A stretch of 64,000 nt of DNA, from NCBI RefSeq assembly GCF_009659535.1, contig NZ_VJZZ01000010.1, forward strand, positions 1 to 64,000. Direction: 5' to 3'. Below are positions 1 through 64,000 of this stretch, one piece after another (the first letter of the stretch is position 1; every line of letters begins with the position of its first letter). Position numbers and translations under genes: made by a program. The notes beneath the pieces were generated by a model that was given only the letters and a program-made list of their open reading frames with translations, ran no database searches and had not been told where the DNA came from. The DNA is from Aggregicoccus sp. 17bor-14 (GTDB lineage Bacteria > Myxococcota > Myxococcia > Myxococcales > Myxococcaceae).

Positions 1-2
1 CT

Positions 3-1001
3 CCAGGCCACTCGAGGCAAACTCGGCCACCAGTTGCATCCACTCCTCAGGTCCAGGTCGTCGCATGCGCCCAAGAACGCGCGTGCACGCCCATCCTCAG
101 GACGCCGGCAATCGGGCGGTTACGGACGACGAGCAGTAGCGATTGTTACCCGCCGACCGGCTACGCGTGGAACAACGACGACTGCAACGATGCGAATGCG
201 TCTCTCTGGACCCCAAGCACCTTCTACAAGGATGCGGACGGAGACGGGTTCGGCAACCCCGCGATACCTGGAAGCTTCTGCGGGCAGCCCTCGGGCTACG
301 TCGCAAACAACACTGATTGCAACGACGCCAACGCGGCGATCAATCCGAGTGTCACAGTAACTTGCGGCTTCGGAGCGTGTCAGCGCACGGGTGCTACCTG
401 TCAGAACGGCGCGCAGTGGACCTGTAGTCCCTGGCCAAACAAGACAACTGAAATTTGTGATGACCAGGACAACGATTGCGATGGCACTGTCGACAACGTG
501 CCGGCCAAGGAATGTGGGACTGGGGCATGCAAGCGGTTCGTTCCCGCATGTAGCGCCGTCTGTAATCTTGACCCGGCGACGGGCAAGCCAGACTGCAGGC
601 TGGGCACGCATAACGTCCCCAATTCCACTGCCTGCGTTCCCGGCGCGAAGGGCATCGAGGACTGCAACGGAATCGACGACGACTGTGACGGAGTCGTCGA
701 TAACAATCCGGGGGTGATGCAGGCCCTTAGTTTGACGAAGAACTGCACGAATCTCCTCGGCTGTAGCCGTCCTGGTATGCACGCTTGTCTGCCCACGAAG
801 GTTTGGGATGTCTGCAGAGGATGCAGCGGGACGGCATCGTGCACCACGGAGTGCAACGAGAAGTCACAGCAGACGTGCGATGACTCCTGCAACGTAGTTC
901 CCGGGACCTGCCAATCCCTACTCGAGACCTGTAATAATTGTGATGATGACAGGAACGGCATCCCCGATGATGGCCTGATGTGCTCGGGGTGCGGACTGTG
1001 A
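3..1001 (+). CDS. MopE-like metal-binding secreted protein (5' end outside window)
   Basis: The frame is open from base 3 to the stop at 1001, giving 332 residues with no start in view, so the gene begins before the window. From about residue 50 it carries repeated Asp/Asn/Cys units: DCNDANASLW, KDADGDGFGN, TDCNDANAAIN, CDDQDNDCDGTVDN, DCNGIDDDCDGVVDN and CDDDRNGIPDDG. These match the motif of MopE-type proteins, which bind copper or calcium outside the cell. The cysteine-rich stretches between units suggest disulfides and an extracytoplasmic location. No C-terminal sorting tail is visible. The first 50 codons look atypical for the family, so an upstream frameshift cannot be excluded. The stop overlaps the GTG start of the next gene (GTGA), which suggests co-translation with the lipoprotein and perhaps the RHS gene. 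Confidence 0.75.
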   Translation, partial: PGHSRQTRPPVASTPQVQVVACAQERACTPILRTPAIGRLRTTSSSDCYPPTGYAWNNDDCNDANASLWTPSTFYKDADGDGFGNPAIPGSFCGQPSGYVANNTDCNDANAAINPSVTVTCGFGACQRTGATCQNGAQWTCSPWPNKTTEICDDQDNDCDGTVDNVPAKECGTGACKRFVPACSAVCNLDPATGKPDCRLGTHNVPNSTACVPGAKGIEDCNGIDDDCDGVVDNNPGVMQALSLTKNCTNLLGCSRPGMHACLPTKVWDVCRGCSGTASCTTECNEKSQQTCDDSCNVVPGTCQSLLETCNNCDDDRNGIPDDGLMCSGCGL

Positions 1002-1372
1002 GCACGCGCTCAACTTCGTTGCTGCGGCTGCTGTCATCGATGGCGCCGATGTCGGTGCTCCTGCTCGCGCTCACAGCTTGCGAGACACCGCCCGGTGATG
1101 CGCCGAGCGCCGTACCTGCGCCGCCGCGCCCGAGCATTCGGGCCCACGAGCCGCTCGCGTTCCACGGCACCGCGTCGAAGGCGTTCGGCGAGGACTGCAC
1201 GACCTACGGCCGTGCCGAGTGTACCTCGGGGGTTTGCATCCACGCCCGCCCCGTGCGTGACGCGGGGTACCTCTGCTCCGCGCACTGCACGGTCGATTCC
1301 CCGTGCCCCGGCGATTGGCAGTGCCTCCAGTCGCTGCCCGGGGCAGACCAGGGCGTCTGCGTTCCCCCATAG
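998..1372 (+). CDS. small cysteine-rich lipoprotein
   Basis: A 124-residue protein. The GTG at 998 overlaps the previous stop by GTGA, which decides the start over the GTG at 980. A basic n-region and hydrophobic stretch end in the lipobox L25-T-A-C28, so it should be lipidated and anchored in a membrane. The mature part is Pro/Ala-rich and then Cys-rich: GEDCTTYGRAECTSGVC, followed by CSAHCTVDSPCPGDWQC. That spacing resembles disulfide-knotted modules seen in myxobacterial surface lipoproteins. No named family is recognised. It sits between the MopE-like gene and the RHS gene on the same strand, so it may belong to the same secreted assembly. That link is inferred from order only. Confidence 0.7.
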   Translation: MSTRSTSLLRLLSSMAPMSVLLLALTACETPPGDAPSAVPAPPRPSIRAHEPLAFHGTASKAFGEDCTTYGRAECTSGVCIHARPVRDAGYLCSAHCTVDSPCPGDWQCLQSLPGADQGVCVPP

Positions 1373-1485
1373 CGCGCCGCAGCAGAACCTGCTCGCGACT
1401 TTCTCGTCGGCTTCGCCCCCGTGGTGCTCTTCATCCTCACCTCGGGCGAGTCCGCGATTCGTTCCTTCGCCTCTTTGGACCTCCT

Positions 1486-4400
1486 ATGGATGCCAATCGT
1501 TACTTCGGGTCTGCCGTTAACTGGTTTCTGCGCCGCGGTGCTGTCGGGCGAGTCGGCCTGCTGCTCCCAGCAGTAATCCTGCTCTGCGGGCTCGGTGTGG
1601 CCATCGCCAAGCTTCCCGACGTACCCCCTGACGACCCGTCAGATCCAACGGCCAGTTCAGGTGGCTCGGATACCTGGTCTGCTTCACTGGCCGGGCTGGA
1701 ACCGAATCCCCCCGCCGGAGGCTCGCGACAGTTCGGCCACACTGAGTCACCCGTGTCGATCGGCTCCCTAGAGCCTACGTATCGCTCGACCGATTTCACT
1801 GTGCAGACGAGCTTCGGCGCGTTCCAGTTCACGCGCAGCTACGCATCTTCGGAGAAGGCATGGAAGGTGCGCCCCGATACTCCAGGGCAGCCGCTCTACC
1901 GCCTCGAAGGGACTCCCTTCGGCAATGACGGGGCCTCTCTGCACTGGTGGCACAACCTCTTCAGCTTCGTGGCCCTGAAGCCTGGCTACTTGCCGCACAG
2001 CAAGGAGGACCCGGCCCCGATTGACCCTCGCTGGGCGCTCCGCGACGTGGACGGGAAGTTGTCGGAGTTCACGGTCTGCTCACCCGCCCCTTGCTGGGCA
2101 GGCACGAAGTTCCAAGGAGTGACCATTGAGGGGGCGAAGGCAGAGGAGCGCCTCTACTACCTCGGTGGCGGCGGTGGATTCATTCTGTATCGGCCCGAGG
2201 CGCGCTACCACTTCGCTAAGCGCTACGACTACCAGACCCTCGATCGCACCGGCGCGGGTTCGGTGCCCGTGGACGTCTACACGTACTTCCTCACTCGTAT
2301 CGAGGATGGCCAGTACCCAGCCACCGGGGGCCTGCCACGCAATCGACTGGTGCTCTCGTACGACCCTCCCTCCAGCGCGACGGGCGACTGCAAATTTGGC
2401 GCACCCCGCGTTCAAAGGGCGGACACGCCAAACCAGACCTACTTGCAGTTCAACTACGAGGAGCTGCCCTCCTCGTCAGCAGAGGGCTACGGCGAGTGTG
2501 TGCTCCGCTCCGTGGAATTAAAATCCGCCGCGGCGGATGGGGGGAGCTCGGGCTCCACCTTGGTCAGCTACCAGTACTGGCAGCCGTCGGGTACCGGTGA
2601 GAAGGCGGGACGAATCGCCGGTGCGTACTTCCCCGAGACGGGCCGGCGCGTATCCTACTCCGTGGGCACCCCCCAGGCGCCCCAGTGGTCCATTGCAGCG
2701 GACGACGTCACTGTCAGCACCGCCACGCTGCGCCCCGACGGAGGAACTGTCGCGGTGCTGGCCTCCGAGCAGCGCAGCGTCCAGGTGGCATGGGAGGACA
2801 ACACCACCTACGACGGACAGCGGCTCTCGGTGACGTGTGGGGCGGGCGTCCTGGGGCCTCCGACTGCGCTGTCGGTCTGCTTTCCCCACCAGAACCAGAT
2901 GTTTACCGAGCTCAACGCAACCCGTGGCGACAGCACGCTCGCAACGGGAGCCACGGTCAAGAAGACGTTCCAGGTCAACGCGAGCGGGGCGGGGCCGCTC
3001 GTCTCCTCCGAGAAAACAGTGTGCACGGGGGCTTGCGCGGCCCTTGGGACGACGGAGACGGAGGCCATTTGGCAGTGGAATGGAGGGCCGGACGGTGTCA
3101 GCGAGCGCCCTCTTCCTACTGCGTACCGCGACAGGCGCTCGAACTGGACGTGGTACACGAACAGCGTTCCGACGAGGTTCCCGCTCGACGCCGGTTTCGA
3201 GGTTCCGCAGGAAACGACGGTCGTCAACGTGGCTGGCGTGCGCACGACGAGCTTCGAATACGACTATGGCTCCGAGGGGCGCACGCCCCGTGCGTACGAG
3301 CAATTCGCTGTCAAAGTGATCGATGACAGTGTCGACGCAGGAGCGAAGGCGGAGACCTTCCGCCGTTACGACCTCAAAACGAATCGCCTCGAGGCCGTCA
3401 TCCGCACTGGATACACGAGGACGCTCGTCAACGGAGTTCCCGGTGAGCTCAACCCGCGGTCCGTGGCCACGCTTTACTACACCTACCGCAAATGCTCGGG
3501 CGAGACGCCGGCGCAGGCGGACCCCTTGGGTCGGACGGTGGAGGTGCACGGCCCCTGTTTCGTGAGTGGACCCGATGCCACCGAGTGCGAGGTTCCCGAG
3601 TCATCGCAATTGGTCGAAGAGCGCAGCGCGTTGGACGCGGCAGACGGCGGCTCCGTGTTCAGGGGATATGTGCCGGTCACCCAGTTCGACTACTACAGCG
3701 GTGACGCTGAAAATGAGTTTAAAGCGAACCGGCTGTCGACCAAGACCGTATTCGCACGCGCCAACGGTAGGGATTGCCGAGCGGCCACTGGACTGGTGAC
3801 GCAGTACACGGACTACGACGCCCGAGGCCGCGTGCTCGCGAGCCTCGACCCTAACGGCGCCAGGTCTACAGCCACGTTCACCTCTCTTTCCGGAACTGAG
3901 GGCACCTACGAGAAGTCGACGGCCATCACGGCAGTCAACCAACCGACTACGAAGACTCGCTACGTCTACGATGGAGCGCAGCTCCGCTACATTCAGTATC
4001 CCGCCGGGCACTACGAGGTGTTCTGCTACCGTAAGGGCGGCGGGGTGCCCTGCCAGGGCGAGCGCTCGGATAAGCTTCAGTGGAAGGCCACGATGCCGAA
4101 GCCGGACGGCGCCGAGTTCTTCGAGAAGACTGAGTACACGTACCAAGCAGAGCAGCTAGCCAGCGAAAGGGTGCTCGACGGAACGGGAGCGGTACGCACC
4201 GTGAAGCAGTACGCCGCCGACCCATTGGGTCGACCCACGTACGAGCGCACGGGTGAGGGGACCGGCGCATACGCCTCGGTGGCGCTCTTCAACGTCGAGG
4301 GGGCGCAGGTAGGAATCGGCGCGGCCTACAACGCTCCGCCCGACCTGTGTGGAGGATTGCTCGGCATCGATGCCAAGGCGTCCGATAAATGCGCGGGCCT

Positions 4401-7400
4401 TGGCTATGACGCGGCAAACCGTCTCTCGGCTCTCGAGGAGTACAGCGCGTCGGGCGGTCCATCTACCCGCACCACGATTACGTACGACAGGCAAGGGCAC
4501 GTGTCACGAGTGGTGCCCCAGTGCAACTCGGCCTCTGGCCCATGCACGAGCGGTGGCGTCGCCTACGTGCATGATGACTTCGGCAACGTCATCGAGGTCA
4601 CGGCCCCGTGGACAGGAGCGGCCGGAGCGCCCGGGACGTCCCGCTTCGAGTACGACGCAGCGGGCACCCTGATTCGCAAGCGTACGCCAGGGATGGCGTC
4701 AGGGGAGTACCTCGAGTACGGCTACGACGGGATGCAGCGCCTTCTGCAGGCGCGCCGGCGGTATGGGGTGAATGGCAGTTCATGGGAGAACCTCTACTGG
4801 TTCGAGTACGACGACTACCCGACGGGTGCGCCCGCCAATTGTATCGGGGCAAATACGAAGGGGCGCATGGTGCGCCGCAACGACTCCTTCGGCGACACGT
4901 GGTTCAGCTACGACGCCTGGGGGCGCGTCGTCTGGGCGCGCAGGCAGCGCGTGACGGGAGAGGCGTGTTCCAAGATCCGGACTCGGAACACCCCCAATAG
5001 TGAGTTCACGTACGACGCTTTCGGACGCTTGAAGTCCGAGGTGTATCCGCACGGCCGGAAGGTCTCGTACGCGTACTACGAGCTGCCTCAAGGCCATCCC
5101 GAGCGGCTGAAGAGCCTGTCGGTGGATGGGACTTGGGACCCCACTCAACCGACAGTCACCCTCATCCAGAACATCCAGTGGGAGCCGTACGGCGGTCTCC
5201 GCGGCTACGAGATGAATACCTTCGCCGCGCCGGATGGAGTTAAGGCCGCCACGGTGGAATACCTGCCCGGGGACGCCTACAACACGGCGGCGGCGAGCTG
5301 CGCTCGCACCCGCCCTAGCACCACGGACAGGACGGGGAGGTTGCGTGGCCTCTGGGTCTCGCGAGGGGCCTATACCCCCCTGAGCCCGAGTGGCAGCGGC
5401 GACATCTTCAAGCAGACCTACGCGTGGAGTGCGGACCAGCTGGCCCAGACCGAGACCTGCCTGCTGGATACGGCCGGTGCGCCGCGCACCGTGCGCTTCG
5501 ATGGCCCCACCAAGGGATATGACCAGCAGCTGCGCTTGACCAACGTCACGCGGCCTCCGGGGGAATTCGGCACGAAGGGAGGAACGCTCGGTCGCCGCGC
5601 CTACCAGTACGCGGGTAATGGCAACCGCACCGAAGAGACCCGCGACTGCTGGGGCTTCCAGGGGACGTATTCCGGAGACCGGCTGCTGCATTGGGGCGTC
5701 ACGAGCTCGCAGTGCAACAAGGTCTGCGGCCCATCCCGACTGGGCTACGACTTCACCTACGACGGCGACGGCCGAGTGGCGCAGAAGCTGGGCGCCGTTG
5801 ACAGCTCCGGTGGCTCCAGTTCCTCGCTCACCTTCGACGCGAGTGCCGACGGTGCCCACGCCGCAGTCGGTGCCGTCTACCGTTCGGTCAGTGTCAGAGG
5901 TGGATCGAGCTACGAGTACTTCTACGATGCCAATGGCCGCCGGCGTCTCAAGCGCTACATCGAAACCGCCGCTCAAGGAGAGCCGCCCATCGAGGACGAG
6001 TACTTCTACGATGGCGACAAGCTGCTCGAGGACAAGGGGAGACCGAGGCAGAACGATGCGTCCGGCCAGGCGCTTGACGAATACCTCTGGCTCGACGGCC
6101 GTCCCGTGGCCTTCCTGCGCTCGTTCCTCAACGCAGACTTCACCCGGTCGCCAGACACCAGCACCCAGTGCGCTCGCGATGGCGAGGATGCGGCAGCGTG
6201 CGGCGTGTACTTCATCGTCACGGACTACCTGAAGAAGCCAGTCCTCGTTCTGAACGCGAAGCGGCAGGTGGCCGGCTCAGCGGACTACGAGCCCTTCGGG
6301 CACGTGAATCGCGTCACCGTTGTGTCGGACTCGGCCTCGCTGCCTGCGCCACGAGCGAAGCGTGTCCTCGCGTACATCCAGCAGCCCGTGACGCCTCGCA
6401 CAGCGGTGGACATCCGTGCGCGCTTTGCCCTGGTCGATGCGCCCTCTGGCTGGGGAGTGGGCGCCTACTTCTCGGACATTTGGGGGAACCGGCTCGGGAG
6501 CGGAGACGCGGTGACTGGAGTTCCACACCAAGGCAAGAAGGAGAGTGCTTGGACTGCCATGCCGAGCAACGGCATGGTGCACTTGCGTTACACCGGACCG
6601 GACGCCCTCGGCTCTGGCGCGGCGGCTCCGTACGCAGGCCTCGTGCTCGAGGAGTACGAGTACCGCCGCTACGAGGCTGGGGCCCAGCCCATGTGGACCC
6701 CCCTACGCTTCCCCGGCCAGTACCACGACGCCGAGACCGACCTCTTCGAGAACTGGAACCGCTACTACGACCCGAGCATCGGGCGGTACTTGGGGCCGGA
6801 GCCGATGTACAACAACCCCGGGTGGGTGCTCGATCAAGCGCGCAAGGGGCATAGCGCACCGGTCTACGCGTATGCGCTAAACAACCCAGTCGGATTCACG
6901 GATCCAGACGGTAACAACGCTTTCGCAGTGTGCCTCGTCGCACCCCAGGTCTGCATCTCCGCTGCCGTAGTGCTTGAAGCAGCTGTAGCAACTGCTTGGA
7001 CTGCCATCGCCGCCGCGGCGGTCAGCCCAAGGGCGGCGGGCAAGTATATGGACGACGGGCCGGCATCGACACGTCGATATGATCCCAAAGCGGCCATTGA
7101 AGCGCGAAACGCGGCTCTAGAGGCTCGGGCCAAGGAGGCAGATCGTCCGAGCACCCTGGAACCGGGACCACATGCTGGCGAGGGAGTTGAAGCTCGAGGA
7201 CCTGAGCGTGACTTTACTCAAGAGGAACGAGATGCGGTAAATGCCGAAGGCGCAGACAAAGGTTGTCATACGTGCGGAACGAAGGATCCTGGTACTAAAA
7301 GCGGAAACTTCATTCCCGATCATCAACCACCAAGTGCAACGGTGGAACCCGGCACGCCTCAGAGACTGTACCCACACTGTCTTGAATGCAGCCGGACTCA

Positions 7401-7437
7401 GGGAGGCGAAGTTGATGCAGAGCTCAATCGGAAATAG
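1486..7437 (+). CDS. Sec-exported RHS/YD-repeat polymorphic toxin with Cys4/DH nuclease-like tip
   Basis: A 1983-residue protein. The ATG at 1486 is chosen because it gives a clean signal sequence (basic start, hydrophobic core about residues 22-38); the frame is open further upstream. The middle is an RHS/YD-repeat shell with units such as YDGMQRLLQARRRYG, YDAFGRLKSEVYPHG and YDANGRRRLKRYIE. The RHS core marker GQYHDAETDLFENWNRYYDP is followed by NNPVGFTDPDG ending near residue 1809, the usual cleavage boundary. The last 174 residues are the variable tip: a hydrophobic Ala/Val segment (about 1814-1846), a charged linker, then C1927-x2-C1930, D1945-H1946 and C1965-x2-C1968. This spacing suggests a zinc-held HNH/treble-clef nuclease; that activity is inferred. 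No PAAR or VgrG part is seen, so export is probably Sec-dependent. The tip-coding DNA has lower GC than the core. Confidence 0.88.
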   Translation: MDANRYFGSAVNWFLRRGAVGRVGLLLPAVILLCGLGVAIAKLPDVPPDDPSDPTASSGGSDTWSASLAGLEPNPPAGGSRQFGHTESPVSIGSLEPTYRSTDFTVQTSFGAFQFTRSYASSEKAWKVRPDTPGQPLYRLEGTPFGNDGASLHWWHNLFSFVALKPGYLPHSKEDPAPIDPRWALRDVDGKLSEFTVCSPAPCWAGTKFQGVTIEGAKAEERLYYLGGGGGFILYRPEARYHFAKRYDYQTLDRTGAGSVPVDVYTYFLTRIEDGQYPATGGLPRNRLVLSYDPPSSATGDCKFGAPRVQRADTPNQTYLQFNYEELPSSSAEGYGECVLRSVELKSAAADGGSSGSTLVSYQYWQPSGTGEKAGRIAGAYFPETGRRVSYSVGTPQAPQWSIAADDVTVSTATLRPDGGTVAVLASEQRSVQVAWEDNTTYDGQRLSVTCGAGVLGPPTALSVCFPHQNQMFTELNATRGDSTLATGATVKKTFQVNASGAGPLVSSEKTVCTGACAALGTTETEAIWQWNGGPDGVSERPLPTAYRDRRSNWTWYTNSVPTRFPLDAGFEVPQETTVVNVAGVRTTSFEYDYGSEGRTPRAYEQFAVKVIDDSVDAGAKAETFRRYDLKTNRLEAVIRTGYTRTLVNGVPGELNPRSVATLYYTYRKCSGETPAQADPLGRTVEVHGPCFVSGPDATECEVPESSQLVEERSALDAADGGSVFRGYVPVTQFDYYSGDAENEFKANRLSTKTVFARANGRDCRAATGLVTQYTDYDARGRVLASLDPNGARSTATFTSLSGTEGTYEKSTAITAVNQPTTKTRYVYDGAQLRYIQYPAGHYEVFCYRKGGGVPCQGERSDKLQWKATMPKPDGAEFFEKTEYTYQAEQLASERVLDGTGAVRTVKQYAADPLGRPTYERTGEGTGAYASVALFNVEGAQVGIGAAYNAPPDLCGGLLGIDAKASDKCAGLGYDAANRLSALEEYSASGGPSTRTTITYDRQGHVSRVVPQCNSASGPCTSGGVAYVHDDFGNVIEVTAPWTGAAGAPGTSRFEYDAAGTLIRKRTPGMASGEYLEYGYDGMQRLLQARRRYGVNGSSWENLYWFEYDDYPTGAPANCIGANTKGRMVRRNDSFGDTWFSYDAWGRVVWARRQRVTGEACSKIRTRNTPNSEFTYDAFGRLKSEVYPHGRKVSYAYYELPQGHPERLKSLSVDGTWDPTQPTVTLIQNIQWEPYGGLRGYEMNTFAAPDGVKAATVEYLPGDAYNTAAASCARTRPSTTDRTGRLRGLWVSRGAYTPLSPSGSGDIFKQTYAWSADQLAQTETCLLDTAGAPRTVRFDGPTKGYDQQLRLTNVTRPPGEFGTKGGTLGRRAYQYAGNGNRTEETRDCWGFQGTYSGDRLLHWGVTSSQCNKVCGPSRLGYDFTYDGDGRVAQKLGAVDSSGGSSSSLTFDASADGAHAAVGAVYRSVSVRGGSSYEYFYDANGRRRLKRYIETAAQGEPPIEDEYFYDGDKLLEDKGRPRQNDASGQALDEYLWLDGRPVAFLRSFLNADFTRSPDTSTQCARDGEDAAACGVYFIVTDYLKKPVLVLNAKRQVAGSADYEPFGHVNRVTVVSDSASLPAPRAKRVLAYIQQPVTPRTAVDIRARFALVDAPSGWGVGAYFSDIWGNRLGSGDAVTGVPHQGKKESAWTAMPSNGMVHLRYTGPDALGSGAAAPYAGLVLEEYEYRRYEAGAQPMWTPLRFPGQYHDAETDLFENWNRYYDPSIGRYLGPEPMYNNPGWVLDQARKGHSAPVYAYALNNPVGFTDPDGNNAFAVCLVAPQVCISAAVVLEAAVATAWTAIAAAAVSPRAAGKYMDDGPASTRRYDPKAAIEARNAALEARAKEADRPSTLEPGPHAGEGVEARGPERDFTQEERDAVNAEGADKGCHTCGTKDPGTKSGNFIPDHQPPSATVEPGTPQRLYPHCLECSRTQGGEVDAELNRK
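7401..7406 (+). promoter_or_regulatory. ribosome binding site of the immunity gene, inside the toxin gene
   Basis: GGGAGG lies 8 nt before the ATG at 7415, within the last codons of the RHS gene. It decides the immunity start and implies that the ribosome finishing the toxin, or a fresh one, begins the antidote at once. Confidence 0.7.
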
Positions 7438-7948
7438 TGGGCAGCGCCAGTGGGTTTCTTCGGCTGGCGGCCCTCTGGTCTTACTCCCAAGCTCGCTCTC
7501 CTCTTCGTGGACCGGTGCGAGGCAGCGTGGTGTTGCAGCTTCTGATGATTACGCCGTCGCCTGTCGTGTCTCGGGGTATGTCGGTGTTATTTCGAAGGAT
7601 GGCACAGATGTGTTGGTGCTGGGGGACGAGCCGCTGCGCACGACGGCGCTCGCTTCGGATGTTCTGACGGGCTTTGTTAGGTGGGTGGCGGCCGAATCAA
7701 GCACTGCCGTGGAGGCGGCGATTCACGATCTCCGACCTGAGCAATTGGGCCCAGCTCTAGAAATGCATCGGTTCTCGGTCCAGGAACCAATCTGGAATTT
7801 GGCGGATGCTGGAGTGGATGGGAGGCACATCTCTGAGCGTGGCGCCATTCGCGTTGCGTTAGATCCGGGCATCTACGACGTTTCCGTGCACGAATACTTT
7901 CCGTCTCGAGCCGTCAGGCTGCTCGTGATTGTGTTGCGGCGCCAGTGA
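7415..7948 (+). CDS. candidate immunity protein to the RHS tip (Imm21-like)
   Basis: A 177-residue cytosolic-looking protein with no signal peptide or membrane segment. The frame stays open upstream to 7241, but the ATG at 7415 has a strong ribosome binding site and leaves a 23-nt overlap with the RHS stop. Near the N-terminus is WVSSAGGPLVLLP, later YVGVISKDG and VLVLGDEPLRTTAL, and a C-terminal strand-rich IYDVSVHEYFPSRAV. From memory this W-x-SxGGPL...LGDEPL pattern fits the Imm21 immunity family of polymorphic toxin loci; I could not check it. The sampled part is near 50% GC, like the toxin tip and unlike the chromosome. Its job is presumably to bind and neutralise the nuclease-like domain encoded just upstream. 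Confidence 0.7.
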   Translation: MQSSIGNSGQRQWVSSAGGPLVLLPSSLSSSWTGARQRGVAASDDYAVACRVSGYVGVISKDGTDVLVLGDEPLRTTALASDVLTGFVRWVAAESSTAVEAAIHDLRPEQLGPALEMHRFSVQEPIWNLADAGVDGRHISERGAIRVALDPGIYDVSVHEYFPSRAVRLLVIVLRRQ

Positions 7949-8404
7949 GAGCGTAAAGTAGGATTGTTCGCCCCCAGCGGAGCGCTGCAGTTGACGTATC
8001 CGAGGGGTCGTTTGCAGGCGTGTCCCAGTTCTAGCTAGAAGCGGGCAAGTAGTTTGACGCACGTAGGATCCGTCTGACCGCGGTGGCATCTAATGCGGCA
8101 GGGCTCGCAGCGTCGAAACGCGAAAATTGGCAATGGCCTTGACCGTCTGCTGAGGTGGGCAATCACCCGTCGACTCGTACCTGGACGAAATGAATCGCAC
8201 CATTAGGCTACTGCCGACGCCTCGTGAGTGGTGGCGCTGCGGGCCCCCACGCGCGGTCGAATGCCACGGCGATACCTTGGCCCGCGCCGATGCACACGTT
8301 AACGATAGTATGATGTCCCTCCTATCGTAACGGCGCCGAATCGCATTGGGACGATGCGAGGCGGCAAACCTACTCCTTTCGCCCAATCAGCTGCTCCGAG
8401 AGGC
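7949..8404. other. gene-free stretch with recombination scars
   Basis: 456 bp between the immunity gene and the recombinase remnant hold no convincing intact gene. The one recognisable coding piece is a thiolase-like tail at 8208-8300 on the minus strand. Just beyond its broken end lies a perfect 7-bp inverted repeat, ACGATAG at 8302-8308 and CTATCGT at 8322-8328. A short CAGCG/CGCTG repeat near 7980 is probably chance. Confidence 0.5.
8208..8300 (-). pseudogene. thiolase C-terminal fragment
   Basis: Thirty codons ending in TAG read NVCIGAGQGIAVAFDRA followed by a Pro/Arg tail. CIGxGxGxA near the C-terminus is the active-site cysteine loop of thiolases (acetyl-CoA acetyltransferases), which normally end a few residues later. 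In this frame a TAG lies a few codons upstream, and the similarity stops abruptly at about 8300, where an inverted repeat starts. It looks like the last piece of a thiolase gene left by a rearrangement. The fragment is short, so the call is tentative. Confidence 0.35.
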
Positions 8405-8610
8405 TCACCCTGCCGAATCCGGCTCAGGGTCGTGCCCCGCTGAGCGTCGGGGGGTGCGCTCCGGCACCTTGAGCGCCACGGCGATCTCGCGCCAGCTCCG
8501 GCCTTGCTCACGGAGCCGGTGGACTTTGTCGAGGTCCACCTCGCGCTTGTGCCTACCTACCGCCTTGCCGCTCCGCGTGCGACCTGTCGCCTTCACACGC
8601 GCGATGCCCG
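8405..8610 (-). pseudogene. serine-recombinase C-terminal remnant
   Basis: The frame ending at 8405 contains GIARVKATGRTRSGKAVGR, then REVDLDKVHRLREQGRSWRE and IAVALKVP. This is the linker plus helix-turn-helix tail typical of resolvase/invertase-type serine recombinases (compare GLARARAQGKRLGRP in the intact neighbour at 8689-9315). No catalytic domain precedes it: the frame upstream of 8610 is unrelated to resolvases and overlaps the neighbour. It is best read as the leftover 3' end of a second, different recombinase, truncated when the present one arrived. Confidence 0.5.
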
Positions 8611-8688
8611 GGCACACACGCGCTCGCTGGCCGCACGGAAATCGGTCGGTTTCCGCGCAGCGGACCCACGTCAGCCAACCCCTTGAGG

Positions 8689-9315
8689 TCACGTCGTCCG
8701 CGAGGTGCCGCCAAGGGTGGGGTTTTCCGTGCACCCAGCACGTAGGTACTCACCGAGGGTGGATGCCCCGACCTTCCATTCGGCGGCTGCCTTCCGTATC
8801 GACCAGCCCTGTGAAGTGACGAGAGCCGCCGCGCTCGCGAGCGAGAACTGCGAGGCGCGAGGACGCCCCAGCCGCTTGCCCTGAGCGCGGGCTCGGGCCA
8901 GCCCTGCTCGCGTGCGTTCGATGAGGCGGGTGCGCTCCTGTTCCGCCACCCAGCCGAAGATGGCCACCAGCAGCGAGCGCACAGGCCCTGTGGTGTCCAG
9001 CCTGGGCTCGCGCACGGACATCACCGGCACGCCCAGGTGGTCTAGCTCGAGCACGGTGTTGATGGCGCCCGGCATGGAGCGGTGCAGGCGGTCGAGCGCC
9101 CACACAAGCACGGCTTGGATGCGACCCGCTCGGACGTCCGCCAGCATGCGTTCGAAGACGGGGCGGGCCTTGGCAGCGCTCTCGGTCTCCTCATAGACCA
9201 CAGGTGTGAAGCCTCGGGCGGCGGCGAGTTGATGGAGATCCACAGACTGGTTGCCCGTCGCCTGCCGGTCCGTGCTCACCCGCAAGTAGAGGGCAGCGCG
9301 CTTGGTGCCACTCAA
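8689..9315 (-). CDS. serine recombinase (resolvase/invertase family)
   Basis: A 208-residue site-specific recombinase. The N-terminal catalytic domain begins AALYLRVSTDRQ with the nucleophile Ser at about residue 14. VWALDRLHRS and the GLARARAQGKRLGRP linker into the E-helix are present, and the tail WSIRKAAAEWKVGASTLGEY is a helix-turn-helix. The length fits small resolvases rather than large integrases. The TTG at 9315 is preferred because GGAGG sits 7 nt upstream and it overlaps the previous stop (TTGA); a GTG at 9336 is possible. It may act on sites in this locus, for example resolving or inverting the accessory region. No transposase accompanies it. Confidence 0.85.
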   Translation of the reverse strand: MSGTKRAALYLRVSTDRQATGNQSVDLHQLAAARGFTPVVYEETESAAKARPVFERMLADVRAGRIQAVLVWALDRLHRSMPGAINTVLELDHLGVPVMSVREPRLDTTGPVRSLLVAIFGWVAEQERTRLIERTRAGLARARAQGKRLGRPRASQFSLASAAALVTSQGWSIRKAAAEWKVGASTLGEYLRAGCTENPTLGGTSRTT

Positions 9316-9611
9316 GCCCGTGCCTCCGACTGGCACACTGTGAGCCAGTCCCCGACCCAGAGCACGTCACCGGCCTCGATGAAATCGAAGACGTAGCTCA
9401 GGGACATCGCGAGGCTAATGGTCTTGGTGGTGTTCTTGCGGTGCAGGGCGCGCATGGCGCTCAGCTCGCGGGAGATCTCCACGCTCCGCCAGCCCATGGC
9501 CCGTAGGTGCGTACGGCGCGCGCCGCACTCGGCAGCGGACGGCATCTCGCCGGCCCAGACGTCGAAGTGCTCGGCGCGACGGATGCGGGTGACGCGAAAC
9601 AGGGTCGGCAA
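9312..9611 (-). CDS. hypothetical protein coupled to the recombinase
   Basis: A frame of up to 99 residues, from a TTG at 9611 (a stop lies shortly upstream) to a TGA that overlaps the recombinase start (TTGA). The N-terminal half is Arg-rich and the C-terminus hydrophobic/acidic (SLSYVFDFIEAGDVLWVGDW). No family is recognised. Coupling to the recombinase is the main argument that it is real; it could be an accessory DNA-binding factor or a degraded reading frame. The true start may be internal. Confidence 0.4.
   Translation of the reverse strand: MPTLFRVTRIRRAEHFDVWAGEMPSAAECGARRTHLRAMGWRSVEISRELSAMRALHRKNTTKTISLAMSLSYVFDFIEAGDVLWVGDWLTVCQSEARA
9323..9327 (-). promoter_or_regulatory. ribosome binding site deciding the TTG start of the recombinase
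   Basis: GGAGG on the minus strand, 7 nt before the TTG at 9315. It lies inside the end of the upstream small gene, consistent with translational coupling. Confidence 0.6.
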
Positions 9612-9797
9612 TCGGCAGGCTCGTCAAAGCCCACCAGGTGGACGCCGCCTGGCGAAGCGCGAAGGGCCTGCCGCGCCGACAACGCGGGTGTGCAGGCCCA
9701 CCCAGGATCCCAGCGGCTTAGACGATGACTTCGTATCCCTCGACCATCAAAGGTGGGTGACGGTCGCGACGTCCATTAGAGGGAGAGAGACGGCGCG

Positions 9798-12700
9798 CTA
9801 CGGATTGGGCGGCGGCGCCGGGCAGACGCTGCGGTACCGGATGTCCACCACCTGGCCGCTGGTGGGAATCGCGCTCGCAGCGAACACCACCGAGTTCTTC
9901 GCGGCGTCGTAGGTCCACTTGGTGCGGTCCACGAGCTGCCCGGCCACGCGCACTGTCATCTCGTCGGTGCTCTGCGGCACCTGGGTGAGCGGGAAGTCCG
10001 CCTGCGGGCCGCCCGCGCGCTTCACGATGCCGTCCAGGAAGCTGCCGTAGTCGCCCACGCAGATGCTCTCCACCGCGCCGTTGGTGCGCTTGGCCACGTC
10101 GCTGAAGCGCGGCGCGCTGCCGCCCGCCGTGGTGCAGCGGCCGTCCGTGGGAATGAGCGCGTACACCGCGCTGCGGTGGCTCGAGCCCGTGCCCTTGAGG
10201 CTCTGGATGAACTGCACGTAGCTCTCGGTGCTGAAGCCCGAGTGGTCGTCCTCGTCCGCGAGCACCACCACGGCGGCGCGGGCCGCGGCGCGCAGGAAGT
10301 TCGCGTTGCCGTCGTTGGGCTGCGGGGTGCGCACGTCGTCCGCGCTGTCGATGAGCGGGCTGCTGAGCGCCTGGCGCATCGTCTCGAGGCCCTGCACCAG
10401 GTTGTGGCAGAGGCCCACGTCCAGGTTCTGCTGCAGCACCGTGGCCGCGTTCGCGTTGGTGCTGGAGAGGATGCGCGCGCGGCTGTTGTCCACGGGGAAG
10501 AGCCGGCCCGCCTCGCCGCCGTTCGCGCCGCCCGGGCAGGTGGTGCCGCGCTGCACGAGGCCGGTGGTGGTGACGCCCACGCGCACGTCCACGTTCGCTG
10601 CCCGCGCGCGCTCGAGCCACCCGGGCACCGCGGCCTTCAGCTTCGCCTGGGCGCTGTCCATGGTCGTCGTGTTGCTCACCACGAAGAGCACGTCGAGCTG
10701 GCTGTCGGTGCCCTGGGTGAAGCGGTCCATCTGGATGCCCTCGTGGTTCGTCTCGGCGAGCAGGGGCACCATGCGCGGCACCGGCTCCGCCTCCACCGGC
10801 AGGTAGAAGGGGCTGAAGTGCTGGCCCAGCTTGTTGCGCGCGTAGGCGAACTCGAGCTCGTAGCCCTCACCCGGCTGCAGGGTGCGCAGGCCGGCCGGAG
10901 GGGTGAGCAGGCTGAACTGGTCGCTGGTGCCCGCGCCGATGGTGCCGTCGTCCACCGTGACGGGGTAGGGGCAGGCGTTGGTGATGAGGGTGCGGCGCGG
11001 CTGCGGCTGGCAGTCGTAGCGCACGGGCCCGAAGTCGACGAAGGCCGGGGTCGCGATGATGCAGCTCGCCTGCGCCACCGCGCGCAGCGGCAATACGACA
11101 CGCGGCTGGGTGGGGTTGTTCACCGTGAGCTCCAGCTCACCCTCGAAGGTGCCGGCCACCTGGGACTTGAAGGCGATCATCGCGCTGAAGCCCGTGTCGT
11201 ACGGGGCCACGATGCCCGCGAGCCGCCCGCCCGGCATGGTGAAGACGCCGCCCGCGTCGTTGGAGATGTGGATGTCCTTGATGGCGCAGGTCTCGGGGCC
11301 GGTGTTGTGGAAGTAGAAGCCCAGCACCGCGCCGCGGCCGGGCGGCAGGTTGCCGAAGTCGATGCGCGGCTGCGGCAGCAGCGAGTAGGTGCAGGGACCC
11401 GTGGCGGTCGCGCGGCCGGTGAGCGTGATGGTGCGCTCGGGGTTGAAGGGGTCGTCCGAGACGAGGATGAGCGTGGCCTCGAAGGAGCCCGCGGCCGTGG
11501 GCTCGAAGTACACGCGCAGGTCCAGCGCGTCCGTGCCCGGGGCGATCTCGATGCCGCCGGTCTGGAGGTCCGGCCAGGTGCCGCCCGCCCACGGGTAGCT
11601 CGTCTTCCCGCGCGCCGGCGGGTCCACGCTGAAGTGCGCGATGCCGCCCGTGGCGCGCACGCCCTTGAACACGAGGTTGCCGTTGCTGCCGGCGTTGGTG
11701 ATGCGCAGCAGCTTGCCCACCTTGCCGCCCGCGGGCAGCTCGCCGAAGTCCAGGCTCACCGGCGCCACCGCGAGCGTGGGCCGGCCGCCCGTGGCGTCCA
11801 GCAGCACCTCCGCCTGGCGCGGCTTGTCCGAGGCGTAGTTCACGGTGAGGGTGCCGGTGGAGGGACCCGAGTAGCGGGCGGCGAACTCCATCTGCACCTC
11901 CACCTCGCCGCCCGGGGGCACGGCCTGGCCACCCACCGCGGTGAGCGGGGTGAAGGCGCGGTCGCTGGTGGCGAGCTTGGTGAGGCTCACCGGGCGCCAG
12001 GTGATGTTGCGCGCGCGGGTGTGCGACTGGGTCACCTCGTGCACCGGAATCTGCTCGAAGGGCACGGGCGCGGGCACGAACTCGAAGGCGCTCGCCACGC
12101 TCTTGCCCTGCAGGCGCGCGGAGGTGGGGGTGCAGTCGTCACAGCTGCGCGCCTCGAGCCGCGCCGCCATGCTGCCGGTGTCGCGCGGGAAGAAGCGGGT
12201 CTGCACCTGCACGCTGCCATTGGGCGGCACGGTGACGGTGTCCGCGTCGAAGGGGTCCGCCTGGTCGCCGGCCACCTTGAGGGTGACGGGCAGGTCCACC
12301 GGGTTGGTCACGGTGACGGTGAGGGTGCGGTCGCTGTCCACCTCGAGCGTCTCGTAGTCCACCACCTCGGGGTCGAACTTGATGCGGGTGGGGGTGCCCA
12401 GGCCCTTGAGGCGCACCGGCAGCTGCCGGCCGCTCACGGCGCTGGTGGTGACCTGCACCTTCTCGGCGAGCTCCCCCTCCTTGAGCGGGTGGAAGCGCAC
12501 CTTCACCACCTTGGACTTGCCGGGCTCCACCTTGCTCGCGCCGTCCATCAGCTCGGCGACGAAGGAGGGGTTGCCCGAGAGCTGCAGCACCTCCTCCGCG
12601 CGGAAGGCGACGAAGCCCACGTTGCGCACGTGGATGTCCAGCTCGCGCCACTCGCCCACGGGGACCTCGCCGAAGTCCAGCTCCGACTCGTCCACCGCCG

Positions 12701-12806
12701 CCGTCGGCTCCACCGAGCGGATGTCGTCGGGCTCGTGGCAGGCGCTCAGCGCGCCCACCAGCATCACCAGTCCGAAGAGACACCCCCTGCCCAGCCCCAT
12801 CCTCAT
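9798..12806 (-). CDS. choice-of-anchor (ASH-type) repeat lipoprotein with degenerate VWA domain
   Basis: A 1002-residue lipoprotein; the ATG at 12806 precedes a hydrophobic signal ending in lipobox L20-S-A-C23. Residues about 30-690 are tandem beta-sandwich units of the ASH/HYDIN kind, recurring as LDFGEVPVGEWRELDIHVRN, LDFGELPAGGKVGKLLRI, IDFGNLPPGRGAVLGFYF and VDFGPVRYDCQPQPRRTL. A von Willebrand A-like domain follows from about D705 (DVLFVVSNTTTM), with ADEDDHSGF inside and GDYGSFLDGIVKRAGG near its end. The metal site normally reads D-x-S-x-S; here it is S711-N-T-T-T, so the usual Asp is missing. A C-terminal strand-rich segment follows. The role is probably surface adhesion or scaffolding at the outer membrane. 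It is monocistronic. Confidence 0.85.
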   Translation of the reverse strand: MRMGLGRGCLFGLVMLVGALSACHEPDDIRSVEPTAAVDESELDFGEVPVGEWRELDIHVRNVGFVAFRAEEVLQLSGNPSFVAELMDGASKVEPGKSKVVKVRFHPLKEGELAEKVQVTTSAVSGRQLPVRLKGLGTPTRIKFDPEVVDYETLEVDSDRTLTVTVTNPVDLPVTLKVAGDQADPFDADTVTVPPNGSVQVQTRFFPRDTGSMAARLEARSCDDCTPTSARLQGKSVASAFEFVPAPVPFEQIPVHEVTQSHTRARNITWRPVSLTKLATSDRAFTPLTAVGGQAVPPGGEVEVQMEFAARYSGPSTGTLTVNYASDKPRQAEVLLDATGGRPTLAVAPVSLDFGELPAGGKVGKLLRITNAGSNGNLVFKGVRATGGIAHFSVDPPARGKTSYPWAGGTWPDLQTGGIEIAPGTDALDLRVYFEPTAAGSFEATLILVSDDPFNPERTITLTGRATATGPCTYSLLPQPRIDFGNLPPGRGAVLGFYFHNTGPETCAIKDIHISNDAGGVFTMPGGRLAGIVAPYDTGFSAMIAFKSQVAGTFEGELELTVNNPTQPRVVLPLRAVAQASCIIATPAFVDFGPVRYDCQPQPRRTLITNACPYPVTVDDGTIGAGTSDQFSLLTPPAGLRTLQPGEGYELEFAYARNKLGQHFSPFYLPVEAEPVPRMVPLLAETNHEGIQMDRFTQGTDSQLDVLFVVSNTTTMDSAQAKLKAAVPGWLERARAANVDVRVGVTTTGLVQRGTTCPGGANGGEAGRLFPVDNSRARILSSTNANAATVLQQNLDVGLCHNLVQGLETMRQALSSPLIDSADDVRTPQPNDGNANFLRAAARAAVVVLADEDDHSGFSTESYVQFIQSLKGTGSSHRSAVYALIPTDGRCTTAGGSAPRFSDVAKRTNGAVESICVGDYGSFLDGIVKRAGGPQADFPLTQVPQSTDEMTVRVAGQLVDRTKWTYDAAKNSVVFAASAIPTSGQVVDIRYRSVCPAPPPNP

Positions 12807-13038
12807 CGTCCGCTCTCCCGCCCGCCTGCCTGCCCGTACCGGTTCGTCCCGAGGGCGCACGCGTCACCGGCGCGCACACCGCTCGACCCCGCCCTCCCTA
12901 ATCAAACGCCGTACCAGCGCCCCGGCGCCGTTTTCCGGTCCGAACTTCAAGGGGTTGGCTGGGCTTCGCTGGGGAAATCCCTGCACGTGGAAGCGCCTTG
13001 CCCTGGAGGGGGAAAGCGCGTTCCACACCTTTTTGCGG

Positions 13039-13926
13039 TCAGGGCTCTGGAGGGCCTGAAGGGATCAGGAAGGCCTCGAGCGCGCGGGCCACCTCGGCAG
13101 GTGCGTCCAGGTGGACGTGGTGCCCACCTGGGATCACCCGCGGGGCCTCCACGCGCAGCGCGGCGAGGCGCGCGCGGGCCACCGCATCCTGCGCGGGGTC
13201 CGGCACCAGGCCGTGGGTCGCGCGGATGACGAGCGCCGGGGCCTGCACCGCGCGCAGCACCGCGAGCCACTGCGCGTCGCCGCCCTCTGCGTCCTCGGCG
13301 TTGAGCCCCTGGCCGAAGTGGCGGCGGTGGCGCGGATCGAAGCGGAAGCCCACGCCGCCCCCGGGCAGCGGCGCGGTGCCGTGGCGCGCGAGCAGCAGCG
13401 CGGCCTCCGGCGACAGCGTGGGGTTGCTCTGGCGCAGGCGCTCGGCGGCCGCCTCCACGGAGGGGTAGGGCTTCTGGTGCGGCGCGCGCGCGAGGTCCTC
13501 GAGGAAGCTGCGCAGCCGCCCCACCGTGCTGCCGGGGCGGCCGAGCGAGGGGCCCAGGCTCTCGAGCAGCACGAGCCGGTTCACGCGCTCGGGCCGGGCT
13601 GCGGCGTACATCGCCGCCACCAGCCCGCCGAGGGAGTGGCCCACGAGGTGGACCTGCGCGAGCCCCACGCCCGAGAGCGCGGCCTCCACGTCGTGCAGGT
13701 AGTCGCTGAAGTGGTAGTGCGCGCCGGCGGGCAGGTGGGCGCTCTCGCCCATGCCTCGGAAGTCCAGCAGCACCAGGTGCCAGCGGGGGGGGAGCGCCTC
13801 GATCAGGGGATCGAAGCCGTGCCCGTGGTCGAGCCAGCCGTGCAGCAGCAGCACGGCCGGCCCCGTGCCCGGGCGCTCGCGCACGTGAAGCCGCAGCCCC
13901 TCGGCATCCACGCGGCGCGTCAGCAC
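13039..13926 (-). CDS. alpha/beta hydrolase
   Basis: A 295-residue alpha/beta-hydrolase fold enzyme starting at GTG 13926. Visible family features are LLLHGWLDHG (oxyanion strand and loop), LLDFRGMGES, the nucleophile elbow GHSLGG with Ser98, and a late His in PGGHHVHLD; the acid is probably in the RATHGLVPD loop. No signal peptide is present, so it is cytosolic. The substrate is not predictable; esterase or epoxide-hydrolase-like activity is possible. It starts 4 nt after the stop of the small gene at 13931-14113, so the two form an operon. Confidence 0.85.
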   Translation of the reverse strand: MLTRRVDAEGLRLHVRERPGTGPAVLLLHGWLDHGHGFDPLIEALPPRWHLVLLDFRGMGESAHLPAGAHYHFSDYLHDVEAALSGVGLAQVHLVGHSLGGLVAAMYAAARPERVNRLVLLESLGPSLGRPGSTVGRLRSFLEDLARAPHQKPYPSVEAAAERLRQSNPTLSPEAALLLARHGTAPLPGGGVGFRFDPRHRRHFGQGLNAEDAEGGDAQWLAVLRAVQAPALVIRATHGLVPDPAQDAVARARLAALRVEAPRVIPGGHHVHLDAPAEVARALEAFLIPSGPPEP

Positions 13927-13930
13927 GGGA

Positions 13931-14113
13931 CTAGGAGCGGGCTGCGGGGGGCGTGGCGGGAGCGCCGAGATCGGTGCGACCCAGCACCAACGCGAGCTGG
14001 CGCGCCTGGCCCTCGGAGGCGCAGCGGTACTCCTGCACCTTGCCGTTGCTCTTCTCGACGCGGATCACCCACACGTCGTCTTCCTTCGTGATCACCGGAC
14101 GGCCATCGGACAT
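13931..14113 (-). CDS. small hypothetical protein upstream of the hydrolase
   Basis: A 60-residue soluble protein starting MSDGRPVITKEDDVWVIRVE, with GGGGAGA about 7 nt before the ATG at 14113. It predicts short beta strands, then a helix (SEGQARQLALVLGR) and a low-complexity Ala/Pro tail. No family is recognised. Tight spacing to the hydrolase (4 nt) supports a shared transcript. A longer reading from 14158 adds an unsupported Arg-rich leader. Confidence 0.6.
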   Translation of the reverse strand: MSDGRPVITKEDDVWVIRVEKSNGKVQEYRCASEGQARQLALVLGRTDLGAPATPPAARS

Positions 14114-14241
14114 GACGTGTCTCCCCGCGGGTGGCGCGGACGCTCTCCGCACCCACACGCGTTGGGGTCCAGCCTAACCCGGATACCTGCCCACAGCGAA
14201 ATCATGACTTTCCGCCGAGAGTGGACAGGCACCGGGAGGGT

Positions 14242-16158
14242 TCAGGGCTCCGGCCACTCCCAGGCCGAGCGGTAGCCGCCCTCCTCCTGGATGCCCTCGA
14301 TGAGCGCGGAGAAGAAGGGGTGGGCGCTCAGGGTGGCGGAGTCTCCCACCAGGAAGAGGTGGCGGCGGGGGCGGGTGAGGGCGACGTTGACGCGGCGCAG
14401 GTCCGTGAGGAAGCCGAGCGACTGGTCCGGGTTGCTGCGCACCAGGCTCACCAGCACCGCGTCCTTCTCGCGGCCCTGGAAGGCGTCCACCGTGTCCACC
14501 TCTACCTCTTGCGCGCCCTCTCCGAGCTGCGCGACCTGCTCGCGCAGCCGCTGGGCCTGCGCGCGGTAGGGGGTGATGACGGCGAGCTCGCGCGGGGAGA
14601 GGCCCGCCTGCAGGAGCTCCTTCACGCGCGCGAGCACGAGCGCCCCCTCACCGGAGTTGAAGAGCGACTGGGTGCTCTCCTCCACCTCCTCGTCGAAGCC
14701 CTTGCCCGCGGTGTCTAGGAAGAGCCGCTCGGGCAGGTCCAGCGCGCTGCCGGGTGTGAGCACGTCTGCGAGCGTGCGCGAGGCCACCGAGGGATGGGCG
14801 CGCAGCTCGCCCCCGTACATCTGCGCGGAGGGGAAGGCCATGATGCGCGCGTTCATCCGGTACTGCTCGCGCAGCAGCTGCTTCACGCCCTCGCCGTGGT
14901 CCTTCAGCAGGCGCTCGAAGAGGCTCACCGCGAGCCCCGCCTTCGCCGCCTCCTGGCTGAGCACCGTGGGCGGCAGCTGCTGCGGGTCTCCCGCGAGCAC
15001 GAGGCGCGGCGCGCGCAGGAAGCCCAGCAGCGTGAGCGGCTCGGTGGCCTGGGTGGCCTCGTCGATGAGCGCGAGGTCGAACGCCTCCGGCGCGAGCACC
15101 GAGGACTCGAGGCTCGCGAGCGTCACGCACACCACGTCCGCGCGCTCGAGCACGCCGCGCACCGCCTTGCGCTCGAGCGCGCGCGCCTCGTCGAGCATCC
15201 CCTTGGCCTCGCTGGTGGAGGCGCGCGCCTTGCTGAAGCGCTCGCGGCTGCGGCCCTGGGTGCGCTGGCGCCGCGCGTAGCCGAGCAGCTCGTAGGCCTC
15301 GTCGAAGAGCTCGCGGCTGAGCACGCGGTCCGGGTGCTCCTCCACCACCACGTCCAGGGTGTGCGCCTGCAGCCGCGGGGACACGCGCGCGGGGTGGCCC
15401 ACGCGCACGGCGCGAAGCCCTGCGTCGAGGCACAGCTCCATCAGGTGGTCCACCGCCGCGTTGCTCGCCGCGGTCGCGAGCACCCGCTGCCCGCGCGCGA
15501 CGGCCTGCGCTGCGACTTCCGCAAGCACGTGGCTCTTTCCCGTGCCCGGCGGCCCGTGCACGAGGAAGAAGTCCTCCGCGGCGAGCGCGCGCGCGGCCGC
15601 CTCGCGCTGCTCGGGGTTGAGCGGGCGCTCGGTCTCGAGTGCCTGCGGCCGCTCGAAGCGCGGCGGCTCGTTGCCCAGCAGCACCTCGCGCCGCCGCCGC
15701 TCCTGGCCCTTGTCCAGCGCCTTCACGCGGGTGAGGGCCGCGCGCACGCGCTCGTAGGTGACGTCGTTGGGCGTGCGGTCGAGGCGCAGGAGCCCCTCGT
15801 GCACGAAGGGGGGCGGGGCGCGGTCGAAGGCGAGCTGCACGCGCAGGCGGGTGGCCCGCGAGACGAGCGCGCGCGCGGGCTCCTTCACCTCGGCCTTGCG
15901 CGGGTAGACGGCCACCTGGTCGCCGTTCTGCAGCGGGGCGGGCAGGGGCGCACGGTCCGCGCGCTGCAGGGTGACGAGGAAGCGGCCGCCCAGGCCCACC
16001 TCCTCCTCGATGCTCTCGAGGTCGAGGAAGGAGAGGCCCTGCTCGGCGCGCTCGCGCAGGGTGAGCGCGCTCGTCAGGGCGTGGGTGCGCTCGCGCTCCG
16101 CCTCGCGCTCGAGCGAGAGCAGGCGCTGCAGCTCATCGAAGAAGGAAGGGTCGCGCAC
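14242..16158 (-). CDS. UPF1/IGHMBP2-like superfamily 1 helicase
   Basis: A 638-residue ATP-dependent helicase of the SF1B (UPF1/SMUBP-2) class. An N-terminal helical region and small beta-barrel (about 40-115) precede the motor. Motif I is GPPGTGKS (202-209), motif Ia has ATAASNAAVDHL, motif II is DEAT (366-369), motif III GDPQQLPP (about 390-397) and motif IV REQYRM (about 430-435). Later come DTVDAFQGREKD and the arginine motif NVALTRPRRHLFLVGD. The family translocates 5' to 3' on single-stranded DNA or RNA. All motifs are intact. GTG at 16158 has GGAGG shortly upstream. It appears monocistronic; the cellular role is unknown, probably nucleic-acid metabolism. Confidence 0.9.
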   Translation of the reverse strand: MRDPSFFDELQRLLSLEREAERERTHALTSALTLRERAEQGLSFLDLESIEEEVGLGGRFLVTLQRADRAPLPAPLQNGDQVAVYPRKAEVKEPARALVSRATRLRVQLAFDRAPPPFVHEGLLRLDRTPNDVTYERVRAALTRVKALDKGQERRRREVLLGNEPPRFERPQALETERPLNPEQREAAARALAAEDFFLVHGPPGTGKSHVLAEVAAQAVARGQRVLATAASNAAVDHLMELCLDAGLRAVRVGHPARVSPRLQAHTLDVVVEEHPDRVLSRELFDEAYELLGYARRQRTQGRSRERFSKARASTSEAKGMLDEARALERKAVRGVLERADVVCVTLASLESSVLAPEAFDLALIDEATQATEPLTLLGFLRAPRLVLAGDPQQLPPTVLSQEAAKAGLAVSLFERLLKDHGEGVKQLLREQYRMNARIMAFPSAQMYGGELRAHPSVASRTLADVLTPGSALDLPERLFLDTAGKGFDEEVEESTQSLFNSGEGALVLARVKELLQAGLSPRELAVITPYRAQAQRLREQVAQLGEGAQEVEVDTVDAFQGREKDAVLVSLVRSNPDQSLGFLTDLRRVNVALTRPRRHLFLVGDSATLSAHPFFSALIEGIQEEGGYRSAWEWPEP

Positions 16159-16165
16159 GTGTCCT

Positions 16166-16198
16166 CCCTCTCCCTCTGGGAGAGGGTTGGGGTGAGGG
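16166..16198. repeat. REP-like hairpin element, copy 1
   Basis: A 33-bp element with a perfect 9-bp stem, CCCTCTCCC at 16166-16174 and GGGAGAGGG at 16178-16186 around a 3-nt loop, followed by TTGGGGTGAGGG. It is 29/33 identical to the element at 63524-63556. Similar GGGAGAGGG/GGGTGAGGG hairpins are widespread intergenic repeats in high-GC proteobacteria. This copy lies immediately upstream of the helicase start. Confidence 0.6.
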
Positions 16199-16275
16199 AA
16201 GAGCGTTTACCTCATGGATCCTCTCGCCGGGCCACGAGTCTTTGCACCTGGAAGGTGTACAACCGAGGGCCCGTC

Positions 16276-16740
16276 ATGCACTTCGTAGACCTGTCGCCCT
16301 ACTCGTACGCGCTGCCGCGCAGCCTTCCTCGTGTGCTCAATGTGGGCTGGCTCTCGGCGGCGCACTCGTTTCCCGTGGGCGAGCCTCCATCCGGCTTCGC
16401 CGAGCGACTGCGGCGGTGTGTCGTCGAGTGCTCGGTGAACAGGATGCGCGGAGTCCACGCGTGCGAGCTCTGCGGCGACCCGATGGCGCGCCAGTCGGTG
16501 GTCATCGACTCCCGCGAGGTTTGGCTCGGATCGTCCGAGGTATGGCTGCCTGCTCCAGGGGGTGGCGCACTTGCCGCACCCGATCTGGTCATCCACTACG
16601 TGGAGGCGCACGACTACCTGCCACCCGCAGTGTTCGTCGATGCCGTGATGTGCTGGGACGCTCGCTCCGGTTGGAATCCTGAAGCGGTGTTCGAGGCCAA
16701 GACCCTTGCCGCGTTCGAATCGGAGCCGACACATGACTGA
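16276..16740 (+). CDS. uncharacterised protein, first gene of a coupled pair
   Basis: A 154-residue soluble protein from ATG 16276. The start MHFVDLSPYSYALP, then LNVGWLSAAHSFPVGEPPSGF, NRMRGVHACELC and LVIHYVEAHDYLPP, gives a compact alpha/beta protein with a C-x2-C pair in HACELC. From memory it resembles a family of small bacterial proteins of unknown function (perhaps that called DUF7919; unverified). The stop overlaps the start of the next gene by 8 nt (ATGACTGA), so the two are co-translated. Base composition is below the local average and the pair is flanked by unrelated genes, which hints at acquisition. It might be an orphan immunity-type protein; that is speculation. Confidence 0.6.
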   Translation: MHFVDLSPYSYALPRSLPRVLNVGWLSAAHSFPVGEPPSGFAERLRRCVVECSVNRMRGVHACELCGDPMARQSVVIDSREVWLGSSEVWLPAPGGGALAAPDLVIHYVEAHDYLPPAVFVDAVMCWDARSGWNPEAVFEAKTLAAFESEPTHD

Positions 16741-17161
16741 AGGACACGCCAAGACCATCGCCCCGGACGAGGTCCTGGAACTCCTCGCGGCGGCCTGCCC
16801 GTCATTCCTGGCTCGTTGGGAGGAACTCCGTGCGGACGACTCCTACGGTCCCGAGCGGCTCTACCCCGCACTGGGCTCGTTCGCGCGACACCTCGTCACG
16901 CTGCTGGAGAGCGGAGCGACCGGAGAGTTCGCCGCTGTCTTCGACGTGGTAGAGCGGTTGCACACCGAGGGCGACTCCTACGTCCAGGAGGCCGCCACGG
17001 TCGGTTTGCTGGAGGGGATGCAGAACATCGCCGGAGCTTCCAGTAGCCGGTTCCTGCCCTTCCTTCGCCCACAGACAGCGATGTGGTGGCACGAACTCAA
17101 TCGGTTCTGGGCTGGTGAGGCTCCTCACGTAGGAGCGGGGACCAAACAGCGCCCGAGTTGA
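16733..17161 (+). CDS. uncharacterised helical protein, second gene of the pair
   Basis: A 142-residue mostly helical protein from ATG 16733, overlapping the previous gene. It reads VLELLAAACPSFLARWEELR near the start, then YPALGSFARHLVTLLESG and FDVVERLHTEGDSYVQEAAT. This resembles, from memory and unverified, small proteins grouped as DUF7674, which occur near toxin-immunity and contact-dependent loci. No signal peptide or metal site is seen. Coupling with the preceding gene suggests the two products work together. Confidence 0.6.
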   Translation: MTEGHAKTIAPDEVLELLAAACPSFLARWEELRADDSYGPERLYPALGSFARHLVTLLESGATGEFAAVFDVVERLHTEGDSYVQEAATVGLLEGMQNIAGASSSRFLPFLRPQTAMWWHELNRFWAGEAPHVGAGTKQRPS

Positions 17162-17209
17162 CGTGCAGCGGCACCCGCCGGACCCGCCTTGAGGTCATAT
17201 TGAGGACGC

Positions 17210-17719
17210 CTAAAGATCGTTCTCTTCCGCCTTGGCCACCTCAGGATTGATGAGACGCAAATCTCCTCTGTAGAGGAGAGCCAGCTTGTTGCCCGTGTCA
17301 GCCCGCGCCCACTCGAGGTAGATGTAATTCTTGTCGTGCGTGCCCCATGTGTAGATGGCGTGGAAGACGTCTTCGTACTTCTCCGTGGGCTCTCCGTATT
17401 TGCGCGTGAGCGCATCGCGAACTCGCCGGAACTCCACGAACCCACCGCCGCGGGTTTCAAACTCGATCGAAGCAGTCTGGAACCGACCGTTCCGTTCGAA
17501 GAGAAACGAGACGTCGGCGGCAATGCCTACAATCTTCTTCTCCACTGACAGCGAACCATTGCCTCCCTCCTCCGCGCCCGGGATCGCCTTCAGCACCTCG
17601 GCGCGAGTCATCCCGAATTTGGCAGCCTGAAATCCATCGGGAACGGGCTCCGCTGCAGGCGCGGACAAGGAGAAAAGCAGGGCAACTGCGGTCGACAAGG
17701 GGACGAGGGCAGGCTTCAA
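17210..17719 (-). CDS. secreted/periplasmic hypothetical protein
   Basis: A 169-residue protein. The TTG at 17719 is chosen because AGAGAGGA lies 7 nt upstream and it leaves a standard signal peptide (LKPALVPLSTAVALLFSLSA, cleavage near APAAEP). The mature part begins VPDGFQAAKFGMTRAEVLKA, a pattern common in small periplasmic proteins that start with a BamE-like helix, and contains RKYGEPTEKYED and TWGTHDKNYIYLEW. The fold is probably alpha/beta. The function is unknown. It is convergent with the coupled pair at 16276-17161 and shows no operon partner. Confidence 0.65.
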   Translation of the reverse strand: MKPALVPLSTAVALLFSLSAPAAEPVPDGFQAAKFGMTRAEVLKAIPGAEEGGNGSLSVEKKIVGIAADVSFLFERNGRFQTASIEFETRGGGFVEFRRVRDALTRKYGEPTEKYEDVFHAIYTWGTHDKNYIYLEWARADTGNKLALLYRGDLRLINPEVAKAEENDL

Positions 17720-18000
17720 GTTGGCTTCCTCTCTTGAGAAAGTGTTGGCGCCGCTCGGACGCACGACTGAAACGGAGCATAGAACGGGAACTGCGGTTTC
17801 GCTCTGAGCGACCCGCCGCCGGTCTCCCTGCGCGCGCTCATCAGTCCAAGCTGATGCCGCGAGAGCAATGCTTGGACGCGAGTCATTGCAAGTGGGCGTG
17901 CCACACGACTGCAAGGCTCCCTCACGGTAGTCGACGTGCGGCGCTAAGCGCGGCGCCGCCAGCCCGCGAGCGTGTTAGAGGCCCGTCTAGGCGTCATCGA

Positions 18001-18008
18001 GAGAGGAG
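18001..18008 (+). promoter_or_regulatory. ribosome binding site of sthA
   Basis: GAGAGGAG ends 5 nt before GTG 18014. It selects this GTG over the in-frame GTG at 17972, which would add 14 residues ahead of the conserved flavoprotein start. Confidence 0.6.
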
Positions 18009-18013
18009 TTCGC

Positions 18014-19429
<1,416 letters not shown>

Positions 19430-19449
19430 GCGCGGGGCGGGGGCGACGC

Positions 19450-19869
19450 TCAGGCCCTCGCCTTGCGCGCAGGCTTCGCCTTCTTCGCGCCATTGAGCGC
19501 TGCCGCTTCGCGCACGAGCGACTTGAACGCTGCTGCGTCCACCTTCTCGCCCTCGCGGATGTCGATGGCGCGGCGCGCGTTGCCCTCGAGGCTCGAGTTG
19601 AAGAGCTTCGAGGGGTCGGAGAGAGAGGCGCCCTTGAGGAAGGTGAGCTTCACCACGCTCTTGTAGGACTCGCCGGTGCAGAGGATGCCGCCGTGCGACC
19701 ACACCGGCGTGCCCATCCACTTCCACTCCTCGACCACGTCCGGAACGGCGTCCCGGATGAGCTTGCGCATGCGGGCCAGCGTCTCCCCGCGCCAGTCGCC
19801 GAGCTCGGCGATGCGCTGCGAGATGAGCTCCGAGGCCGACGGGGCTTCGCTCGAGACGGTCTTCTTCAT
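19450..19869 (-). CDS. DUF1801 (YdhG-like) protein
   Basis: A 139-residue protein, last of a four-gene operon; its ATG overlaps the stop of the DoxX gene (ATGA at 19866-19869). The family fold shows in [40 protein letters not shown] and [19 protein letters not shown]. The Lys/Ala-rich tail [12 protein letters not shown] is common in the family. DUF1801 proteins are small and of unknown biochemical role, often encoded beside SRPBCC and ArsR genes, as here. Confidence 0.8.
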
Positions 19870-20270
19870 GCGCCCACCGCGAGGGCGGGGGAGGAGGCGG
19901 GCGCGGCCTCGAGGCGGCGCCAGCAGGCGTACGAGACTGCCCAGAGCACGCCGGTGCCCACGGCCCAGCCCCACGACTGCGGCCCGTCACCCACCGCGAA
20001 GTGCGCAATGAGCGCGGAGACGAGGCAGATGGCGAAGCCCGCGTAGGCCCACTCCTTCAGGCGCGCAGGCACGGGCGCGAGCAGCACCGCAATGCCGATG
20101 AACTTCGCCCACGAGAGCTCCTCGCGGAAGTAGCCGGGGAAGCCGAGGTGGGTGAAGGCCTCCGCCACCTGCGGCAGCGCGAGCTGCGCGTATGCGGTGA
20201 ATCCAATCTGCAGGCAGAAGAGCGCGGTGACGGTCCAGTAGGCGGCGCGAACGGCTTTGCTGGGGGGCAT
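19866..20270 (-). CDS. DoxX-like membrane protein
   Basis: A 134-residue inner-membrane protein with four predicted helices, including [54 protein letters not shown] and [35 protein letters not shown] between helices 1 and 2 is typical of the DoxX-like family. It begins 2 nt after the SRPBCC gene ends and overlaps the DUF1801 start, so it is translated as part of the ArsR-led operon. The family function is unclear; links to oxidative stress and membrane quinone reactions are known in relatives. Confidence 0.8.
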
Positions 20271-20272
20271 GA

Positions 20273-20839
20273 TCAGGTCCTCGGGAAAGGGGGAGAGGGC
20301 TGCGTGGAGAGACCGAACTGTGCTGCGTACTCCTTGTGCAGGCGCTGCCAGCCGTCGAACTTGAAGGCGTCCATGCCGACGAGGCGGCCGAGGGGCTCTC
20401 CGGCGAGCGCGTGCTCGAGCACGTCGAGGCAGATGTGCCAGCCCGCGGCGCCCATGGCGATGAAGCCGCGGTCGATGTTGTGCCAGAGCGTGAGCCGCGT
20501 GCCCGCCTCCGCCGTCGGCTCGAGCTCCCAGCGCATGTCCTGGCTGCCCCAGGTGACCTCGAGCACGCGGGGGGCGTCTGCCCGCTTCACGCGGCTCTCC
20601 ATGACCTGCGGCGTCGGAGTCCCGACGGTGGTGAGGTTCACGCTGCCGGTCGTCACGAGGCTGCGGTCCGAGTCATAGGGCGCCCACTCGCGCAGGTGCT
20701 CGGGCTGGGTGATCGCCTCCCACACGCGCTCGGGCGGGTGGCGCAGGTCGCGCACGAGCACCAGCGTCCACGCGTCTCCGTCCTTGCGGATCTCGGCACC
20801 GGAGGCAGCCCCCGGCGCGTATCGCTCACGTCTGATCAT
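20273..20839 (-). CDS. SRPBCC/AHSA1-type protein
   Basis: A 188-residue START/Bet v1-like protein. VLVRDLRHPPERVWEAITQP, HLREWAPYD, LEVTWGSQDMRWELEP and TRLTLWHNID are the characteristic strand and cavity-lining segments of AHSA1-like SRPBCC proteins. These bind a hydrophobic ligand; the ligand here is unknown. The ATG at 20839 overlaps the ArsR stop (ATGA), so the two are translationally coupled. ArsR-SRPBCC pairs are common in bacteria. The regulator probably responds to a signal linked to the SRPBCC ligand, which is inferred. Confidence 0.85.
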   Translation of the reverse strand: MIRRERYAPGAASGAEIRKDGDAWTLVLVRDLRHPPERVWEAITQPEHLREWAPYDSDRSLVTTGSVNLTTVGTPTPQVMESRVKRADAPRVLEVTWGSQDMRWELEPTAEAGTRLTLWHNIDRGFIAMGAAGWHICLDVLEHALAGEPLGRLVGMDAFKFDGWQRLHKEYAAQFGLSTQPSPPFPRT

Positions 20840-21150
20840 CGCTTCTTCTCCATCTTGTCGAGGTGACGCTCCAGCGCGTCCACGTGCTTCGACCAGTAGC
20901 GCCGGAAGGGGATGAGCCAGGCATCGATCTCCATGAGGGGCTCGGGCCGCAGGCGATAGAGGCGCCGCTGCGCCTCGACGCGCGCCTCCACGAAGCCCGC
21001 CTCGCGCAGCACCCGCAGGTGCTTGGAGACGGCGGGCTGCGAGAGCTGCAGCTCCTGCTCGAGCTCCCCCACGGAGCGCTCCGAGGAGAGCAGCAGCCCG
21101 AGAATGGCGCGCCTCGTGGGCTCGGCGACGATGGTGAACGATGACTCCAT
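20836..21150 (-). CDS. ArsR-family transcriptional regulator
   Basis: A 104-residue winged-helix repressor: TIVAEPTRRAILGLLLSSER, VGELEQELQLSQPAVSKHLR (recognition helix) and LREAGFVEARVEAQRRLYRL (wing). The C-terminus PFRRYWSKHVDALERHLDKM is the dimer helix. No metal-binding cysteines are present, so it belongs to the non-metal group that pairs with SRPBCC proteins. It leads a four-gene operon and sits directly behind a palindromic operator that overlaps its promoter, so it very probably represses itself and the operon. Confidence 0.9.
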   Translation of the reverse strand: MESSFTIVAEPTRRAILGLLLSSERSVGELEQELQLSQPAVSKHLRVLREAGFVEARVEAQRRLYRLRPEPLMEIDAWLIPFRRYWSKHVDALERHLDKMEKKR

Positions 21151-21155
21151 GGCCC

Positions 21156-21179
21156 GTATATAACCATCGGGTTATATAC
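21156..21179. promoter_or_regulatory. ArsR operator: 10-bp perfect inverted repeat
   Basis: GTATATAACC (21156-21165) and GGTTATATAC (21170-21179) form a perfect inverted repeat around ATCG. It starts 5 bp upstream of the arsR ATG and covers the -10 element, so a bound dimer would block RNA polymerase. It is strikingly AT-rich for this genome. Confidence 0.75.
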
Positions 21180-21186
21180 CTGTCAA
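21158..21186 (-). promoter_or_regulatory. promoter of the arsR operon, probably leaderless
   Basis: On the minus strand TTGACA (21181-21186) is followed after exactly 17 bp by TTATAT (21158-21163). The ATG starts 7 nt after this -10 box, where transcription should begin, so the arsR mRNA would have little or no leader. No ribosome binding site fits in the gap. A shift of the -10 by one base (TATATA) is possible. Confidence 0.6.
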
Positions 21187-21344
21187 GGCATGTTGGCGCC
21201 ATCGGGCGACTTTACGTGTCGTGTGGTTGTGTTTACCACCCGTGAATATGCCCAGCGGGCCCCCGTCGAGTCGGGACGTCCGGACGGGGAGGGGCAGCAG
21301 ATGACCTCGTCGGCCGGCGCTCCCCGTTGCTCCCGAGGCCTTCC

Positions 21345-21866
21345 GTGAACGCACTCTCCCGTTGCCGCACGACTGTCCTGCTTGCCTCTCTCGTCGCCGC
21401 GCTGACCGCTTGCGGCGGCAGCGACGACCCGCAGGACCCGGCAGAGCAGGGCTCGGACAACGCCTCGATTCTCGGCACCAACGCGGCCACCTTCGCCGAG
21501 GCGAACGAGACGGGTAACAACACCGAGGCCACCTCCGAGGCGACCAGCTACACGCTCGACGCCAATGGCCTGCGCATCTCCGGCAAGTTCGAAGCGGGCA
21601 CGCCGAGCACCGACTACTTCCGCTTCCACATCGGCACCGGCACCCGTCTCGACGTCCAGGCCTTCGTCGACGGCGTGAAGCAGACGCAGGAGACCACGCA
21701 GGCGCGGCTCACCATCAACGCCCTCGTGGACGACGGCTACTCCACGCTCACCGGCTACGGGAAGTTCATCAACGCGGGGCTGCCGGTCGCGAACCGCGAC
21801 TACGTGATCGGCATCAGCGGCAAGGCGGGCGCGAGCTACACGCTCGAGCTCAGGGCCGCGCAGTAG
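21345..21866 (+). CDS. lipoprotein of unknown function
   Basis: A 173-residue lipoprotein. The GTG at 21345 precedes a short basic region, the hydrophobic stretch TVLLASLVAALTAC with lipobox Cys23, and a GGSDDPQDP linker typical of outer-membrane lipoproteins. The mature domain looks beta-rich: YTLDANGLRISGKFEAGTPS, DYFRFHIGTGTRLDVQAFVD and NRDYVIGISGKAGASYTLEL. This resembles pre-peptidase-type beta-sandwich domains that follow secreted enzymes, but no catalytic part is present. It is monocistronic and ends at a strong hairpin shared with the convergent aldehyde dehydrogenase gene. Confidence 0.75.
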   Translation: MNALSRCRTTVLLASLVAALTACGGSDDPQDPAEQGSDNASILGTNAATFAEANETGNNTEATSEATSYTLDANGLRISGKFEAGTPSTDYFRFHIGTGTRLDVQAFVDGVKQTQETTQARLTINALVDDGYSTLTGYGKFINAGLPVANRDYVIGISGKAGASYTLELRAAQ

Positions 21867-21878
21867 CTTCTTCGGAAG

Positions 21879-21912
21879 GGAGGATGGCCCCGGCAGCGCG
21901 AGGCCATCCTCC
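21879..21912. terminator. hairpin between convergent genes
   Basis: GGAGGATGGCC (21879-21889) and GGCCATCCTCC (21902-21912) form a perfect 11-bp stem with a 12-nt loop, exactly between the lipoprotein stop (21866) and the aldehyde dehydrogenase stop (21916). There is no T-run, but the position and stem strength suggest a bidirectional terminator or 3'-end stabiliser. Confidence 0.6.
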
Positions 21913-21915
21913 AGG

Positions 21916-23349
21916 TCACGCCTGCCGCAGCACCAGCAGCCGCGTCTCGGTCATGTCCTCGATCGCGTAGCGGATGCCCTCGCGCCCCAGCCCCGAGCCC
22001 TTCACGCCGCCGTAGGGCATGGTGTCCACGCGGAAGCTCGGCACGTCGCCCACGACGACTCCGCCCACCTCGAGCTCGTCCCACGCGCGCAGCGCCTTGG
22101 TGAGGTCCTGCGTGAACAGGCCTGCCTGCAGGCCATAGCGCCCGGCGTTCAGCTCGGCGAGCGCCGCGTCGAAGTCGTCGAAGGGCTGCAGCAGCAGCAC
22201 CGGCCCGAAGGCCTCCTGCGCGCTCAGCGGCTCGTCGGCTGGCACGCCCTCGAGCACCGTCGCCTCGAGCAGCGCGCCCTTGCGCCCGCCACCCGCGAGC
22301 ACCCGCGCCCCGCGCGCGACGGCCTGCGCAATCCAACCCTCCAGCCGCCGCGCCGCCGGCTCGTCGATGAGCGGCCCCAGCGTGGTGGCCGCATCCCGGG
22401 GATTGCCCGCCCGCAGCGCCTTCGCGCGCGCGACGAGCTTCTCCTTCAGCGGCTCGTAGAGCGACGCGTGCACGAGCACCCGCTGCACCGAGATGCAGCT
22501 CTGCCCCGCCTGGAAGAAGGCGCCGAGCGCGATGCGGTCCGCGACGAAGTCCAGGCGCCCCTCCTGGTCGCGGTCCACGATGCAGGCCGCGTTTCCGCCC
22601 AGCTCCAGCACCACCTTCTTGCGCCCCGCGCGCGCCTTGAGCTCCCAGCCCACCTTCTCCGAGCCGGTGAAGGACAGGAGCTTCAGCCGCTCGTCCTCGA
22701 TGAAGGGGCCCACGTCCTCGAGCCGCGTGGGCAGCACGGAGAAGGCGCCCTCGGGCAGCGCGGTCTCCGCGAGCACCTCGGCCATCAGCAGCGCCGTCAC
22801 CGGCGTGCGGTCCGAGGGCTTGAGCACGAAGGGGCAGCCCGCCGCGATGGCCGGCGCCACCTTGTGCGCCACCAGGTTGAGCGGGAAGTTGAACGGGGTG
22901 ATGAACGAGCAGGGGCCCACCGGCACCCGCTGCGTGAAGCCGCGGTAGCCCGCACTGCGCTGGGAGACCTCCAGGTTCAGCACCTCGCCCTCGATGCGCA
23001 CCGCCTCCTCGGCCGCGGCCTTGAAGGTCTCGATGAGGCGCGTCACCTCGCCGCGCGCATCGCGCAGGGGCTTTCCCGCCTCGATGCAGAGCGCGAGCGC
23101 GAGCTCCTCCGCGCGCTCGCGAAAGCGCCGCACGCAGTGCTCGAGGATCTCCTGCCGCGCGTACGGAGCGAGCTTGCGCATGGGGACAGCCGCGCGCACG
23201 GCCGCGGCGATGCCGGCCTCCACGGCTGCGGCGTCCGCCACGGCGACGCGGGTGACCACCTCGCCCGAGTACTTGTCCGTGACGGGGAGGTCGGCGTTGG
23301 GCTGCACGGGCCGGTTGGCCAGGTAGTACGGGTAGCGTTCTGCGAGCAT
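21916..23349 (-). CDS. NAD(P)-dependent aldehyde dehydrogenase
   Basis: A 477-residue ALDH-superfamily enzyme oxidising an aldehyde to the acid. TPFNFPLNLVAHKVAPAIAA and PFVLKPSDRTPVTALLMAE form the cofactor site, LSFTGSEKVGWELK the nicotinamide loop, LELGGNAACIV holds the general base Glu249, and FFQAGQSCISVQRV holds the catalytic Cys285. The second ATG (23349) is preferred because GAGG lies 6 nt before it. It follows the ThDP-enzyme gene by 8 nt, so the pair is an operon. The substrate is unknown; the partner suggests an aldehyde made by, or channelled past, a decarboxylase-type enzyme. Confidence 0.88.
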   Translation of the reverse strand: MLAERYPYYLANRPVQPNADLPVTDKYSGEVVTRVAVADAAAVEAGIAAAVRAAVPMRKLAPYARQEILEHCVRRFRERAEELALALCIEAGKPLRDARGEVTRLIETFKAAAEEAVRIEGEVLNLEVSQRSAGYRGFTQRVPVGPCSFITPFNFPLNLVAHKVAPAIAAGCPFVLKPSDRTPVTALLMAEVLAETALPEGAFSVLPTRLEDVGPFIEDERLKLLSFTGSEKVGWELKARAGRKKVVLELGGNAACIVDRDQEGRLDFVADRIALGAFFQAGQSCISVQRVLVHASLYEPLKEKLVARAKALRAGNPRDAATTLGPLIDEPAARRLEGWIAQAVARGARVLAGGGRKGALLEATVLEGVPADEPLSAQEAFGPVLLLQPFDDFDAALAELNAGRYGLQAGLFTQDLTKALRAWDELEVGGVVVGDVPSFRVDTMPYGGVKGSGLGREGIRYAIEDMTETRLLVLRQA

Positions 23350-23357
23350 GGGCATCC

Positions 23358-24992
23358 TCACTGTTCCTGGGTGTCGAGCGCGGCGCCGAGCGCGCGCGCG
23401 TTGTCCGAGTAGTCGATGGGCAGGTCGATGACGTTCACGCCGCCCTGCTCGAGGCAGCGCGCGAGCAGGGGCCCGAGCTCCGCGGCGCTCGAGGGGCGGT
23501 GGCCGCGCGCGCCGTACGCCTCGGCGTAACGGACGAAGTCCGGGTTGCCGAGCTCCATCCCGAAGTCCGGCAGCCCCATCTGGCCCTGCTTCCAGCGGAT
23601 CATCCCGTAGCCGTCGTCGCGCACGACGATGACGGTGAGGTCCAGCTTCAGGCGCACCGCCGTCTCCAGCTCCTGCGAGTTCATCATGAAGCCGCCGTCG
23701 CCGCAGACGGCGAGCACCTTGCGCCGCGGGTGCACGAGCTTCGCGGCGATGGCGGACGGGAGCCCCGCGCCCATGGTGGCGAGCGCATTGTCGAGCAGCA
23801 GCGTGTTGGGCCGGCGGCAGCGGAAGTAGCGGGCGAACCACAGCTTGTACATGCCGTTGTCGAGGCAGACGATGCCGTCGTCGGGCAGGGCGCGCCGGAC
23901 CTCCGCGACGAGCCGGGCGGGGTAGATGGGGAAGCGGTCGTCACGGGCGCCCAGCGCGAGCTGTGCATCCAGCGCCGCGCGCGCCTTCTCGAAGGGGGCG
24001 AAGTCCCAGTGCGCGCGCGGGCCCAGCCCCTCGGCGATGCGCCACACCGCGTTCGCGATGTCGCCCGTCACCTCCACCTGCGGGAAGTACACCGGGTCCA
24101 CCGCGGCCGGAGAGAAGTTGAGGTGCACCACCTTGCGGCGGCCCTCGCGCATCACGAAGGGGGGCTTCTCGATGACGTCGTGGCCCACGTTGACGATGCA
24201 GTCCGAGGCCTCGATGGCCCGGTGCACGTAGTCCCCGTCGGTGAGCGCGGCGGTGCCCATCCACAGCGGGTGGCCCTCGTCCACCACGCCCTTGCCCATC
24301 TGCGTGCTGAAGAAGGGCATGCCCACGCGCTCCACGAAGGCGCGCAGCATCTCGGAGGTGAGCTTGCGGTTCGCGCCCGCGCCCACCATCAGCAGCGGGC
24401 GGCGCGCCGAGGCGATGGTGTCCACCGCGAGCGCGATGGAGGCCTCGTCGGCGACGGGGCGGCGGTGGGCGCTCGGGGGCAGGGGCGCGGCCTCGGCAGA
24501 CTCGCGCGCCACGTCCTCGGGCAGCTCCAGGTGGGTCGCGCCCGGGCGCTCCTCCTCGGCGCGGCGGAAGGCCTCGCGCACCGCCGAGGGCACCTGCTCC
24601 GCGGACACCAGGGTGCGCGTGAGCTTGGTGAGCGGCTTCATCATCCCGACCACGTCGACGATCTGGAAGTGGCCCTGCTTGCTCGCCTTGATGGGCTTCT
24701 GCCCCGTCACCATCACCATCGGCATCGCGCCCAGCTGCGCGTAGGCCGCGGCGGTGACGAGGTTCGTCGCGCCGGGGCCCAGCGTCGCGAGGCACACGCC
24801 CGCCTGGCCGGTGAGCCGGCCCCAGGTCGCCGCCATGAAGCCCGCCGCCTGCTCGTGGCGCGTGACGACGAGCCGCATGTTGGCCGCCCGCATGGACTCG
24901 AGCAGGTCCAGGTTCTCCTCGCCCGGCAGGCCGAAGACGGGCCGCGTGCCCTCCGCCTCCATCGCCTTCACGAACAGGTCTGCTGCCTTCAT
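23358..24992 (-). CDS. acetolactate-synthase-like ThDP enzyme
   Basis: A 544-residue thiamine-diphosphate enzyme of the IlvB/AlsS type. The N-terminal PYR domain begins MKAADLFVKAMEAEG and has the catalytic Glu47 in TRHEQAAGFMAATWGRL. The middle domain carries LLMVGAGANR. The PP domain has the ThDP/Mg motif GDGGF from residue 431 to RDD at 458-460. No regulatory small subunit (ilvH) is nearby, and pairing with an aldehyde dehydrogenase and a divergent LysR gene argues for a catabolic or special role rather than branched-chain amino acid synthesis. The exact reaction (acetolactate synthase or a related decarboxylase) cannot be fixed. ATG 24992 has AGAGGA upstream. Confidence 0.85.
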   Translation of the reverse strand: MKAADLFVKAMEAEGTRPVFGLPGEENLDLLESMRAANMRLVVTRHEQAAGFMAATWGRLTGQAGVCLATLGPGATNLVTAAAYAQLGAMPMVMVTGQKPIKASKQGHFQIVDVVGMMKPLTKLTRTLVSAEQVPSAVREAFRRAEEERPGATHLELPEDVARESAEAAPLPPSAHRRPVADEASIALAVDTIASARRPLLMVGAGANRKLTSEMLRAFVERVGMPFFSTQMGKGVVDEGHPLWMGTAALTDGDYVHRAIEASDCIVNVGHDVIEKPPFVMREGRRKVVHLNFSPAAVDPVYFPQVEVTGDIANAVWRIAEGLGPRAHWDFAPFEKARAALDAQLALGARDDRFPIYPARLVAEVRRALPDDGIVCLDNGMYKLWFARYFRCRRPNTLLLDNALATMGAGLPSAIAAKLVHPRRKVLAVCGDGGFMMNSQELETAVRLKLDLTVIVVRDDGYGMIRWKQGQMGLPDFGMELGNPDFVRYAEAYGARGHRPSSAAELGPLLARCLEQGGVNVIDLPIDYSDNARALGAALDTQEQ

Positions 24993-25068
24993 CGCGTGTC
25001 CTCTCTTTCGCTGGAGAAGATCTAACCGGGGGCCGTGATTCGTCCATTCGTTTGATTCCATCGCATCG

Positions 25069-25083
25069 ATAGACAGTGCCTAT
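25069..25083. promoter_or_regulatory. candidate LysR binding box
   Basis: ATAG-N7-CTAT fits the T-N11-A rule for LysR-type regulators. It lies in the 100-bp gap between the divergent ThDP-enzyme gene and the lysR start at 25093, where it could serve both promoters. Confidence 0.5.
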
Positions 25084-25092
25084 GATGGTGGC

Positions 25093-25977
25093 ATGGAGCT
25101 CCGCCACCTTCGCTACTTCACGGCCGTTGCCGACACGCGGCACTTCGGGCGCGCTGCGCGCAGCGTGCACGTCTCGCAGCCCACGCTCTCGCAGCAGATA
25201 AAGCAGCTGGAGGAGGAGCTGGGCACGCCGCTCTTCGAGCGCGCGCGCACGGGCGTGCGCCTCACGCAGGCGGGCGAGCTGTTTCGCACCTACGCCTCGC
25301 GCGCGCTCGAGGACGTGGACGCGGGGAGGGTGGCGGTGGGCGCGCTGCGCGGGCTCGCCACCGGCGCGCTGCGCGTGGGCTACCCGCCGAGCATGCGCGG
25401 CATCGTGGTGCCCGCGCTCGCCACCGTGCTGCGCCGCCACCCCGGCCTCGCGCTGAGCGCCGAGGAGGGCGTGGTGCGGCGCGTGGAGCGGCGGCTCGCG
25501 GATGGCAAGCTGGACGTGGGCCTCGCGTACGCCCCGCCGCGCTCGCCGGACCTGGACGCGGAGCCCATCTTCGACAGCCGCCTCGCGCTCGTCGTGGCCC
25601 GGGGCCACGCGCTCGCGGGGGCGGAGTCGGTCAGCGCGAAGCAGCTCGCGCGCGAGTCCTTTGCGCTGCTCTCGCGCGGCCTGCGCGTGCGCGGCCGGGT
25701 GGACGCGTACTTCGCGGCGACCCGCATTGCGCCGCGGGTCACGCTCGAGTCCAACGCCGTGGGCACCGTGCTCGCCATCGTGCGCGCGGGGCTCGCCGTC
25801 ACCCTGCTCCCCGAGCCGCACCTCACCGATGCCGAGCGCCTGGTGGTGAAGCGGCTCTCCCCTGCGCCGCGCACGGAGCTGGCAGCGCTGGTGTGGCGCA
25901 AGGGCGCGCCGCGCACGCCCGCGGCCGAGGTGTTCGCGGAGGCGGTGCGCGCGCGGGCGAGGGAGGGGAGGGGCTGA
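25093..25977 (+). CDS. LysR-family regulator of the ThDP enzyme/ALDH operon
   Basis: A 294-residue LysR regulator. The N-terminal winged helix reads MELRHLRYFTAVADTRHFGR, then SVHVSQPTLSQQIKQLEEEL and GTPLFERARTGVRLT. The substrate-binding domain starts near residue 93 (LRVGYPPSMRGIVVPALATV). It resembles the CynR/CbbR-like group that begins MELRHLRYF. It is divergent from the acetolactate-synthase-like/aldehyde dehydrogenase operon with a LysR-type box between them, so it most likely activates that operon in response to its substrate. That regulation is inferred from gene order. Confidence 0.88.
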   Translation: MELRHLRYFTAVADTRHFGRAARSVHVSQPTLSQQIKQLEEELGTPLFERARTGVRLTQAGELFRTYASRALEDVDAGRVAVGALRGLATGALRVGYPPSMRGIVVPALATVLRRHPGLALSAEEGVVRRVERRLADGKLDVGLAYAPPRSPDLDAEPIFDSRLALVVARGHALAGAESVSAKQLARESFALLSRGLRVRGRVDAYFAATRIAPRVTLESNAVGTVLAIVRAGLAVTLLPEPHLTDAERLVVKRLSPAPRTELAALVWRKGAPRTPAAEVFAEAVRARAREGRG

Positions 25978-26164
25978 GCCTGCTCGGGCGCTGGGCCGCA
26001 ACGGAGGGAGCGTCCGTCCTCCCACCGACCATCACCGTGTAGTTCGGGGCACAGTGCTCGCACCCTGGCGCAAGTGGGGTGTCGGCCACCCGCCGCCACC
26101 TTTGTCCTACGTGACCACCTGTGGAGGGGGGCGCGAGGGCTACGGGCCCGGAAGGAACTGGAAG

Positions 26165-27712
26165 ATGGTGCGCAAGGGACTGCTCACGGGGGCCGTGCTC
26201 GGCCTCGTGGGAGCGGTGGCGGTGGAGGCGCGGGCGGCGCAACAGCAGGATGCACAGGTGCAGGCGGCGGAGGAGGGGGCGGGAGACGAGGCGCAGGCCA
26301 AGAAGGTGCTGGATGCGCTCCCAGGGGTGCTGCGCGGCACGCTGCGGGTGCGCACCGAGACGGTGGCCACCGGGATGACTGCCCCCCTGCTCGGTGCGGC
26401 GGCCCCCGGGGTGCCCGGGAGCCTCTTCGTGGTGGACCAGGTGGGCGTGCTGTGGCGCGTGGACCTGTCCAGCGGAGCGAAGGAGGTGTACCTGGACGTG
26501 CGCGACCTGCTGGTGAAGGTGGGCATCGCGGCCATCGGTGGGTACGACGAGCGGGGGTTCCTCGGGCTCGCGTTCGACCCCCAGTTCGAGACCAACGGGC
26601 TCTTCTACACGTACACCTCCGAGCCGGTGAGCGGCGACGCCGACTTCACCTTCCCGAAGGTGGGCGCGACCTGTGAGAAGGCGCCCTCGAGCCTCGCACC
26701 GGACCACCAGAACGTGCTGCGCGAGTGGCACGTGGCGAGCCCCACCGACGCGGCGAGCCGCCCGGACGCCACCAGCCGCGTGCTGATGCGGGTGGACTGG
26801 GGCAACTACAACCACAACGGCGGCATGCTGCAGTTCGGCGGGGACGGGCTGCTCTACGTGTCGCTCGGGGACGGCGGCGGAGAGGACGACCAGACCTGCC
26901 AGCTCAACGGCGACGGCAAGGCGACCATCGGCCACTCGCCCCTGGGCAACGGGCAGGACCCCACGCTCGTCTACGGCAAGCTGCTGCGAATCGACACGCG
27001 TGGCACCTCCTCGGCGAACCGCCAGTACGGCGTGCCCAGCGACAACCCCTTCGTGAGCGCGAGCGCGCTGGGTATCCGGCCGGAGATCTACGCGCTCGGG
27101 CTGCGCAACTTCTGGCGCTACGCGTTCGACGCGCCCAGCGGCCTGCTCATCGGCAACGACGTGGGACAGGGCGCCATCGAGGAGGTGGACGTCATCCGCG
27201 CCGGCGGAAACTACGGCTGGCGGCTGAAGGAGGGCACGGCGCTCTTCGACCCGCAGGCCTTCCTCGCCACGCCCGAGGGCGAGACGGACGGCACCCCGGT
27301 GGAGCTGTCGCCGGGCTACCCCGCGGCCGTGGTGGACCCGGTGGCGGAGTACGGCCACCAGCACCGCACCACGAACCAGGGCAGTGCGAGCATCGGCGGC
27401 TACGTGTACCGCGGCAGCGCCATCCCGGAGCTCGCCGGCCGCTACGTGTTCGGCGACTACTCGGCGGACGAGAGCAAGGCGGAGGGCCGCATCTACATGC
27501 TCGACCAGACCGTGGACCAGCTGGGCACGGGAGAGCAGACACCCACCCCGTCCACGCGCGCCCGGGTGGTGAACCTCACCTCGCGCCCGCTGGACATCTT
27601 CGTGGAGGGCTTCGCCCGCGATGCGAGCGGCGAGCTGTACGTGATGGGCAACCGCATGGGCATCCCCAAGGGGAAGACGGGCGAGCTGCGCCGCCTGGTG
27701 CCCGTGCGCTGA
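26165..27712 (+). CDS. PQQ-dependent sugar dehydrogenase (GSDH/YliI family)
   Basis: A 515-residue secreted protein with a signal peptide (about residues 1-24) from ATG 26165, which follows GGAAGGA. The mature part is a six-bladed propeller of the soluble glucose/aldose dehydrogenase family: GFLGLAFDPQFETNGLFYTY, HNGGMLQFGGDGLLYVSLGD, GLRNFWRYAFDAPSGLLIGN, GGNYGWRLKEGT and RYVFGDYSADESKAEGRIY. Relatives oxidise sugars with PQQ and pass electrons to the respiratory chain; which sugar is used here cannot be told. Unusually long inserts lie between blades (for example 210-240). No PQQ synthesis genes are nearby. Confidence 0.85.
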   Translation: MVRKGLLTGAVLGLVGAVAVEARAAQQQDAQVQAAEEGAGDEAQAKKVLDALPGVLRGTLRVRTETVATGMTAPLLGAAAPGVPGSLFVVDQVGVLWRVDLSSGAKEVYLDVRDLLVKVGIAAIGGYDERGFLGLAFDPQFETNGLFYTYTSEPVSGDADFTFPKVGATCEKAPSSLAPDHQNVLREWHVASPTDAASRPDATSRVLMRVDWGNYNHNGGMLQFGGDGLLYVSLGDGGGEDDQTCQLNGDGKATIGHSPLGNGQDPTLVYGKLLRIDTRGTSSANRQYGVPSDNPFVSASALGIRPEIYALGLRNFWRYAFDAPSGLLIGNDVGQGAIEEVDVIRAGGNYGWRLKEGTALFDPQAFLATPEGETDGTPVELSPGYPAAVVDPVAEYGHQHRTTNQGSASIGGYVYRGSAIPELAGRYVFGDYSADESKAEGRIYMLDQTVDQLGTGEQTPTPSTRARVVNLTSRPLDIFVEGFARDASGELYVMGNRMGIPKGKTGELRRLVPVR

Positions 27713-27779
27713 GGCGCGCACGCGTGGCGCGCGCTCGACCGAAGCTCGAGGGGGCGGCTGGCTGCAATGCCCGCCTCCC

Positions 27780-30194
27780 TCAGGCCGAACGCAGGGCCAC
27801 GGCCGGGTCCACGCGGGTGGCCCGGCGCGCAGGTGCGTACGCGGCGACGAGCGCCACGGTGAGCAGCGCGCCCGCGATGGCCAGGTACGTCGCCGGGTCC
27901 CTCGGGCTCACGCCGAACAGCACGCTGGAGATGAGGTGGGCGAGCCCCAGCGCCGCCACCGTGCCGAGCGCCACGCCCGTCCCCGCGAGCCGCAGGCTCC
28001 CCCCCAGCACCTGCCGGCGCACATCCCCTGCGCGCGCGCCCAGCGCCATGCGCACGCCCATCTCGTAGGTGCGCTCGCTCACCGAGTAGGACACGACGCC
28101 GTAGACGCCCACCGCCGCGAGCACCAGCGCCACGAGCGCGAACGCGGCCAGCATCCGCCCCGCCACCCGCTCGCCGGCGATGGCGTCGTCGATGACCCGC
28201 GCGTAGGTGCGCACCTGGGAGGCGGGTACCTCGGGGTCCAGCTCCGCGAGCAGCGCGCGCACCTGCGGCGCGAGCGCCAGCGGGTCTCCTGCCCGTGCGC
28301 GCAGCACCAGCGACACCGTGTCCTCCTCTGCCAAGCCTTGCGCGAGCGGGCGCAGCAGCTCGGGGCGCGGCAGGGTGCGCAGCTGCCGGCCGCGAAGGTC
28401 CGTCACCACGCCCACGACGAGGTGGGGCACGTTCTGCGGCCCGAGCAAGAGCTGCTTGCCCAGGGGGTCCTCGCCGGGAAAGACGCTGCGAGCGAAGGCC
28501 TCGTTGACGAGCACCACCGGCGGCGCGCCCGCGCGGTCGCTCGCGGTGAAGGCGCGCCCGGAGACGAGCCGGACGCCTAGCGCCTCCAGGCCTCCCGGGC
28601 TCGCGAGGCGGAACTCCGCGGCGGGCTGCTCGGTCGGGGGCAGCAGGGGCCGGCCACCCACGTTGTAGCCGCGCGTTTGATAGGAGCCGCCGAGCGGCAG
28701 CCGCGAGAGCGCGCCGGCCCGCTCCACGTTGGGCAGTTGCTCGAGCCGGGGCAGCAGCTGCTCGAGGAACTGCTCCCGGGCCTCGGGCCGCGCATAGCGC
28801 GGACCGCCCAGCCCCACCTGCAGCGTGAGCAGGCCGCGCGGCTCGAAGCCCACGGGCGCCGAGCGCATCTGCACGAGGCTCTGCATCAGGAGCGCGGCGC
28901 AGGTGAGCAGCACCACGGAGAGCGCCACCTCGGCCACCACCAGGGCGCCGCGCAGGCGTCCCCCGGAAGGGTCCGTACCGCCCACCGCGCGCAGGGCCTT
29001 CTGCGGGTCCACGCGGCTCGCGCGCAGCGCCGGCAGCAGGCCGAACACGAGCGTGGTGAGCAGCGTGAGCCCCGCCGTGAAGGCCACCGCGCGCCCGTCC
29101 ACCGCGGCCGCGAGCCAGCCGGGGATGGCGGCCGCGCGCTCTGCGGGCACGCTGTGCACCACCAGGTCCACGCCCCAGCGGGCGAGCAGGAGCCCCAGCG
29201 CGCTGCCGGCGGCCGCGAGCAGGAGGCTCTCGGTGAGCATCTGCCGCACGAGCCGCCCCCGGCCCGCCCCCAGCGCGGCGCGCACGGCGAGCTCGCGCTG
29301 CCGCAGGCTTCCGCGCGCGAGCAGCAGGTTCGCCACGTTGGCGCACGCGATGAGGAGCACCAGCCCCACGGCCGCGGAGAGGAGGACGAGGAAGATGCGC
29401 GCGTCGCCGAGGAACTGCTCGCGCGGGTGCTCGAAGGTGACGCTCCAGCCGGCGTTCGTCTCTGGCCGGGCCTCCTCCACGCGCTTGCTCGCCGCCTTCG
29501 CGAGCTGCAGGGCCTGCGCGTCCGTCAGCCCCGGCTTCAGGCTCCCCAGCGCGAGCACGCTCCCGGCGGGCGCGGCGAGCTGCTCCGCGGTGAGCGCGAG
29601 GGGGACCCACACCTGGGTGCCCGGCGGGTACTGCGCATCGCGCGGGAGCACGCCCACCACCGTGCGCGCCACGCCCTCCACCGTCACGCTGCGCCCCAGC
29701 ACCCCGGGGTCCGCGCCGAAGCGCCGCACCCAGACGTCGTGGCTGAGCACCGCCACGCCGTCGTGTCCCGCCACGTCCTCCTCGGCGGTGAAGAAGCGCC
29801 CGAGCTCCGGGCGCGCTCGCATCAGCCCGAAGAGCTGCGGGGTGGTGAAGGTGACGCGCGCGCGCTCGGGCTCGGCTCCGAGCCGCACGGTGGAGTCCCC
29901 GAAGCCGTACGCCGCGAGGCTCTCGAAGGCGCCGCTGTCGCGCCAGGCGGCGTACTCGTACGGGGTGGCCTCGTCCTCCTCGAGCCCGCGCGCCGCGTTC
30001 ACCCCGAACAGCTCCACCACGCGCGCCTCCCGCGGGAAGGGGAAGGCCTTGAACCACAGCGAGTCGATGATGGAGAAGATGGTGCTGTTGGCGCCCACCC
30101 CCAGGGCCAGGGTGAGGATGGCGGCGAGGGCGAAGCTGCGGGCGCGGGCGAGGCTGCGCAGCGCGTAGCGGGTGTCCTGGACGAAGGCGTTCAT
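27780..30194 (-). CDS. MacB/FtsX-type ABC permease without its ATPase
   Basis: An 804-residue inner-membrane permease built of two MacB/FtsX halves. It begins MNAFVQDTRYALRSLARARS and ALGVGANSTIFSIIDSLWFK (first helix), with a periplasmic domain (DVWVRRFGADPGVLGRSVTV, VVGVLPRDAQYPPGTQVWVP). Helices cluster around 265-420 and 680-795, the second half beginning NVANLLLARGSLRQRELAVR. This layout is that of the orphan permeases expanded in Acidobacteria and myxobacteria, which lack an adjacent ATPase gene. None is encoded beside this one either. The cargo is unknown; lipoprotein or peptide export and signalling are possibilities. Confidence 0.85.
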   Translation of the reverse strand: MNAFVQDTRYALRSLARARSFALAAILTLALGVGANSTIFSIIDSLWFKAFPFPREARVVELFGVNAARGLEEDEATPYEYAAWRDSGAFESLAAYGFGDSTVRLGAEPERARVTFTTPQLFGLMRARPELGRFFTAEEDVAGHDGVAVLSHDVWVRRFGADPGVLGRSVTVEGVARTVVGVLPRDAQYPPGTQVWVPLALTAEQLAAPAGSVLALGSLKPGLTDAQALQLAKAASKRVEEARPETNAGWSVTFEHPREQFLGDARIFLVLLSAAVGLVLLIACANVANLLLARGSLRQRELAVRAALGAGRGRLVRQMLTESLLLAAAGSALGLLLARWGVDLVVHSVPAERAAAIPGWLAAAVDGRAVAFTAGLTLLTTLVFGLLPALRASRVDPQKALRAVGGTDPSGGRLRGALVVAEVALSVVLLTCAALLMQSLVQMRSAPVGFEPRGLLTLQVGLGGPRYARPEAREQFLEQLLPRLEQLPNVERAGALSRLPLGGSYQTRGYNVGGRPLLPPTEQPAAEFRLASPGGLEALGVRLVSGRAFTASDRAGAPPVVLVNEAFARSVFPGEDPLGKQLLLGPQNVPHLVVGVVTDLRGRQLRTLPRPELLRPLAQGLAEEDTVSLVLRARAGDPLALAPQVRALLAELDPEVPASQVRTYARVIDDAIAGERVAGRMLAAFALVALVLAAVGVYGVVSYSVSERTYEMGVRMALGARAGDVRRQVLGGSLRLAGTGVALGTVAALGLAHLISSVLFGVSPRDPATYLAIAGALLTVALVAAYAPARRATRVDPAVALRSA

Positions 30195-30296
30195 GGGAAG
30201 GCTCCGGGTGGCCTGGACTTGCTGCCACCTGCTCGCCCACGAACGAGCCCACGGGCGATTGCATCGCCCTCCGGTACGCCCCTCAGGAACGAGCCC

Positions 30297-31658
30297 TCAG
30301 GGCCCGCGCAGCCCCACCAGCCGCCAGACGCGGAAGGTGTGCACGCGCCGGCCCAGGTACTCGGCCGGCAGCGCCACGGGACCCTCCACGCGGCCGAAGC
30401 GCGCGGTGAGGGAGGCCGGGGGCTCCTCGTACTCGCTTACCCAGAGCGCGTCCTGCCCCGCGCTCAGCGGAGGCTCGGGCCAGAGGTCGTACTGGCTCAC
30501 CCGCCCCTCGGCCACGCTGGTAGGCACGTGGGCGTAGTAGGCGACCTGGCTCGCCAGCTGGTAGCTCGGCGTCCACACCATCGAGGGCAGCGCATCCGGG
30601 GCGCCGGGAAAGAGCAGCTCCGGGTCCGCGAGCCGCTCCAGCGTGCGCCAGCCGTGCGCGCGCGAGAGCAGCACGTCGCGCTCCGGACGCACCACGGGGA
30701 AGAGGACGTGGCTCGCCCCGCCGAGGGTGATGAGCAGCGCGCCCAGGCCGGCGGCGAGCTGCCAGCGCCGCGAGGCCCCCGCGAGCCCCACGCACGCGGC
30801 CACGTACGCCATGCAGGGCCAGTTCGCCTCGCCGCGCGTGCGCAGCGCCGCGAGCCCGAAGGCCGCGAGCGGCACCAGCGCCGCCGCGCGCAGCAGCCGC
30901 TGCTCCTTCGGGCCGCGCAGCCCCCACGCGAGCGTGAAGAGGAAGAGGCCGGGCCCCGCCATCCCCACCTGGCCCAGGAGGAACTCGCCGAAGGTGGCGA
31001 GCCCGCCGCGCCCGCCCAGCCCGTGCTTCAGCTGGAAGCCGAAGCCCACCCAGCCGTGCTGGGCGTTCCACAGCACCACGGGCAGGAAGAGCAGCGCGCC
31101 CAGGCCCAGCGTCGCCCAGATGCCGCGCGGCAGGCGCCGCTCGCGCGCGGCCACGCACAGGTAGGCCGCGCCCAGGAGCAGCGCCGGGTACTTCGCGAGC
31201 ATCGCGAGCCCCGCCGCGAGCCCCGCCAGCACCCAGCGCTCGTGGTGCAGCGCCCACAGGGTGAGGGCCCAGAAGAGCAGCAGCGGCGTGTCCGGCGTCA
31301 CCCACACGCCCGCGAGCACCGCCGCGGGCACCACGCTGTAGAGCGCCGCGGCGCGCAGGCCCGCCGCGCCCGAGCCGTACACGTCCCGCGCGAGCAGGCC
31401 CACCACGCCCACGGTCGCCGCGCCGCACAGGAGCGCCCCGGTGCGCACGCCGAGCGCCGCGATGAGCCAGGCCACGAGGGGCGGGTGGTCGAAGTAGCTC
31501 CAGTCCAGCGCCTGCGCCCACTGCCAGTAGTAGGCCTCGTCGAAGTAGAGGTCCGTGCCCGCGCTCAGCGCCACGCGCACCAGCGCCGCCAGGCCCAACA
31601 GGGCCAGGAAGACGCCCTCCGTGGGGCGCCGGGACGGCAGGGAGGCGGCGGGGTGCAC
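30297..31658 (-). CDS. GT39/ArnT-like membrane glycosyltransferase
   Basis: A 453-residue multi-helix inner-membrane protein. The catalytic first loop reads DLYFDEAYYWQWAQALDWSY followed by FDHPPLVAWLIA, the hallmark of lipid-linked sugar transferases of the PMT/ArnT superfamily, with the acidic pair in FDEAYYW. Hydrophobic helices follow to about residue 330, then a periplasmic C-terminal domain (SQYDLWPEPPLSAGQD). Relatives move a sugar from undecaprenyl or dolichyl phosphate to lipid A, proteins or glycans; the acceptor is unknown. The start at GTG 31658 is uncertain because no clear ribosome binding site is seen. It is divergent from the DUF255 gene. Confidence 0.82.
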   Translation of the reverse strand: MHPAASLPSRRPTEGVFLALLGLAALVRVALSAGTDLYFDEAYYWQWAQALDWSYFDHPPLVAWLIAALGVRTGALLCGAATVGVVGLLARDVYGSGAAGLRAAALYSVVPAAVLAGVWVTPDTPLLLFWALTLWALHHERWVLAGLAAGLAMLAKYPALLLGAAYLCVAARERRLPRGIWATLGLGALLFLPVVLWNAQHGWVGFGFQLKHGLGGRGGLATFGEFLLGQVGMAGPGLFLFTLAWGLRGPKEQRLLRAAALVPLAAFGLAALRTRGEANWPCMAYVAACVGLAGASRRWQLAAGLGALLITLGGASHVLFPVVRPERDVLLSRAHGWRTLERLADPELLFPGAPDALPSMVWTPSYQLASQVAYYAHVPTSVAEGRVSQYDLWPEPPLSAGQDALWVSEYEEPPASLTARFGRVEGPVALPAEYLGRRVHTFRVWRLVGLRGP

Positions 31659-31761
31659 GCGAGGCGGGACAATGCTCAGCCTCCCGGGTGTTGCCTAGAG
31701 GGAATCGCCCGCCGCGTTCGCTCCCAGGGAGGGCTCGCGGGAGGGTTAGCCTGGTGCGCCC

Positions 31762-33816
31762 ATGAACCGCCTCGCCCACGAGCCCAGCCCCTACCTGCGC
31801 CAGCACGCCGACAACCCCGTGGACTGGTACCCCTGGGGCGACGAGGCGCTCGCGCTCGCCCGGCGCGAGAACCGGCCCATCCTGCTGTCTGTGGGCTACT
31901 CCGCCTGCCACTGGTGCCACGTCATGGCGCACGAGTCCTTCGAGGACGCGGACACGGCACGCCTGATGAACGCGTACTTCGTGAACGTGAAGGTGGACCG
32001 CGAGGAGCGCCCGGACCTGGACCAGCTCTACCAGGGCACCGTGCAGCTGATGGGGCAGGGCGGCGGCTGGCCCCTCACCGTGTTCCTCACCCCGGACCTG
32101 CGCCCCTTCTTCGGCGGCACCTACTTCCCTCCCGACGACCGCTACGGCCGCCCCGGCTTCAAGAAGCTGCTCGAGGCGCTGCACCAGGCGTGGAACCTCA
32201 AGCCCCAGGAGGTGGAGCAGCAGGCGGCCTCCTTCCGCGAGGGGCTGGGCGAGCTCGCCACCTACGGCCTCGATGCCGCGCCCAGCGCACTGCAGCCCTC
32301 CGACGTCACGGCCGCAGGCGCCAAGCTGCTCGAGCGCGTGGACCCGGTGCACGGCGGCTTCGGCCGCGCGCCCAAGTTCCCCAACCCGATGAACGTGGCG
32401 GTGCTGCTGCGCGCGTGGCGCCGCTCGCGCGACCCCGCGCTCAAGGACGCGGTGCTGCGCACGCTGGAGAAGATGGCGCAGGGCGGGCTCTACGATCAGC
32501 TCGGCGGCGGCTTCCACCGCTACTCCACCGACGAGCGCTGGCTCGTGCCGCACTTCGAGAAGATGCTCTACGACAACGCGCAGCTGCTGCACCTCTATGC
32601 AGAGGCCGAGCAGGTGCAGCCGCGTGCGCTGTGGCGCAAGGTGGCCGAGGAGACGGTCGCGTACGTGCGCCGCGAGATGACCAGCCCCGAGGGCGGCTTC
32701 TACGCGACGCAGGACGCGGACAGCGAGGGCGAGGAGGGGCGCTTCTTCGTGTGGCGCCCGAGCGAGATCGCCATCGTGCTGCCCCACGAGCGCGCCGAGC
32801 TGCTGATGCGCCACCTGGGCGTGACGCCGCAGGGCAACTTCGAGAACGGCACCAGCGTACTCGAGGTGGTGGTGCCGGCCGAGCAGCTCGCCCAGGAGCG
32901 CGGCGTGGACGTGGCCCACGTGGAGCGCGAGCTCTCCGAGGCGCGCGCGCTGCTCTTCGCCGCGCGCGAGCGGCGGGTGAAGCCGGGGCGCGACGAGAAG
33001 ATCCTCGCGGGCTGGAACGGCCTGATGATCCGCGGCCTCGCGCTCGCCGCGCGCGTGTTCGCGCGGCCCGACTGGGCGGAGCTCGCCTGCGGCGCCGCCC
33101 ACTTCGTGCTCGCGCAGATGTGGGACGGCGAGCGTCTGCACCACACGCACCAGGAGGGGCGTGCGCGCATCGAGGGTTTCCTCGAGGACTACGGCGGCAT
33201 GGCGTCAGGGCTCACCGCGCTCTACCAGGCGACCTTCAACCCCCGCTACCTCGAGGCCGCGGAGGCGCTCGCCACCCGCGCGGAGGCGCTGTTCTGGGAC
33301 GAGCGCCAGCAGGCCTACCTCTCGGCGCCCCGCGGGATGAAGGACCTGGTGGTGGAGACCTACTCCATCTTCGACAACGCCTCGCCCTCCGGCGCCTCCA
33401 CGCTCGCCGAGGCCCAGGTGGCGCTCGCGGCCCTCACCGGGCGCCGCGTGCACCTCGAGCGCGCGGAGCGCTACCTCTCGCGCATGCGCTCGCAGCTGCA
33501 GCAGAACCCCATGGGCTACGGCCACCTGCTGCTCGCGGCCGACAGCTTCCTGGACGGGGCCGCGGAGCTCACGCTCGCAGGCTCCCGCGAGGCCGTGGCG
33601 CCGCTGCTCGCCACGGCCAACCGCACCTACGCGCCCACCGTGGCGCTGGGGCTCAAGGACCCCTCGGCCCCCGTGTCCGCGCTGCTGCGCGAGGGGCTGG
33701 AGGGGAGGGATCCGGTGCACGGCCGCGCGGCCGCATACCTGTGCCGCCACTTCGCCTGCGAGCCGCCGGTGCTGGAGCCGGCGGAGCTGGCCGCGCGGCT
33801 CGCCTCCGTGCGCTGA
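31762..33816 (+). CDS. YyaL/DUF255 thioredoxin-like protein
   Basis: A 684-residue cytosolic protein of the YyaL/SPATA20 family. The N-terminal thioredoxin-like domain starts [20 protein letters not shown] and has the CHWC motif (Cys49, Cys52) in [14 protein letters not shown]. It continues [15 protein letters not shown] and [20 protein letters not shown]. The C-terminal two thirds form an (alpha/alpha)6 barrel like glycoside/epimerase barrels: [32 protein letters not shown] and [20 protein letters not shown]. The length fits the family. The biochemical role is unknown. The stop is 6 nt from that of slyD on the other strand. Confidence 0.9.
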
Positions 33817-33822
33817 CGCGCT

Positions 33823-34305
33823 TCAGTGCTCGTGGCCGGGCGCGTGGGAGTGCCCGTGCTCCTTCTCCTCCGCCGTGGCGGCGCGCACCTCGCGCACCGT
33901 CACGTCGAAGTGCAGGGTCTTGCCGGCCATCGGGTCGTTGAAGTCGAGCACCACCTTGTCGCCCTTCAGCTCCTTGACGAGGAAGTCCACCTCGTCGCCG
34001 TCCGGGTCGGTGCCGGTGATGATGCCGCCCACCTCGAGCTCGAGGTCCGCCGGCAGCTCCGAGCGCGGCACCTCCTCCACGCTCTCCGGGTCGTACTCGC
34101 CGTAGCCGTCCTCCGGCTTCACCACCACCTGCAGCTTGTCGCCTGCGGCGTGGCCCTCGAGCGCGCGCTCCAGGCCGGGGACGATCTCCTCGTAGCCGTG
34201 CAGGTAGACGAGCGGATCGCCCGGCTCGCTCGCGTCGACGACGGCGCCGTCTCCGAGGTGCAGGCGGTAGTCGAGGGTGACGACGGTGTCCTGGGCAATC
34301 TTCAT
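33823..34305 (-). CDS. slyD: SlyD-type FKBP peptidyl-prolyl isomerase
   Basis: A 160-residue cytosolic prolyl isomerase and chaperone. MKIAQDTVVTLDYRLHLGDG, VYLHGYEEIVPGLERALEGH and GDKLQVVVKPEDGYGEYDPE are the FKBP strands and active-site loop. An inserted flap (insert-in-flap domain) occupies about residues 70-125, including VPRSELPADLELEVGG. The tail HGHSHAPGHEH is a short histidine-rich metal-binding end, as in SlyD, which supplies nickel to hydrogenase and binds unfolded chains. ATG 34305 is preferred over an upstream frame that adds a leader. It lies downstream of the histidine kinase on the same strand, about 115 bp away. Confidence 0.85.
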   Translation of the reverse strand: MKIAQDTVVTLDYRLHLGDGAVVDASEPGDPLVYLHGYEEIVPGLERALEGHAAGDKLQVVVKPEDGYGEYDPESVEEVPRSELPADLELEVGGIITGTDPDGDEVDFLVKELKGDKVVLDFNDPMAGKTLHFDVTVREVRAATAEEKEHGHSHAPGHEH

Positions 34306-34420
34306 GGGGGCGGCTCCTTCGCGAGAAAGGGCGCACACTGCCTGCGCGAGCGCCCGCACTCAACCGTTCCTTTGCCCCGCGTGGGCCGCCGCCGCGGCGC
34401 CCGGAGCACGAGCGGGCGGG

Positions 34421-36490
34421 CTACGCCTGGGCGGGACCGGACGCGCCGCCCGGCGAGAGCACGGGCAGCTCCACCACGAAGCGCGCGCCCTCGCCCACGG
34501 CGCTGTGCACCTGGATGCGGCCCTCGTGCGCCTCCACGATGTGCTTGGCGATGTGCAGCCCCAGCCCCAGGCCGCTCACCCCGGTCGCGGCCGCCAGGCG
34601 CTCGAAGCGCTCGAAGACGCGGTGCTGGTGCTCGGGCGGGATGCCGGGCCCGCGGTCCTGCACCTCGAGCAGCGCGCGGTCGCCCAGGGCCTGGGTGCTC
34701 ACGGTGAGCGGCGCCCGGGGCGCGTACTTGAGCGCGTTGGTGAGCAGGTTCGCGAGCACCTGCTCGAGCCGGTCGCGGTCCCACTGGCCCACCAGTCCCG
34801 GGGTGAGCTTCAGCTCCAGCGTGTGCCCGGCCTCGGTGAGCTGCTGCTCGAAGCGATCCACCACGTCGCGCGTGAGCTCGCTCAGGTCCACCGCCTCCCG
34901 CTGCATCTGCAGCCGCCCGGTGGCGATGCGAGAGATGTCCAGCATGTCCTCCACCAGGCGGCTGAGCCGGTCGATGGAGCGCTCGGTCTGCTCCACCAGG
35001 CGGCCCACGCGCTCGGGGGCGAAGGCGGCGGGGTCCTGCGCCTGGATGCGCTTGCGCATGTGCTGCGCGAGCATCTTCATGGAGGTGATGGGCGTGCGCA
35101 GCTCGTGCGAGGCGATGGACAGGAAGGTGTCGCGCGAGCTGATGGCCTCCTGCGCGCGCTGGAAGAGCCGCGCATTGTCCATGGCCACGGCGACCTGCCC
35201 GGCGAGCCCCTCCACCAGCCGCTCCTCGCGCGCGGTGAACACGCCCACCTGCGGGTGGCCGAAGAAGAGCCCGCCGATGACCTCGCCCGAGCGCGAGGTG
35301 ACCGGCACCGCGAGGTAGCTGCGCACCGGCAGGTGCCCCTCGGGCATCCCGCGGCGCGGGTGGTTCTTGCCGTAGCGCGGGTCCTTCGTGATGTCGTCGC
35401 TGCGGATGGTGCCCTCGCCCTGGAAGGTGGGGGCGAAGACGGCGGTGTTGCGCGGCATCGGGAACTTGCTGAACGCCTCGCGCGGCACGCCGGAGAGCGT
35501 GTAGAGCATGTAGCTCTCTCCCTGCGCGTTGAGCACGTTGTAGAAGAAGGCCCCGAACGCGGCGCGGCTCAGCTGCGTGCCCGCATCCGTCACCCGCTGT
35601 ACCAGCTGCTCCAGCTGCAGCTCGGCGCCGATGGCCTGCCCGGTGCTGTTGATGAGCTCCAGCGTCTGCAGCGACTCGTGCTTCTCCAGCAGCGTCTGGC
35701 GCAGCGACTCCTCGAGCTGCTGCTCGGCCGTGACGTCCAGCGAGATGCCGTCGAAGCGCTGGGGCTGGCCCTGCGCGTCGCGCGTGAGGCGGCCCGAGGT
35801 GCGCAGCCAGCGCAGGGGCTGGCCCTCCCCCGGCTGCACCCGCACCCGCAGCTCGTAGGGCTCGCCGTCCTCCAGGGTGCGCCGGCCCGCCTCGCGCACG
35901 CGCTCGCGGTCCTCCGGGTGCAGGCGTGCGACGAGCTGCTCGGGGGTGACGTCGCCCTCGGGCGGCAGCCCGTGCTGCGCGCGGAACACGGCGTTGCAGG
36001 TGACGGTGCGCAGGGGCAAATCGCAGTACCAGAGCCCCAGCCCCGCGCTGCTCACCACGTGCTCGAAGCGCTCCTGCTGCGTGCGCCGCGCGTCCACGTT
36101 GGTCAGCGTGCCCACCATGCGCGCGGGGCGCCCGGTGTCCGGATCGCGGTGGGCGCGGCCGAGCGACTGCACCCAGTGCACGCTGCCGTCCGGCCAGCGC
36201 ACGCGGTACTCGTGGCGGTAGGGGGTGCCCTCGCGCACGCTCGCCTCGACCTGCGCCTGCACGCGCGCGCGGTCCTCCGCGAGCACCCGCTCGAGGAAGT
36301 CCTCGCGGCAGCGGCCGGGGAAGCGGCCGTCCGCGTAACCGAAGTGCTGGGCGCAGCGCGCGTCGAGCGTGACCGCGTCCGTGGCGATCTCCCACGCCCA
36401 GGTGCCCAGGTCCGAGAGCTCGAGGGCGAGCGCGCGGCGCTCGGGCTCGGAGGGGGGCGGGTGGGGCGGGGGAGGGGAGCCGGGGAACAT
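34421..36490 (-). CDS. cytosolic PAS-PAS-GAF sensor histidine kinase
   Basis: A 689-residue kinase with no membrane segment. Two PAS folds (about 22-140 and 145-265; YRHEYRVRWPDGSVHWVQSL and ELRVRVQPGEGQPLRWLRTS) are followed by a GAF domain (about 280-455; SYLAVPVTSRSGEVIGGLFF). The dimerisation/phosphoacceptor domain has FLSIASHELRTPITSMKML with His462. The ATPase domain has N-box LANLLTNALKYAPRA and G-boxes DRGPGIPPEHQHRVFERF and GVSGLGLGLHIAKHIVEAHE. Such kinases sense small molecules in the cytoplasm. No response regulator is encoded nearby, so the partner is elsewhere. The gene is divergent from the Nudix gene. Confidence 0.9.
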   Translation of the reverse strand: MFPGSPPPPHPPPSEPERRALALELSDLGTWAWEIATDAVTLDARCAQHFGYADGRFPGRCREDFLERVLAEDRARVQAQVEASVREGTPYRHEYRVRWPDGSVHWVQSLGRAHRDPDTGRPARMVGTLTNVDARRTQQERFEHVVSSAGLGLWYCDLPLRTVTCNAVFRAQHGLPPEGDVTPEQLVARLHPEDRERVREAGRRTLEDGEPYELRVRVQPGEGQPLRWLRTSGRLTRDAQGQPQRFDGISLDVTAEQQLEESLRQTLLEKHESLQTLELINSTGQAIGAELQLEQLVQRVTDAGTQLSRAAFGAFFYNVLNAQGESYMLYTLSGVPREAFSKFPMPRNTAVFAPTFQGEGTIRSDDITKDPRYGKNHPRRGMPEGHLPVRSYLAVPVTSRSGEVIGGLFFGHPQVGVFTAREERLVEGLAGQVAVAMDNARLFQRAQEAISSRDTFLSIASHELRTPITSMKMLAQHMRKRIQAQDPAAFAPERVGRLVEQTERSIDRLSRLVEDMLDISRIATGRLQMQREAVDLSELTRDVVDRFEQQLTEAGHTLELKLTPGLVGQWDRDRLEQVLANLLTNALKYAPRAPLTVSTQALGDRALLEVQDRGPGIPPEHQHRVFERFERLAAATGVSGLGLGLHIAKHIVEAHEGRIQVHSAVGEGARFVVELPVLSPGGASGPAQA

Positions 36491-36615
36491 CGCGGCACCT
36501 GACCTGACGGGGGCCCACGCGTCAACCCTCCTGCCTCGGCAGCCCCCTGTCCGGATGCTCGCCTCTCAACGCCTGGCATTGCCCCTGCGCGCCGGGGGGG
36601 TTAAGCCGCACCCCC

Positions 36616-37104
36616 ATGCCCCGCCCCGCCTTCCTCACTGCGCTGCCCCAGCACGTCTCCGGCCTCATGCACGAGGTGATGCGCCACCTGCTGCGCCGCC
36701 CGGTGGTGGGCATCTGCGCAGTCGCTCGCACACCGGACGGGCAGGTGCTGCTCGTGCGGCGCGGGGACACCGGCGGCTGGGCGCTGCCGGGCGGGACGCT
36801 GGAGTGGGGCGAGACGCTGGCGGACGCGCTCCCCCGCGAGCTCGCCGAGGAGGCCGGGGCGCGGGTGCTGCGCGTCGGAAGGGTGACGGGCGTGTACTCC
36901 CGGCCGGACCGCGACTGGCGCTTCCACGCGGTCAACGTCTGCGTGCTGGCCGAGGTGGCGCCCGACTTCACGGGGGCGAAGAACGCGCTGGAGATCCGCG
37001 AGGTGCGGCTCTTCCCGCCCGACGCGCTGCCCAGCCCGCTGAGCATGGGCCACGACGACCTCCTCGCGGACGCGCTGCGCGGCGGAGACCCGGTGCTCGA
37101 GTAG
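36616..37104 (+). CDS. Nudix hydrolase
   Basis: A 162-residue cytosolic pyrophosphohydrolase. The Nudix box is complete: G60-x5-E66-x7-R74-E75-x2-E78-E79-x-G81, in GTLEWGETLADALPRELAEE. The start MPRPAFLTALPQHVSGLMHE and MRHLLRRPVVGICAVART adds a short helix before the fold, which is unusual but occurs in some family members. The substrate is unknown (oxidised nucleotide, ADP-sugar or dinucleotide type). It is divergent from the histidine kinase and about 110 bp upstream of the GMC oxidoreductase gene on the same strand. Confidence 0.88.
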   Translation: MPRPAFLTALPQHVSGLMHEVMRHLLRRPVVGICAVARTPDGQVLLVRRGDTGGWALPGGTLEWGETLADALPRELAEEAGARVLRVGRVTGVYSRPDRDWRFHAVNVCVLAEVAPDFTGAKNALEIREVRLFPPDALPSPLSMGHDDLLADALRGGDPVLE

Positions 37105-37213
37105 CGCCGCGCCCCCCTGCACTCCGGGGTCCGCCGGGCTATGAGAGAGGGCGGGCTGCGGCACGCGCGCGCGCGCTATCCTGCGCGGGCAGCCCTCTTC
37201 CGGGAGACCCGCG

Positions 37214-38899
37214 ATGGCGTTCGACTACGACGTGCTCATCATCGGCAGCGGCTTCGGCGGCAGCGTGAGCGCGCTGCGGCTGACGGAGAAGGGCTACCGC
37301 GTGGGCGTGCTCGAGGCGGGGCGCCGCTACACCCGCGACAGCTTCCCGAAGACGAACTGGGACGCGAAGAACTTCCTGTGGATGCCGGCGCTGGGGATGC
37401 GCGGCTTCCAGCGGATGACGCTGCTCAAGGACATCCTCGTGCTCAGCGGCGCGGGCGTCGGCGGCGGCAGCCTCGTCTACGCGAACACGCTCTACGAGCC
37501 GCTCGAGCCCTACTACCGCGACCGGCAGTGGGCCCACATCACCGACTGGCGCGAGGAGCTGGCCCCGCACTACGCGCAGGCCAAGCGCATGCTGGGCGTG
37601 ACCGAGACGCCCTTCACCACGCCCGCGGACCGGGTGATGCAGCACGTGGCGAAGGAGCTGGGGGTGGAGGGGAGCTACCACGCGACGCCCGTGGGCGTCT
37701 TCTTCGGCAAGCCGGGCGAGCGCGTGAAGGACCCGTACTTCGGTGGCGAGGGGCCCGACCGCGTGGGCTGCACGCGCTGCGGCGGCTGCATGGTGGGCTG
37801 CCGCGTGGGGGCGAAGAACACGCTGGACCAGAACTACCTCTACCTCGCGGAGAAGCGCGGCGCCCAGGTGCACCCCGAGCGCGAGGTGGTGGACGTGCGG
37901 CCGCTGCCCGAGGGCGGCTACGAGGTGGTCACCCGCCGCCCCGGCGCCTGGCGCGACGCGCAGGAGCGCACCTTCCGCGCCGAGCAGGTGGTGTTCAGCG
38001 CGGGGGCGCTGGGCACGCTGAAGCTGCTCTTGCAGCTGCGCGCGGCAGGGCGCCTCCCCGCGCTCTCGCCGCGCCTGGGCGAGCTCACCCGCACGAACTC
38101 CGAGGCCATCGTGGGGGCGAGCGCGGGAGGCCACGACACGGACTACAGCGACGGGGTGGCCATCACCTCCTCCATCCACCCGGACGCGAACACGCACATC
38201 GAGCCGGTGCGCTACCCGCGCGGCAGCAACCTGATGGGGATGCTCTCCACGCTGATGGTGGACGGGGGCGGGCGCGTGCCGCGCTGGCTGCGCTTCGTGG
38301 GCACCATCCTGCGCCACCCGCTCTCCTTCCTGCGCTCGCTGTCGGTGCGCCGCTGGAGCGAGAAGAGCATCATCCTGCTGGTGATGCAGAGCCACGACAA
38401 CTCGCTGCGCCTGCGGCTGAAGCGGGGGCTCTTCGGCGCGAAGCTGACGACGGAGCAGGGCCACGGCGAGCCCAACCCCACGTGGATCCCGGTGGCGAAC
38501 GAGGCGGCGCGCATCGCGGCGAAGAAGATGGGCGGGCGCGCGTACGGCTCGTGGTTCGAGGCGCTCTTCAACGTGCCGACGACGGCGCACATCATCGGCG
38601 GCTGCCCCATCGGGGACTCGCGCGAGACGGGCGTCATCGACCCCTACCACCGCGTGTACGGCCACGCCGGGCTGCACGTGGTGGACGGCTCCGCGGTGAC
38701 GGCGAACCTCGGCGTGAACCCGTCGCTCTCCATCACCGCGCTCGCCGAGCGCGCGCTCTCCTTCTGGCCGAACAAGGGAGAAGCGGACCTGCGCCCGCCG
38801 CTGGGCAGCCCCTACCGCCGCCTCGCTCCCGTGCCGCCGCAGCGTCCAGCGCTGCCGCCGTCCGCTCCGGCAGCGCTGCCTGCCGCCGCACAGGGCTGA
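37214..38899 (+). CDS. GMC-family FAD oxidoreductase with CX2CX2CX3C motif
   Basis: A 561-residue flavoprotein related to cholesterol oxidase. The FAD fold starts IIGSGFGGSVSALRL (GSGFGG, 11-16), and SGAGVGGGSLVYANTLY is the family's second signature. Residues 186-196 read CTRCGGCMVGC: four cysteines spaced C-x2-C-x2-C-x3-C, as in ferredoxin cluster sites, with HATPVGVFFGKPGERVKDP before and KNTLDQNYLYLAEKRG after. The C-terminus has HIIGGCPIGDSRETGVIDP and VVDGSAVTANLGVNPSLSIT. No signal peptide is present. The substrate is probably a sterol or hydrophobic alcohol; an electron relay through an iron-sulfur cluster is inferred. A proline-rich tail ends the protein. Confidence 0.87.
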   Translation: MAFDYDVLIIGSGFGGSVSALRLTEKGYRVGVLEAGRRYTRDSFPKTNWDAKNFLWMPALGMRGFQRMTLLKDILVLSGAGVGGGSLVYANTLYEPLEPYYRDRQWAHITDWREELAPHYAQAKRMLGVTETPFTTPADRVMQHVAKELGVEGSYHATPVGVFFGKPGERVKDPYFGGEGPDRVGCTRCGGCMVGCRVGAKNTLDQNYLYLAEKRGAQVHPEREVVDVRPLPEGGYEVVTRRPGAWRDAQERTFRAEQVVFSAGALGTLKLLLQLRAAGRLPALSPRLGELTRTNSEAIVGASAGGHDTDYSDGVAITSSIHPDANTHIEPVRYPRGSNLMGMLSTLMVDGGGRVPRWLRFVGTILRHPLSFLRSLSVRRWSEKSIILLVMQSHDNSLRLRLKRGLFGAKLTTEQGHGEPNPTWIPVANEAARIAAKKMGGRAYGSWFEALFNVPTTAHIIGGCPIGDSRETGVIDPYHRVYGHAGLHVVDGSAVTANLGVNPSLSITALAERALSFWPNKGEADLRPPLGSPYRRLAPVPPQRPALPPSAPAALPAAAQG

Positions 38900-38934
38900 C
38901 GCGAGTCCTCGCTTCGCCACGTTTCCGCCCATGG

Positions 38935-38969
38935 GCATGGCCCGTGCTCATGAGATGCGCGGGCCATGC
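38935..38969. terminator. hairpin after the GMC gene
   Basis: GCATGGCCCG (38935-38944) and CGGGCCATGC (38960-38969) form a perfect 10-bp stem with a 15-nt loop, 35 bp after the GMC stop. No T-run follows. It is a likely 3'-end structure. Confidence 0.5.
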
Positions 38970-39036
38970 GCCTTCCGTGAAGCGTCTCGGGCGAGCGCGC
39001 GCGTAGCTTTCGAGCCAGCTCACCACCGGAGGCCCG

Positions 39037-39483
39037 ATGACCCGCAGCGTTCTCCTGATTCTGTTCGTCGTGCTCTGGAGCCTGGAGGCCTTCGCGCAGT
39101 CGAACTCCGTGACAGGTACCGTCATGGACCTGGACACAGGAACGCCGCTGGCGAATGTCGAGGTATTCGCGTACCAACCTGGAGCTCCCGTGCTGTACCA
39201 GGTGCTCTCCGACGCGCAGGGAAGGTACCGACTCGTCGGGATGCCGGTCGGAAAGGTCTCGATCGAGTGCCACAGAGAAGGGTTCGAGTCGGTCTCACCC
39301 CCGATCGTGGTCGACCTGCGCGGAGGCCGCACCCTACAGGTAGACCGGGAGATGGTGCCCCTCGGGTACAACACCGAAGTGCTGCTCCCGCTCCCATCAC
39401 CCGCGATCGACGTCGGGTCGAGTGGAACCGCGACCAATCTGGGCGGCGCCTTTCGCCGCCTCGTCCCATTGTTCTCGCGTTGA
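39037..39483 (+). CDS. secreted protein with carboxypeptidase-regulatory-like domain
   Basis: A 148-residue exported protein. The signal peptide is MTRSVLLILFVVLWSLEAFA with likely cleavage after A20. The mature part is a single beta-sandwich of the CarboxypepD_reg type: SVTGTVMDLDTGTPLANVEV, SDAQGRYRLVGMPVGKVSIE and RGGRTLQVDREMVPLGYNTE. Such domains bind or stabilise secreted partners. A low-complexity tail follows. The next gene encodes a PAP2 phosphatase on the same strand 69 bp downstream, but co-function is not evident. Confidence 0.8.
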   Translation: MTRSVLLILFVVLWSLEAFAQSNSVTGTVMDLDTGTPLANVEVFAYQPGAPVLYQVLSDAQGRYRLVGMPVGKVSIECHREGFESVSPPIVVDLRGGRTLQVDREMVPLGYNTEVLLPLPSPAIDVGSSGTATNLGGAFRRLVPLFSR

Positions 39484-39552
39484 GCACCTCGCAGACGGCG
39501 GCATCCACCGCTCGACCCTGCACCACACGCGGCTCGACGCCGGACATCGCTC

Positions 39553-40416
39553 GTGAGACTCGGGGACATGGTCGCGCTGCTGCTCTCGCTCCTCGTTCGC
39601 TCGCCGGTGCTCGCCGCGACGCCTCCGCACCCTGCGACGGTCGCATGGCAGGCCCCTTCGCCCACCCTCGACCCCGCGGCTCGCGCGCTCGCCGCCCCCG
39701 ACCCGCGCTCGCTCTACCGGATCTCTCCCGCGCGCGACGGCGCCCTCATCGCCGCGGGCGTGCTCACGGTGGCCGTCCCCTACCTCTTCCTCAACGGCAC
39801 GCTCGACCAGCGCTGTCCCTGCGACCCGGCCGAGGTGAACGCCATCGACCGCGGCGTCATCGGCAACCACAGCCGCACGGCGACCGTCGCCGCCGACCTC
39901 ACGGTGGGGCTCGCGGTGGCGGGGCCGGCCTTCGCGGACCTGGTGGACCTGGGGGTGGGGCGCACGCTCGGCGAGGACCTCACTGTGTATGCCGAGACGC
40001 TCTGGCTCAACGGCGCGCTCGTCGCGGTGACGAAGTACGTGGCGCAGCGTCCGCTGCCGCGCACCTATGCGGGAGACGAGGCGCTCATCCACAGCGCCGC
40101 GGGCTACCGCGCCTTCTACTCCGGCCACACGGCCACCACGGTGGCCGCGCTCACCGCCGCGGCCTTCACGCTGGAGCAGCGCTATGGCCCGCGCCTCTGG
40201 CCCTGGCTCGTCACCGCGGGGCTGGGGGCCTCTGTCGGCTTCGAGGTCGTGGCGGCGGGGAGCCACTTCTACAGCGACGTGCTGGTGGGAGGCGTGGCGG
40301 GGGCGGCCGTGGGCTACCTCGTCCCGCGCCTGCACCTGCGCGGCGAGGGCGCCGCCGCGCTGCGACCGCTGCCGGTGCGGGGCGGCGCGGGGCTCGCCTA
40401 CGTGCGCGCGTTCTGA
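39553..40416 (+). CDS. PAP2-family membrane phosphatase
   Basis: A 287-residue membrane-bound phosphatidic-acid-phosphatase-type enzyme. A signal/first helix (MVALLLSLLVRSPVLA), then RDGALIAAGVLTVAVPYLFL, lead into the three PAP2 motifs: QRPLPR (motif 1), YSGHTATTVAAL (motif 2, catalytic His) and SHFYSDVLVGG (motif 3, His and Asp). The motif-1 Lys-to-RP spacing is shorter than the textbook form, a small oddity. Substrates are probably lipid phosphates such as undecaprenyl pyrophosphate. GTG 39553 or the ATG at 39568 could be the start; both leave the signal intact. Confidence 0.82.
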   Translation: MRLGDMVALLLSLLVRSPVLAATPPHPATVAWQAPSPTLDPAARALAAPDPRSLYRISPARDGALIAAGVLTVAVPYLFLNGTLDQRCPCDPAEVNAIDRGVIGNHSRTATVAADLTVGLAVAGPAFADLVDLGVGRTLGEDLTVYAETLWLNGALVAVTKYVAQRPLPRTYAGDEALIHSAAGYRAFYSGHTATTVAALTAAAFTLEQRYGPRLWPWLVTAGLGASVGFEVVAAGSHFYSDVLVGGVAGAAVGYLVPRLHLRGEGAAALRPLPVRGGAGLAYVRAF

Positions 40417-40535
40417 CCGGGAGCCGGATCGAGGCCTCGTCCCCCCGTCCGGAGAGCAGGCGAGCAAGGCTTCGCAGGGGGCGCCTCATGGCCAGATTGC
40501 ACCCAGGTGGAATGAACGCTTCACAAGGGGGAACC

Positions 40536-40805
40536 ATGACTTTGGAAACCATTCTGGTCTGGGCAGTGATTGGCCTCGTGGCGGGCTGGCTCGCCTCGGC
40601 GGTGGTGGGCGGTGGCTACGGGCTCATCGGCGACATCGTGGTGGGTATCGTGGGCGCCTTCCTGGGCGGCTTCATCTTCCGGGCGCTCGGCTCGGGCGCG
40701 CCGTTCGGCGGCCTGGCGGGCACCATCTTCGTGGCCTTCGTGGGCGCGGTGGTGCTGCTGCTCATCTTGCGGCTGCTGCACCGCGGAACGCCGCGCAGGG
40801 TCTGA
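40536..40805 (+). CDS. GlsB/YeaQ/YmgE-family membrane protein
   Basis: An 89-residue protein with three hydrophobic helices: TLETILVWAVIGLVAGWLAS, GLIGDIVVGIVGAFLGGFIF and AGTIFVAFVGAVVLLLILRL. This glycine-rich layout is that of the transglycosylase-associated/GlsB stress-response family of the inner membrane. AAGGGGG lies 5-6 nt before ATG 40536, which decides the start; an in-frame upstream ATG is not supported. It is followed by a strong hairpin, so it is probably a single-gene unit. Confidence 0.85.
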   Translation: MTLETILVWAVIGLVAGWLASAVVGGGYGLIGDIVVGIVGAFLGGFIFRALGSGAPFGGLAGTIFVAFVGAVVLLLILRLLHRGTPRRV

Positions 40806-40819
40806 CCTGAGCTGACCCG

Positions 40820-40854
40820 GGCGGCCCGGCGGCGCTGCGGCGCACCGGGCCGCC
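40820..40854. terminator. hairpin after the GlsB-family gene
   Basis: GGCGGCCCGG (40820-40829) and CCGGGCCGCC (40845-40854) form a perfect 10-bp GC stem with a 15-nt loop, 14 bp after the stop at 40805. No T-run is present; it is a likely terminator for the short upstream gene. Confidence 0.55.
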
Positions 40855-40914
40855 GGTTATCGTCTCGCGCCCGCAGCCACCGGTGGCTGCGCACGGAAGA
40901 GCGGAGCGAGACGC

Positions 40915-42090
40915 GTGGCGAGACGGCACGGAGCGAAGCGGCAGGGCGGAGCGGGACGCGGGCGGCTGCTGCTGGGGCTGCTGCTCCCGCTCGGCGTGCT
41001 CGCGGCGCTGCACTACTACATCGGCGCGCGGCTGCTCTCGGCGCCGCACGTGCCGCAGCCCTGGGCGGGGCTGGGCTGGGCACTGCTCGCGCTGCTCGGG
41101 CTCTCCATCCCCGGAGGCGCAGTCGCCACGCGCCGGCGCGGCTCGCGGGCGGCGCGGGCCATCTACCTCGTGGGCATCGGGTGGCTGGGCGCCTTCGGGC
41201 TGCTGCTGACGGGAGCGCTGCTCGCGCAGTTCGGCGGGGCGCTGCTCTCGCTCGCGGGCGTCGCCGCGGGGGCACGCGCGCAGGCGCTCGCGGTGGCGCT
41301 CGGCGTGCCGGCGGCGCTGGTGGTGGGCTTTGCCACCGCGCACGGACGTGCCCGGGTGGAGCGGCTGCGGGTGCCCATGCCGAACCTGGGCGCGGGGCTC
41401 GCCGGCGCGCGCATCGTGCAGATCTCCGACATCCACATCGGCCCCACGCTGGACCGGCACTTCCTGCGCCGCGTGGTGGAGCAGGTGAACGCGCTGCAGC
41501 CGGACCTCGTCGCGGTGACGGGAGACCTGGTGGACGGGAGCGTGGAGGCGCTGCGCGACGAGGTGGCACCGCTCGCGGGGCTGCGCGCCCCGCTGGGCGT
41601 CTACTTCGTCACCGGCAACCACGAGTACTACAGCGGCGGCGCGGCCTGGAGCGACGAGGTGCGGCGCCTGGGGCTCACGGTGCTGCAGAACGCGCACCGG
41701 GTCGTGGAGCGGGGCGGGGCGCGGCTCACGGTGGCCGGGGTGACGGACTACAACGCGGGCCACATCGACCCGGCGCACGAGAGCCGGCCGGACCTCGCGC
41801 TCGCCGGGGCGCCCGCGGGCGTGCCGCGCGTGCTGCTCGCGCACCAGCCGCGCACGGCGGAGCAGGCGCAGGGCCTGGGCGTGGACCTGCAGCTGTCCGG
41901 GCACACCCACGGCGGGCAGATGTTCCCCTTCATGTTCTTCGTGCGGCTGCAGCAGCCGGTGGTGCGCGGGCTCGCGACGCTGTTCGGCACGCGCGTGTAC
42001 ACGAGCCGCGGCACCGGCTACTGGGGCCCGCCCCTGCGGCTGGGGCCCGCGCCGGAGATCACCGAGCTCACGCTGGTGCCGGCGGCCTAG
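40915..42090 (+). CDS. membrane-anchored metallophosphoesterase
   Basis: A 391-residue protein: N-terminal helices (about 17-150, for example GRLLLGLLLPLGVLAALHYY and YLVGIGWLGAFGLLLTGALL) anchor a calcineurin-like phosphoesterase domain. Metal motifs are ISDIHIG (D-x-H), VTGDLVDGS (GD), VTGNHEYY (GNHE), an AHQP His and SGHTHGGQM. All are intact, so a two-metal site is expected. Relatives hydrolyse phosphoesters, including UDP-2,3-diacylglucosamine-like lipids or nucleotides. GTG 40915 is chosen with GGAG upstream. The 3' end overlaps the convergent DUF418 gene by 23 bp. Confidence 0.85.
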   Translation: MARRHGAKRQGGAGRGRLLLGLLLPLGVLAALHYYIGARLLSAPHVPQPWAGLGWALLALLGLSIPGGAVATRRRGSRAARAIYLVGIGWLGAFGLLLTGALLAQFGGALLSLAGVAAGARAQALAVALGVPAALVVGFATAHGRARVERLRVPMPNLGAGLAGARIVQISDIHIGPTLDRHFLRRVVEQVNALQPDLVAVTGDLVDGSVEALRDEVAPLAGLRAPLGVYFVTGNHEYYSGGAAWSDEVRRLGLTVLQNAHRVVERGGARLTVAGVTDYNAGHIDPAHESRPDLALAGAPAGVPRVLLAHQPRTAEQAQGLGVDLQLSGHTHGGQMFPFMFFVRLQQPVVRGLATLFGTRVYTSRGTGYWGPPLRLGPAPEITELTLVPAA

Positions 42091-43369
42091 CCGTGAGCTC
42101 GCGGCGCATGGGCTGGCGCTGGCCGTAGGTGAGCGAGCGCCACAGCCACTCCGCGGGCCCGAAGCGGAAGTGCGCGAGCCACAGGTGGCTGAGGGCCACC
42201 TGCACGCAGAAGAGCCCTGCGATGAGCGGGATGCAGTGCGCGGGTGACAGCCGCCCGATGAGCGAGAGCCCGTAGCCGTAGAAGAGCCACAGGCTCACCA
42301 GCGTCTGCGTGAGGTAGTTCGTGAGCGCCATGCGCCCTGCAGGCGCGAGCAGCGAGAGCAGCCGCCGCGGCCCCGGGCGCTGGAAGGCGAGCGCGATGAG
42401 CGAGGCGTAGAGGGCCGCGAGCCCGAGGAAGCCCAGCTCGCGCACCGAGGGCAGGAGGGTGAAGACGGGCGAGTGCTCGTCGAGCACGCCGCGCACCGTG
42501 AGCACCCGGGACACCACCGCCGCGCCGTTGCCCAGGACGCCCAGCACCAGCCCCCAGCCCAGCAGCAGCCGCCGCAGCAGCGCGCGGTGCGCGGGGACGT
42601 CCTGGAAGAGGCGCATGCGGCCCGCCACGAGCCCGAGCAGGAACTTGCCCAGCACGGTGAAGAGGTAGCCGAAGAGCATCGGCTTGAGGAAGTCGTGCAC
42701 GTAGATGTCCGCGTTGGCCCGCACCACGCGCGCGTAGCCGCCGGCCGCGAAGGCCTCGAGCGTGGGCGCCTTGATCGCGGCCGAGTGCTCCGCCGCCAGC
42801 TTCGCCGCCGCCTCCGCGGCCTCGCGCCCGTGCAGGAGCACCGGCAGGAAGCGCTCGCCGAGAGGGACGAGCAGGGGCGGCAGCAGGATGAGCGCGAGCG
42901 CGAGAGGCAGCAGCTGGCGCGAGGGGCGCGCGCGGAACAGCAGCAGCGCGAAGCCCGTCACCGCGTAGATGGCGAGGATGTCGCCGTACCAGAGCGCGAA
43001 CAGGTGGGTGAGCCCGAAGAGCAGCAGCACGCAGAGCCTGCGCGTGTACAACGGCACCACCGAGGCGCCGCGGGCCTCTGCGCGCAGGAGCTGCACGGAG
43101 AAGCCCAGGCCGAAGAGGAAGGCGAACAGCGTCATCGCCTTGCCCGCCACGAAGAAGTTGAAGAGGTGGAAGGCGGCCGCATCCAGGGGCGAGCGCAGCC
43201 ACGCATCCATGCGCGCCTTGGGCAGCAGCACCACGCCGCTGAAGTAGAGCGCGGCGTTGGAGAGCCAGACACCGCCGAGCGCGAAGCCGCGCAGCACGTC
43301 CAGCAGGGCGATGCGCTCGCCACTGTCCACGGGACGGGCGGCGGGAGAGACGGAAGAGGAGGGGCGCAT
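42068..43369 (-). CDS. DUF418 membrane protein
   Basis: A 433-residue inner-membrane protein with about ten hydrophobic helices. Family features are RIALLDVLRGFALGGVWLSN at the start, MTLFAFLFGLGFSVQLLRA, YTRRLCVLLLFGLTHLFALW and the C-terminal GRMALTNYLTQTLVSLWLFY, then HFRFGPAEWLWRSLTYGQRQ. DUF418 proteins are acyltransferase-fold-like transporters or enzymes of unknown substrate. The ATG at 43369 is favoured; a TTG at 43408 is possible. The 3' end overlaps the metallophosphoesterase gene. Confidence 0.87.
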   Translation of the reverse strand: MRPSSSVSPAARPVDSGERIALLDVLRGFALGGVWLSNAALYFSGVVLLPKARMDAWLRSPLDAAAFHLFNFFVAGKAMTLFAFLFGLGFSVQLLRAEARGASVVPLYTRRLCVLLLFGLTHLFALWYGDILAIYAVTGFALLLFRARPSRQLLPLALALILLPPLLVPLGERFLPVLLHGREAAEAAAKLAAEHSAAIKAPTLEAFAAGGYARVVRANADIYVHDFLKPMLFGYLFTVLGKFLLGLVAGRMRLFQDVPAHRALLRRLLLGWGLVLGVLGNGAAVVSRVLTVRGVLDEHSPVFTLLPSVRELGFLGLAALYASLIALAFQRPGPRRLLSLLAPAGRMALTNYLTQTLVSLWLFYGYGLSLIGRLSPAHCIPLIAGLFCVQVALSHLWLAHFRFGPAEWLWRSLTYGQRQPMRRELTARPPAPA

Positions 43370-43453
43370 GAGCGCGGGCAAGCAGAGCAGGCCCGCAGCG
43401 CCGGTCAAGGCGCGCGGCGTCGCCGCGCCGCGTGCCCAGCCTGCGACATCGCC

Positions 43454-44566
43454 CTACCGCGCGTGGAAGGAGCGCACCGCCTGCGCGAGCTCGCCCTGCA
43501 CCCGCGCGTAGCCCGCTGCGGGCGCGAAGGCGAAGAGCTGGTAGAGCGCGCCCTTCTCGGCGCGCACCACGATCTCCATCTCCACCCGCTGTCCCTGCAT
43601 CGTGCCCGCGGCGTGGACATAGCCGGGCTCGTCGGCGAGCGGAGAGCCTCCTGCCGGGAGCTCGGCGAAGTCGGGCGCTGCGCGGTGCATGTTCTCCAGC
43701 ACCGCGCTGCGCACGCGCGCCAGGTCCACCTGCGCATCCGCCTCCAGCGGCTCGGCGAGGATCATCAGGTGCGCATCCGCGCTCGGGAGCACCAGCCAGC
43801 GGTCCGCGAGCGGGTTGTCCTTCGCGGCGGCCTCCTGGGTGCGCTGCAGCCAGCCACCTCCCGGCGGCGTGAGCCCGTACGGGAAGCGGCGCCCGCCGAG
43901 CTCCCCTGACGGCAGCGGCTCCAGCTCGCCCTGGAGGCTCATCATCGGGCCGGCCAGCAGGTTCGCTCCTGCGCGCAGCGCGAGGGTGCCCGCCGCGGTG
44001 AGCGCCGCGAAGAGCGTGATTGCCGAGAGCGCGACCACGCGGCGCACCCGCCCGCCTCCCCACAGCAGCAGCGCGAGCGCGGCGCTCACCACCAGCTGCA
44101 TCACCACGCCCACCCAGTTGCCCTGCACGCCCAGCAGCACCGACCAGATCAGCGCCCCCAGCACCACGCGCAGCCGCGCCCAGTCCAGGTGCTTCGCATT
44201 GCCTGCGAGCAGCGAGCCGCCGATGAACAGGTCGATGACGCTCGGAGCGAGCGTGCTGCCCACCGGCATCCCGGCACTCGCCTCACGCGGGAGGAGCAGC
44301 GTGGCCAGCAGGTTGGTGACCGCCACGAGCAGCAGCGCGGCGCCCGCCGCCTTGAGCGAGGGCACCTCGGCGCCCAGCGCGTGCGCGTCCTCCGGAGGCA
44401 GCCCCGCCCAGGTCGGCTCCGGGGGCGCAGGCGCCACGGCAGCCGCTTCCGCGGCAGGCGCCTGCACCGCCGCAGCCTGTACGGGGGTGGCGCAGCGCGG
44501 GCAGGTGCCCTCGGGGCGCAGGCGGTGCTTCAGCTGACACGACGGACAGGAGACCCAGGCGTCCAC
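43454..44566 (-). CDS. zinc-ribbon membrane protein of unknown function
   Basis: A 370-residue protein. GTG 44566 with GAGG 7 nt upstream opens a Cys4 zinc ribbon (SCPSCQ near residues 6-11, then TCPRCATP near 24-31). An Ala/Pro-rich linker follows, then five or so membrane helices (for example AAGAALLLVAVTNLLATLLL and MQLVVSAALALLLWGGG). The C-terminal 150 residues form a soluble domain: RFPYGLTPPGGGWLQRTQEA, LPSADAHLMILAEPLEA and EKGALYQLFAFAPAAGYARV. That last part resembles domains predicting adhesin or stress-sensing proteins. The architecture is common in myxobacteria; no function is known. Confidence 0.75.
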   Translation of the reverse strand: MDAWVSCPSCQLKHRLRPEGTCPRCATPVQAAAVQAPAAEAAAVAPAPPEPTWAGLPPEDAHALGAEVPSLKAAGAALLLVAVTNLLATLLLPREASAGMPVGSTLAPSVIDLFIGGSLLAGNAKHLDWARLRVVLGALIWSVLLGVQGNWVGVVMQLVVSAALALLLWGGGRVRRVVALSAITLFAALTAAGTLALRAGANLLAGPMMSLQGELEPLPSGELGGRRFPYGLTPPGGGWLQRTQEAAAKDNPLADRWLVLPSADAHLMILAEPLEADAQVDLARVRSAVLENMHRAAPDFAELPAGGSPLADEPGYVHAAGTMQGQRVEMEIVVRAEKGALYQLFAFAPAAGYARVQGELAQAVRSFHAR

Positions 44567-44640
44567 GTTGTTTCCTCGGGAGTTGGCGAGCTCGCAGACT
44601 ATCCCGGGAGCGCTGCGGAGGCCCAGAGGGGGGGGGGCCT

Positions 44641-45273
44641 TCAGCGCCGCTGCTGCAGCGCGAGCCGCACGCCCAGCCCCACGAAGACGACGCCCGTGAG
44701 CCGTTGCAGGAGCGCGCTGCCGCCCACCCGCGCCCGGCCCCAGCGCCCCGCGCCGCTCGCGGCGAGCGCGACGGCCAGGTTCACCAGCGTGCCCGAGGCG
44801 TTGAAGAGCACGCCGAGCAGGAGCAGCTGCAGGGGCACGCGCCCGCGCGCGGGGTCCACGAACTGCGGCAGGAAGGCGAGGAAGAAGAGCGCCACCTTCG
44901 GGTTGAGCACGTTGGTCACCACGCCCTGGCGGAAGATGGCCCACAGGCTCGCGGGCGCCACGCGCTGCGTCCCCGCGCTCGCGCCCGCGGGGCGCAGGAT
45001 CGCGCGCAGGCCGAGGTACACGAGGTACGCCGCGCCGCCCAGGCGCACGGCGTCGTACGCGAAGGGCACGGCGAGCAGGAGGCTCGAGAGCCCCAGCACC
45101 ACCGCAAGCGTGTGGAACACGGTGCCGCCCGCGATGCCCAGCGCGCTCGCCACCCCCGCGCGCCGCCCCTCCGAGGCGCTGCGCGCGATGACGTAGAGCA
45201 TGTCCGGGCCGGGCGTGACGTTGAGCGCCAGGGTCGCGCCCATGAACAGCAGCAGGTTGGTGGGGTCGGTCAT
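44641..45273 (-). CDS. LysE/RhtB-family exporter
   Basis: A 210-residue inner-membrane protein with six helices. Family markers are LNVTPGPDMLYVIARSASEG near the N-terminus, LGIAGGTVFHTLAVVLGLSS and GVVTNVLNPKVALFFLAFLP (the NPK motif). It exports amino acids or related small molecules, the substrate being unknown. ATG 45273 is favoured over a frame with five extra residues. It is divergent from the lipoprotein gene at 45339. Confidence 0.88.
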   Translation of the reverse strand: MTDPTNLLLFMGATLALNVTPGPDMLYVIARSASEGRRAGVASALGIAGGTVFHTLAVVLGLSSLLLAVPFAYDAVRLGGAAYLVYLGLRAILRPAGASAGTQRVAPASLWAIFRQGVVTNVLNPKVALFFLAFLPQFVDPARGRVPLQLLLLGVLFNASGTLVNLAVALAASGAGRWGRARVGGSALLQRLTGVVFVGLGVRLALQQRR

Positions 45274-45338
45274 CGCAAGGGCCACCAAAGCGCTTTGCGC
45301 CGGCGCTGGCCAGGGGCGGGGCGTGCTAGAAGGGTTAC

Positions 45339-46322
45339 ATGAAGTTCAAGGCTTTCGCGTTTGCGCTGTTGGTCTGTGCCTGCGGGTCGGATTCAGGGAA
45401 GCCCGAGATCTCGACTCCGTACGCTGCGGAGTGCTGGGGGAATCCCTGCCCTGCCGAGGTGATGGTCGCAGACCAGGGCCAGGTGTGGTCCGTCGCCGCC
45501 GACGGCGAGCACGTGTACTGGGTGGGAGGCACGCCGCGCCGTGTGCGCCGCGTTCCGGCGGCGGGCGGCGTGGTGGAGGACCTCACGCCGGCCGAGAACG
45601 AGCAGCCCTGGAAGCTCGCGCTCGACGCGGGCTGGCTCGCGTGGACGATCGAGACCACCGAGTCGAGCCCGCTCTGGGCAATGCCCATCCCCCCGAATGC
45701 CACGCGGGTACACCTGCCCGGGGCCTTCTACAAGGACACGCTCGCGGTCTCCGGAGGCTTCGTCTACGCCGCCAACAACGACGGAGTGTGGCGGGTGAGC
45801 CCTGCGACGGGCGTCTCCGAGCGGGTGCTGGACGTGGGCGCCTCTCCGCTCGCGGCCGATGCGAGCGGCGTCTACGCCGTGGACGGGCTGAGGCGCCAGG
45901 TCCTGCACAGCGCCGGCCCCGGCCAGGGGCAGGTCCTCGCCACGCTTCCCCGCGAGCCCTCCGTGCTGAGGCTCGCGGTGGACGCGGACTTCGTCTACCT
46001 CCTGTACCGGTACGCCACCCGGGAGTGCCAGACCACGCTCGCGCGCGTCCCGAAGACCGGCGGTGAGCCCGTGACGCTCCTCACCGACGCGCGCTGCGGC
46101 ATGGACCTCGTCGTGGACGGGACCTACCTCTACTGGCTCGCGTTTGCGGAGCAGCCGCAGATGCGCAGCTTCCTCTCGCGGATCCCCAAGGCGGGCGGCG
46201 ACGCGGAGCTGCTCGCCGGAAACCTTCCGCCCGGCGGAGGCCTCGCCCAGACCGCGACGCACCTGTACTGGGGCGAGGCCATCAGCCCCAGCACGGGGCG
46301 CGTGCTGAGGCTCTCGAAGTAG
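45339..46322 (+). CDS. beta-propeller lipoprotein
   Basis: A 327-residue lipoprotein from ATG 45339; MKFKAFAFALLVCACGSDSG has a lipobox ending at Cys15. The mature part has repeated blade-like segments: VWSVAADGEHVYWVGGTPRR, WKLALDAGWLAWTIET, LAVSGGFVYAANNDGVWRVS, LVVDGTYLYWLAFAEQPQMR and LAQTATHLYWGEAISPSTGR. DGEHVYW/DGTYLYW repeats are typical of myxobacterial propeller lipoproteins (PQQ-like or Kelch-like folds). The function is unknown, perhaps a scaffold at the outer membrane. It is convergent with the aminopeptidase gene. Confidence 0.8.
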   Translation: MKFKAFAFALLVCACGSDSGKPEISTPYAAECWGNPCPAEVMVADQGQVWSVAADGEHVYWVGGTPRRVRRVPAAGGVVEDLTPAENEQPWKLALDAGWLAWTIETTESSPLWAMPIPPNATRVHLPGAFYKDTLAVSGGFVYAANNDGVWRVSPATGVSERVLDVGASPLAADASGVYAVDGLRRQVLHSAGPGQGQVLATLPREPSVLRLAVDADFVYLLYRYATRECQTTLARVPKTGGEPVTLLTDARCGMDLVVDGTYLYWLAFAEQPQMRSFLSRIPKAGGDAELLAGNLPPGGGLAQTATHLYWGEAISPSTGRVLRLSK

Positions 46323-46332
46323 GCCGCGCTCC

Positions 46333-48888
46333 CTAGCCCTGCGCCTTCAGCCAGGCAGCCACCTGGGGCATGGCGCGCTCGCGCAGCGCCACGTCCTGGC
46401 TGAGGCGCTCCAGGGTCTGCTCCGTGGCCTGCGCGGCCTCGGGCACGGGGTTCGCCTTGAGGTGGGCGCGCGCCTCCTCGAGCTGTTTGCGGTCGCGCAG
46501 GAGCCCCATCGCCTCCACCACCCGGCGCAGCAGCATGGGGGCGTTGCCGGTGCGCGCGCGCACCTCCGGCCAGCGCTGGCGCATCGCGTCCCAGAAGCCG
46601 TCCCGGCCGGTGCGGTTGCCCATCAGCCCGCTGATGAAGCCGGACACGTCCTGCATGGGCACGGTCTCGCTGAAGAGCAGGCCCTGGGCCTGGGCCGCGA
46701 GCAGCGGGTGCTCGAAGGCGGTGAGCGCCATGAGGTAGCGGCGCTTGGTCGCCGGGTCCGGCTCGGTGGGGAAGCGCGCGAGCAGCGTCTCGAAGAGCGC
46801 CGAGTCGCCGTCGCGCGCGGCGATGCCCACCGCGGAGTCGAGCAGGTTCGCATCCAGCGCGCCCTTGTCCCCGGCGAGCATCCGGTCCACGCGCGGGCGC
46901 AGCTCGGTGAGCGCGCCGTTGCTGCGTGCGATGCCGCCCACCGCGCGCACCAGCGCCGCGCGCCGCAGCCGCTGGTCGTCGCCCTCGCCCGCCTTCGCAT
47001 CCCAGCCCACGCGCGCGAGCTGCGGCGAGAGCAGCGCCTCCACCCAGCTGCGGAACTGCACCGCGTCCGGGCCCTCGGTGAGGCGGCTCTCCACGTACGC
47101 GAGCCGGCCCACCAGCTCGTCGAGCACCGCGTAGTCCTCCTCGTCGCGGAAGGAGGCGGCGAGCGTGAGGAACGCGCCGATCTCCGCCTTGCCCGAGCGC
47201 ACCAGCGCCCACTGGTCCGCGAGCAGCCCGATGCGCTCGGCAGGGGAGAGCGCGGTGCGCTGCGAGGCGAGCGCGGCGAGCAGGCGCGCGTCGTACGCCG
47301 TGCGGTAGAAGCCCGTGGAGCCCGCGTTCGCGCACAGCCACTGCACCTCGCCCTTGCCCGGCAGCTCGATCGACAAGAGCTTCTCGCGCAAGAGCACCCG
47401 GTGCTCGCGCACGCCGCCCGCATCCGCGTAGCGCAGCACCACCGGCACCGGCCACTGCTCGGCGCTCTCTACGCCGGGCTCGGAGTAGAAGCGCTCCTGG
47501 CGCAGCGCGAGGCGGCGGCCGCCCTCGAGCGAGGCGGTCACCAGCGGGTAGCCGCTCTGGCGGATCCACGCGTTGGCCAGCTCCACCACCGGCTCCTTCG
47601 AGGCCTGCGCGAGCGCGCCCCACAGGTCGTCCGCCACCGCGTTGCTGCGCGCGTGGGTGCGCATGTACTGGCGGATGCCCTCGCGGAAGGGCCCCTCGCC
47701 GAGGTAGCCCTCGATCATCCGCAGCACCGCGCCGCCCTTCTCGTAGGTGATGGCGTCGAAGCTCTCGCCCGCCTCGCCCGCGTTGCGCACCTCGCCGCGG
47801 ATGGGGTGGGTGCTCTTGAGCGCGTCCAGGTGCAGCGCCACCGCCTTGCCCGCGTCGAAGTCCAGCCACACGCGCCACTGCGGCTTCCAGTCGGCGACGA
47901 TCTTGTAGGCCATCCAGGTGGCGAAGGCCTCGTTGAGCCAGAGGTCGTCCCACCACACCATCGTCACCCAGTTGCCGAACCACTGGTGCGCGAGCTCGTG
48001 CGTCACCACCTCGGCCACGCGCTTCTGCACGCTCAGGGGCGCGGTCGCCGGGTCCAGCAGCAGCGCCACCTCGCGGTAGGTGATGAGGCCGGCGTTCTCC
48101 ATCGCGCCCGCCTCGAAGTCCGGGATGCCTACCTGGTCCACCTTGCCGTAGGCGTAGGGCAGCCCGAAGTAGTCCTGCAGGCGCGGCAGCACGTTGAGCG
48201 CCACGTCCTGGCCGAAGGCCGTGAGGTGCTTCTTCTCCGGCAGCGCCCAGGTGCGCACGGGGATGCTCCCCACGCGCCCCTCCTCGCAGCCCTGCAGCTC
48301 GCCCACCACCAGCGCGACGAGGTAGCTGCTGAGCACCTCGGTCTCCTGGAAGGTGACGCGGCGCAGGGCACCCTCGTTCACGTCCGAGACGACGGCGCCG
48401 TTGGAGAGCGCGGTGACGCCCGGGGGCACCCGCACGCTGAGCGCCCAGCGCGCCTTGAAGGCCGGCTCGTCGAAGCAGGGGAAGACGCGGCGCGCGTCGG
48501 CCGCCTCGAACTGGGTGGCCGCCACCTTGCCCGCGAGGTACAGGCCGCGCAGGCCCTTGGTGAAGTGGCCCGTCCAGGCCACGTCCAGCTCGCAGTCGCC
48601 CGCGGGCACCGCCTCCGCGAAGCGCAGCACCACCGTCTCGCTCACCGGGAGCGCGGTGACGGAGGCCGGGGTGAGCGTGCGGCCGCCCGCGCGCAGGGCC
48701 ACGCGCCCCAGCTCGAGCGCGATGGCGTGCAGCACCACCTCCTGCGCGGGCTTCTCGAGCGAGAGCGCGATGGTCTGCTCGCCCTGGAAGCTCTGCGCCT
48801 GCAGGTCCAGGGTGAGCGTGGCCGCGTAGCGGCGGGGGCGGATGGTGAGCGGGAGACGGAAGTTCTTGTCGTCGGTCGTGGGTGCCAT
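46333..48888 (-). CDS. M1-family aminopeptidase
   Basis: An 851-residue zinc aminopeptidase of the puromycin-sensitive/ERAP-like type. GAMEN (261-265) binds the substrate N-terminus, HELAHQWFGNW carries zinc ligands His297 and His301, and Glu320 in WLNEAFATW is the third. The N-terminal beta domain begins LPLTIRPRRYAATLTLDLQA and the C-terminal helical cap ends at about 851 (ERAMPQVAAWLKAQG). No signal peptide, so it is cytosolic and probably trims peptides. The length fits the family. Its ATG at 48888 is upstream of the YiaA-like gene's stop by about 100 bp. Confidence 0.92.
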   Translation of the reverse strand: MAPTTDDKNFRLPLTIRPRRYAATLTLDLQAQSFQGEQTIALSLEKPAQEVVLHAIALELGRVALRAGGRTLTPASVTALPVSETVVLRFAEAVPAGDCELDVAWTGHFTKGLRGLYLAGKVAATQFEAADARRVFPCFDEPAFKARWALSVRVPPGVTALSNGAVVSDVNEGALRRVTFQETEVLSSYLVALVVGELQGCEEGRVGSIPVRTWALPEKKHLTAFGQDVALNVLPRLQDYFGLPYAYGKVDQVGIPDFEAGAMENAGLITYREVALLLDPATAPLSVQKRVAEVVTHELAHQWFGNWVTMVWWDDLWLNEAFATWMAYKIVADWKPQWRVWLDFDAGKAVALHLDALKSTHPIRGEVRNAGEAGESFDAITYEKGGAVLRMIEGYLGEGPFREGIRQYMRTHARSNAVADDLWGALAQASKEPVVELANAWIRQSGYPLVTASLEGGRRLALRQERFYSEPGVESAEQWPVPVVLRYADAGGVREHRVLLREKLLSIELPGKGEVQWLCANAGSTGFYRTAYDARLLAALASQRTALSPAERIGLLADQWALVRSGKAEIGAFLTLAASFRDEEDYAVLDELVGRLAYVESRLTEGPDAVQFRSWVEALLSPQLARVGWDAKAGEGDDQRLRRAALVRAVGGIARSNGALTELRPRVDRMLAGDKGALDANLLDSAVGIAARDGDSALFETLLARFPTEPDPATKRRYLMALTAFEHPLLAAQAQGLLFSETVPMQDVSGFISGLMGNRTGRDGFWDAMRQRWPEVRARTGNAPMLLRRVVEAMGLLRDRKQLEEARAHLKANPVPEAAQATEQTLERLSQDVALRERAMPQVAAWLKAQG

Positions 48889-48989
48889 CGCCCCCGAACA
48901 TGGACGAGGCGCAAGCCTCTGTCATCGCTCGGTTGCGGCCTCCGTCGGAGGTGGACAGCGGCTGCTGCCTGCCCCCCTGCCTTGCGGCC

Positions 48990-49286
48990 CTACAGCTTGG
49001 GCTGCAGGGGGTCCACGTCCGCGAGCAGCTTCGTCACCCGCGCGTCGTCGATGCGCGCGGTGAGCCGCTCCTGCTCGTGCTGGTCGCGCACCGTCTTGGC
49101 GAGGCTGAAGGAGGAGCCCACGCTGAAGAGAAGTCCCATCGCGAGGAAGGCGCGCGTCCAGGCGTCCACCGGCAGGTGGTAGATGCCCACCGCCGTCACG
49201 CCCACCGCGAGCGCGAAGGAGGCCCAGGTCTGCAGGACCCAGCCGCTGCTGTGGGCCTGGGGAAGGGGAGCGTGCGTGCGGGACAT
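48990..49286 (-). CDS. YiaA/YiaB-family membrane protein
   Basis: A 98-residue inner-membrane protein with two helices, SSGWVLQTWASFALAVGVTA and AFLAMGLLFSVGSSFSLAKT, separated by a short loop. The pattern W-x2-Q-x-W-x-SF ... G-IYHLP ... KT-x-RD is that of the YiaA/YiaB family. The C-terminal TARIDDARVTKLLADVDP is cytosolic. GGAGG lies 7 nt before ATG 49286, which decides the start. The role is unknown. It is divergent from a LysR gene. Confidence 0.82.
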   Translation of the reverse strand: MSRTHAPLPQAHSSGWVLQTWASFALAVGVTAVGIYHLPVDAWTRAFLAMGLLFSVGSSFSLAKTVRDQHEQERLTARIDDARVTKLLADVDPLQPKL

Positions 49287-49385
49287 GGCGGGACCTCCGG
49301 TGCGGCGGGTGATGCACGAAAGCCTGCCCGCGCCCGCCGATAACGTCATGGAACAAGGAGGCCGCGATTCGATAACCTGCCGTGT

Positions 49386-50294
49386 ATGACCAGCCTGCAG
49401 CGCTTCGAGGGCTTCTACTGGGTCGCACGCTGCGAGGGCTACGCCCGCGCCGCCCGCGCCTTCCCGTACCCCATCACCCAGCCCGGGGTGCACCAGCAGG
49501 TGCGCAGGCTGGAGGAGGAGCTGGGGGTGCGGCTCTTCGAGCGCGTGGGCAAGGACCGCGTGGTGCTCACCGCGCAGGGCCGCACGCTCTACGCGCACGT
49601 GGCCCCCTTCCTCGAGGCCCTGCCGGGGCTCGCCGCGCAGCTGCGCGGAGGGCAGGTGGGCGGCACGCTGCGCATCCACGCCTCGGGGCACGTGCTGCGC
49701 CACCTGCTGCCTGCGTGGCTGCGGCGCCTGCAGCAGCGGCGGGCGGACATCGAGGTCGCGCTCTTCGAGGCCAAGGTGCCCGCGGTGGCGCAGGTGCTGG
49801 GAGGCGAAGCGGACGTGCTGGTGGACCACCTGCCGGAGCTGCCCGGGGGGCTCGAGGCCCGGGTGGTGGCCCACACCCGCGCCTTCCTCGTGCTGCCCGC
49901 GCACCACCGGCTCGCGCGGCGCGCGCAGCTGAGCCCGGCGCAGCTGCTCGCGCAGCTGAACGACGAGCCCTTCATCGCCTACAGCGCGGATGCACACCTG
50001 CGCGGCGTGCAGCTCGCGGCGCTCGCTGCGCATGGGGTGACGCCGCGCCGGGTTCACGCTGCGGACTCCTCGGACACCATCCTCGGCTTCGTGGCCGCGG
50101 GGCTGGGCTACTCGCTGCTCGCCTCGCTGCTGCCGAAGGGGCCGCAGCTGCCCGGCGTGGTGGCGCGCCCGCTCGAGGGCGCCGCCCCACGCTACCCGGT
50201 GCACGCGGCGTGGCGGCGCGGCGCCGCGCCGCACCCGCTGGTGGAGGCGCTGCTCGCGCTCGCCCCGCCCATTGCACCTCCGGCTGCGCGCTGA
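49386..50294 (+). CDS. LysR-family regulator
   Basis: A 302-residue regulator. Its winged helix reads MTSLQRFEGFYWVARCEGYA, then PYPITQPGVHQQVRRLEEEL and GVRLFERVGKDRVVLTAQGR. The effector domain starts at about residue 90 (GGTLRIHASGHVLRHLLPAW). The recognition helix TQPGVHQQVRRL is a little unlike the usual SQPAxSxQI, though the layout is normal. It is divergent from the YiaA-like gene. A clear palindromic box was not found in the 99-bp gap; two direct CGATAACSTS-like repeats (near 49341 and 49371) might serve. The regulated gene is uncertain. Confidence 0.85.
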   Translation: MTSLQRFEGFYWVARCEGYARAARAFPYPITQPGVHQQVRRLEEELGVRLFERVGKDRVVLTAQGRTLYAHVAPFLEALPGLAAQLRGGQVGGTLRIHASGHVLRHLLPAWLRRLQQRRADIEVALFEAKVPAVAQVLGGEADVLVDHLPELPGGLEARVVAHTRAFLVLPAHHRLARRAQLSPAQLLAQLNDEPFIAYSADAHLRGVQLAALAAHGVTPRRVHAADSSDTILGFVAAGLGYSLLASLLPKGPQLPGVVARPLEGAAPRYPVHAAWRRGAAPHPLVEALLALAPPIAPPAAR

Positions 50295-50850
50295 ACCTCT
50301 TCGGCTCAGTGGCGCCACGGGAGAGGGTGGAGCAGCTCAGGGCGCGGTCGGCGTTGGCGAAGCTGAGCCGGTGCTTCGACGGACACGCAAGAGTGGCGCG
50401 AGGGACACGGCCTCGAGAAGGAGAGGCTGGGTAGGGGACGGGGCTTCTCCGGGTGGGTGAAGCCGTCCACGACGTGCGGGACGGCTGTCTCGAAAGGAGA
50501 CGCCCCTCCCGGGCGCGGACCGGCGCGCGATGCAAAAAGGTAAAATCCTATTTTACGTTTTTGCGCGACGCGCGCCGCCGCTCCCGAGGGGGCACACACG
50601 CAGAGTGAAGTGCTCGCTCCGTGCCTCCCCTGAGCGCCGCGCGGCGGCAGCGCCCCACCGCGAACGGCCGAAGCGCTCCGTCAACCTTCCAGTCCCTACG
50701 CTCCCACCAGCAAGCCAGCATTCCGTACGAGAGGCGACGCCTCTGGAGCAGCACGGCGCGCGCATGGAGTCGCGGGCGCGAGTAGCTGGTGCGCGGTGCC
50801 GCGTTGCCGCGCGACCCCGGCGCTCCGCTTCACGACCCACCTGAAGCGGC
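50295..50850. other. gene-free stretch with an AT-rich palindrome
   Basis: 556 bp between the LysR gene and the convergent thioesterase gene. The only recognised structures are a loose CGGCTCAG (50302-50309)/CTGAGCCG (50363-50370) inverted repeat, a bulged GGACGG-CTTC/GAAG-CCGTCC stem near 50437-50474, and the strong AT palindrome at 50533-50563. Reading frames here have no family match, odd composition and no convincing ribosome binding sites. Base composition shifts sharply at the palindrome. No tRNA or other recognisable RNA fold was seen. Confidence 0.5.
50533..50563. promoter_or_regulatory. AT-rich 14-bp inverted repeat, function unknown
   Basis: CAAAAAGGTAAAAT and ATTTTACGTTTTTG pair at 13 of 14 positions around a CCT centre, in an otherwise very GC-rich region. 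The inner GTAAAAT/ATTTTAC is perfect. It looks like a dimer binding site or an AT-rich bidirectional 3' structure. It is far from any start codon. Confidence 0.55.
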
Positions 50851-51660
50851 TCAGGCGAACAGCGCCGCCACCTGCCGCAGCTGCGCGAGCAGCTTGCCGT
50901 CCTCGCTCCACAGGTGCGCGGTGTCGTCCGCGTAGCCGCTGGCCGCGTGGCGCGAGCTGCCCACGCGCAGGAAGAAGGCGTCGTCCGCGGCGTGGGCCTG
51001 CGGCAGGGCCGCGTAGAAGTGCGCCGTGTAGTCCATCGTGGCGAGGTTGCAGAAGCCCTCGGCGCGCACGCTCGCGGCCGGAGGAAACGCGTCCAGCAGC
51101 GCGACGGCGAGCGGGGCGTCCAGCGGCGTGGGCACGCGCGGGCGGATCCACCCGCCCAGCAGCGCCTCCTGGGCGCCGGAGAAGGGCGGGGCGCCCACGG
51201 CCCAGCGGTAGTCGAAGTGCTGGGCGAAGGTGGGCAGCAGCTCGCTGGGCACCTCGGGCAGCTCGCGCGGAGGCGACACGGCCGGGGCCTGGTGCGTGTC
51301 CCAGCGCAAGGACGACTCGCGCGACACCGCGAAGGTGCCGCTCGCCAGCGCCGCCACGCCCCCTGCCTGCTCGAGCCGCGCGGACAGGTGGCTCACCTGG
51401 CGCCCCGCGCGCTCCACGCGCACCTGCAGCGTGGCGGGCCCGGCGCTCACCGGCGCGCAGAAGTGCACCGTGAAGGAGCGCGGCAGGCGCTGCGCGTCCG
51501 CCAGGTGGTGCAGCATGGCGCGCAGGATGCCTGCGCCCACCACGCCGCCGTAGGCGCCGCGCCCCTGGAACCAGTCCGCGCCGATGAGGGCCTCGTACTG
51601 ACCCTGGCTCTCGGGACGGGGAGCCCAGGTGCTGGCGAGGAGGAAGGGAGAGGAGGTCAT
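50851..51660 (-). CDS. TesB-like acyl-CoA thioesterase family protein
   Basis: A 269-residue protein with two hot-dog folds in tandem. The first half has WFQGRGAYGGVVGAGILRAM, LPRSFTVHFCAPVSAGPATL and RVERAGRQVSHLSARLEQAG; the second half has WIRPRVPTPLDAPLAVALLD and MDYTAHFYAALP. These are features of the acyl-CoA thioesterase (TesB-like) group, which hydrolyses acyl-CoA. ATG 51660 follows GGAGG-type sequence. It is 38 bp downstream of the transglutaminase-like gene on the same strand, possibly an operon. Confidence 0.82.
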   Translation of the reverse strand: MTSSPFLLASTWAPRPESQGQYEALIGADWFQGRGAYGGVVGAGILRAMLHHLADAQRLPRSFTVHFCAPVSAGPATLQVRVERAGRQVSHLSARLEQAGGVAALASGTFAVSRESSLRWDTHQAPAVSPPRELPEVPSELLPTFAQHFDYRWAVGAPPFSGAQEALLGGWIRPRVPTPLDAPLAVALLDAFPPAASVRAEGFCNLATMDYTAHFYAALPQAHAADDAFFLRVGSSRHAASGYADDTAHLWSEDGKLLAQLRQVAALFA

Positions 51661-51698
51661 GGCGCGGACCTTAACGGCCGCGGCCCTTCCGGTCAGCG

Positions 51699-53189
51699 CT
51701 AACGGACTTCGACGACCTTCAGTTGCCCGATGAGCGGGGTGATCTCGGCGTTGCCCTCCTGGCCCACGCCGAAGTGGGTCGCGTCCGCGACGAGCTGGTT
51801 GAAGGTGGGGTCCATCTGGGTCCACTCGCCCACGTAGGCCTCCACCCACTCGTGCCAGTAGAGCGCGGGCACGCGGTCCTCGTTCATCAGGTACACCACG
51901 CCGTCCACGCGCCGCGAGGGGATGCCGGCGGCACGCAGCAGCGCCACCGCGAGCAGGCTGTGCTCGGTGCAGTCCCCCTTCTTCTGGCGCAGCACGTCCG
52001 TGGCCCGGTCCGCGCTCGCCCCGTAGTCCTTCTCGAGGTTCGTCGCCACCCAGGTGATGATGCGGCGCGCGGCCGCCTGCGCGTCCTTCTCCGGACCCAC
52101 GATGCTCTTGGCGAGCGCGCGGATCTGCGGGTCGCTGCTCTCCACCACCAGCGTGCTCTTGAGGTTCTCGCCGCCCTCCGGGTCCTTCACCGGGAGCTGG
52201 GCCTTCGCCGCGGGGCCGGGCAGGGCGGCGCGCGTGCGCACCACCACGCGGCCGCCGGGCTCCTGCGTGTACTGCTGGCGGTAGCTGTTCTGCTGGAACT
52301 TCTGCGGCAGCCCCGTCATCACCAGGGTGACGGTGCCAGGGATGGCGCGCGCCGTCTCGGGCAGGGCGCGCGGCAGCACGATGCGGGTGAGGCCGAACAC
52401 CTCCACCTGGTCCAGCCGCTTCGCCACCGACTCGGGCTCGGCCACCGCGCGCATGGTGCTGCCGAAGTTGACCTCCACCACCTCGCCCTCGCCGGAGACG
52501 AAGACCTCCACCGGCACGTTCTCCTTCTCGGAGACGGTGACGGCGCGCGAGAGCCGGACCTTGACCCCGGCGAGCGTGCGCTCCACCGCGGGCTCCAGCG
52601 TGGTGCTCACCCCGTACTGCTCCAGGTCCTGCCCGTCCACGATGCGGCCCTTCACCGGCTGGCCGCGCAGGAGCGCCACGCGCGCCTGGTCCGCGTCCTC
52701 GAGGGTCTCCTTCGTGGGCGGGAGGTTTCGCACCTCGTTCGGAAGCCCCGGGCGCTTGCGCAGCACGCGCAGGCCGGTGGGCGTGGCGCTGCCCTCCAGC
52801 ACCTGCTCGCCGCCGTCACCGGACTGCATCACCTTGAAGCCGAGCAGGCGTCCACCGGGGCGCGACTCGTAGGTGCGCTCCTCGCGCATCACCCGCTCGC
52901 TCACCTTGGTGCCCACGTTCGCCTTGAAGACGAACTCGTTCACGCTGAGCGCGCGGCCGTCCGGCAGGGCCTTCAGGTCGGTGAAGATGTAGCCGACCTT
53001 CTTGTCCATCAGGTACAGCCCGAAGTACTCGCCGCCCGCGGGCCGGCGCGCCTTGAGCGCATCCGAGAGCGCGCCCTTGGAAGCGTTGACGGCAGCGGGA
53101 GCTGCACTGGGCTTGGAGGGAGCCGCCGGCGCGGCGCCCAGCAGGGCGGCCGCCGCGAGCGGGAGGGCGAGGACGAGGGGTCGGCGCAT
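51699..53189 (-). CDS. secreted transglutaminase-like protein
   Basis: A 496-residue exported protein with a signal peptide (MRRPLVLALPLAAAALLGAA). The long N-terminal part (about 50-380) is beta-rich with YFGLYLMDKKVGYIFTDLKA. The C-terminal transglutaminase-like domain has the triad Cys407 (KKGDCTEHSLLAVALLRAAG), His446 (YWHEWVEAYVG) and Asp460 (MDPTFNQ). Such domains act as peptidases or cross-linkers in the cell envelope. ATG 53189 is favoured over a frame with 14 extra residues. It sits in a same-strand run with the thioesterase gene downstream. Confidence 0.87.
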   Translation of the reverse strand: MRRPLVLALPLAAAALLGAAPAAPSKPSAAPAAVNASKGALSDALKARRPAGGEYFGLYLMDKKVGYIFTDLKALPDGRALSVNEFVFKANVGTKVSERVMREERTYESRPGGRLLGFKVMQSGDGGEQVLEGSATPTGLRVLRKRPGLPNEVRNLPPTKETLEDADQARVALLRGQPVKGRIVDGQDLEQYGVSTTLEPAVERTLAGVKVRLSRAVTVSEKENVPVEVFVSGEGEVVEVNFGSTMRAVAEPESVAKRLDQVEVFGLTRIVLPRALPETARAIPGTVTLVMTGLPQKFQQNSYRQQYTQEPGGRVVVRTRAALPGPAAKAQLPVKDPEGGENLKSTLVVESSDPQIRALAKSIVGPEKDAQAAARRIITWVATNLEKDYGASADRATDVLRQKKGDCTEHSLLAVALLRAAGIPSRRVDGVVYLMNEDRVPALYWHEWVEAYVGEWTQMDPTFNQLVADATHFGVGQEGNAEITPLIGQLKVVEVR

Positions 53190-53239
53190 GGCAGGCCTCT
53201 GACGCGCGGGCGGCGGGTTTGTTCCCGGCAAGCGGGGGA

Positions 53240-53710
53240 TTACAGCCGCTTGCCCAGGATGATGAGGTCGTCGCCCAGCTTGTAGAAGTCGCGGAAGCGC
53301 GCCTCCTCGCCGTACTTCATCGCGGCGTAGAAGCCGCGGGTGGGGCCGTAGGCCTCGGTGGCGCTGGTCTCCACGCGGATGAGGCGCGCGTTGCGGCGGC
53401 GCAGGTCGCCCTCCATGCCGCTCACCAGCGCCGCGCCCACACCCTGGCCGCGCACGGTGGGGTCGGAGGCAATCCAGTACAGGTCGTACGTGCCCTCGGT
53501 CATCGGCGTGGGGCCGTAGCAGACGTAGCCGACGATGTTCGCGTCGCCCTTGTCGGCGACGAGGATCTGGTAGTCGGGGTTATTCGGCTGAAGCGCGAGG
53601 TCCACGAGCTCGATGGCGACCTCCACCTCCTGCGGCGAGAAGGTTTCGACCCGACGGATGAGCGAGGCGAGGGGTTCCCGGTCCTTTGCGACGATGGGAC
53701 GGATTTCCAT
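53240..53710 (-). CDS. GNAT-family N-acetyltransferase
   Basis: A 156-residue acetyltransferase. The acetyl-CoA motif A reads VRGQGVGAALV and the fold continues with NARLIRVETSATEAYGPTR and GFYAAMKYGEEARFRDFYKL. ATG 53710 with AAAGGA upstream begins MEIRPIVAKDREPLASLIRR. The gene starts inside the end of the ATP-grasp ligase gene, overlapping it by 131 nt in another frame, so the two are tightly coupled. The substrate is unknown; the pairing suggests acetylation of a ligated amino-acid or peptide product, which is inferred. Confidence 0.85.
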   Translation of the reverse strand: MEIRPIVAKDREPLASLIRRVETFSPQEVEVAIELVDLALQPNNPDYQILVADKGDANIVGYVCYGPTPMTEGTYDLYWIASDPTVRGQGVGAALVSGMEGDLRRRNARLIRVETSATEAYGPTRGFYAAMKYGEEARFRDFYKLGDDLIILGKRL

Positions 53711-54701
53711 GGGTCCTTTCCAGGGCGATCTCCACCAGCTGGGTGGCGAGCGCGGGATAGTCGAGACCTGCCGCCGCGGCCGCCTTGGCGTAGCCGGCCT
53801 GCGGGTGGAGGTCACAGTTGGGGTTGATGTCGATGACGTAGGGGGTGCCGTCCGCGGCCACGCGCATGTCCACGCGCCCGTAGTCGCGGCACTCCAGCGC
53901 CTCGAACGCCGCGAGCGCCGTCTGCACGCAGCGCTCCTCGAGCGCCTCGTCCAGCTCGCACAGCACGGACGGGCTGTCCTGGCACTCCGGGCTCTCGGAC
54001 TCCCACTTCGCGCGGTAGCTCACGATGTGCGGCCGCGACTCGAAGGCCTTGCCGAAGCGGATCTCGCTCAAGGGCAGCGCCGCGCGCGGCGCGTTGCCCA
54101 GCAGCGGGACGTAGATCTCGCGCCCCGCGATGAACTGCTCCACCAGCGCGGGCTGCTGGAAGGTGCGCAGCACGTGCTCCACGGCCCGCGCGAGCCCCGC
54201 GCGGTCGTGCACCACCGAGTCGAAGTCGATGCCCACGCTCGCGTCCTCGCGCGCCGGCTTCACGATGAGCGGCCAGGGCAGGTCCACCGCGAGCGCATCC
54301 TCGAGCTTGTGGCACACGTGGAAGGCGGGGGTGGAGACGCCGCGCACGCGCAGCAGCTCCTTCGCCTTGTTCTTGTGCAGCGCGAGCCCCAGCGACAGCG
54401 CGCTGGAGCCCGTGTAGGGCACGCCCACCAGGTCCAGGAGGCAGGGCACGGCCATCTCGCCGCGGCTGTCGGCGGCGAGTGACTCGCAGAGATTGACCAC
54501 CAGGTCGGGGTGCAGGCGCTCGAGCGTCTGGACGAAGTCCAGTCGGGCGCCCTCCACGGCGAGCGGCTCGACCCGGGCTCCTGCCTGGTCCAGCGCGTGG
54601 CCGAGGGCGCTCGCGACGCGCATCACATCCTCGCGCGCCTCCCGTCCGGGGTCGTCCTCGAGGAGGTCGTGGTCGCGGTTGTGAAGGATGACGATGTGCA
54701 T
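53580..54701 (-). CDS. D-Ala-D-Ala-ligase-like ATP-grasp protein
   Basis: A 373-residue ATP-grasp enzyme. It begins MHIVILHNRDHDLLEDDPGR and shows LHPDLVVNLCESLAAD, YTGSSALSLGLALHKNKAKE, PLIVKPAREDASVGIDFDSV, LVEQFIAGREIYVPLLGN and the Mg site YVIDINPNCDLHP. These match D-alanine-D-alanine ligase-type enzymes, although the substrate may be a different amino acid or peptide. About the first 330 residues fill the usual family length; the last 43 are an Arg/Gly/Pro-rich tail read across the overlapping GNAT gene. Either a genuine extension or a lost stop (frameshift) explains it. It is divergent from the HD gene. Confidence 0.85.
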   Translation of the reverse strand: MHIVILHNRDHDLLEDDPGREAREDVMRVASALGHALDQAGARVEPLAVEGARLDFVQTLERLHPDLVVNLCESLAADSRGEMAVPCLLDLVGVPYTGSSALSLGLALHKNKAKELLRVRGVSTPAFHVCHKLEDALAVDLPWPLIVKPAREDASVGIDFDSVVHDRAGLARAVEHVLRTFQQPALVEQFIAGREIYVPLLGNAPRAALPLSEIRFGKAFESRPHIVSYRAKWESESPECQDSPSVLCELDEALEERCVQTALAAFEALECRDYGRVDMRVAADGTPYVIDINPNCDLHPQAGYAKAAAAAGLDYPALATQLVEIALERTHGNPSHRRKGPGTPRLAHPSGRNLLAAGGGGRHRARGPRASAE

Positions 54702-54820
54702 TCGCAGGTGGGCCAGAGGGTTAGCACGGCTGCCGGGAGGTGCCCAGTCTTCGCATCACGGACGCTTGGCTGGACGCCGTCGCTGCCTTCCGGGCGGCGC
54801 GGGGATATGACGAGCAAACC

Positions 54821-56110
54821 ATGCGGATTCGCGACCCCATCCACGGCACCATCGCGGTGAGCGACGAGGAGAAGGCCGTCATCGACAGCCTGCAGTACCA
54901 GCGCCTGCGCCACGTGCGGCAGCTGGGCTTCGGCGACCTCGCCTTCCCGGGGGCCACCCACACCCGCCACGCCCACTCCCTGGGGGCCATGCACGTGGGC
55001 AGCCGCCTCTTCGGCGCCGTGGCAGCCCGCTCGGGGCTCCCCGAGGACGTGCGCGCCCGCTTCTGCACCGCGGTGCGGCTCGCGGTGCTGTGTCATGACA
55101 TTGGCCACATGCCGCTCAGCCACGCCTCGGAGAAGATCGCCCCCCGGCGCGCGACGCTGCGGCTGCCCTCCTGGCTGGATTCCGTGGCGGAGGGCGAGCA
55201 GGCGACGCACGAGGACTTCACCGCCAAGGTCATCCTCGACAGCTCGCTCACGCCCATCATCGAGCAGCGCTTCGCGCCCCTGGGGGTGACCCCCAGCGCC
55301 ATCGTGAGCCTCATCACCGGGGCCCGGCCCCCCAGGGACCCCGGCTTCACGCACCGCGGCGTGGACTGGACGCCGCTCTTGCGCGGCCTGGTGAGCGGGG
55401 AGCTGGACGCGGACCGCATGGACTACCTGCAGCGCGACTCCTTCTACACCGGGGTCAACTACGGCCGCTTCGACCTGGACTGGCTGGTGAGCAACCTCAA
55501 CCCGGCGGAGAAGGGGGGCAAGGCCTACCTCGCGCTGGGGCGCAGCGCGGCCTTCGCCTTCGACGACTTCCTGCTCAGCCGCTACCACATGTTCGTCTCG
55601 GTGTACCTTCACCACACCTCGGTGAACTTCGACTACATGCTGCGCCGCTACTACGAGGAGGCGCCCGGGGAGTTCGAGATCCCGAGCGACATGGAGGCCT
55701 TCCTGTTCTGCGACGACGTGGCACTCGCGCACACCCTGCGCAAGAGCAAGAACCGCTGGGCCCAGCGCATCACCCGGCGCCAGGGCTACAAGCTGCTCGC
55801 GCACTTCACCGAGCGCGACGCAGGCTACGACCTGGACGTGCTCAAGGGCGCCCTGGTGAGCGCGGGCCTGGACCACTTCTCCATCGAGAGCCGCGGCGTG
55901 CTCAGCAAGTACTTCAGCGAGGGCGCGGGCCCCAGCCTCTTCATCCTCGACAACTCCACCGGCCGGCTCACCGAGGTCGCGCGCTACACGCCCCTCTACC
56001 AGCGCTACAGCGGCGCGGTGCGCCTCAGCCGGCTCTACGTCCGGCCCGACCAGCAGGACACGGCGCGCAGCCTCATGAGTCAGGTGCTGGGCCAGGCGGT
56101 GCAGCCGTGA
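54821..56110 (+). CDS. HD-domain phosphohydrolase (SAMHD1/dGTPase-like)
   Basis: A 429-residue metal-dependent phosphohydrolase. Metal ligands lie in FPGATHTRHAHSLGAMHVG (His50) and LCHDIGHMPLSH (His92-Asp93, His96), with a late Asp in LDADRMDYLQRDSFYTGVNY. The start MRIRDPIHGTIAVSDEEKAV is typical of the SAMHD1-like group, so ATG 54821 is preferred; a GTG at 54740 adds 27 residues. These proteins often cleave dNTPs or related nucleotides. The stop overlaps the next gene by GTGA, coupling it to the Nudix-MBL fusion, which suggests nucleotide sanitising (inferred). Confidence 0.87.
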   Translation: MRIRDPIHGTIAVSDEEKAVIDSLQYQRLRHVRQLGFGDLAFPGATHTRHAHSLGAMHVGSRLFGAVAARSGLPEDVRARFCTAVRLAVLCHDIGHMPLSHASEKIAPRRATLRLPSWLDSVAEGEQATHEDFTAKVILDSSLTPIIEQRFAPLGVTPSAIVSLITGARPPRDPGFTHRGVDWTPLLRGLVSGELDADRMDYLQRDSFYTGVNYGRFDLDWLVSNLNPAEKGGKAYLALGRSAAFAFDDFLLSRYHMFVSVYLHHTSVNFDYMLRRYYEEAPGEFEIPSDMEAFLFCDDVALAHTLRKSKNRWAQRITRRQGYKLLAHFTERDAGYDLDVLKGALVSAGLDHFSIESRGVLSKYFSEGAGPSLFILDNSTGRLTEVARYTPLYQRYSGAVRLSRLYVRPDQQDTARSLMSQVLGQAVQP

Positions 56111-57636
56111 GCGAGCGCTTCCCCGGCATGCCCCCGCCGCCTCCGCCCGCAGAGCCGCGGCTCGCCGCGGTGGTGGTGCTCTACCGGCGCACCCCCTTCG
56201 GCGTGGAGGTGTTCTGGGTGAAGCGCGAGCGCGCGCTCGCCTTTGCGGGCGGCTTCTACGCCTTCCCCGGCGGCAAGGTGGACACCGCGGACGCGCAGGT
56301 GCCCATCGCCGGCGCGAGCGGCGAGGACGCGCTGGTGCGGGTGGCGGCGGCGCGCGAGCTCTTCGAGGAGGCGGGCGTGCTGCTCGCGCAAGGCGCCGAG
56401 GCGCTGCCCCCCGAGCGCCGGGACGCGCTGCGCCGGCAGCTGCTGGACGGGGACGTGGGCTTCGGCGCGCTGCTCGCGAAGGAGGGGCTCAGCTTGCGCG
56501 CCGAGGACCTGCGGCCCGCAGGAAGGTGGATCACCCCGGCCTTCATGCCGGTGCGCTTCGATGCGCGCTTCTTCCTCGTGGAGCTGCCCGCGGGCGCGCA
56601 GGCGGAGGCCTGGGGCGGCGAGCTCGCGGAGGGCAGCTGGGTGGTGCCCGGGGATGCGCTCTTGCGCTGGCGGCTGGGCACCGCGCTCCTACACCCGCCC
56701 AACCTGCACGCGCTGCAGGTGCTCTCCCAGTTCCAGAGCGAGAGCGAGGCGCGCGCGCGGCTCGCCACGCCCAACCACTGCCCGGCCTTCATCGCGCAGC
56801 GGCTCGAGTACCAGCAGGGCGTGCGGGTGATGGCGCTGGAGACGGACACGCTGCCGCCCGCCACGCATACGAACGCGTACGTGCTGGGCACCGGCCAGCT
56901 GCTCATCGTGGACCCGGGCGCGAGCGACGTGCGCCAGTACGCGAAGCTGCTCAGCCTGGTGGCGGGGCTGAAGGACGAGGGCAAGCGCCCGCTCGCGGTG
57001 GTGCTCACCCACCACCACGCGGACCACATCGGCGGGGCGCGCGCGGTGAAGGAGCGGCTCGGCATCCCGCTGTGGTGCCACGCGCGCACCGCGGACCGGC
57101 TCGACTTCCCGGTGGAGCGGCTGCTCGAGGACGGCGAGGTGCTCACCCTGGAGGGAGACCCCGTGCAGCACTGGCGCGTGCTGCACACGCCGGGGCACGC
57201 GCAGGGGCACCTGTGCTTCGTGGAGGAGCGCACGCGCGCCGCGGTGGTGGGGGACATGGTGGCCGGCGTGGGCACCATCGTCATCGACCCGCCCGAGGGC
57301 GACATGCAGGACTACCTGAAGCAGCTCGCGCGCCTGCGCGACCTGCCGGTGGGCACGCTCTACGCCGCGCACGGGCCGCCCATCCCGGACGGGCCGCGCA
57401 AGCTGGAGGAGTACCTGGCGCACCGCCGCGCCCGCGAGGAGCGCATCCTCGAGGCGCTGCCGGACCGCGGCGCCGGGATCACCGTGCACGAGGTGGTGGG
57501 GCTCGCCTACGCGGACACGCCCCCCTTCCTCCACCCGGTCGCCGAGCGCAGCGCGCTCGCGTCGCTCATCAAGCTCGAGCGCGAGGGGCGCGTGCGCGTG
57601 GACGGCCTGCGCTACGCGCGGATCCCCAGCCCCTGA
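56107..57636 (+). CDS. Nudix-metallo-beta-lactamase fusion protein
   Basis: A 509-residue two-domain enzyme. The N-terminal Nudix fold has FYAFPGGKVDTADAQ (GG at 55-56) and REx2EEAG at 83-90, with an insert before it as in NUDT19-like hydrolases that act on CoA. The C-terminal metallo-beta-lactamase fold (from about 250) has VVLTHHHADHIGG with the HxHxDH ligands at 302-307, LHTPGHAQGHLCFVEE and VVGDMVAG. It resembles LACTB2-type RNases or thioesterases joined to Nudix. A winged-helix-like tail (about 450-509; VAERSALASLIKLEREGRVR) ends it. GTG 56107 overlaps the HD stop. The combined role is unknown. Confidence 0.87.
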   Translation: MSERFPGMPPPPPPAEPRLAAVVVLYRRTPFGVEVFWVKRERALAFAGGFYAFPGGKVDTADAQVPIAGASGEDALVRVAAARELFEEAGVLLAQGAEALPPERRDALRRQLLDGDVGFGALLAKEGLSLRAEDLRPAGRWITPAFMPVRFDARFFLVELPAGAQAEAWGGELAEGSWVVPGDALLRWRLGTALLHPPNLHALQVLSQFQSESEARARLATPNHCPAFIAQRLEYQQGVRVMALETDTLPPATHTNAYVLGTGQLLIVDPGASDVRQYAKLLSLVAGLKDEGKRPLAVVLTHHHADHIGGARAVKERLGIPLWCHARTADRLDFPVERLLEDGEVLTLEGDPVQHWRVLHTPGHAQGHLCFVEERTRAAVVGDMVAGVGTIVIDPPEGDMQDYLKQLARLRDLPVGTLYAAHGPPIPDGPRKLEEYLAHRRAREERILEALPDRGAGITVHEVVGLAYADTPPFLHPVAERSALASLIKLEREGRVRVDGLRYARIPSP

Positions 57637-57642
57637 GGGGGC

Positions 57643-58563
57643 CTACGCCCTTCGCGCCGCCGCGAGCACCTGCTCGCGCAGCCACCGGTGCGCAGGCTCC
57701 CCCTGCCGCAGCGGGTGCCACAGCTGCTGGATGCGCAGCGGCGGATGGGGCCGCTTCACCGGCACCACGTCGAGCGGGAACGCCTCGGCGAAGCGGCGCG
57801 CCACGCGCTCGGGGAGCGCGGCGAAGAGCTCCGTGCTCGAGAGCACCCACGGCGCGACGAGGTAGTGCGGCGTGTAGAGCACCACGTTGCGCTGGAGCTT
57901 CGAGCGCCGGTCGTACGCGCTCTCGGAGCCGCCGCGCGGGGCCACATGCAGCTGGGGAAGGCGCAGGTCCACCCCCTCCGGCCTGCGCAGCGCCGGGTGG
58001 CCCTTGCGGCCCACGAGGACGAAGCGCTCCTCCACGAGCAGCTGGCGCTTGAGGCTGCGCGGCGCCCTGTCTCCGGGCGCGAGGTCGAAGACGCCGAGCA
58101 CCAGGTCCACCGCCCCGCTCTCCAGCTCCGCGGTGGGGAAGTCGCGGGGCAGGGGCACCACGCGCAGCTTCACGCCCGGGTAGCGCACCCACTGCTTCGC
58201 GAGCTGGGGCAGGACCACGAGCTGCGCGTGGTCGCTCGCCGCGAGCACGAAGGTGCGCGACGCGGTGGCCGGCTCGAAGGGCAGGGGCTCGGTGAGCGCC
58301 TCCTGCACCTGCCGCAGCGCCGCGCTCAGCGGCCCGCGCAGCGCGAGCGCCCGTGGGGTGGGCGCCATGCCCTCGCGGCTGCGCACGAAGAGCGGATCCT
58401 CGAGCGCGTCCCGCAGCCGGGCGAGCGCGTTGCTCGTCGCGGGCTGGGAGAGCTTCAGCCGGGCGGCGGCGCGGCTCACGCTGCGCTCGAGGAAGAGGGC
58501 GTCCAGCACCCGCAGCAGGTTCAGGTCGAAGCTCGCGAGATTCACGCGCTGAATATCCATCAT
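57643..58563 (-). CDS. LysR-family regulator
   Basis: A 306-residue regulator by the ATG at 58563. The winged helix reads ASFDLNLLRVLDALFLERSV and then AARLKLSQPATSNALARLRD; the effector domain begins about residue 95 (ASRTFVLAASDHAQLVVLPQ). This is the NodD/LinR-like group, whose proteins often begin NLASFDLNLL, so the GTG at 58545 is a good alternative start. A GAAT-N7-ATTC palindrome (58551-58565) would then lie just upstream, as an autoregulatory box. It is divergent from the MBL lipoprotein gene, its most likely target. Confidence 0.85.
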   Translation of the reverse strand: MMDIQRVNLASFDLNLLRVLDALFLERSVSRAAARLKLSQPATSNALARLRDALEDPLFVRSREGMAPTPRALALRGPLSAALRQVQEALTEPLPFEPATASRTFVLAASDHAQLVVLPQLAKQWVRYPGVKLRVVPLPRDFPTAELESGAVDLVLGVFDLAPGDRAPRSLKRQLLVEERFVLVGRKGHPALRRPEGVDLRLPQLHVAPRGGSESAYDRRSKLQRNVVLYTPHYLVAPWVLSSTELFAALPERVARRFAEAFPLDVVPVKRPHPPLRIQQLWHPLRQGEPAHRWLREQVLAAARRA

Positions 58564-58565
58564 TC
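58551..58565. promoter_or_regulatory. possible LysR box between divergent genes
   Basis: GAAT-N7-ATTC fits the T-N11-A LysR pattern. It overlaps the putative ATG of the LysR gene, so it is only credible if that gene starts at the GTG at 58545. Confidence 0.3.
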
Positions 58566-58633
58566 GCACATCCAGCGGGCAGATTCGCTCCGCGAGGGCA
58601 CTGTTGCGGGGAACCCCCTTCCCGGAGCCTCCG

Positions 58634-59593
58634 ATGCCCAGAGCCCTCCTGTTGTTGTCCCTGCTGCTCACCGCCTGCCGCTCGGCCACCCCCCATGCCT
58701 ACGTCCCGCCCCCGCCAGCGCGCGTCCCTCTGCAGCTGTGCTGGATCGACACTGGCGGAGTCACCGTCGACGGAGGCTTCGGCACCGCGGGGCACGCGCG
58801 GGCAAAGCAGTGGGAGGTGACGTCCGCGGCGCTCCTGGTGCGCCACCCGAAGGGAGACCTGCTCCTGGATGCGGGCATCTCGCCTGCGGCCCAGGCGGAG
58901 GCGCGCGAGCTGGGCACCTGGCGGCGCTTCGTGTTCGACCGCACGGCCGGTCAGAACCTGCCTCGCCGCTCGCTGCCCGAGGCGCTGGCCGCGCTCGGGG
59001 TGACGCACCTGAAGGCGGTGCTCCTCTCCCACGCGCACCCGGACCACGTGGGCGGCGCGGCCCTGCTGCCCGGCGTGCCGGTGTCGCTCGCGGAGCCCGA
59101 GCGCGCGCTCGTGGCACAGGAGCTCGCCCACCCGCGCGGGGTGGTGGTGCCCGCGCATGCCCGCGCGCTGGCCGGGCGCATGGTGGCCTTGCCCTTCACG
59201 AGCACGCCCTACGCCACCTACGACCAGAGCGACGACGTCTTCGGCGACGGCTCCGTGGTGGTGGTCCCGACCTACGGCCACACGCCGGGCAGCGTGGCCA
59301 CCTTCCTCAACGTCTCGCCCACGCTGCGGCTCGTGCACGTGGGAGACCTGCTCAACCTGCAGGAGTCGGTGGAGCGCCACGTGGGCAAGTCCTGGGTGAT
59401 GCGCGAGCTCACCGACGAGGACGGCGCGCGCACGGAGGCGGAGGTGGAGCGGCTCTTCGAGCTGCACCGCCAGGACCCCGGCCTCGTCATCCTCCCCGCG
59501 CACGACAAGCGCGCGTACGAGGCCCTCTTCGGCCCGGACACCGTCCCCGTGCCGCCCTGCGTGGGCACGCCTCCGGCCGAAGCCCGGAAATAG
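58634..59593 (+). CDS. metallo-beta-lactamase-fold lipoprotein
   Basis: A 319-residue lipoprotein from ATG 58634: MPRALLLLSLLLTACRS has a lipobox Cys15. The mature domain is a metallo-beta-lactamase fold with the ligand motif LLSHAHPDHVGG (first His at residue 133), VVPTYGHTPGSVATF (fourth ligand), RLVHVGDLLNLQESVERHV and VILPAHDKRAYEAL. The fold is that of quorum-quenching lactonases and related hydrolases; substrate unknown. It lies in the periplasm or outer membrane. It is divergent from a LysR gene, which may control it. Confidence 0.85.
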   Translation: MPRALLLLSLLLTACRSATPHAYVPPPPARVPLQLCWIDTGGVTVDGGFGTAGHARAKQWEVTSAALLVRHPKGDLLLDAGISPAAQAEARELGTWRRFVFDRTAGQNLPRRSLPEALAALGVTHLKAVLLSHAHPDHVGGAALLPGVPVSLAEPERALVAQELAHPRGVVVPAHARALAGRMVALPFTSTPYATYDQSDDVFGDGSVVVVPTYGHTPGSVATFLNVSPTLRLVHVGDLLNLQESVERHVGKSWVMRELTDEDGARTEAEVERLFELHRQDPGLVILPAHDKRAYEALFGPDTVPVPPCVGTPPAEARK

Positions 59594-59653
59594 GAGGCGC
59601 GCTCATCCGTTGCCTCGGGGCAGGCTGTGCCCTTCCCGCAGGCCGGAGTGGAT

Positions 59654-61480
59654 ATGAAGACACGCAGGACCGTCGCCCTCGCTGCTGCCGTCTCACTGCT
59701 CGCGCCCGTGGCGGGCGCACAGGCCCCCGCGAAGCGCCCGCCGGCTGCGGCCGCGCACCCCGCGAAGCCGCCTGCCGCCCCCGCGTGGGTGAAGCGCAGC
59801 AACGTGAACACCCGCTACGTGCTGGACGCGCTCGCGAAGTTCGGGCCGGAGGGGGCAGGGCAGGCGGGCGTCGAGGGGCTGGACGAGCGCATCACGGATC
59901 TCACCCCCGGCTACCGCGAGCGGGTGCGCGCCGCGTCGCAGGCGGTCATCGCCGAGCTGCGCAAGCGCCTGGACGCGGAGCAGGACCCGCAGGTGCGCCA
60001 GGACCTGCAGATCCTCCTCACCTCGCAGGAGCGCAGCCTCCAGGGGGACCTGCTGCAGGAGAAGTACTTCGTCCCCTACACGAACGTGGGGGACCTCGCC
60101 TTCTCGGGCCTGCGCGCGCTGCTGGACGACCAGGTGTCACCCGAGCGCCGCAAGGCGGCCCTGGTGCGCCTGCGCCGCTACGCGGGCGTCGAGCCGGGCA
60201 CCACGCCGGTGGCCGAGCTGGCCATGGCGGACACGCGCGCGGCGATGAAGCGCCAGGAGCTGCTCTTCCCGGCGAAGGCCGAGCTCGACCGAGACCTGGA
60301 GGGCAGCGAGGTGATGCTGGACGGGCTCGCGCCCCTCTTCGAGCGCTACGGCCTGCAGGGCTACCAGGAGCCGCTCGCGAAGCTGAAGGCGCAGCTCGCG
60401 GCCTATGACGGCTTCGTGCGCACGGAGCTGCTGCCGCGCGCCCGCACGGACTTCCGCCTGCCGCCCGAGGTGTACGCGCAGAACCTCGAGCGCATCGGCG
60501 TGGACCTGCCGCCCGAGCAGCTCATGGCCCAGGCGCACCAGGCCTACGCCGAGCTGCAGGCCCAGATGCAGACCGTCGCCGCGCAGGTGGCGAAGGCGCG
60601 CGGCTTCAAGGACCCGGACTACCGCGCCGTCATCCGCGAGCTGAAGAAGGAGCAGCTGGTGGGCGAGGCCATCCTCCCGCACTACCAGGCCCGCCTGAAG
60701 GACCTGGAGGGCATCATCCGCCGCGAGCACCTGCTCACGCTGCCCGCCCGGCCCGCGCGCATCCGGCTCGCGAGCGAGGCGGAGAGCGCGCAGAGCCCCG
60801 CGCCGCACATGCGCCCGCCGCGCCTGCTGGGCAACACGGGCGAGCAGGGCGAGTTCGTGCTCCCGCTCAACATGCCCTCCAAGGACCCGGCGAAGGCCAA
60901 GCGCTTCGACGACTTCACCTTCGCCGCCGCCTCCTGGACGCTCACCGCGCACGAGGCGCGCCCCGGGCACGAGCTGCAGTTCGCCAAGGTGCTCGAGGCG
61001 GGCGTCTCGGACGCCCGCGCCATCTTCGCCTTCAACAGCACCAACGTGGAGGGCTGGGGCCTGTACGCCGAGCGCATCGCGTTGCCCTTCATGCCGCCCG
61101 AGGGCCAGCTCATCTCGCTGCAGCACCGGCTGCTGCGCGCGGCGCGCGCCTTCAGCGACCCGGAGCTGCAGCTGGGCCGCACCACGCCGGAGAAGGTGAA
61201 GGCGCTGCTCATGCAGGACGTGATGCTCTCGGACGGCATGGCCACGCAGGAGGTGGAGCGCTACACCTTCCGCTCTCCCGGCCAGGCCACCAGCTACTTC
61301 TACGGCTTCACCCGCCTCAACGCGCTGCGCACCGAGGTGGAAGCCGCGCAGGGCAAGCGCTTCGACGCGCGCCGCTTCCACGACTTCATCCTCGCGCAGG
61401 GGCTCTTGCCGCCGGACCTGCTGCGCACGGCCGTGCTCGCCGAGTTCGTGGGGGCAGGGAAGGCCGCGGGCTCGAAGTAG
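59654..61480 (+). CDS. DUF885 metallopeptidase-like secreted protein
   Basis: A 608-residue protein. The signal region MKTRRTVALAAAVSLLAPVA is followed by a Pro/Ala-rich linker. The DUF885 core is helical and has the characteristic zinc-binding HEARPGH (433-439) in TAHEARPGHELQFAKVLEAG, with FNSTNVEGWGLYAERIALPF after it. The family is related to gluzincin peptidases. ATG 59654 is favoured over a frame starting at 59627. It begins 60 bp after the MBL lipoprotein gene on the same strand, possibly a transcript with it. Confidence 0.85.
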   Translation: MKTRRTVALAAAVSLLAPVAGAQAPAKRPPAAAAHPAKPPAAPAWVKRSNVNTRYVLDALAKFGPEGAGQAGVEGLDERITDLTPGYRERVRAASQAVIAELRKRLDAEQDPQVRQDLQILLTSQERSLQGDLLQEKYFVPYTNVGDLAFSGLRALLDDQVSPERRKAALVRLRRYAGVEPGTTPVAELAMADTRAAMKRQELLFPAKAELDRDLEGSEVMLDGLAPLFERYGLQGYQEPLAKLKAQLAAYDGFVRTELLPRARTDFRLPPEVYAQNLERIGVDLPPEQLMAQAHQAYAELQAQMQTVAAQVAKARGFKDPDYRAVIRELKKEQLVGEAILPHYQARLKDLEGIIRREHLLTLPARPARIRLASEAESAQSPAPHMRPPRLLGNTGEQGEFVLPLNMPSKDPAKAKRFDDFTFAAASWTLTAHEARPGHELQFAKVLEAGVSDARAIFAFNSTNVEGWGLYAERIALPFMPPEGQLISLQHRLLRAARAFSDPELQLGRTTPEKVKALLMQDVMLSDGMATQEVERYTFRSPGQATSYFYGFTRLNALRTEVEAAQGKRFDARRFHDFILAQGLLPPDLLRTAVLAEFVGAGKAAGSK

Positions 61481-61502
61481 CCGCGTGCCCGACGCCCCAC
61501 GC

Positions 61503-62405
61503 TCAGGGCGCGGGGCGGTCCGCGAGCGCCGCGATGGCCTCGGCCACGGTGGCCGGCGCGGTGGGCACGCCGAAGAAGCGCCCCAGCTCGGCGCGTGCCT
61601 CGGCGGCCTGCTGCGGGGTGATGTGGCCCGCCTGCTCGAGCCGCTCGACGATGGCGGCCGCGCGCTTGTGCAGGGTGGGGGGCTTGCGCGCGGGGAGCCA
61701 GGTGCGCGGCGCCGGCAGCATGCCCGCGAGCACCGCCGCCTGCGCCACGCTGAGGCTGCGCGCGGGGACGCCGAAGTGCTCGCGCGCCGCCGCCTCGATG
61801 CCGTACACGCCCTCTCCCCACTCCACCACGTTCAGGTAGAGCGCGAGGATGCGCTGCTTGGGGAGCGTCTCCTCCAGCCGGCGCGCGAGCAGCAGCTCCT
61901 TCGCCTTGCGCAGCAGGCTGCGGTCCGTGGAGAGGTAGAGGTTCTTCGCCAGCTGCTGCGTGAGCGTGGAGGCCCCGCGGCCCAGCCGTCCCTCGGCGAG
62001 CGCATCGCCCAGCGCGTTCTGCACCTCCACCCAGTCCACGCCCGCGTGCTGGTAGAAGCGCGCGTCCTCGGAGACGAGCACCGCGGCCACCGCGTGCGGC
62101 GCCACGGAGGAGAGCGCCACCCAGCTCTGGCGCTGGCGGGGCCGCAGGCCCTCGTCTCGCGCCTCCTCGGCCCGCTGCGCCATGAGGGAGGTGCTGCGCG
62201 GGTTGCTCTTGAGCAGGGGGGCCACGTCCGGGAGCCGCGCGTACTCGACGCTGAGCCACACGACGGTGAGCAGCCAGCCCAGGAGCATCCAGCGGCCCCA
62301 CCGCAGCCCCGAGCCGCCCGAGCGCGAGGGGGCGGCGGTGGCGGAGCGCTTCGTCTTCTGCGTCCTGACGGAGGAGGTGCGGGCGGAGGGCGGACGGGTG
62401 GCCAT
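61503..62405 (-). CDS. mtgA: monofunctional biosynthetic peptidoglycan transglycosylase
   Basis: A 300-residue inner-membrane GT51 transglycosylase. A cytosolic basic tail precedes a single helix (38-54). The catalytic Glu113 sits in SEDARFYQHAGVDWVEVQNA; further motifs are GRGASTLTQQLAKNLYLSTD, RKAKELLLARRLE and LYLNVVEWGEGVYGIEAAAR. These match MtgA, which polymerises lipid II glycan strands without a transpeptidase. All motifs are intact. A C-terminal segment (about 250-300) is a little longer than usual. ATG 62405 is the best start; it is divergent from the kelch gene. Confidence 0.9.
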   Translation of the reverse strand: MATRPPSARTSSVRTQKTKRSATAAPSRSGGSGLRWGRWMLLGWLLTVVWLSVEYARLPDVAPLLKSNPRSTSLMAQRAEEARDEGLRPRQRQSWVALSSVAPHAVAAVLVSEDARFYQHAGVDWVEVQNALGDALAEGRLGRGASTLTQQLAKNLYLSTDRSLLRKAKELLLARRLEETLPKQRILALYLNVVEWGEGVYGIEAAAREHFGVPARSLSVAQAAVLAGMLPAPRTWLPARKPPTLHKRAAAIVERLEQAGHITPQQAAEARAELGRFFGVPTAPATVAEAIAALADRPAP

Positions 62406-62534
62406 CTGCCGGCTCAATTGCCTCAGGCCTCCGGTGCTGTCCAGAACATGGCCCGGGGTTGCTGCGCACCCGGGCGCAATGGGAATGCCGCGCCCCGCGG
62501 GCTGTCCTGGGGCACGCCCCTCGCTGGAGGTCCC

Positions 62535-63512
62535 ATGTCGCCCCGTCACGCGCTCGCCGTCCTCTGCTTCACAGGCGCGCTGCTCGCCGCCTGCCGCTCC
62601 GCAGCCCCCGCTCCCGCTGCAGAGGCTGCGCGCAGCGAGGGCACGTGGGAGCCCGCACCGCCGATGCTGCATGCGCGCTCGGCGCACGCGGTGGTGAGTG
62701 ACGGGAAGAGCATCTACGCGCTCGCGGGCTCCGGCGCCGGAGGCGTGCCCGTGCGCGAGGTGGAGCGCTTCGACGGCACGCGCTGGCAGGTGGAGACGCA
62801 GCTGCCGGGAGACGGGCTCAACGCGCCGGCGGCCGTGGTGCTGGGGGACACCCTGTACCTGGTGGGCGGCTTCAGCGGGGTGAGCAACCTGCCCACGGAC
62901 CGGGTGTACCGGTACTCGCTCTCGCAGCACACCTGGAGCGAGGCTGCGCCCTTGCCCGCGCCGCGCGGAGGGCATGCGGCGGTGGTGCTCGACGGGAAGC
63001 TCCACGTGCTGGGCGGAGGCAACTCGCAGTCCACGCTCGCGCTGCACTCGGTCTACGACCCGGCCACGAACACCTGGTCGGAGCGCGCGCCGCTGCCGCG
63101 CTCGGAGGGCAGTCCCGCGGCGCTCGCGGTGGACGGGAAGCTGTGGGCCATCGGCGGGCGCAGCGGGCCCTCGGACTTCGGCGAGGTGTATCTCTACGAC
63201 CCTGCGCAGGACCGCTGGAGCTCGGGGCCCCCCATCCCGCCGCGGGGCACCGCGGGCGCGGTGCGCTACCGTGGCGCCCTCTACGTCATCGGAGGCGAGT
63301 CGCAGGCGCTGGGACGGAGCCTCGACAGCGTGCTGCGGCTGGACCCCACCGAGGGCACCTGGCGCGACGCGCCGCCGCTGCCCACGGCGCGCAACTACGC
63401 GCGCGCGGTGCTGCTGGGAGACGCGATCTACGTCGTGGGCGGCAGTCCGCTCGCCGGCCGCAGCCACTCCTCGGAGGGCAGCACCATCGTCGAGCGCTTC
63501 CGGTTCCCGTGA
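62535..63512 (+). CDS. kelch-repeat lipoprotein
   Basis: A 325-residue lipoprotein from ATG 62535 (GGAGG upstream) with a lipobox ending at Cys20 (LLAACRSA). The mature part is a kelch-type beta-propeller of about six blades: GKSIYALAGSGAGGVPVREV, GDTLYLVGGFSGVSNLPTDR, GKLHVLGGGNSQSTLALHS, GKLWAIGGRSGPSDFGEVYL, GALYVIGGESQALGRSLDSV and GDAIYVVGGSPLAG. It is probably a scaffold at the outer membrane; no catalytic motif is seen. Confidence 0.87.
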   Translation: MSPRHALAVLCFTGALLAACRSAAPAPAAEAARSEGTWEPAPPMLHARSAHAVVSDGKSIYALAGSGAGGVPVREVERFDGTRWQVETQLPGDGLNAPAAVVLGDTLYLVGGFSGVSNLPTDRVYRYSLSQHTWSEAAPLPAPRGGHAAVVLDGKLHVLGGGNSQSTLALHSVYDPATNTWSERAPLPRSEGSPAALAVDGKLWAIGGRSGPSDFGEVYLYDPAQDRWSSGPPIPPRGTAGAVRYRGALYVIGGESQALGRSLDSVLRLDPTEGTWRDAPPLPTARNYARAVLLGDAIYVVGGSPLAGRSHSSEGSTIVERFRFP

Positions 63513-63523
63513 GCAATGCGGTC

Positions 63524-63556
63524 CCCTCGCCCTCTGGGAGAGGGACCGGGTGAGGG
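63524..63556. repeat. REP-like hairpin element, copy 2
   Basis: The 33-bp counterpart of 16166-16198, 29 of 33 bases identical. The stem CCCTCGCCC/GGGAGAGGG (one G-A mismatch) is followed by ACCGGGTGAGGG. This copy lies between the convergent kelch and folA genes and may also serve as a 3' structure. Confidence 0.6.
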
Positions 63557-63580
63557 AGCCGGGAGAAGCCGCGCCCCTGT

Positions 63581-64000
63581 TCAGCTCCGCCGGTCGTAGG
63601 TGAGAAAGCGATAGGGCAGCGGCTCCTCCGCGCCCACGTGCGCCTCCTCCTCGACGAGCGTCCACCCGCTCAGGTCCACCGGCGGGAAGTACGCATCCCC
63701 CTCCACGTCGCGCTCGACGATGGTGAGGTAGATGCGGTCCGTGAGCTCCATCGCCTGGCGGTAGATCTCCGCGCCGCCGCCGATGAACAGCTCCTGCTCG
63801 TCCGGGGGCGCCGCGGCGAGCGCGGCCTCGAGCGAGTGCACCACCTGCACGCCCTCGGGGCGGAAGTCCGGCTGGCGGCTGATGACCACCATGCGCCGGC
63901 CGGGCAGCGGCCGCCCGATGGACTCGTAGGTCTTGCGCCCCAGGACCAGCGTGTGGCCCATGGTGAGGCGCTTGAAGCGCGCGAGGTCCGCAGGCAGCCG
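63581..64000 (-). CDS. folA: dihydrofolate reductase (5' end outside window)
   Basis: The last 139 residues of a cytosolic dihydrofolate reductase; the frame runs off the right edge, so the N-terminus is missing. Visible motifs are RLPADLARFKRLTMGHTLVL, GRKTYESIGRPLPGR (cofactor loop), MVVISRQPDF, LFIGGGAEIYRQAMELTDRI (GGG near the nicotinamide) and IYLTIVERDVEGDAYFPPVD. These match bacterial FolA, which reduces dihydrofolate with NADPH. All visible motifs are intact. It is convergent with the kelch lipoprotein gene. Confidence 0.92.
   Translation of the reverse strand, partial: RLPADLARFKRLTMGHTLVLGRKTYESIGRPLPGRRMVVISRQPDFRPEGVQVVHSLEAALAAAPPDEQELFIGGGAEIYRQAMELTDRIYLTIVERDVEGDAYFPPVDLSGWTLVEEEAHVGAEEPLPYRFLTYDRRS

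Follow-up and report, generated by a model that had tools for sequence, protein, structure and literature searches.

The 64-kb stretch of DNA analysed here (the window) carries a four-gene operon on its minus strand. The first gene (20836..21150) starts with an ATG at 21150 and encodes an ArsR-family repressor of 104 amino acids (PF01022 HTH_5, E 3.3e-17; NF033788, 83.2 bits against a cut-off of 55) that contains no cysteine. It is followed by genes for an SRPBCC/AHSA1-domain protein of 188 amino acids (20273..20839; PF08327, E 4.8e-12), a DoxX_2 membrane protein of 134 amino acids (19866..20270; PF13564, E 7e-15) and a DUF1801 protein of 139 amino acids (19450..19869; PF08818, E 1.7e-21). A preliminary description of this DNA had the four genes joined by ATGA overlaps or a 2-nt gap, and the joints read exactly so: arsR and the SRPBCC gene share an ATGA at 20836–20839, the SRPBCC stop codon TGA (20275–20273) is separated by TC from the DoxX ATG at 20270, and DoxX and DUF1801 overlap in a second ATGA at 19866–19869. 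The operon is flanked by two genes of the plus strand. A convergent gene at 17972–19429 encodes a Si-specific NAD(P)(+) transhydrogenase (NF003585, 695 bits), and a divergent lipoprotein-like gene with a GTG start at 21345 occupies 21345–21866. No homologue of the lipoprotein gene lies beside arsR in any fetched relative locus, and on that ground the notion that the arsR promoter region is shared with it was rejected.

Relatives were gathered by the ArsR protein alone. The collection comprises the best 80 of at least 476 confirmed matches among public-genome loci, all 66 places in the 60 genomes with a match at E <= 1e-25 from a phylum sample of 195 genomes, three plasmid loci and seven paralogues from the window's own genome. 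Of 158 stretches, 153 loci (window included) remained once three duplicates and a further two copies identical with the window had been discarded. Corallococcus loci among the public genomes duplicate those of relatives from the window's own family, which would place the window in Myxococcota and probably in Myxococcaceae. The main set consists of the 125 loci with at least 55% identity (window included), and the 28 loci below 55% are counted apart. Two groups serve for finer comparison: the close loci (n = 59, at least 66% identity) and the own-phylum loci (n = 60, window included). The start of each arsR was placed, blind to any promoter, at the ATG, GTG or TTG nearest to the aligned first residue. 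The SRPBCC gene follows arsR directly in 102 of the 125 loci, the window counted among them; a further 18 loci have room for the gene and hold no match to this SRPBCC. DoxX and DUF1801 lie downstream in 43 and 33 of the 125, respectively, in a set where many fetched loci are short and end early.

The regulator is assigned to the ArsR/SmtB type by PF01022, which it matches with 62.5 bits (cut-off 22). The model of the SdpR autorepressor family, NF033789, gives 56.4 bits and has a cut-off of 100. By sequence, the nearest solved structures (E 1e-13) are 3f6v and 3f6o, ArsR entries from structural genomics that appear to be unpublished. The name ArsR should not be taken to imply that arsenic is sensed. 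A metal-thiolate signal is unlikely for a protein devoid of cysteine, and the proteins of the 59 close loci have either none or one. The NCBIfam name of the matching regulator model, 'metalloregulator ArsR/SmtB' (83.2 bits), might suggest a metal-responsive resistance operon of the ars type; the scarcity of cysteines and an operon free of efflux and reductase genes make that interpretation very hard to sustain.

Read 5' to 3' on the minus strand, the region upstream of arsR contains ACAT (21193–21190), the -35 element TTGACA (21186–21181), ATAT (21177–21174), a -10 region that includes another ATAT (21161–21158), CGGGCC and then the ATG at 21150. The preliminary description had read a promoter here as TTGACA (21186..21181), a spacer of 17 bp, TTATAT (21163..21158) and 7 nt to the ATG (21150..21148). 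All of these elements are present on the minus strand; only the register needs adjustment. The hexamer conserved in relatives is [C/T]ATAT[A/T/G] at -12..-7, one base away from TTATAT, and corresponds in the window to TATATA (21157..21162), with a spacer of 18 bp and 6 nt to the ATG. Either register fits TATAAT poorly (3 or 4 of 6 positions). A strict sigma-70 scan of the window found no promoter, because it accepts only A as the second base and T as the sixth. Such scoring also missed the -10 of the arsR relatives, whose promoters were instead located from two anchors, TTGAC and the start codon. An in-frame TAA stands at -24 of arsR, and the stretch between it and the ATG holds no start codon, so arsR cannot start upstream of 21150 and downstream of the TAA. 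With a -10 hexamer that ends at -7, transcription would be expected to begin at the first base of the start codon. The predicted transcription start is the A of the arsR ATG, at the C(-1)A(+1) step (21150..21151).

The same geometry recurs across the main set. TTGAC lies exactly 36 nt before the promoter-blind start in 84 of the 125 loci, 37 nt before it in 11, 38 nt in three, 35 nt in one, and 40 and 43 nt in two each; the remainder of the 110 nt upstream contains only two further cases. In about 24 of the 125, the interval -35..-40 relative to the promoter-blind start holds no TTGAC, and eight have no TTGAC-like element 35–38 nt from any candidate start. Mean information in the 59 close loci is 0.71 bits at -45..-1 versus 0.11 at -110..-61. 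Conservation in these loci drops outside -44..-7, with the exception of a C at -1. This base precedes the start codon in 59 of the 60 own-phylum loci, where C has a background frequency of 0.36 and 40 genes start with ATG and 20 with GTG. Bacterial transcription start sites favour a pyrimidine before a purine, so the conserved C points to a +1 at the start codon itself.

Shine–Dalgarno (SD) signals are distributed unevenly over the operon. SD-like 4-mers (matches to AAGGAGGT at -20..-5) precede arsR in 12 of 59 close loci and in 28 of the full 125. The corresponding counts in close loci are 48 of 49 for SRPBCC, 11 of 33 for DoxX and 22 of 34 for DUF1801, and in the window GGAG precedes the SRPBCC ATG. 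Several of the matches before arsR are the operator's own GAGG or AGGT, which lies upstream of the -10 and would be outside the message. Because DoxX starts also have an SD sequence in only 11 of 33 cases, its absence alone is weak evidence. The leaderless start at about the ATG that had been proposed for arsR is favoured by the combination of a promoter-to-start distance of 36–37 nt, the C at -1, the weak SD signal and the in-frame TAA at -24. It is unlikely that the ATG-proximal promoter is real while arsR is not strictly leaderless, owing to a very short leader (1–10 nt) or an additional promoter upstream. The exact start is not readable from sequence, and the paralogue at locus L004 in the same genome has its TTGAC 39 nt before the ATG, a distance that would imply a leader several nucleotides long. 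Against this stand the fixed 36-nt spacing together with C(-1), and the lack of conservation beyond -45 (about 0.1 bits).

The promoter predicted for this leaderless start is overlaid by a perfect inverted repeat, GTATATAACC-CGAT-GGTTATATAC, at 21179..21156 of the minus strand. Its arms match at 10 of 10 positions, as the 10-bp repeat over the -10 had been described, and it is the proposed ArsR operator. The repeat is absent from 100 dinucleotide-shuffled versions of the window even when up to three mismatches are allowed. The whole 64-kb window holds four inverted repeats with arms of at least 10 and a gap of at most 8, just one of which is AT-rich; three Markov controls gave 0, 0 and 0 AT-rich repeats.

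Perfect 10-bp arms were considered as a feature of the family and rejected. In the 91 of 125 loci with TTG at -36, arm positions outside short ATAT boxes pair about as in shuffles, or barely better, so the perfect arms of the window represent local perfection. The boxes themselves are spaced by exactly 16 bp in 139 pairs, where shuffles expect 0.03, and by exactly 32 bp in 47. Box occupancy was counted in the same 91 loci: positions -43, -27 and -11 hold ATAT in 43, 86 and 67 of them, respectively, and all three do so in 39. Within the window, box 2 (ATAT, 21174..21177) lies in the promoter spacer and box 3 (ATAT, 21158..21161) in the -10, and together they make up the 10-4-10 repeat (21156..21179). 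Box 1 (21190..21193), upstream of the -35, has the degenerate form ACAT that is found in 22 of the 91 loci, and the three-box match at 21158–21193 contains one mismatch. A dyad centred on the -35, with the consensus ATATGCC-TTGACA-GGCATAT, is made up of boxes 1 and 2; boxes 2 and 3 form the dyad that was noticed at the outset. The conserved feature, a predicted operator, is a series of ATAT boxes that follow one another at 16-bp intervals across the -35 and the -10 and often number three, and the perfect palindrome is peculiar to the window's genome. Sharing of box 2 by two dimers would be difficult, and the dimers may compete or cooperate.

The self-repression suggested by the preliminary description is supported by the conservation of these predicted boxes over the -35 and -10 and, by analogy, by the autorepression demonstrated in experiments on another ArsR–SRPBCC operon, Rv2034 (available text of PMC3338718). 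A different regulator might bind the palindrome, or the boxes might be promoter elements only, with no autorepression in either case. The ATAT in the -10 doubles as a promoter element, and its conservation can in part be explained without a repressor. Boxes 1 and 2, however, lie outside the core hexamers, the 16-bp periodicity is exact (139 pairs versus 0.03 expected), the boxes accompany arsR across phyla, the genome has no second full operator copy, and Rv2034 offers a precedent. An explanation of this kind is therefore improbable.

Autorepression by the operon's own ArsR would be a local affair. Across the whole genome (6,922,639 bases), the operator has no copy with up to three mismatches besides the one at 21156–21179. 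Relaxed operator patterns match nothing beyond the arsR promoter, except one weak site with two mismatches at C13:159892. A genome search had been envisaged as a means of listing a regulon; it returned the operon's own promoter and this single weak match, and no wider regulon. Given an operator that is found once in the genome, the regulator appears to be a local autorepressor limited to its own operon and not the hub of a regulon.

The operon is probably both leaderless and autorepressed, with transcription predicted to start at the arsR ATG and an ArsR-family dimer on the inverted repeat shutting its own promoter. The proposed mechanism would run as follows. (i) Initiation by RNA polymerase would take place at the A of the arsR ATG or at most one or two bases away. 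(ii) The ribosome would initiate on this 5'-terminal start codon without an SD site. (iii) The SRPBCC, DoxX_2 and DUF1801 proteins would be made from the same message via internal initiation sites. (iv) The ArsR-family dimer, made first, would bind the inverted repeat over the spacer and -10, turning off its own promoter; the weaker upstream box before the -35 is probably bound too.

An arrangement of this kind is already known; the new details are a rigidity that runs through the whole family, the array of boxes and the use of GTG in Myxococcota. The acuR-acuI-dddL operon of Rhodobacter sphaeroides, according to the available text of PMC3017554, begins with the gene for its autorepressor, has an inverted repeat over its promoter and yields a transcript mapped exactly to the AUG; acuR lacks an SD sequence and the later genes possess one. 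The operon of the window likewise has its repressor gene first, an inverted repeat overlapping the promoter, and SD sequences that are weakly represented before the first gene and regular before the second (12 of 59 versus 48 of 49 close loci). It differs in that AcuR is a TetR-family protein with acrylate as inducer and a mapped transcription start, whereas here the regulator belongs to the ArsR family and the start is predicted from sequence. The same text cites two further repressors made from leaderless messages, as proposed for the window: lambda CI and Tn1721 TetR, whose protein families and operators are unrelated.

The Rv2034-Rv2035-Rv2036 operon of Mycobacterium tuberculosis is autorepressed via an 8-4-8 palindrome, and the footprint extends from -30 to +3, as given in the available text of PMC3338718. 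Both operons have an ArsR gene followed directly by an SRPBCC-type gene (polyketide_cyc2 in M. tuberculosis) in overlapping frames, and an inverted repeat with a 4-bp spacing adjoining the start codon, which the Rv2034 footprint reaches; this is a likeness of layout. The operons differ in the arm (CCGTAAGT for Rv2034) and in the third gene. The available text of PMC3338718 contains no three-box array, nor does the word 'leaderless' occur in it. In Deinococcus-Thermus, a -10 directly before the start codon drives leaderless messages as a common, phylum-wide pattern (available text of PMC12340547). That is a general property of a phylum, and neither Myxococcota nor ArsR occurs in the text available. 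The open-licence literature on leaderless ArsR operons or leaderless Myxococcus starts yielded no member of this ArsR family besides Rv2034, and no start-site work in Myxococcota was found in open-licence sources.

On balance, we lean towards regarding the repressor, operator and start codon of Myxococcota, Actinomycetota, Chloroflexota, Pseudomonadota and others as one evolutionarily rigid module, in which ATAT boxes stand exactly 16 bp apart over the -35 and -10, two overlapping dyads share the middle box and TTGAC keeps a distance of 36 nt to the start codon. One short block would then hold together the sites of transcription start, translation start and repression, a case made here from sequence only. 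The spacing of the block is kept across phyla in which the similarity of the flanking DNA is lost. Leaderless ATG and GTG starts are robust in mycobacteria, and GTG is weak in Escherichia coli (available text of PMC4633059). If the proposed layout is true, the GTG found in a third of the own-phylum loci would imply leaderless initiation on GTG in Myxococcota, as in mycobacteria and unlike E. coli, where it hardly occurs. Leaderless translation in Myxococcota, GTG included, is thus a prediction for which the promoters of the relatives are a ready test set.

More distant relatives retain part of this layout. Among the 28 loci below 55% identity, TTGAC lies 35–37 nt before a candidate ATG or GTG in 12 and does not in 16; none of the seven paralogues in the window's own genome has this spacing. 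Eleven of the 12 are 41–49% identical, mostly alphaproteobacterial, and have TTGAC 35–36 nt before an ATG, with a repeat of the type ATAACC-N4-GGTTAT on the start codon itself. In these eleven the operator-like repeat has moved and the predicted promoter-to-start distance has not. Within the group L078–L089 (41–49%, mostly Alphaproteobacteria), where the start codon is overlain by the operator-like repeat, several loci have an extra GGTTA half-site in the first arsR codons. The own-genome paralogue L004 (C2 near 565,200; 1819–1852) is an ArsR–SRPBCC pair with a perfect 34-bp palindrome of 17-bp arms and no gap. This palindrome lies between TTGACG and the start codon, and its last three bases are the ATG. 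Locus L090, on a megaplasmid of Caballeronia sp. SBC2, is a betaproteobacterial case in which arsR is 77% identical to that of the window, SRPBCC and DUF1801 accompany it and the promoter layout is the same; the module may have been transferred horizontally together with its promoter.
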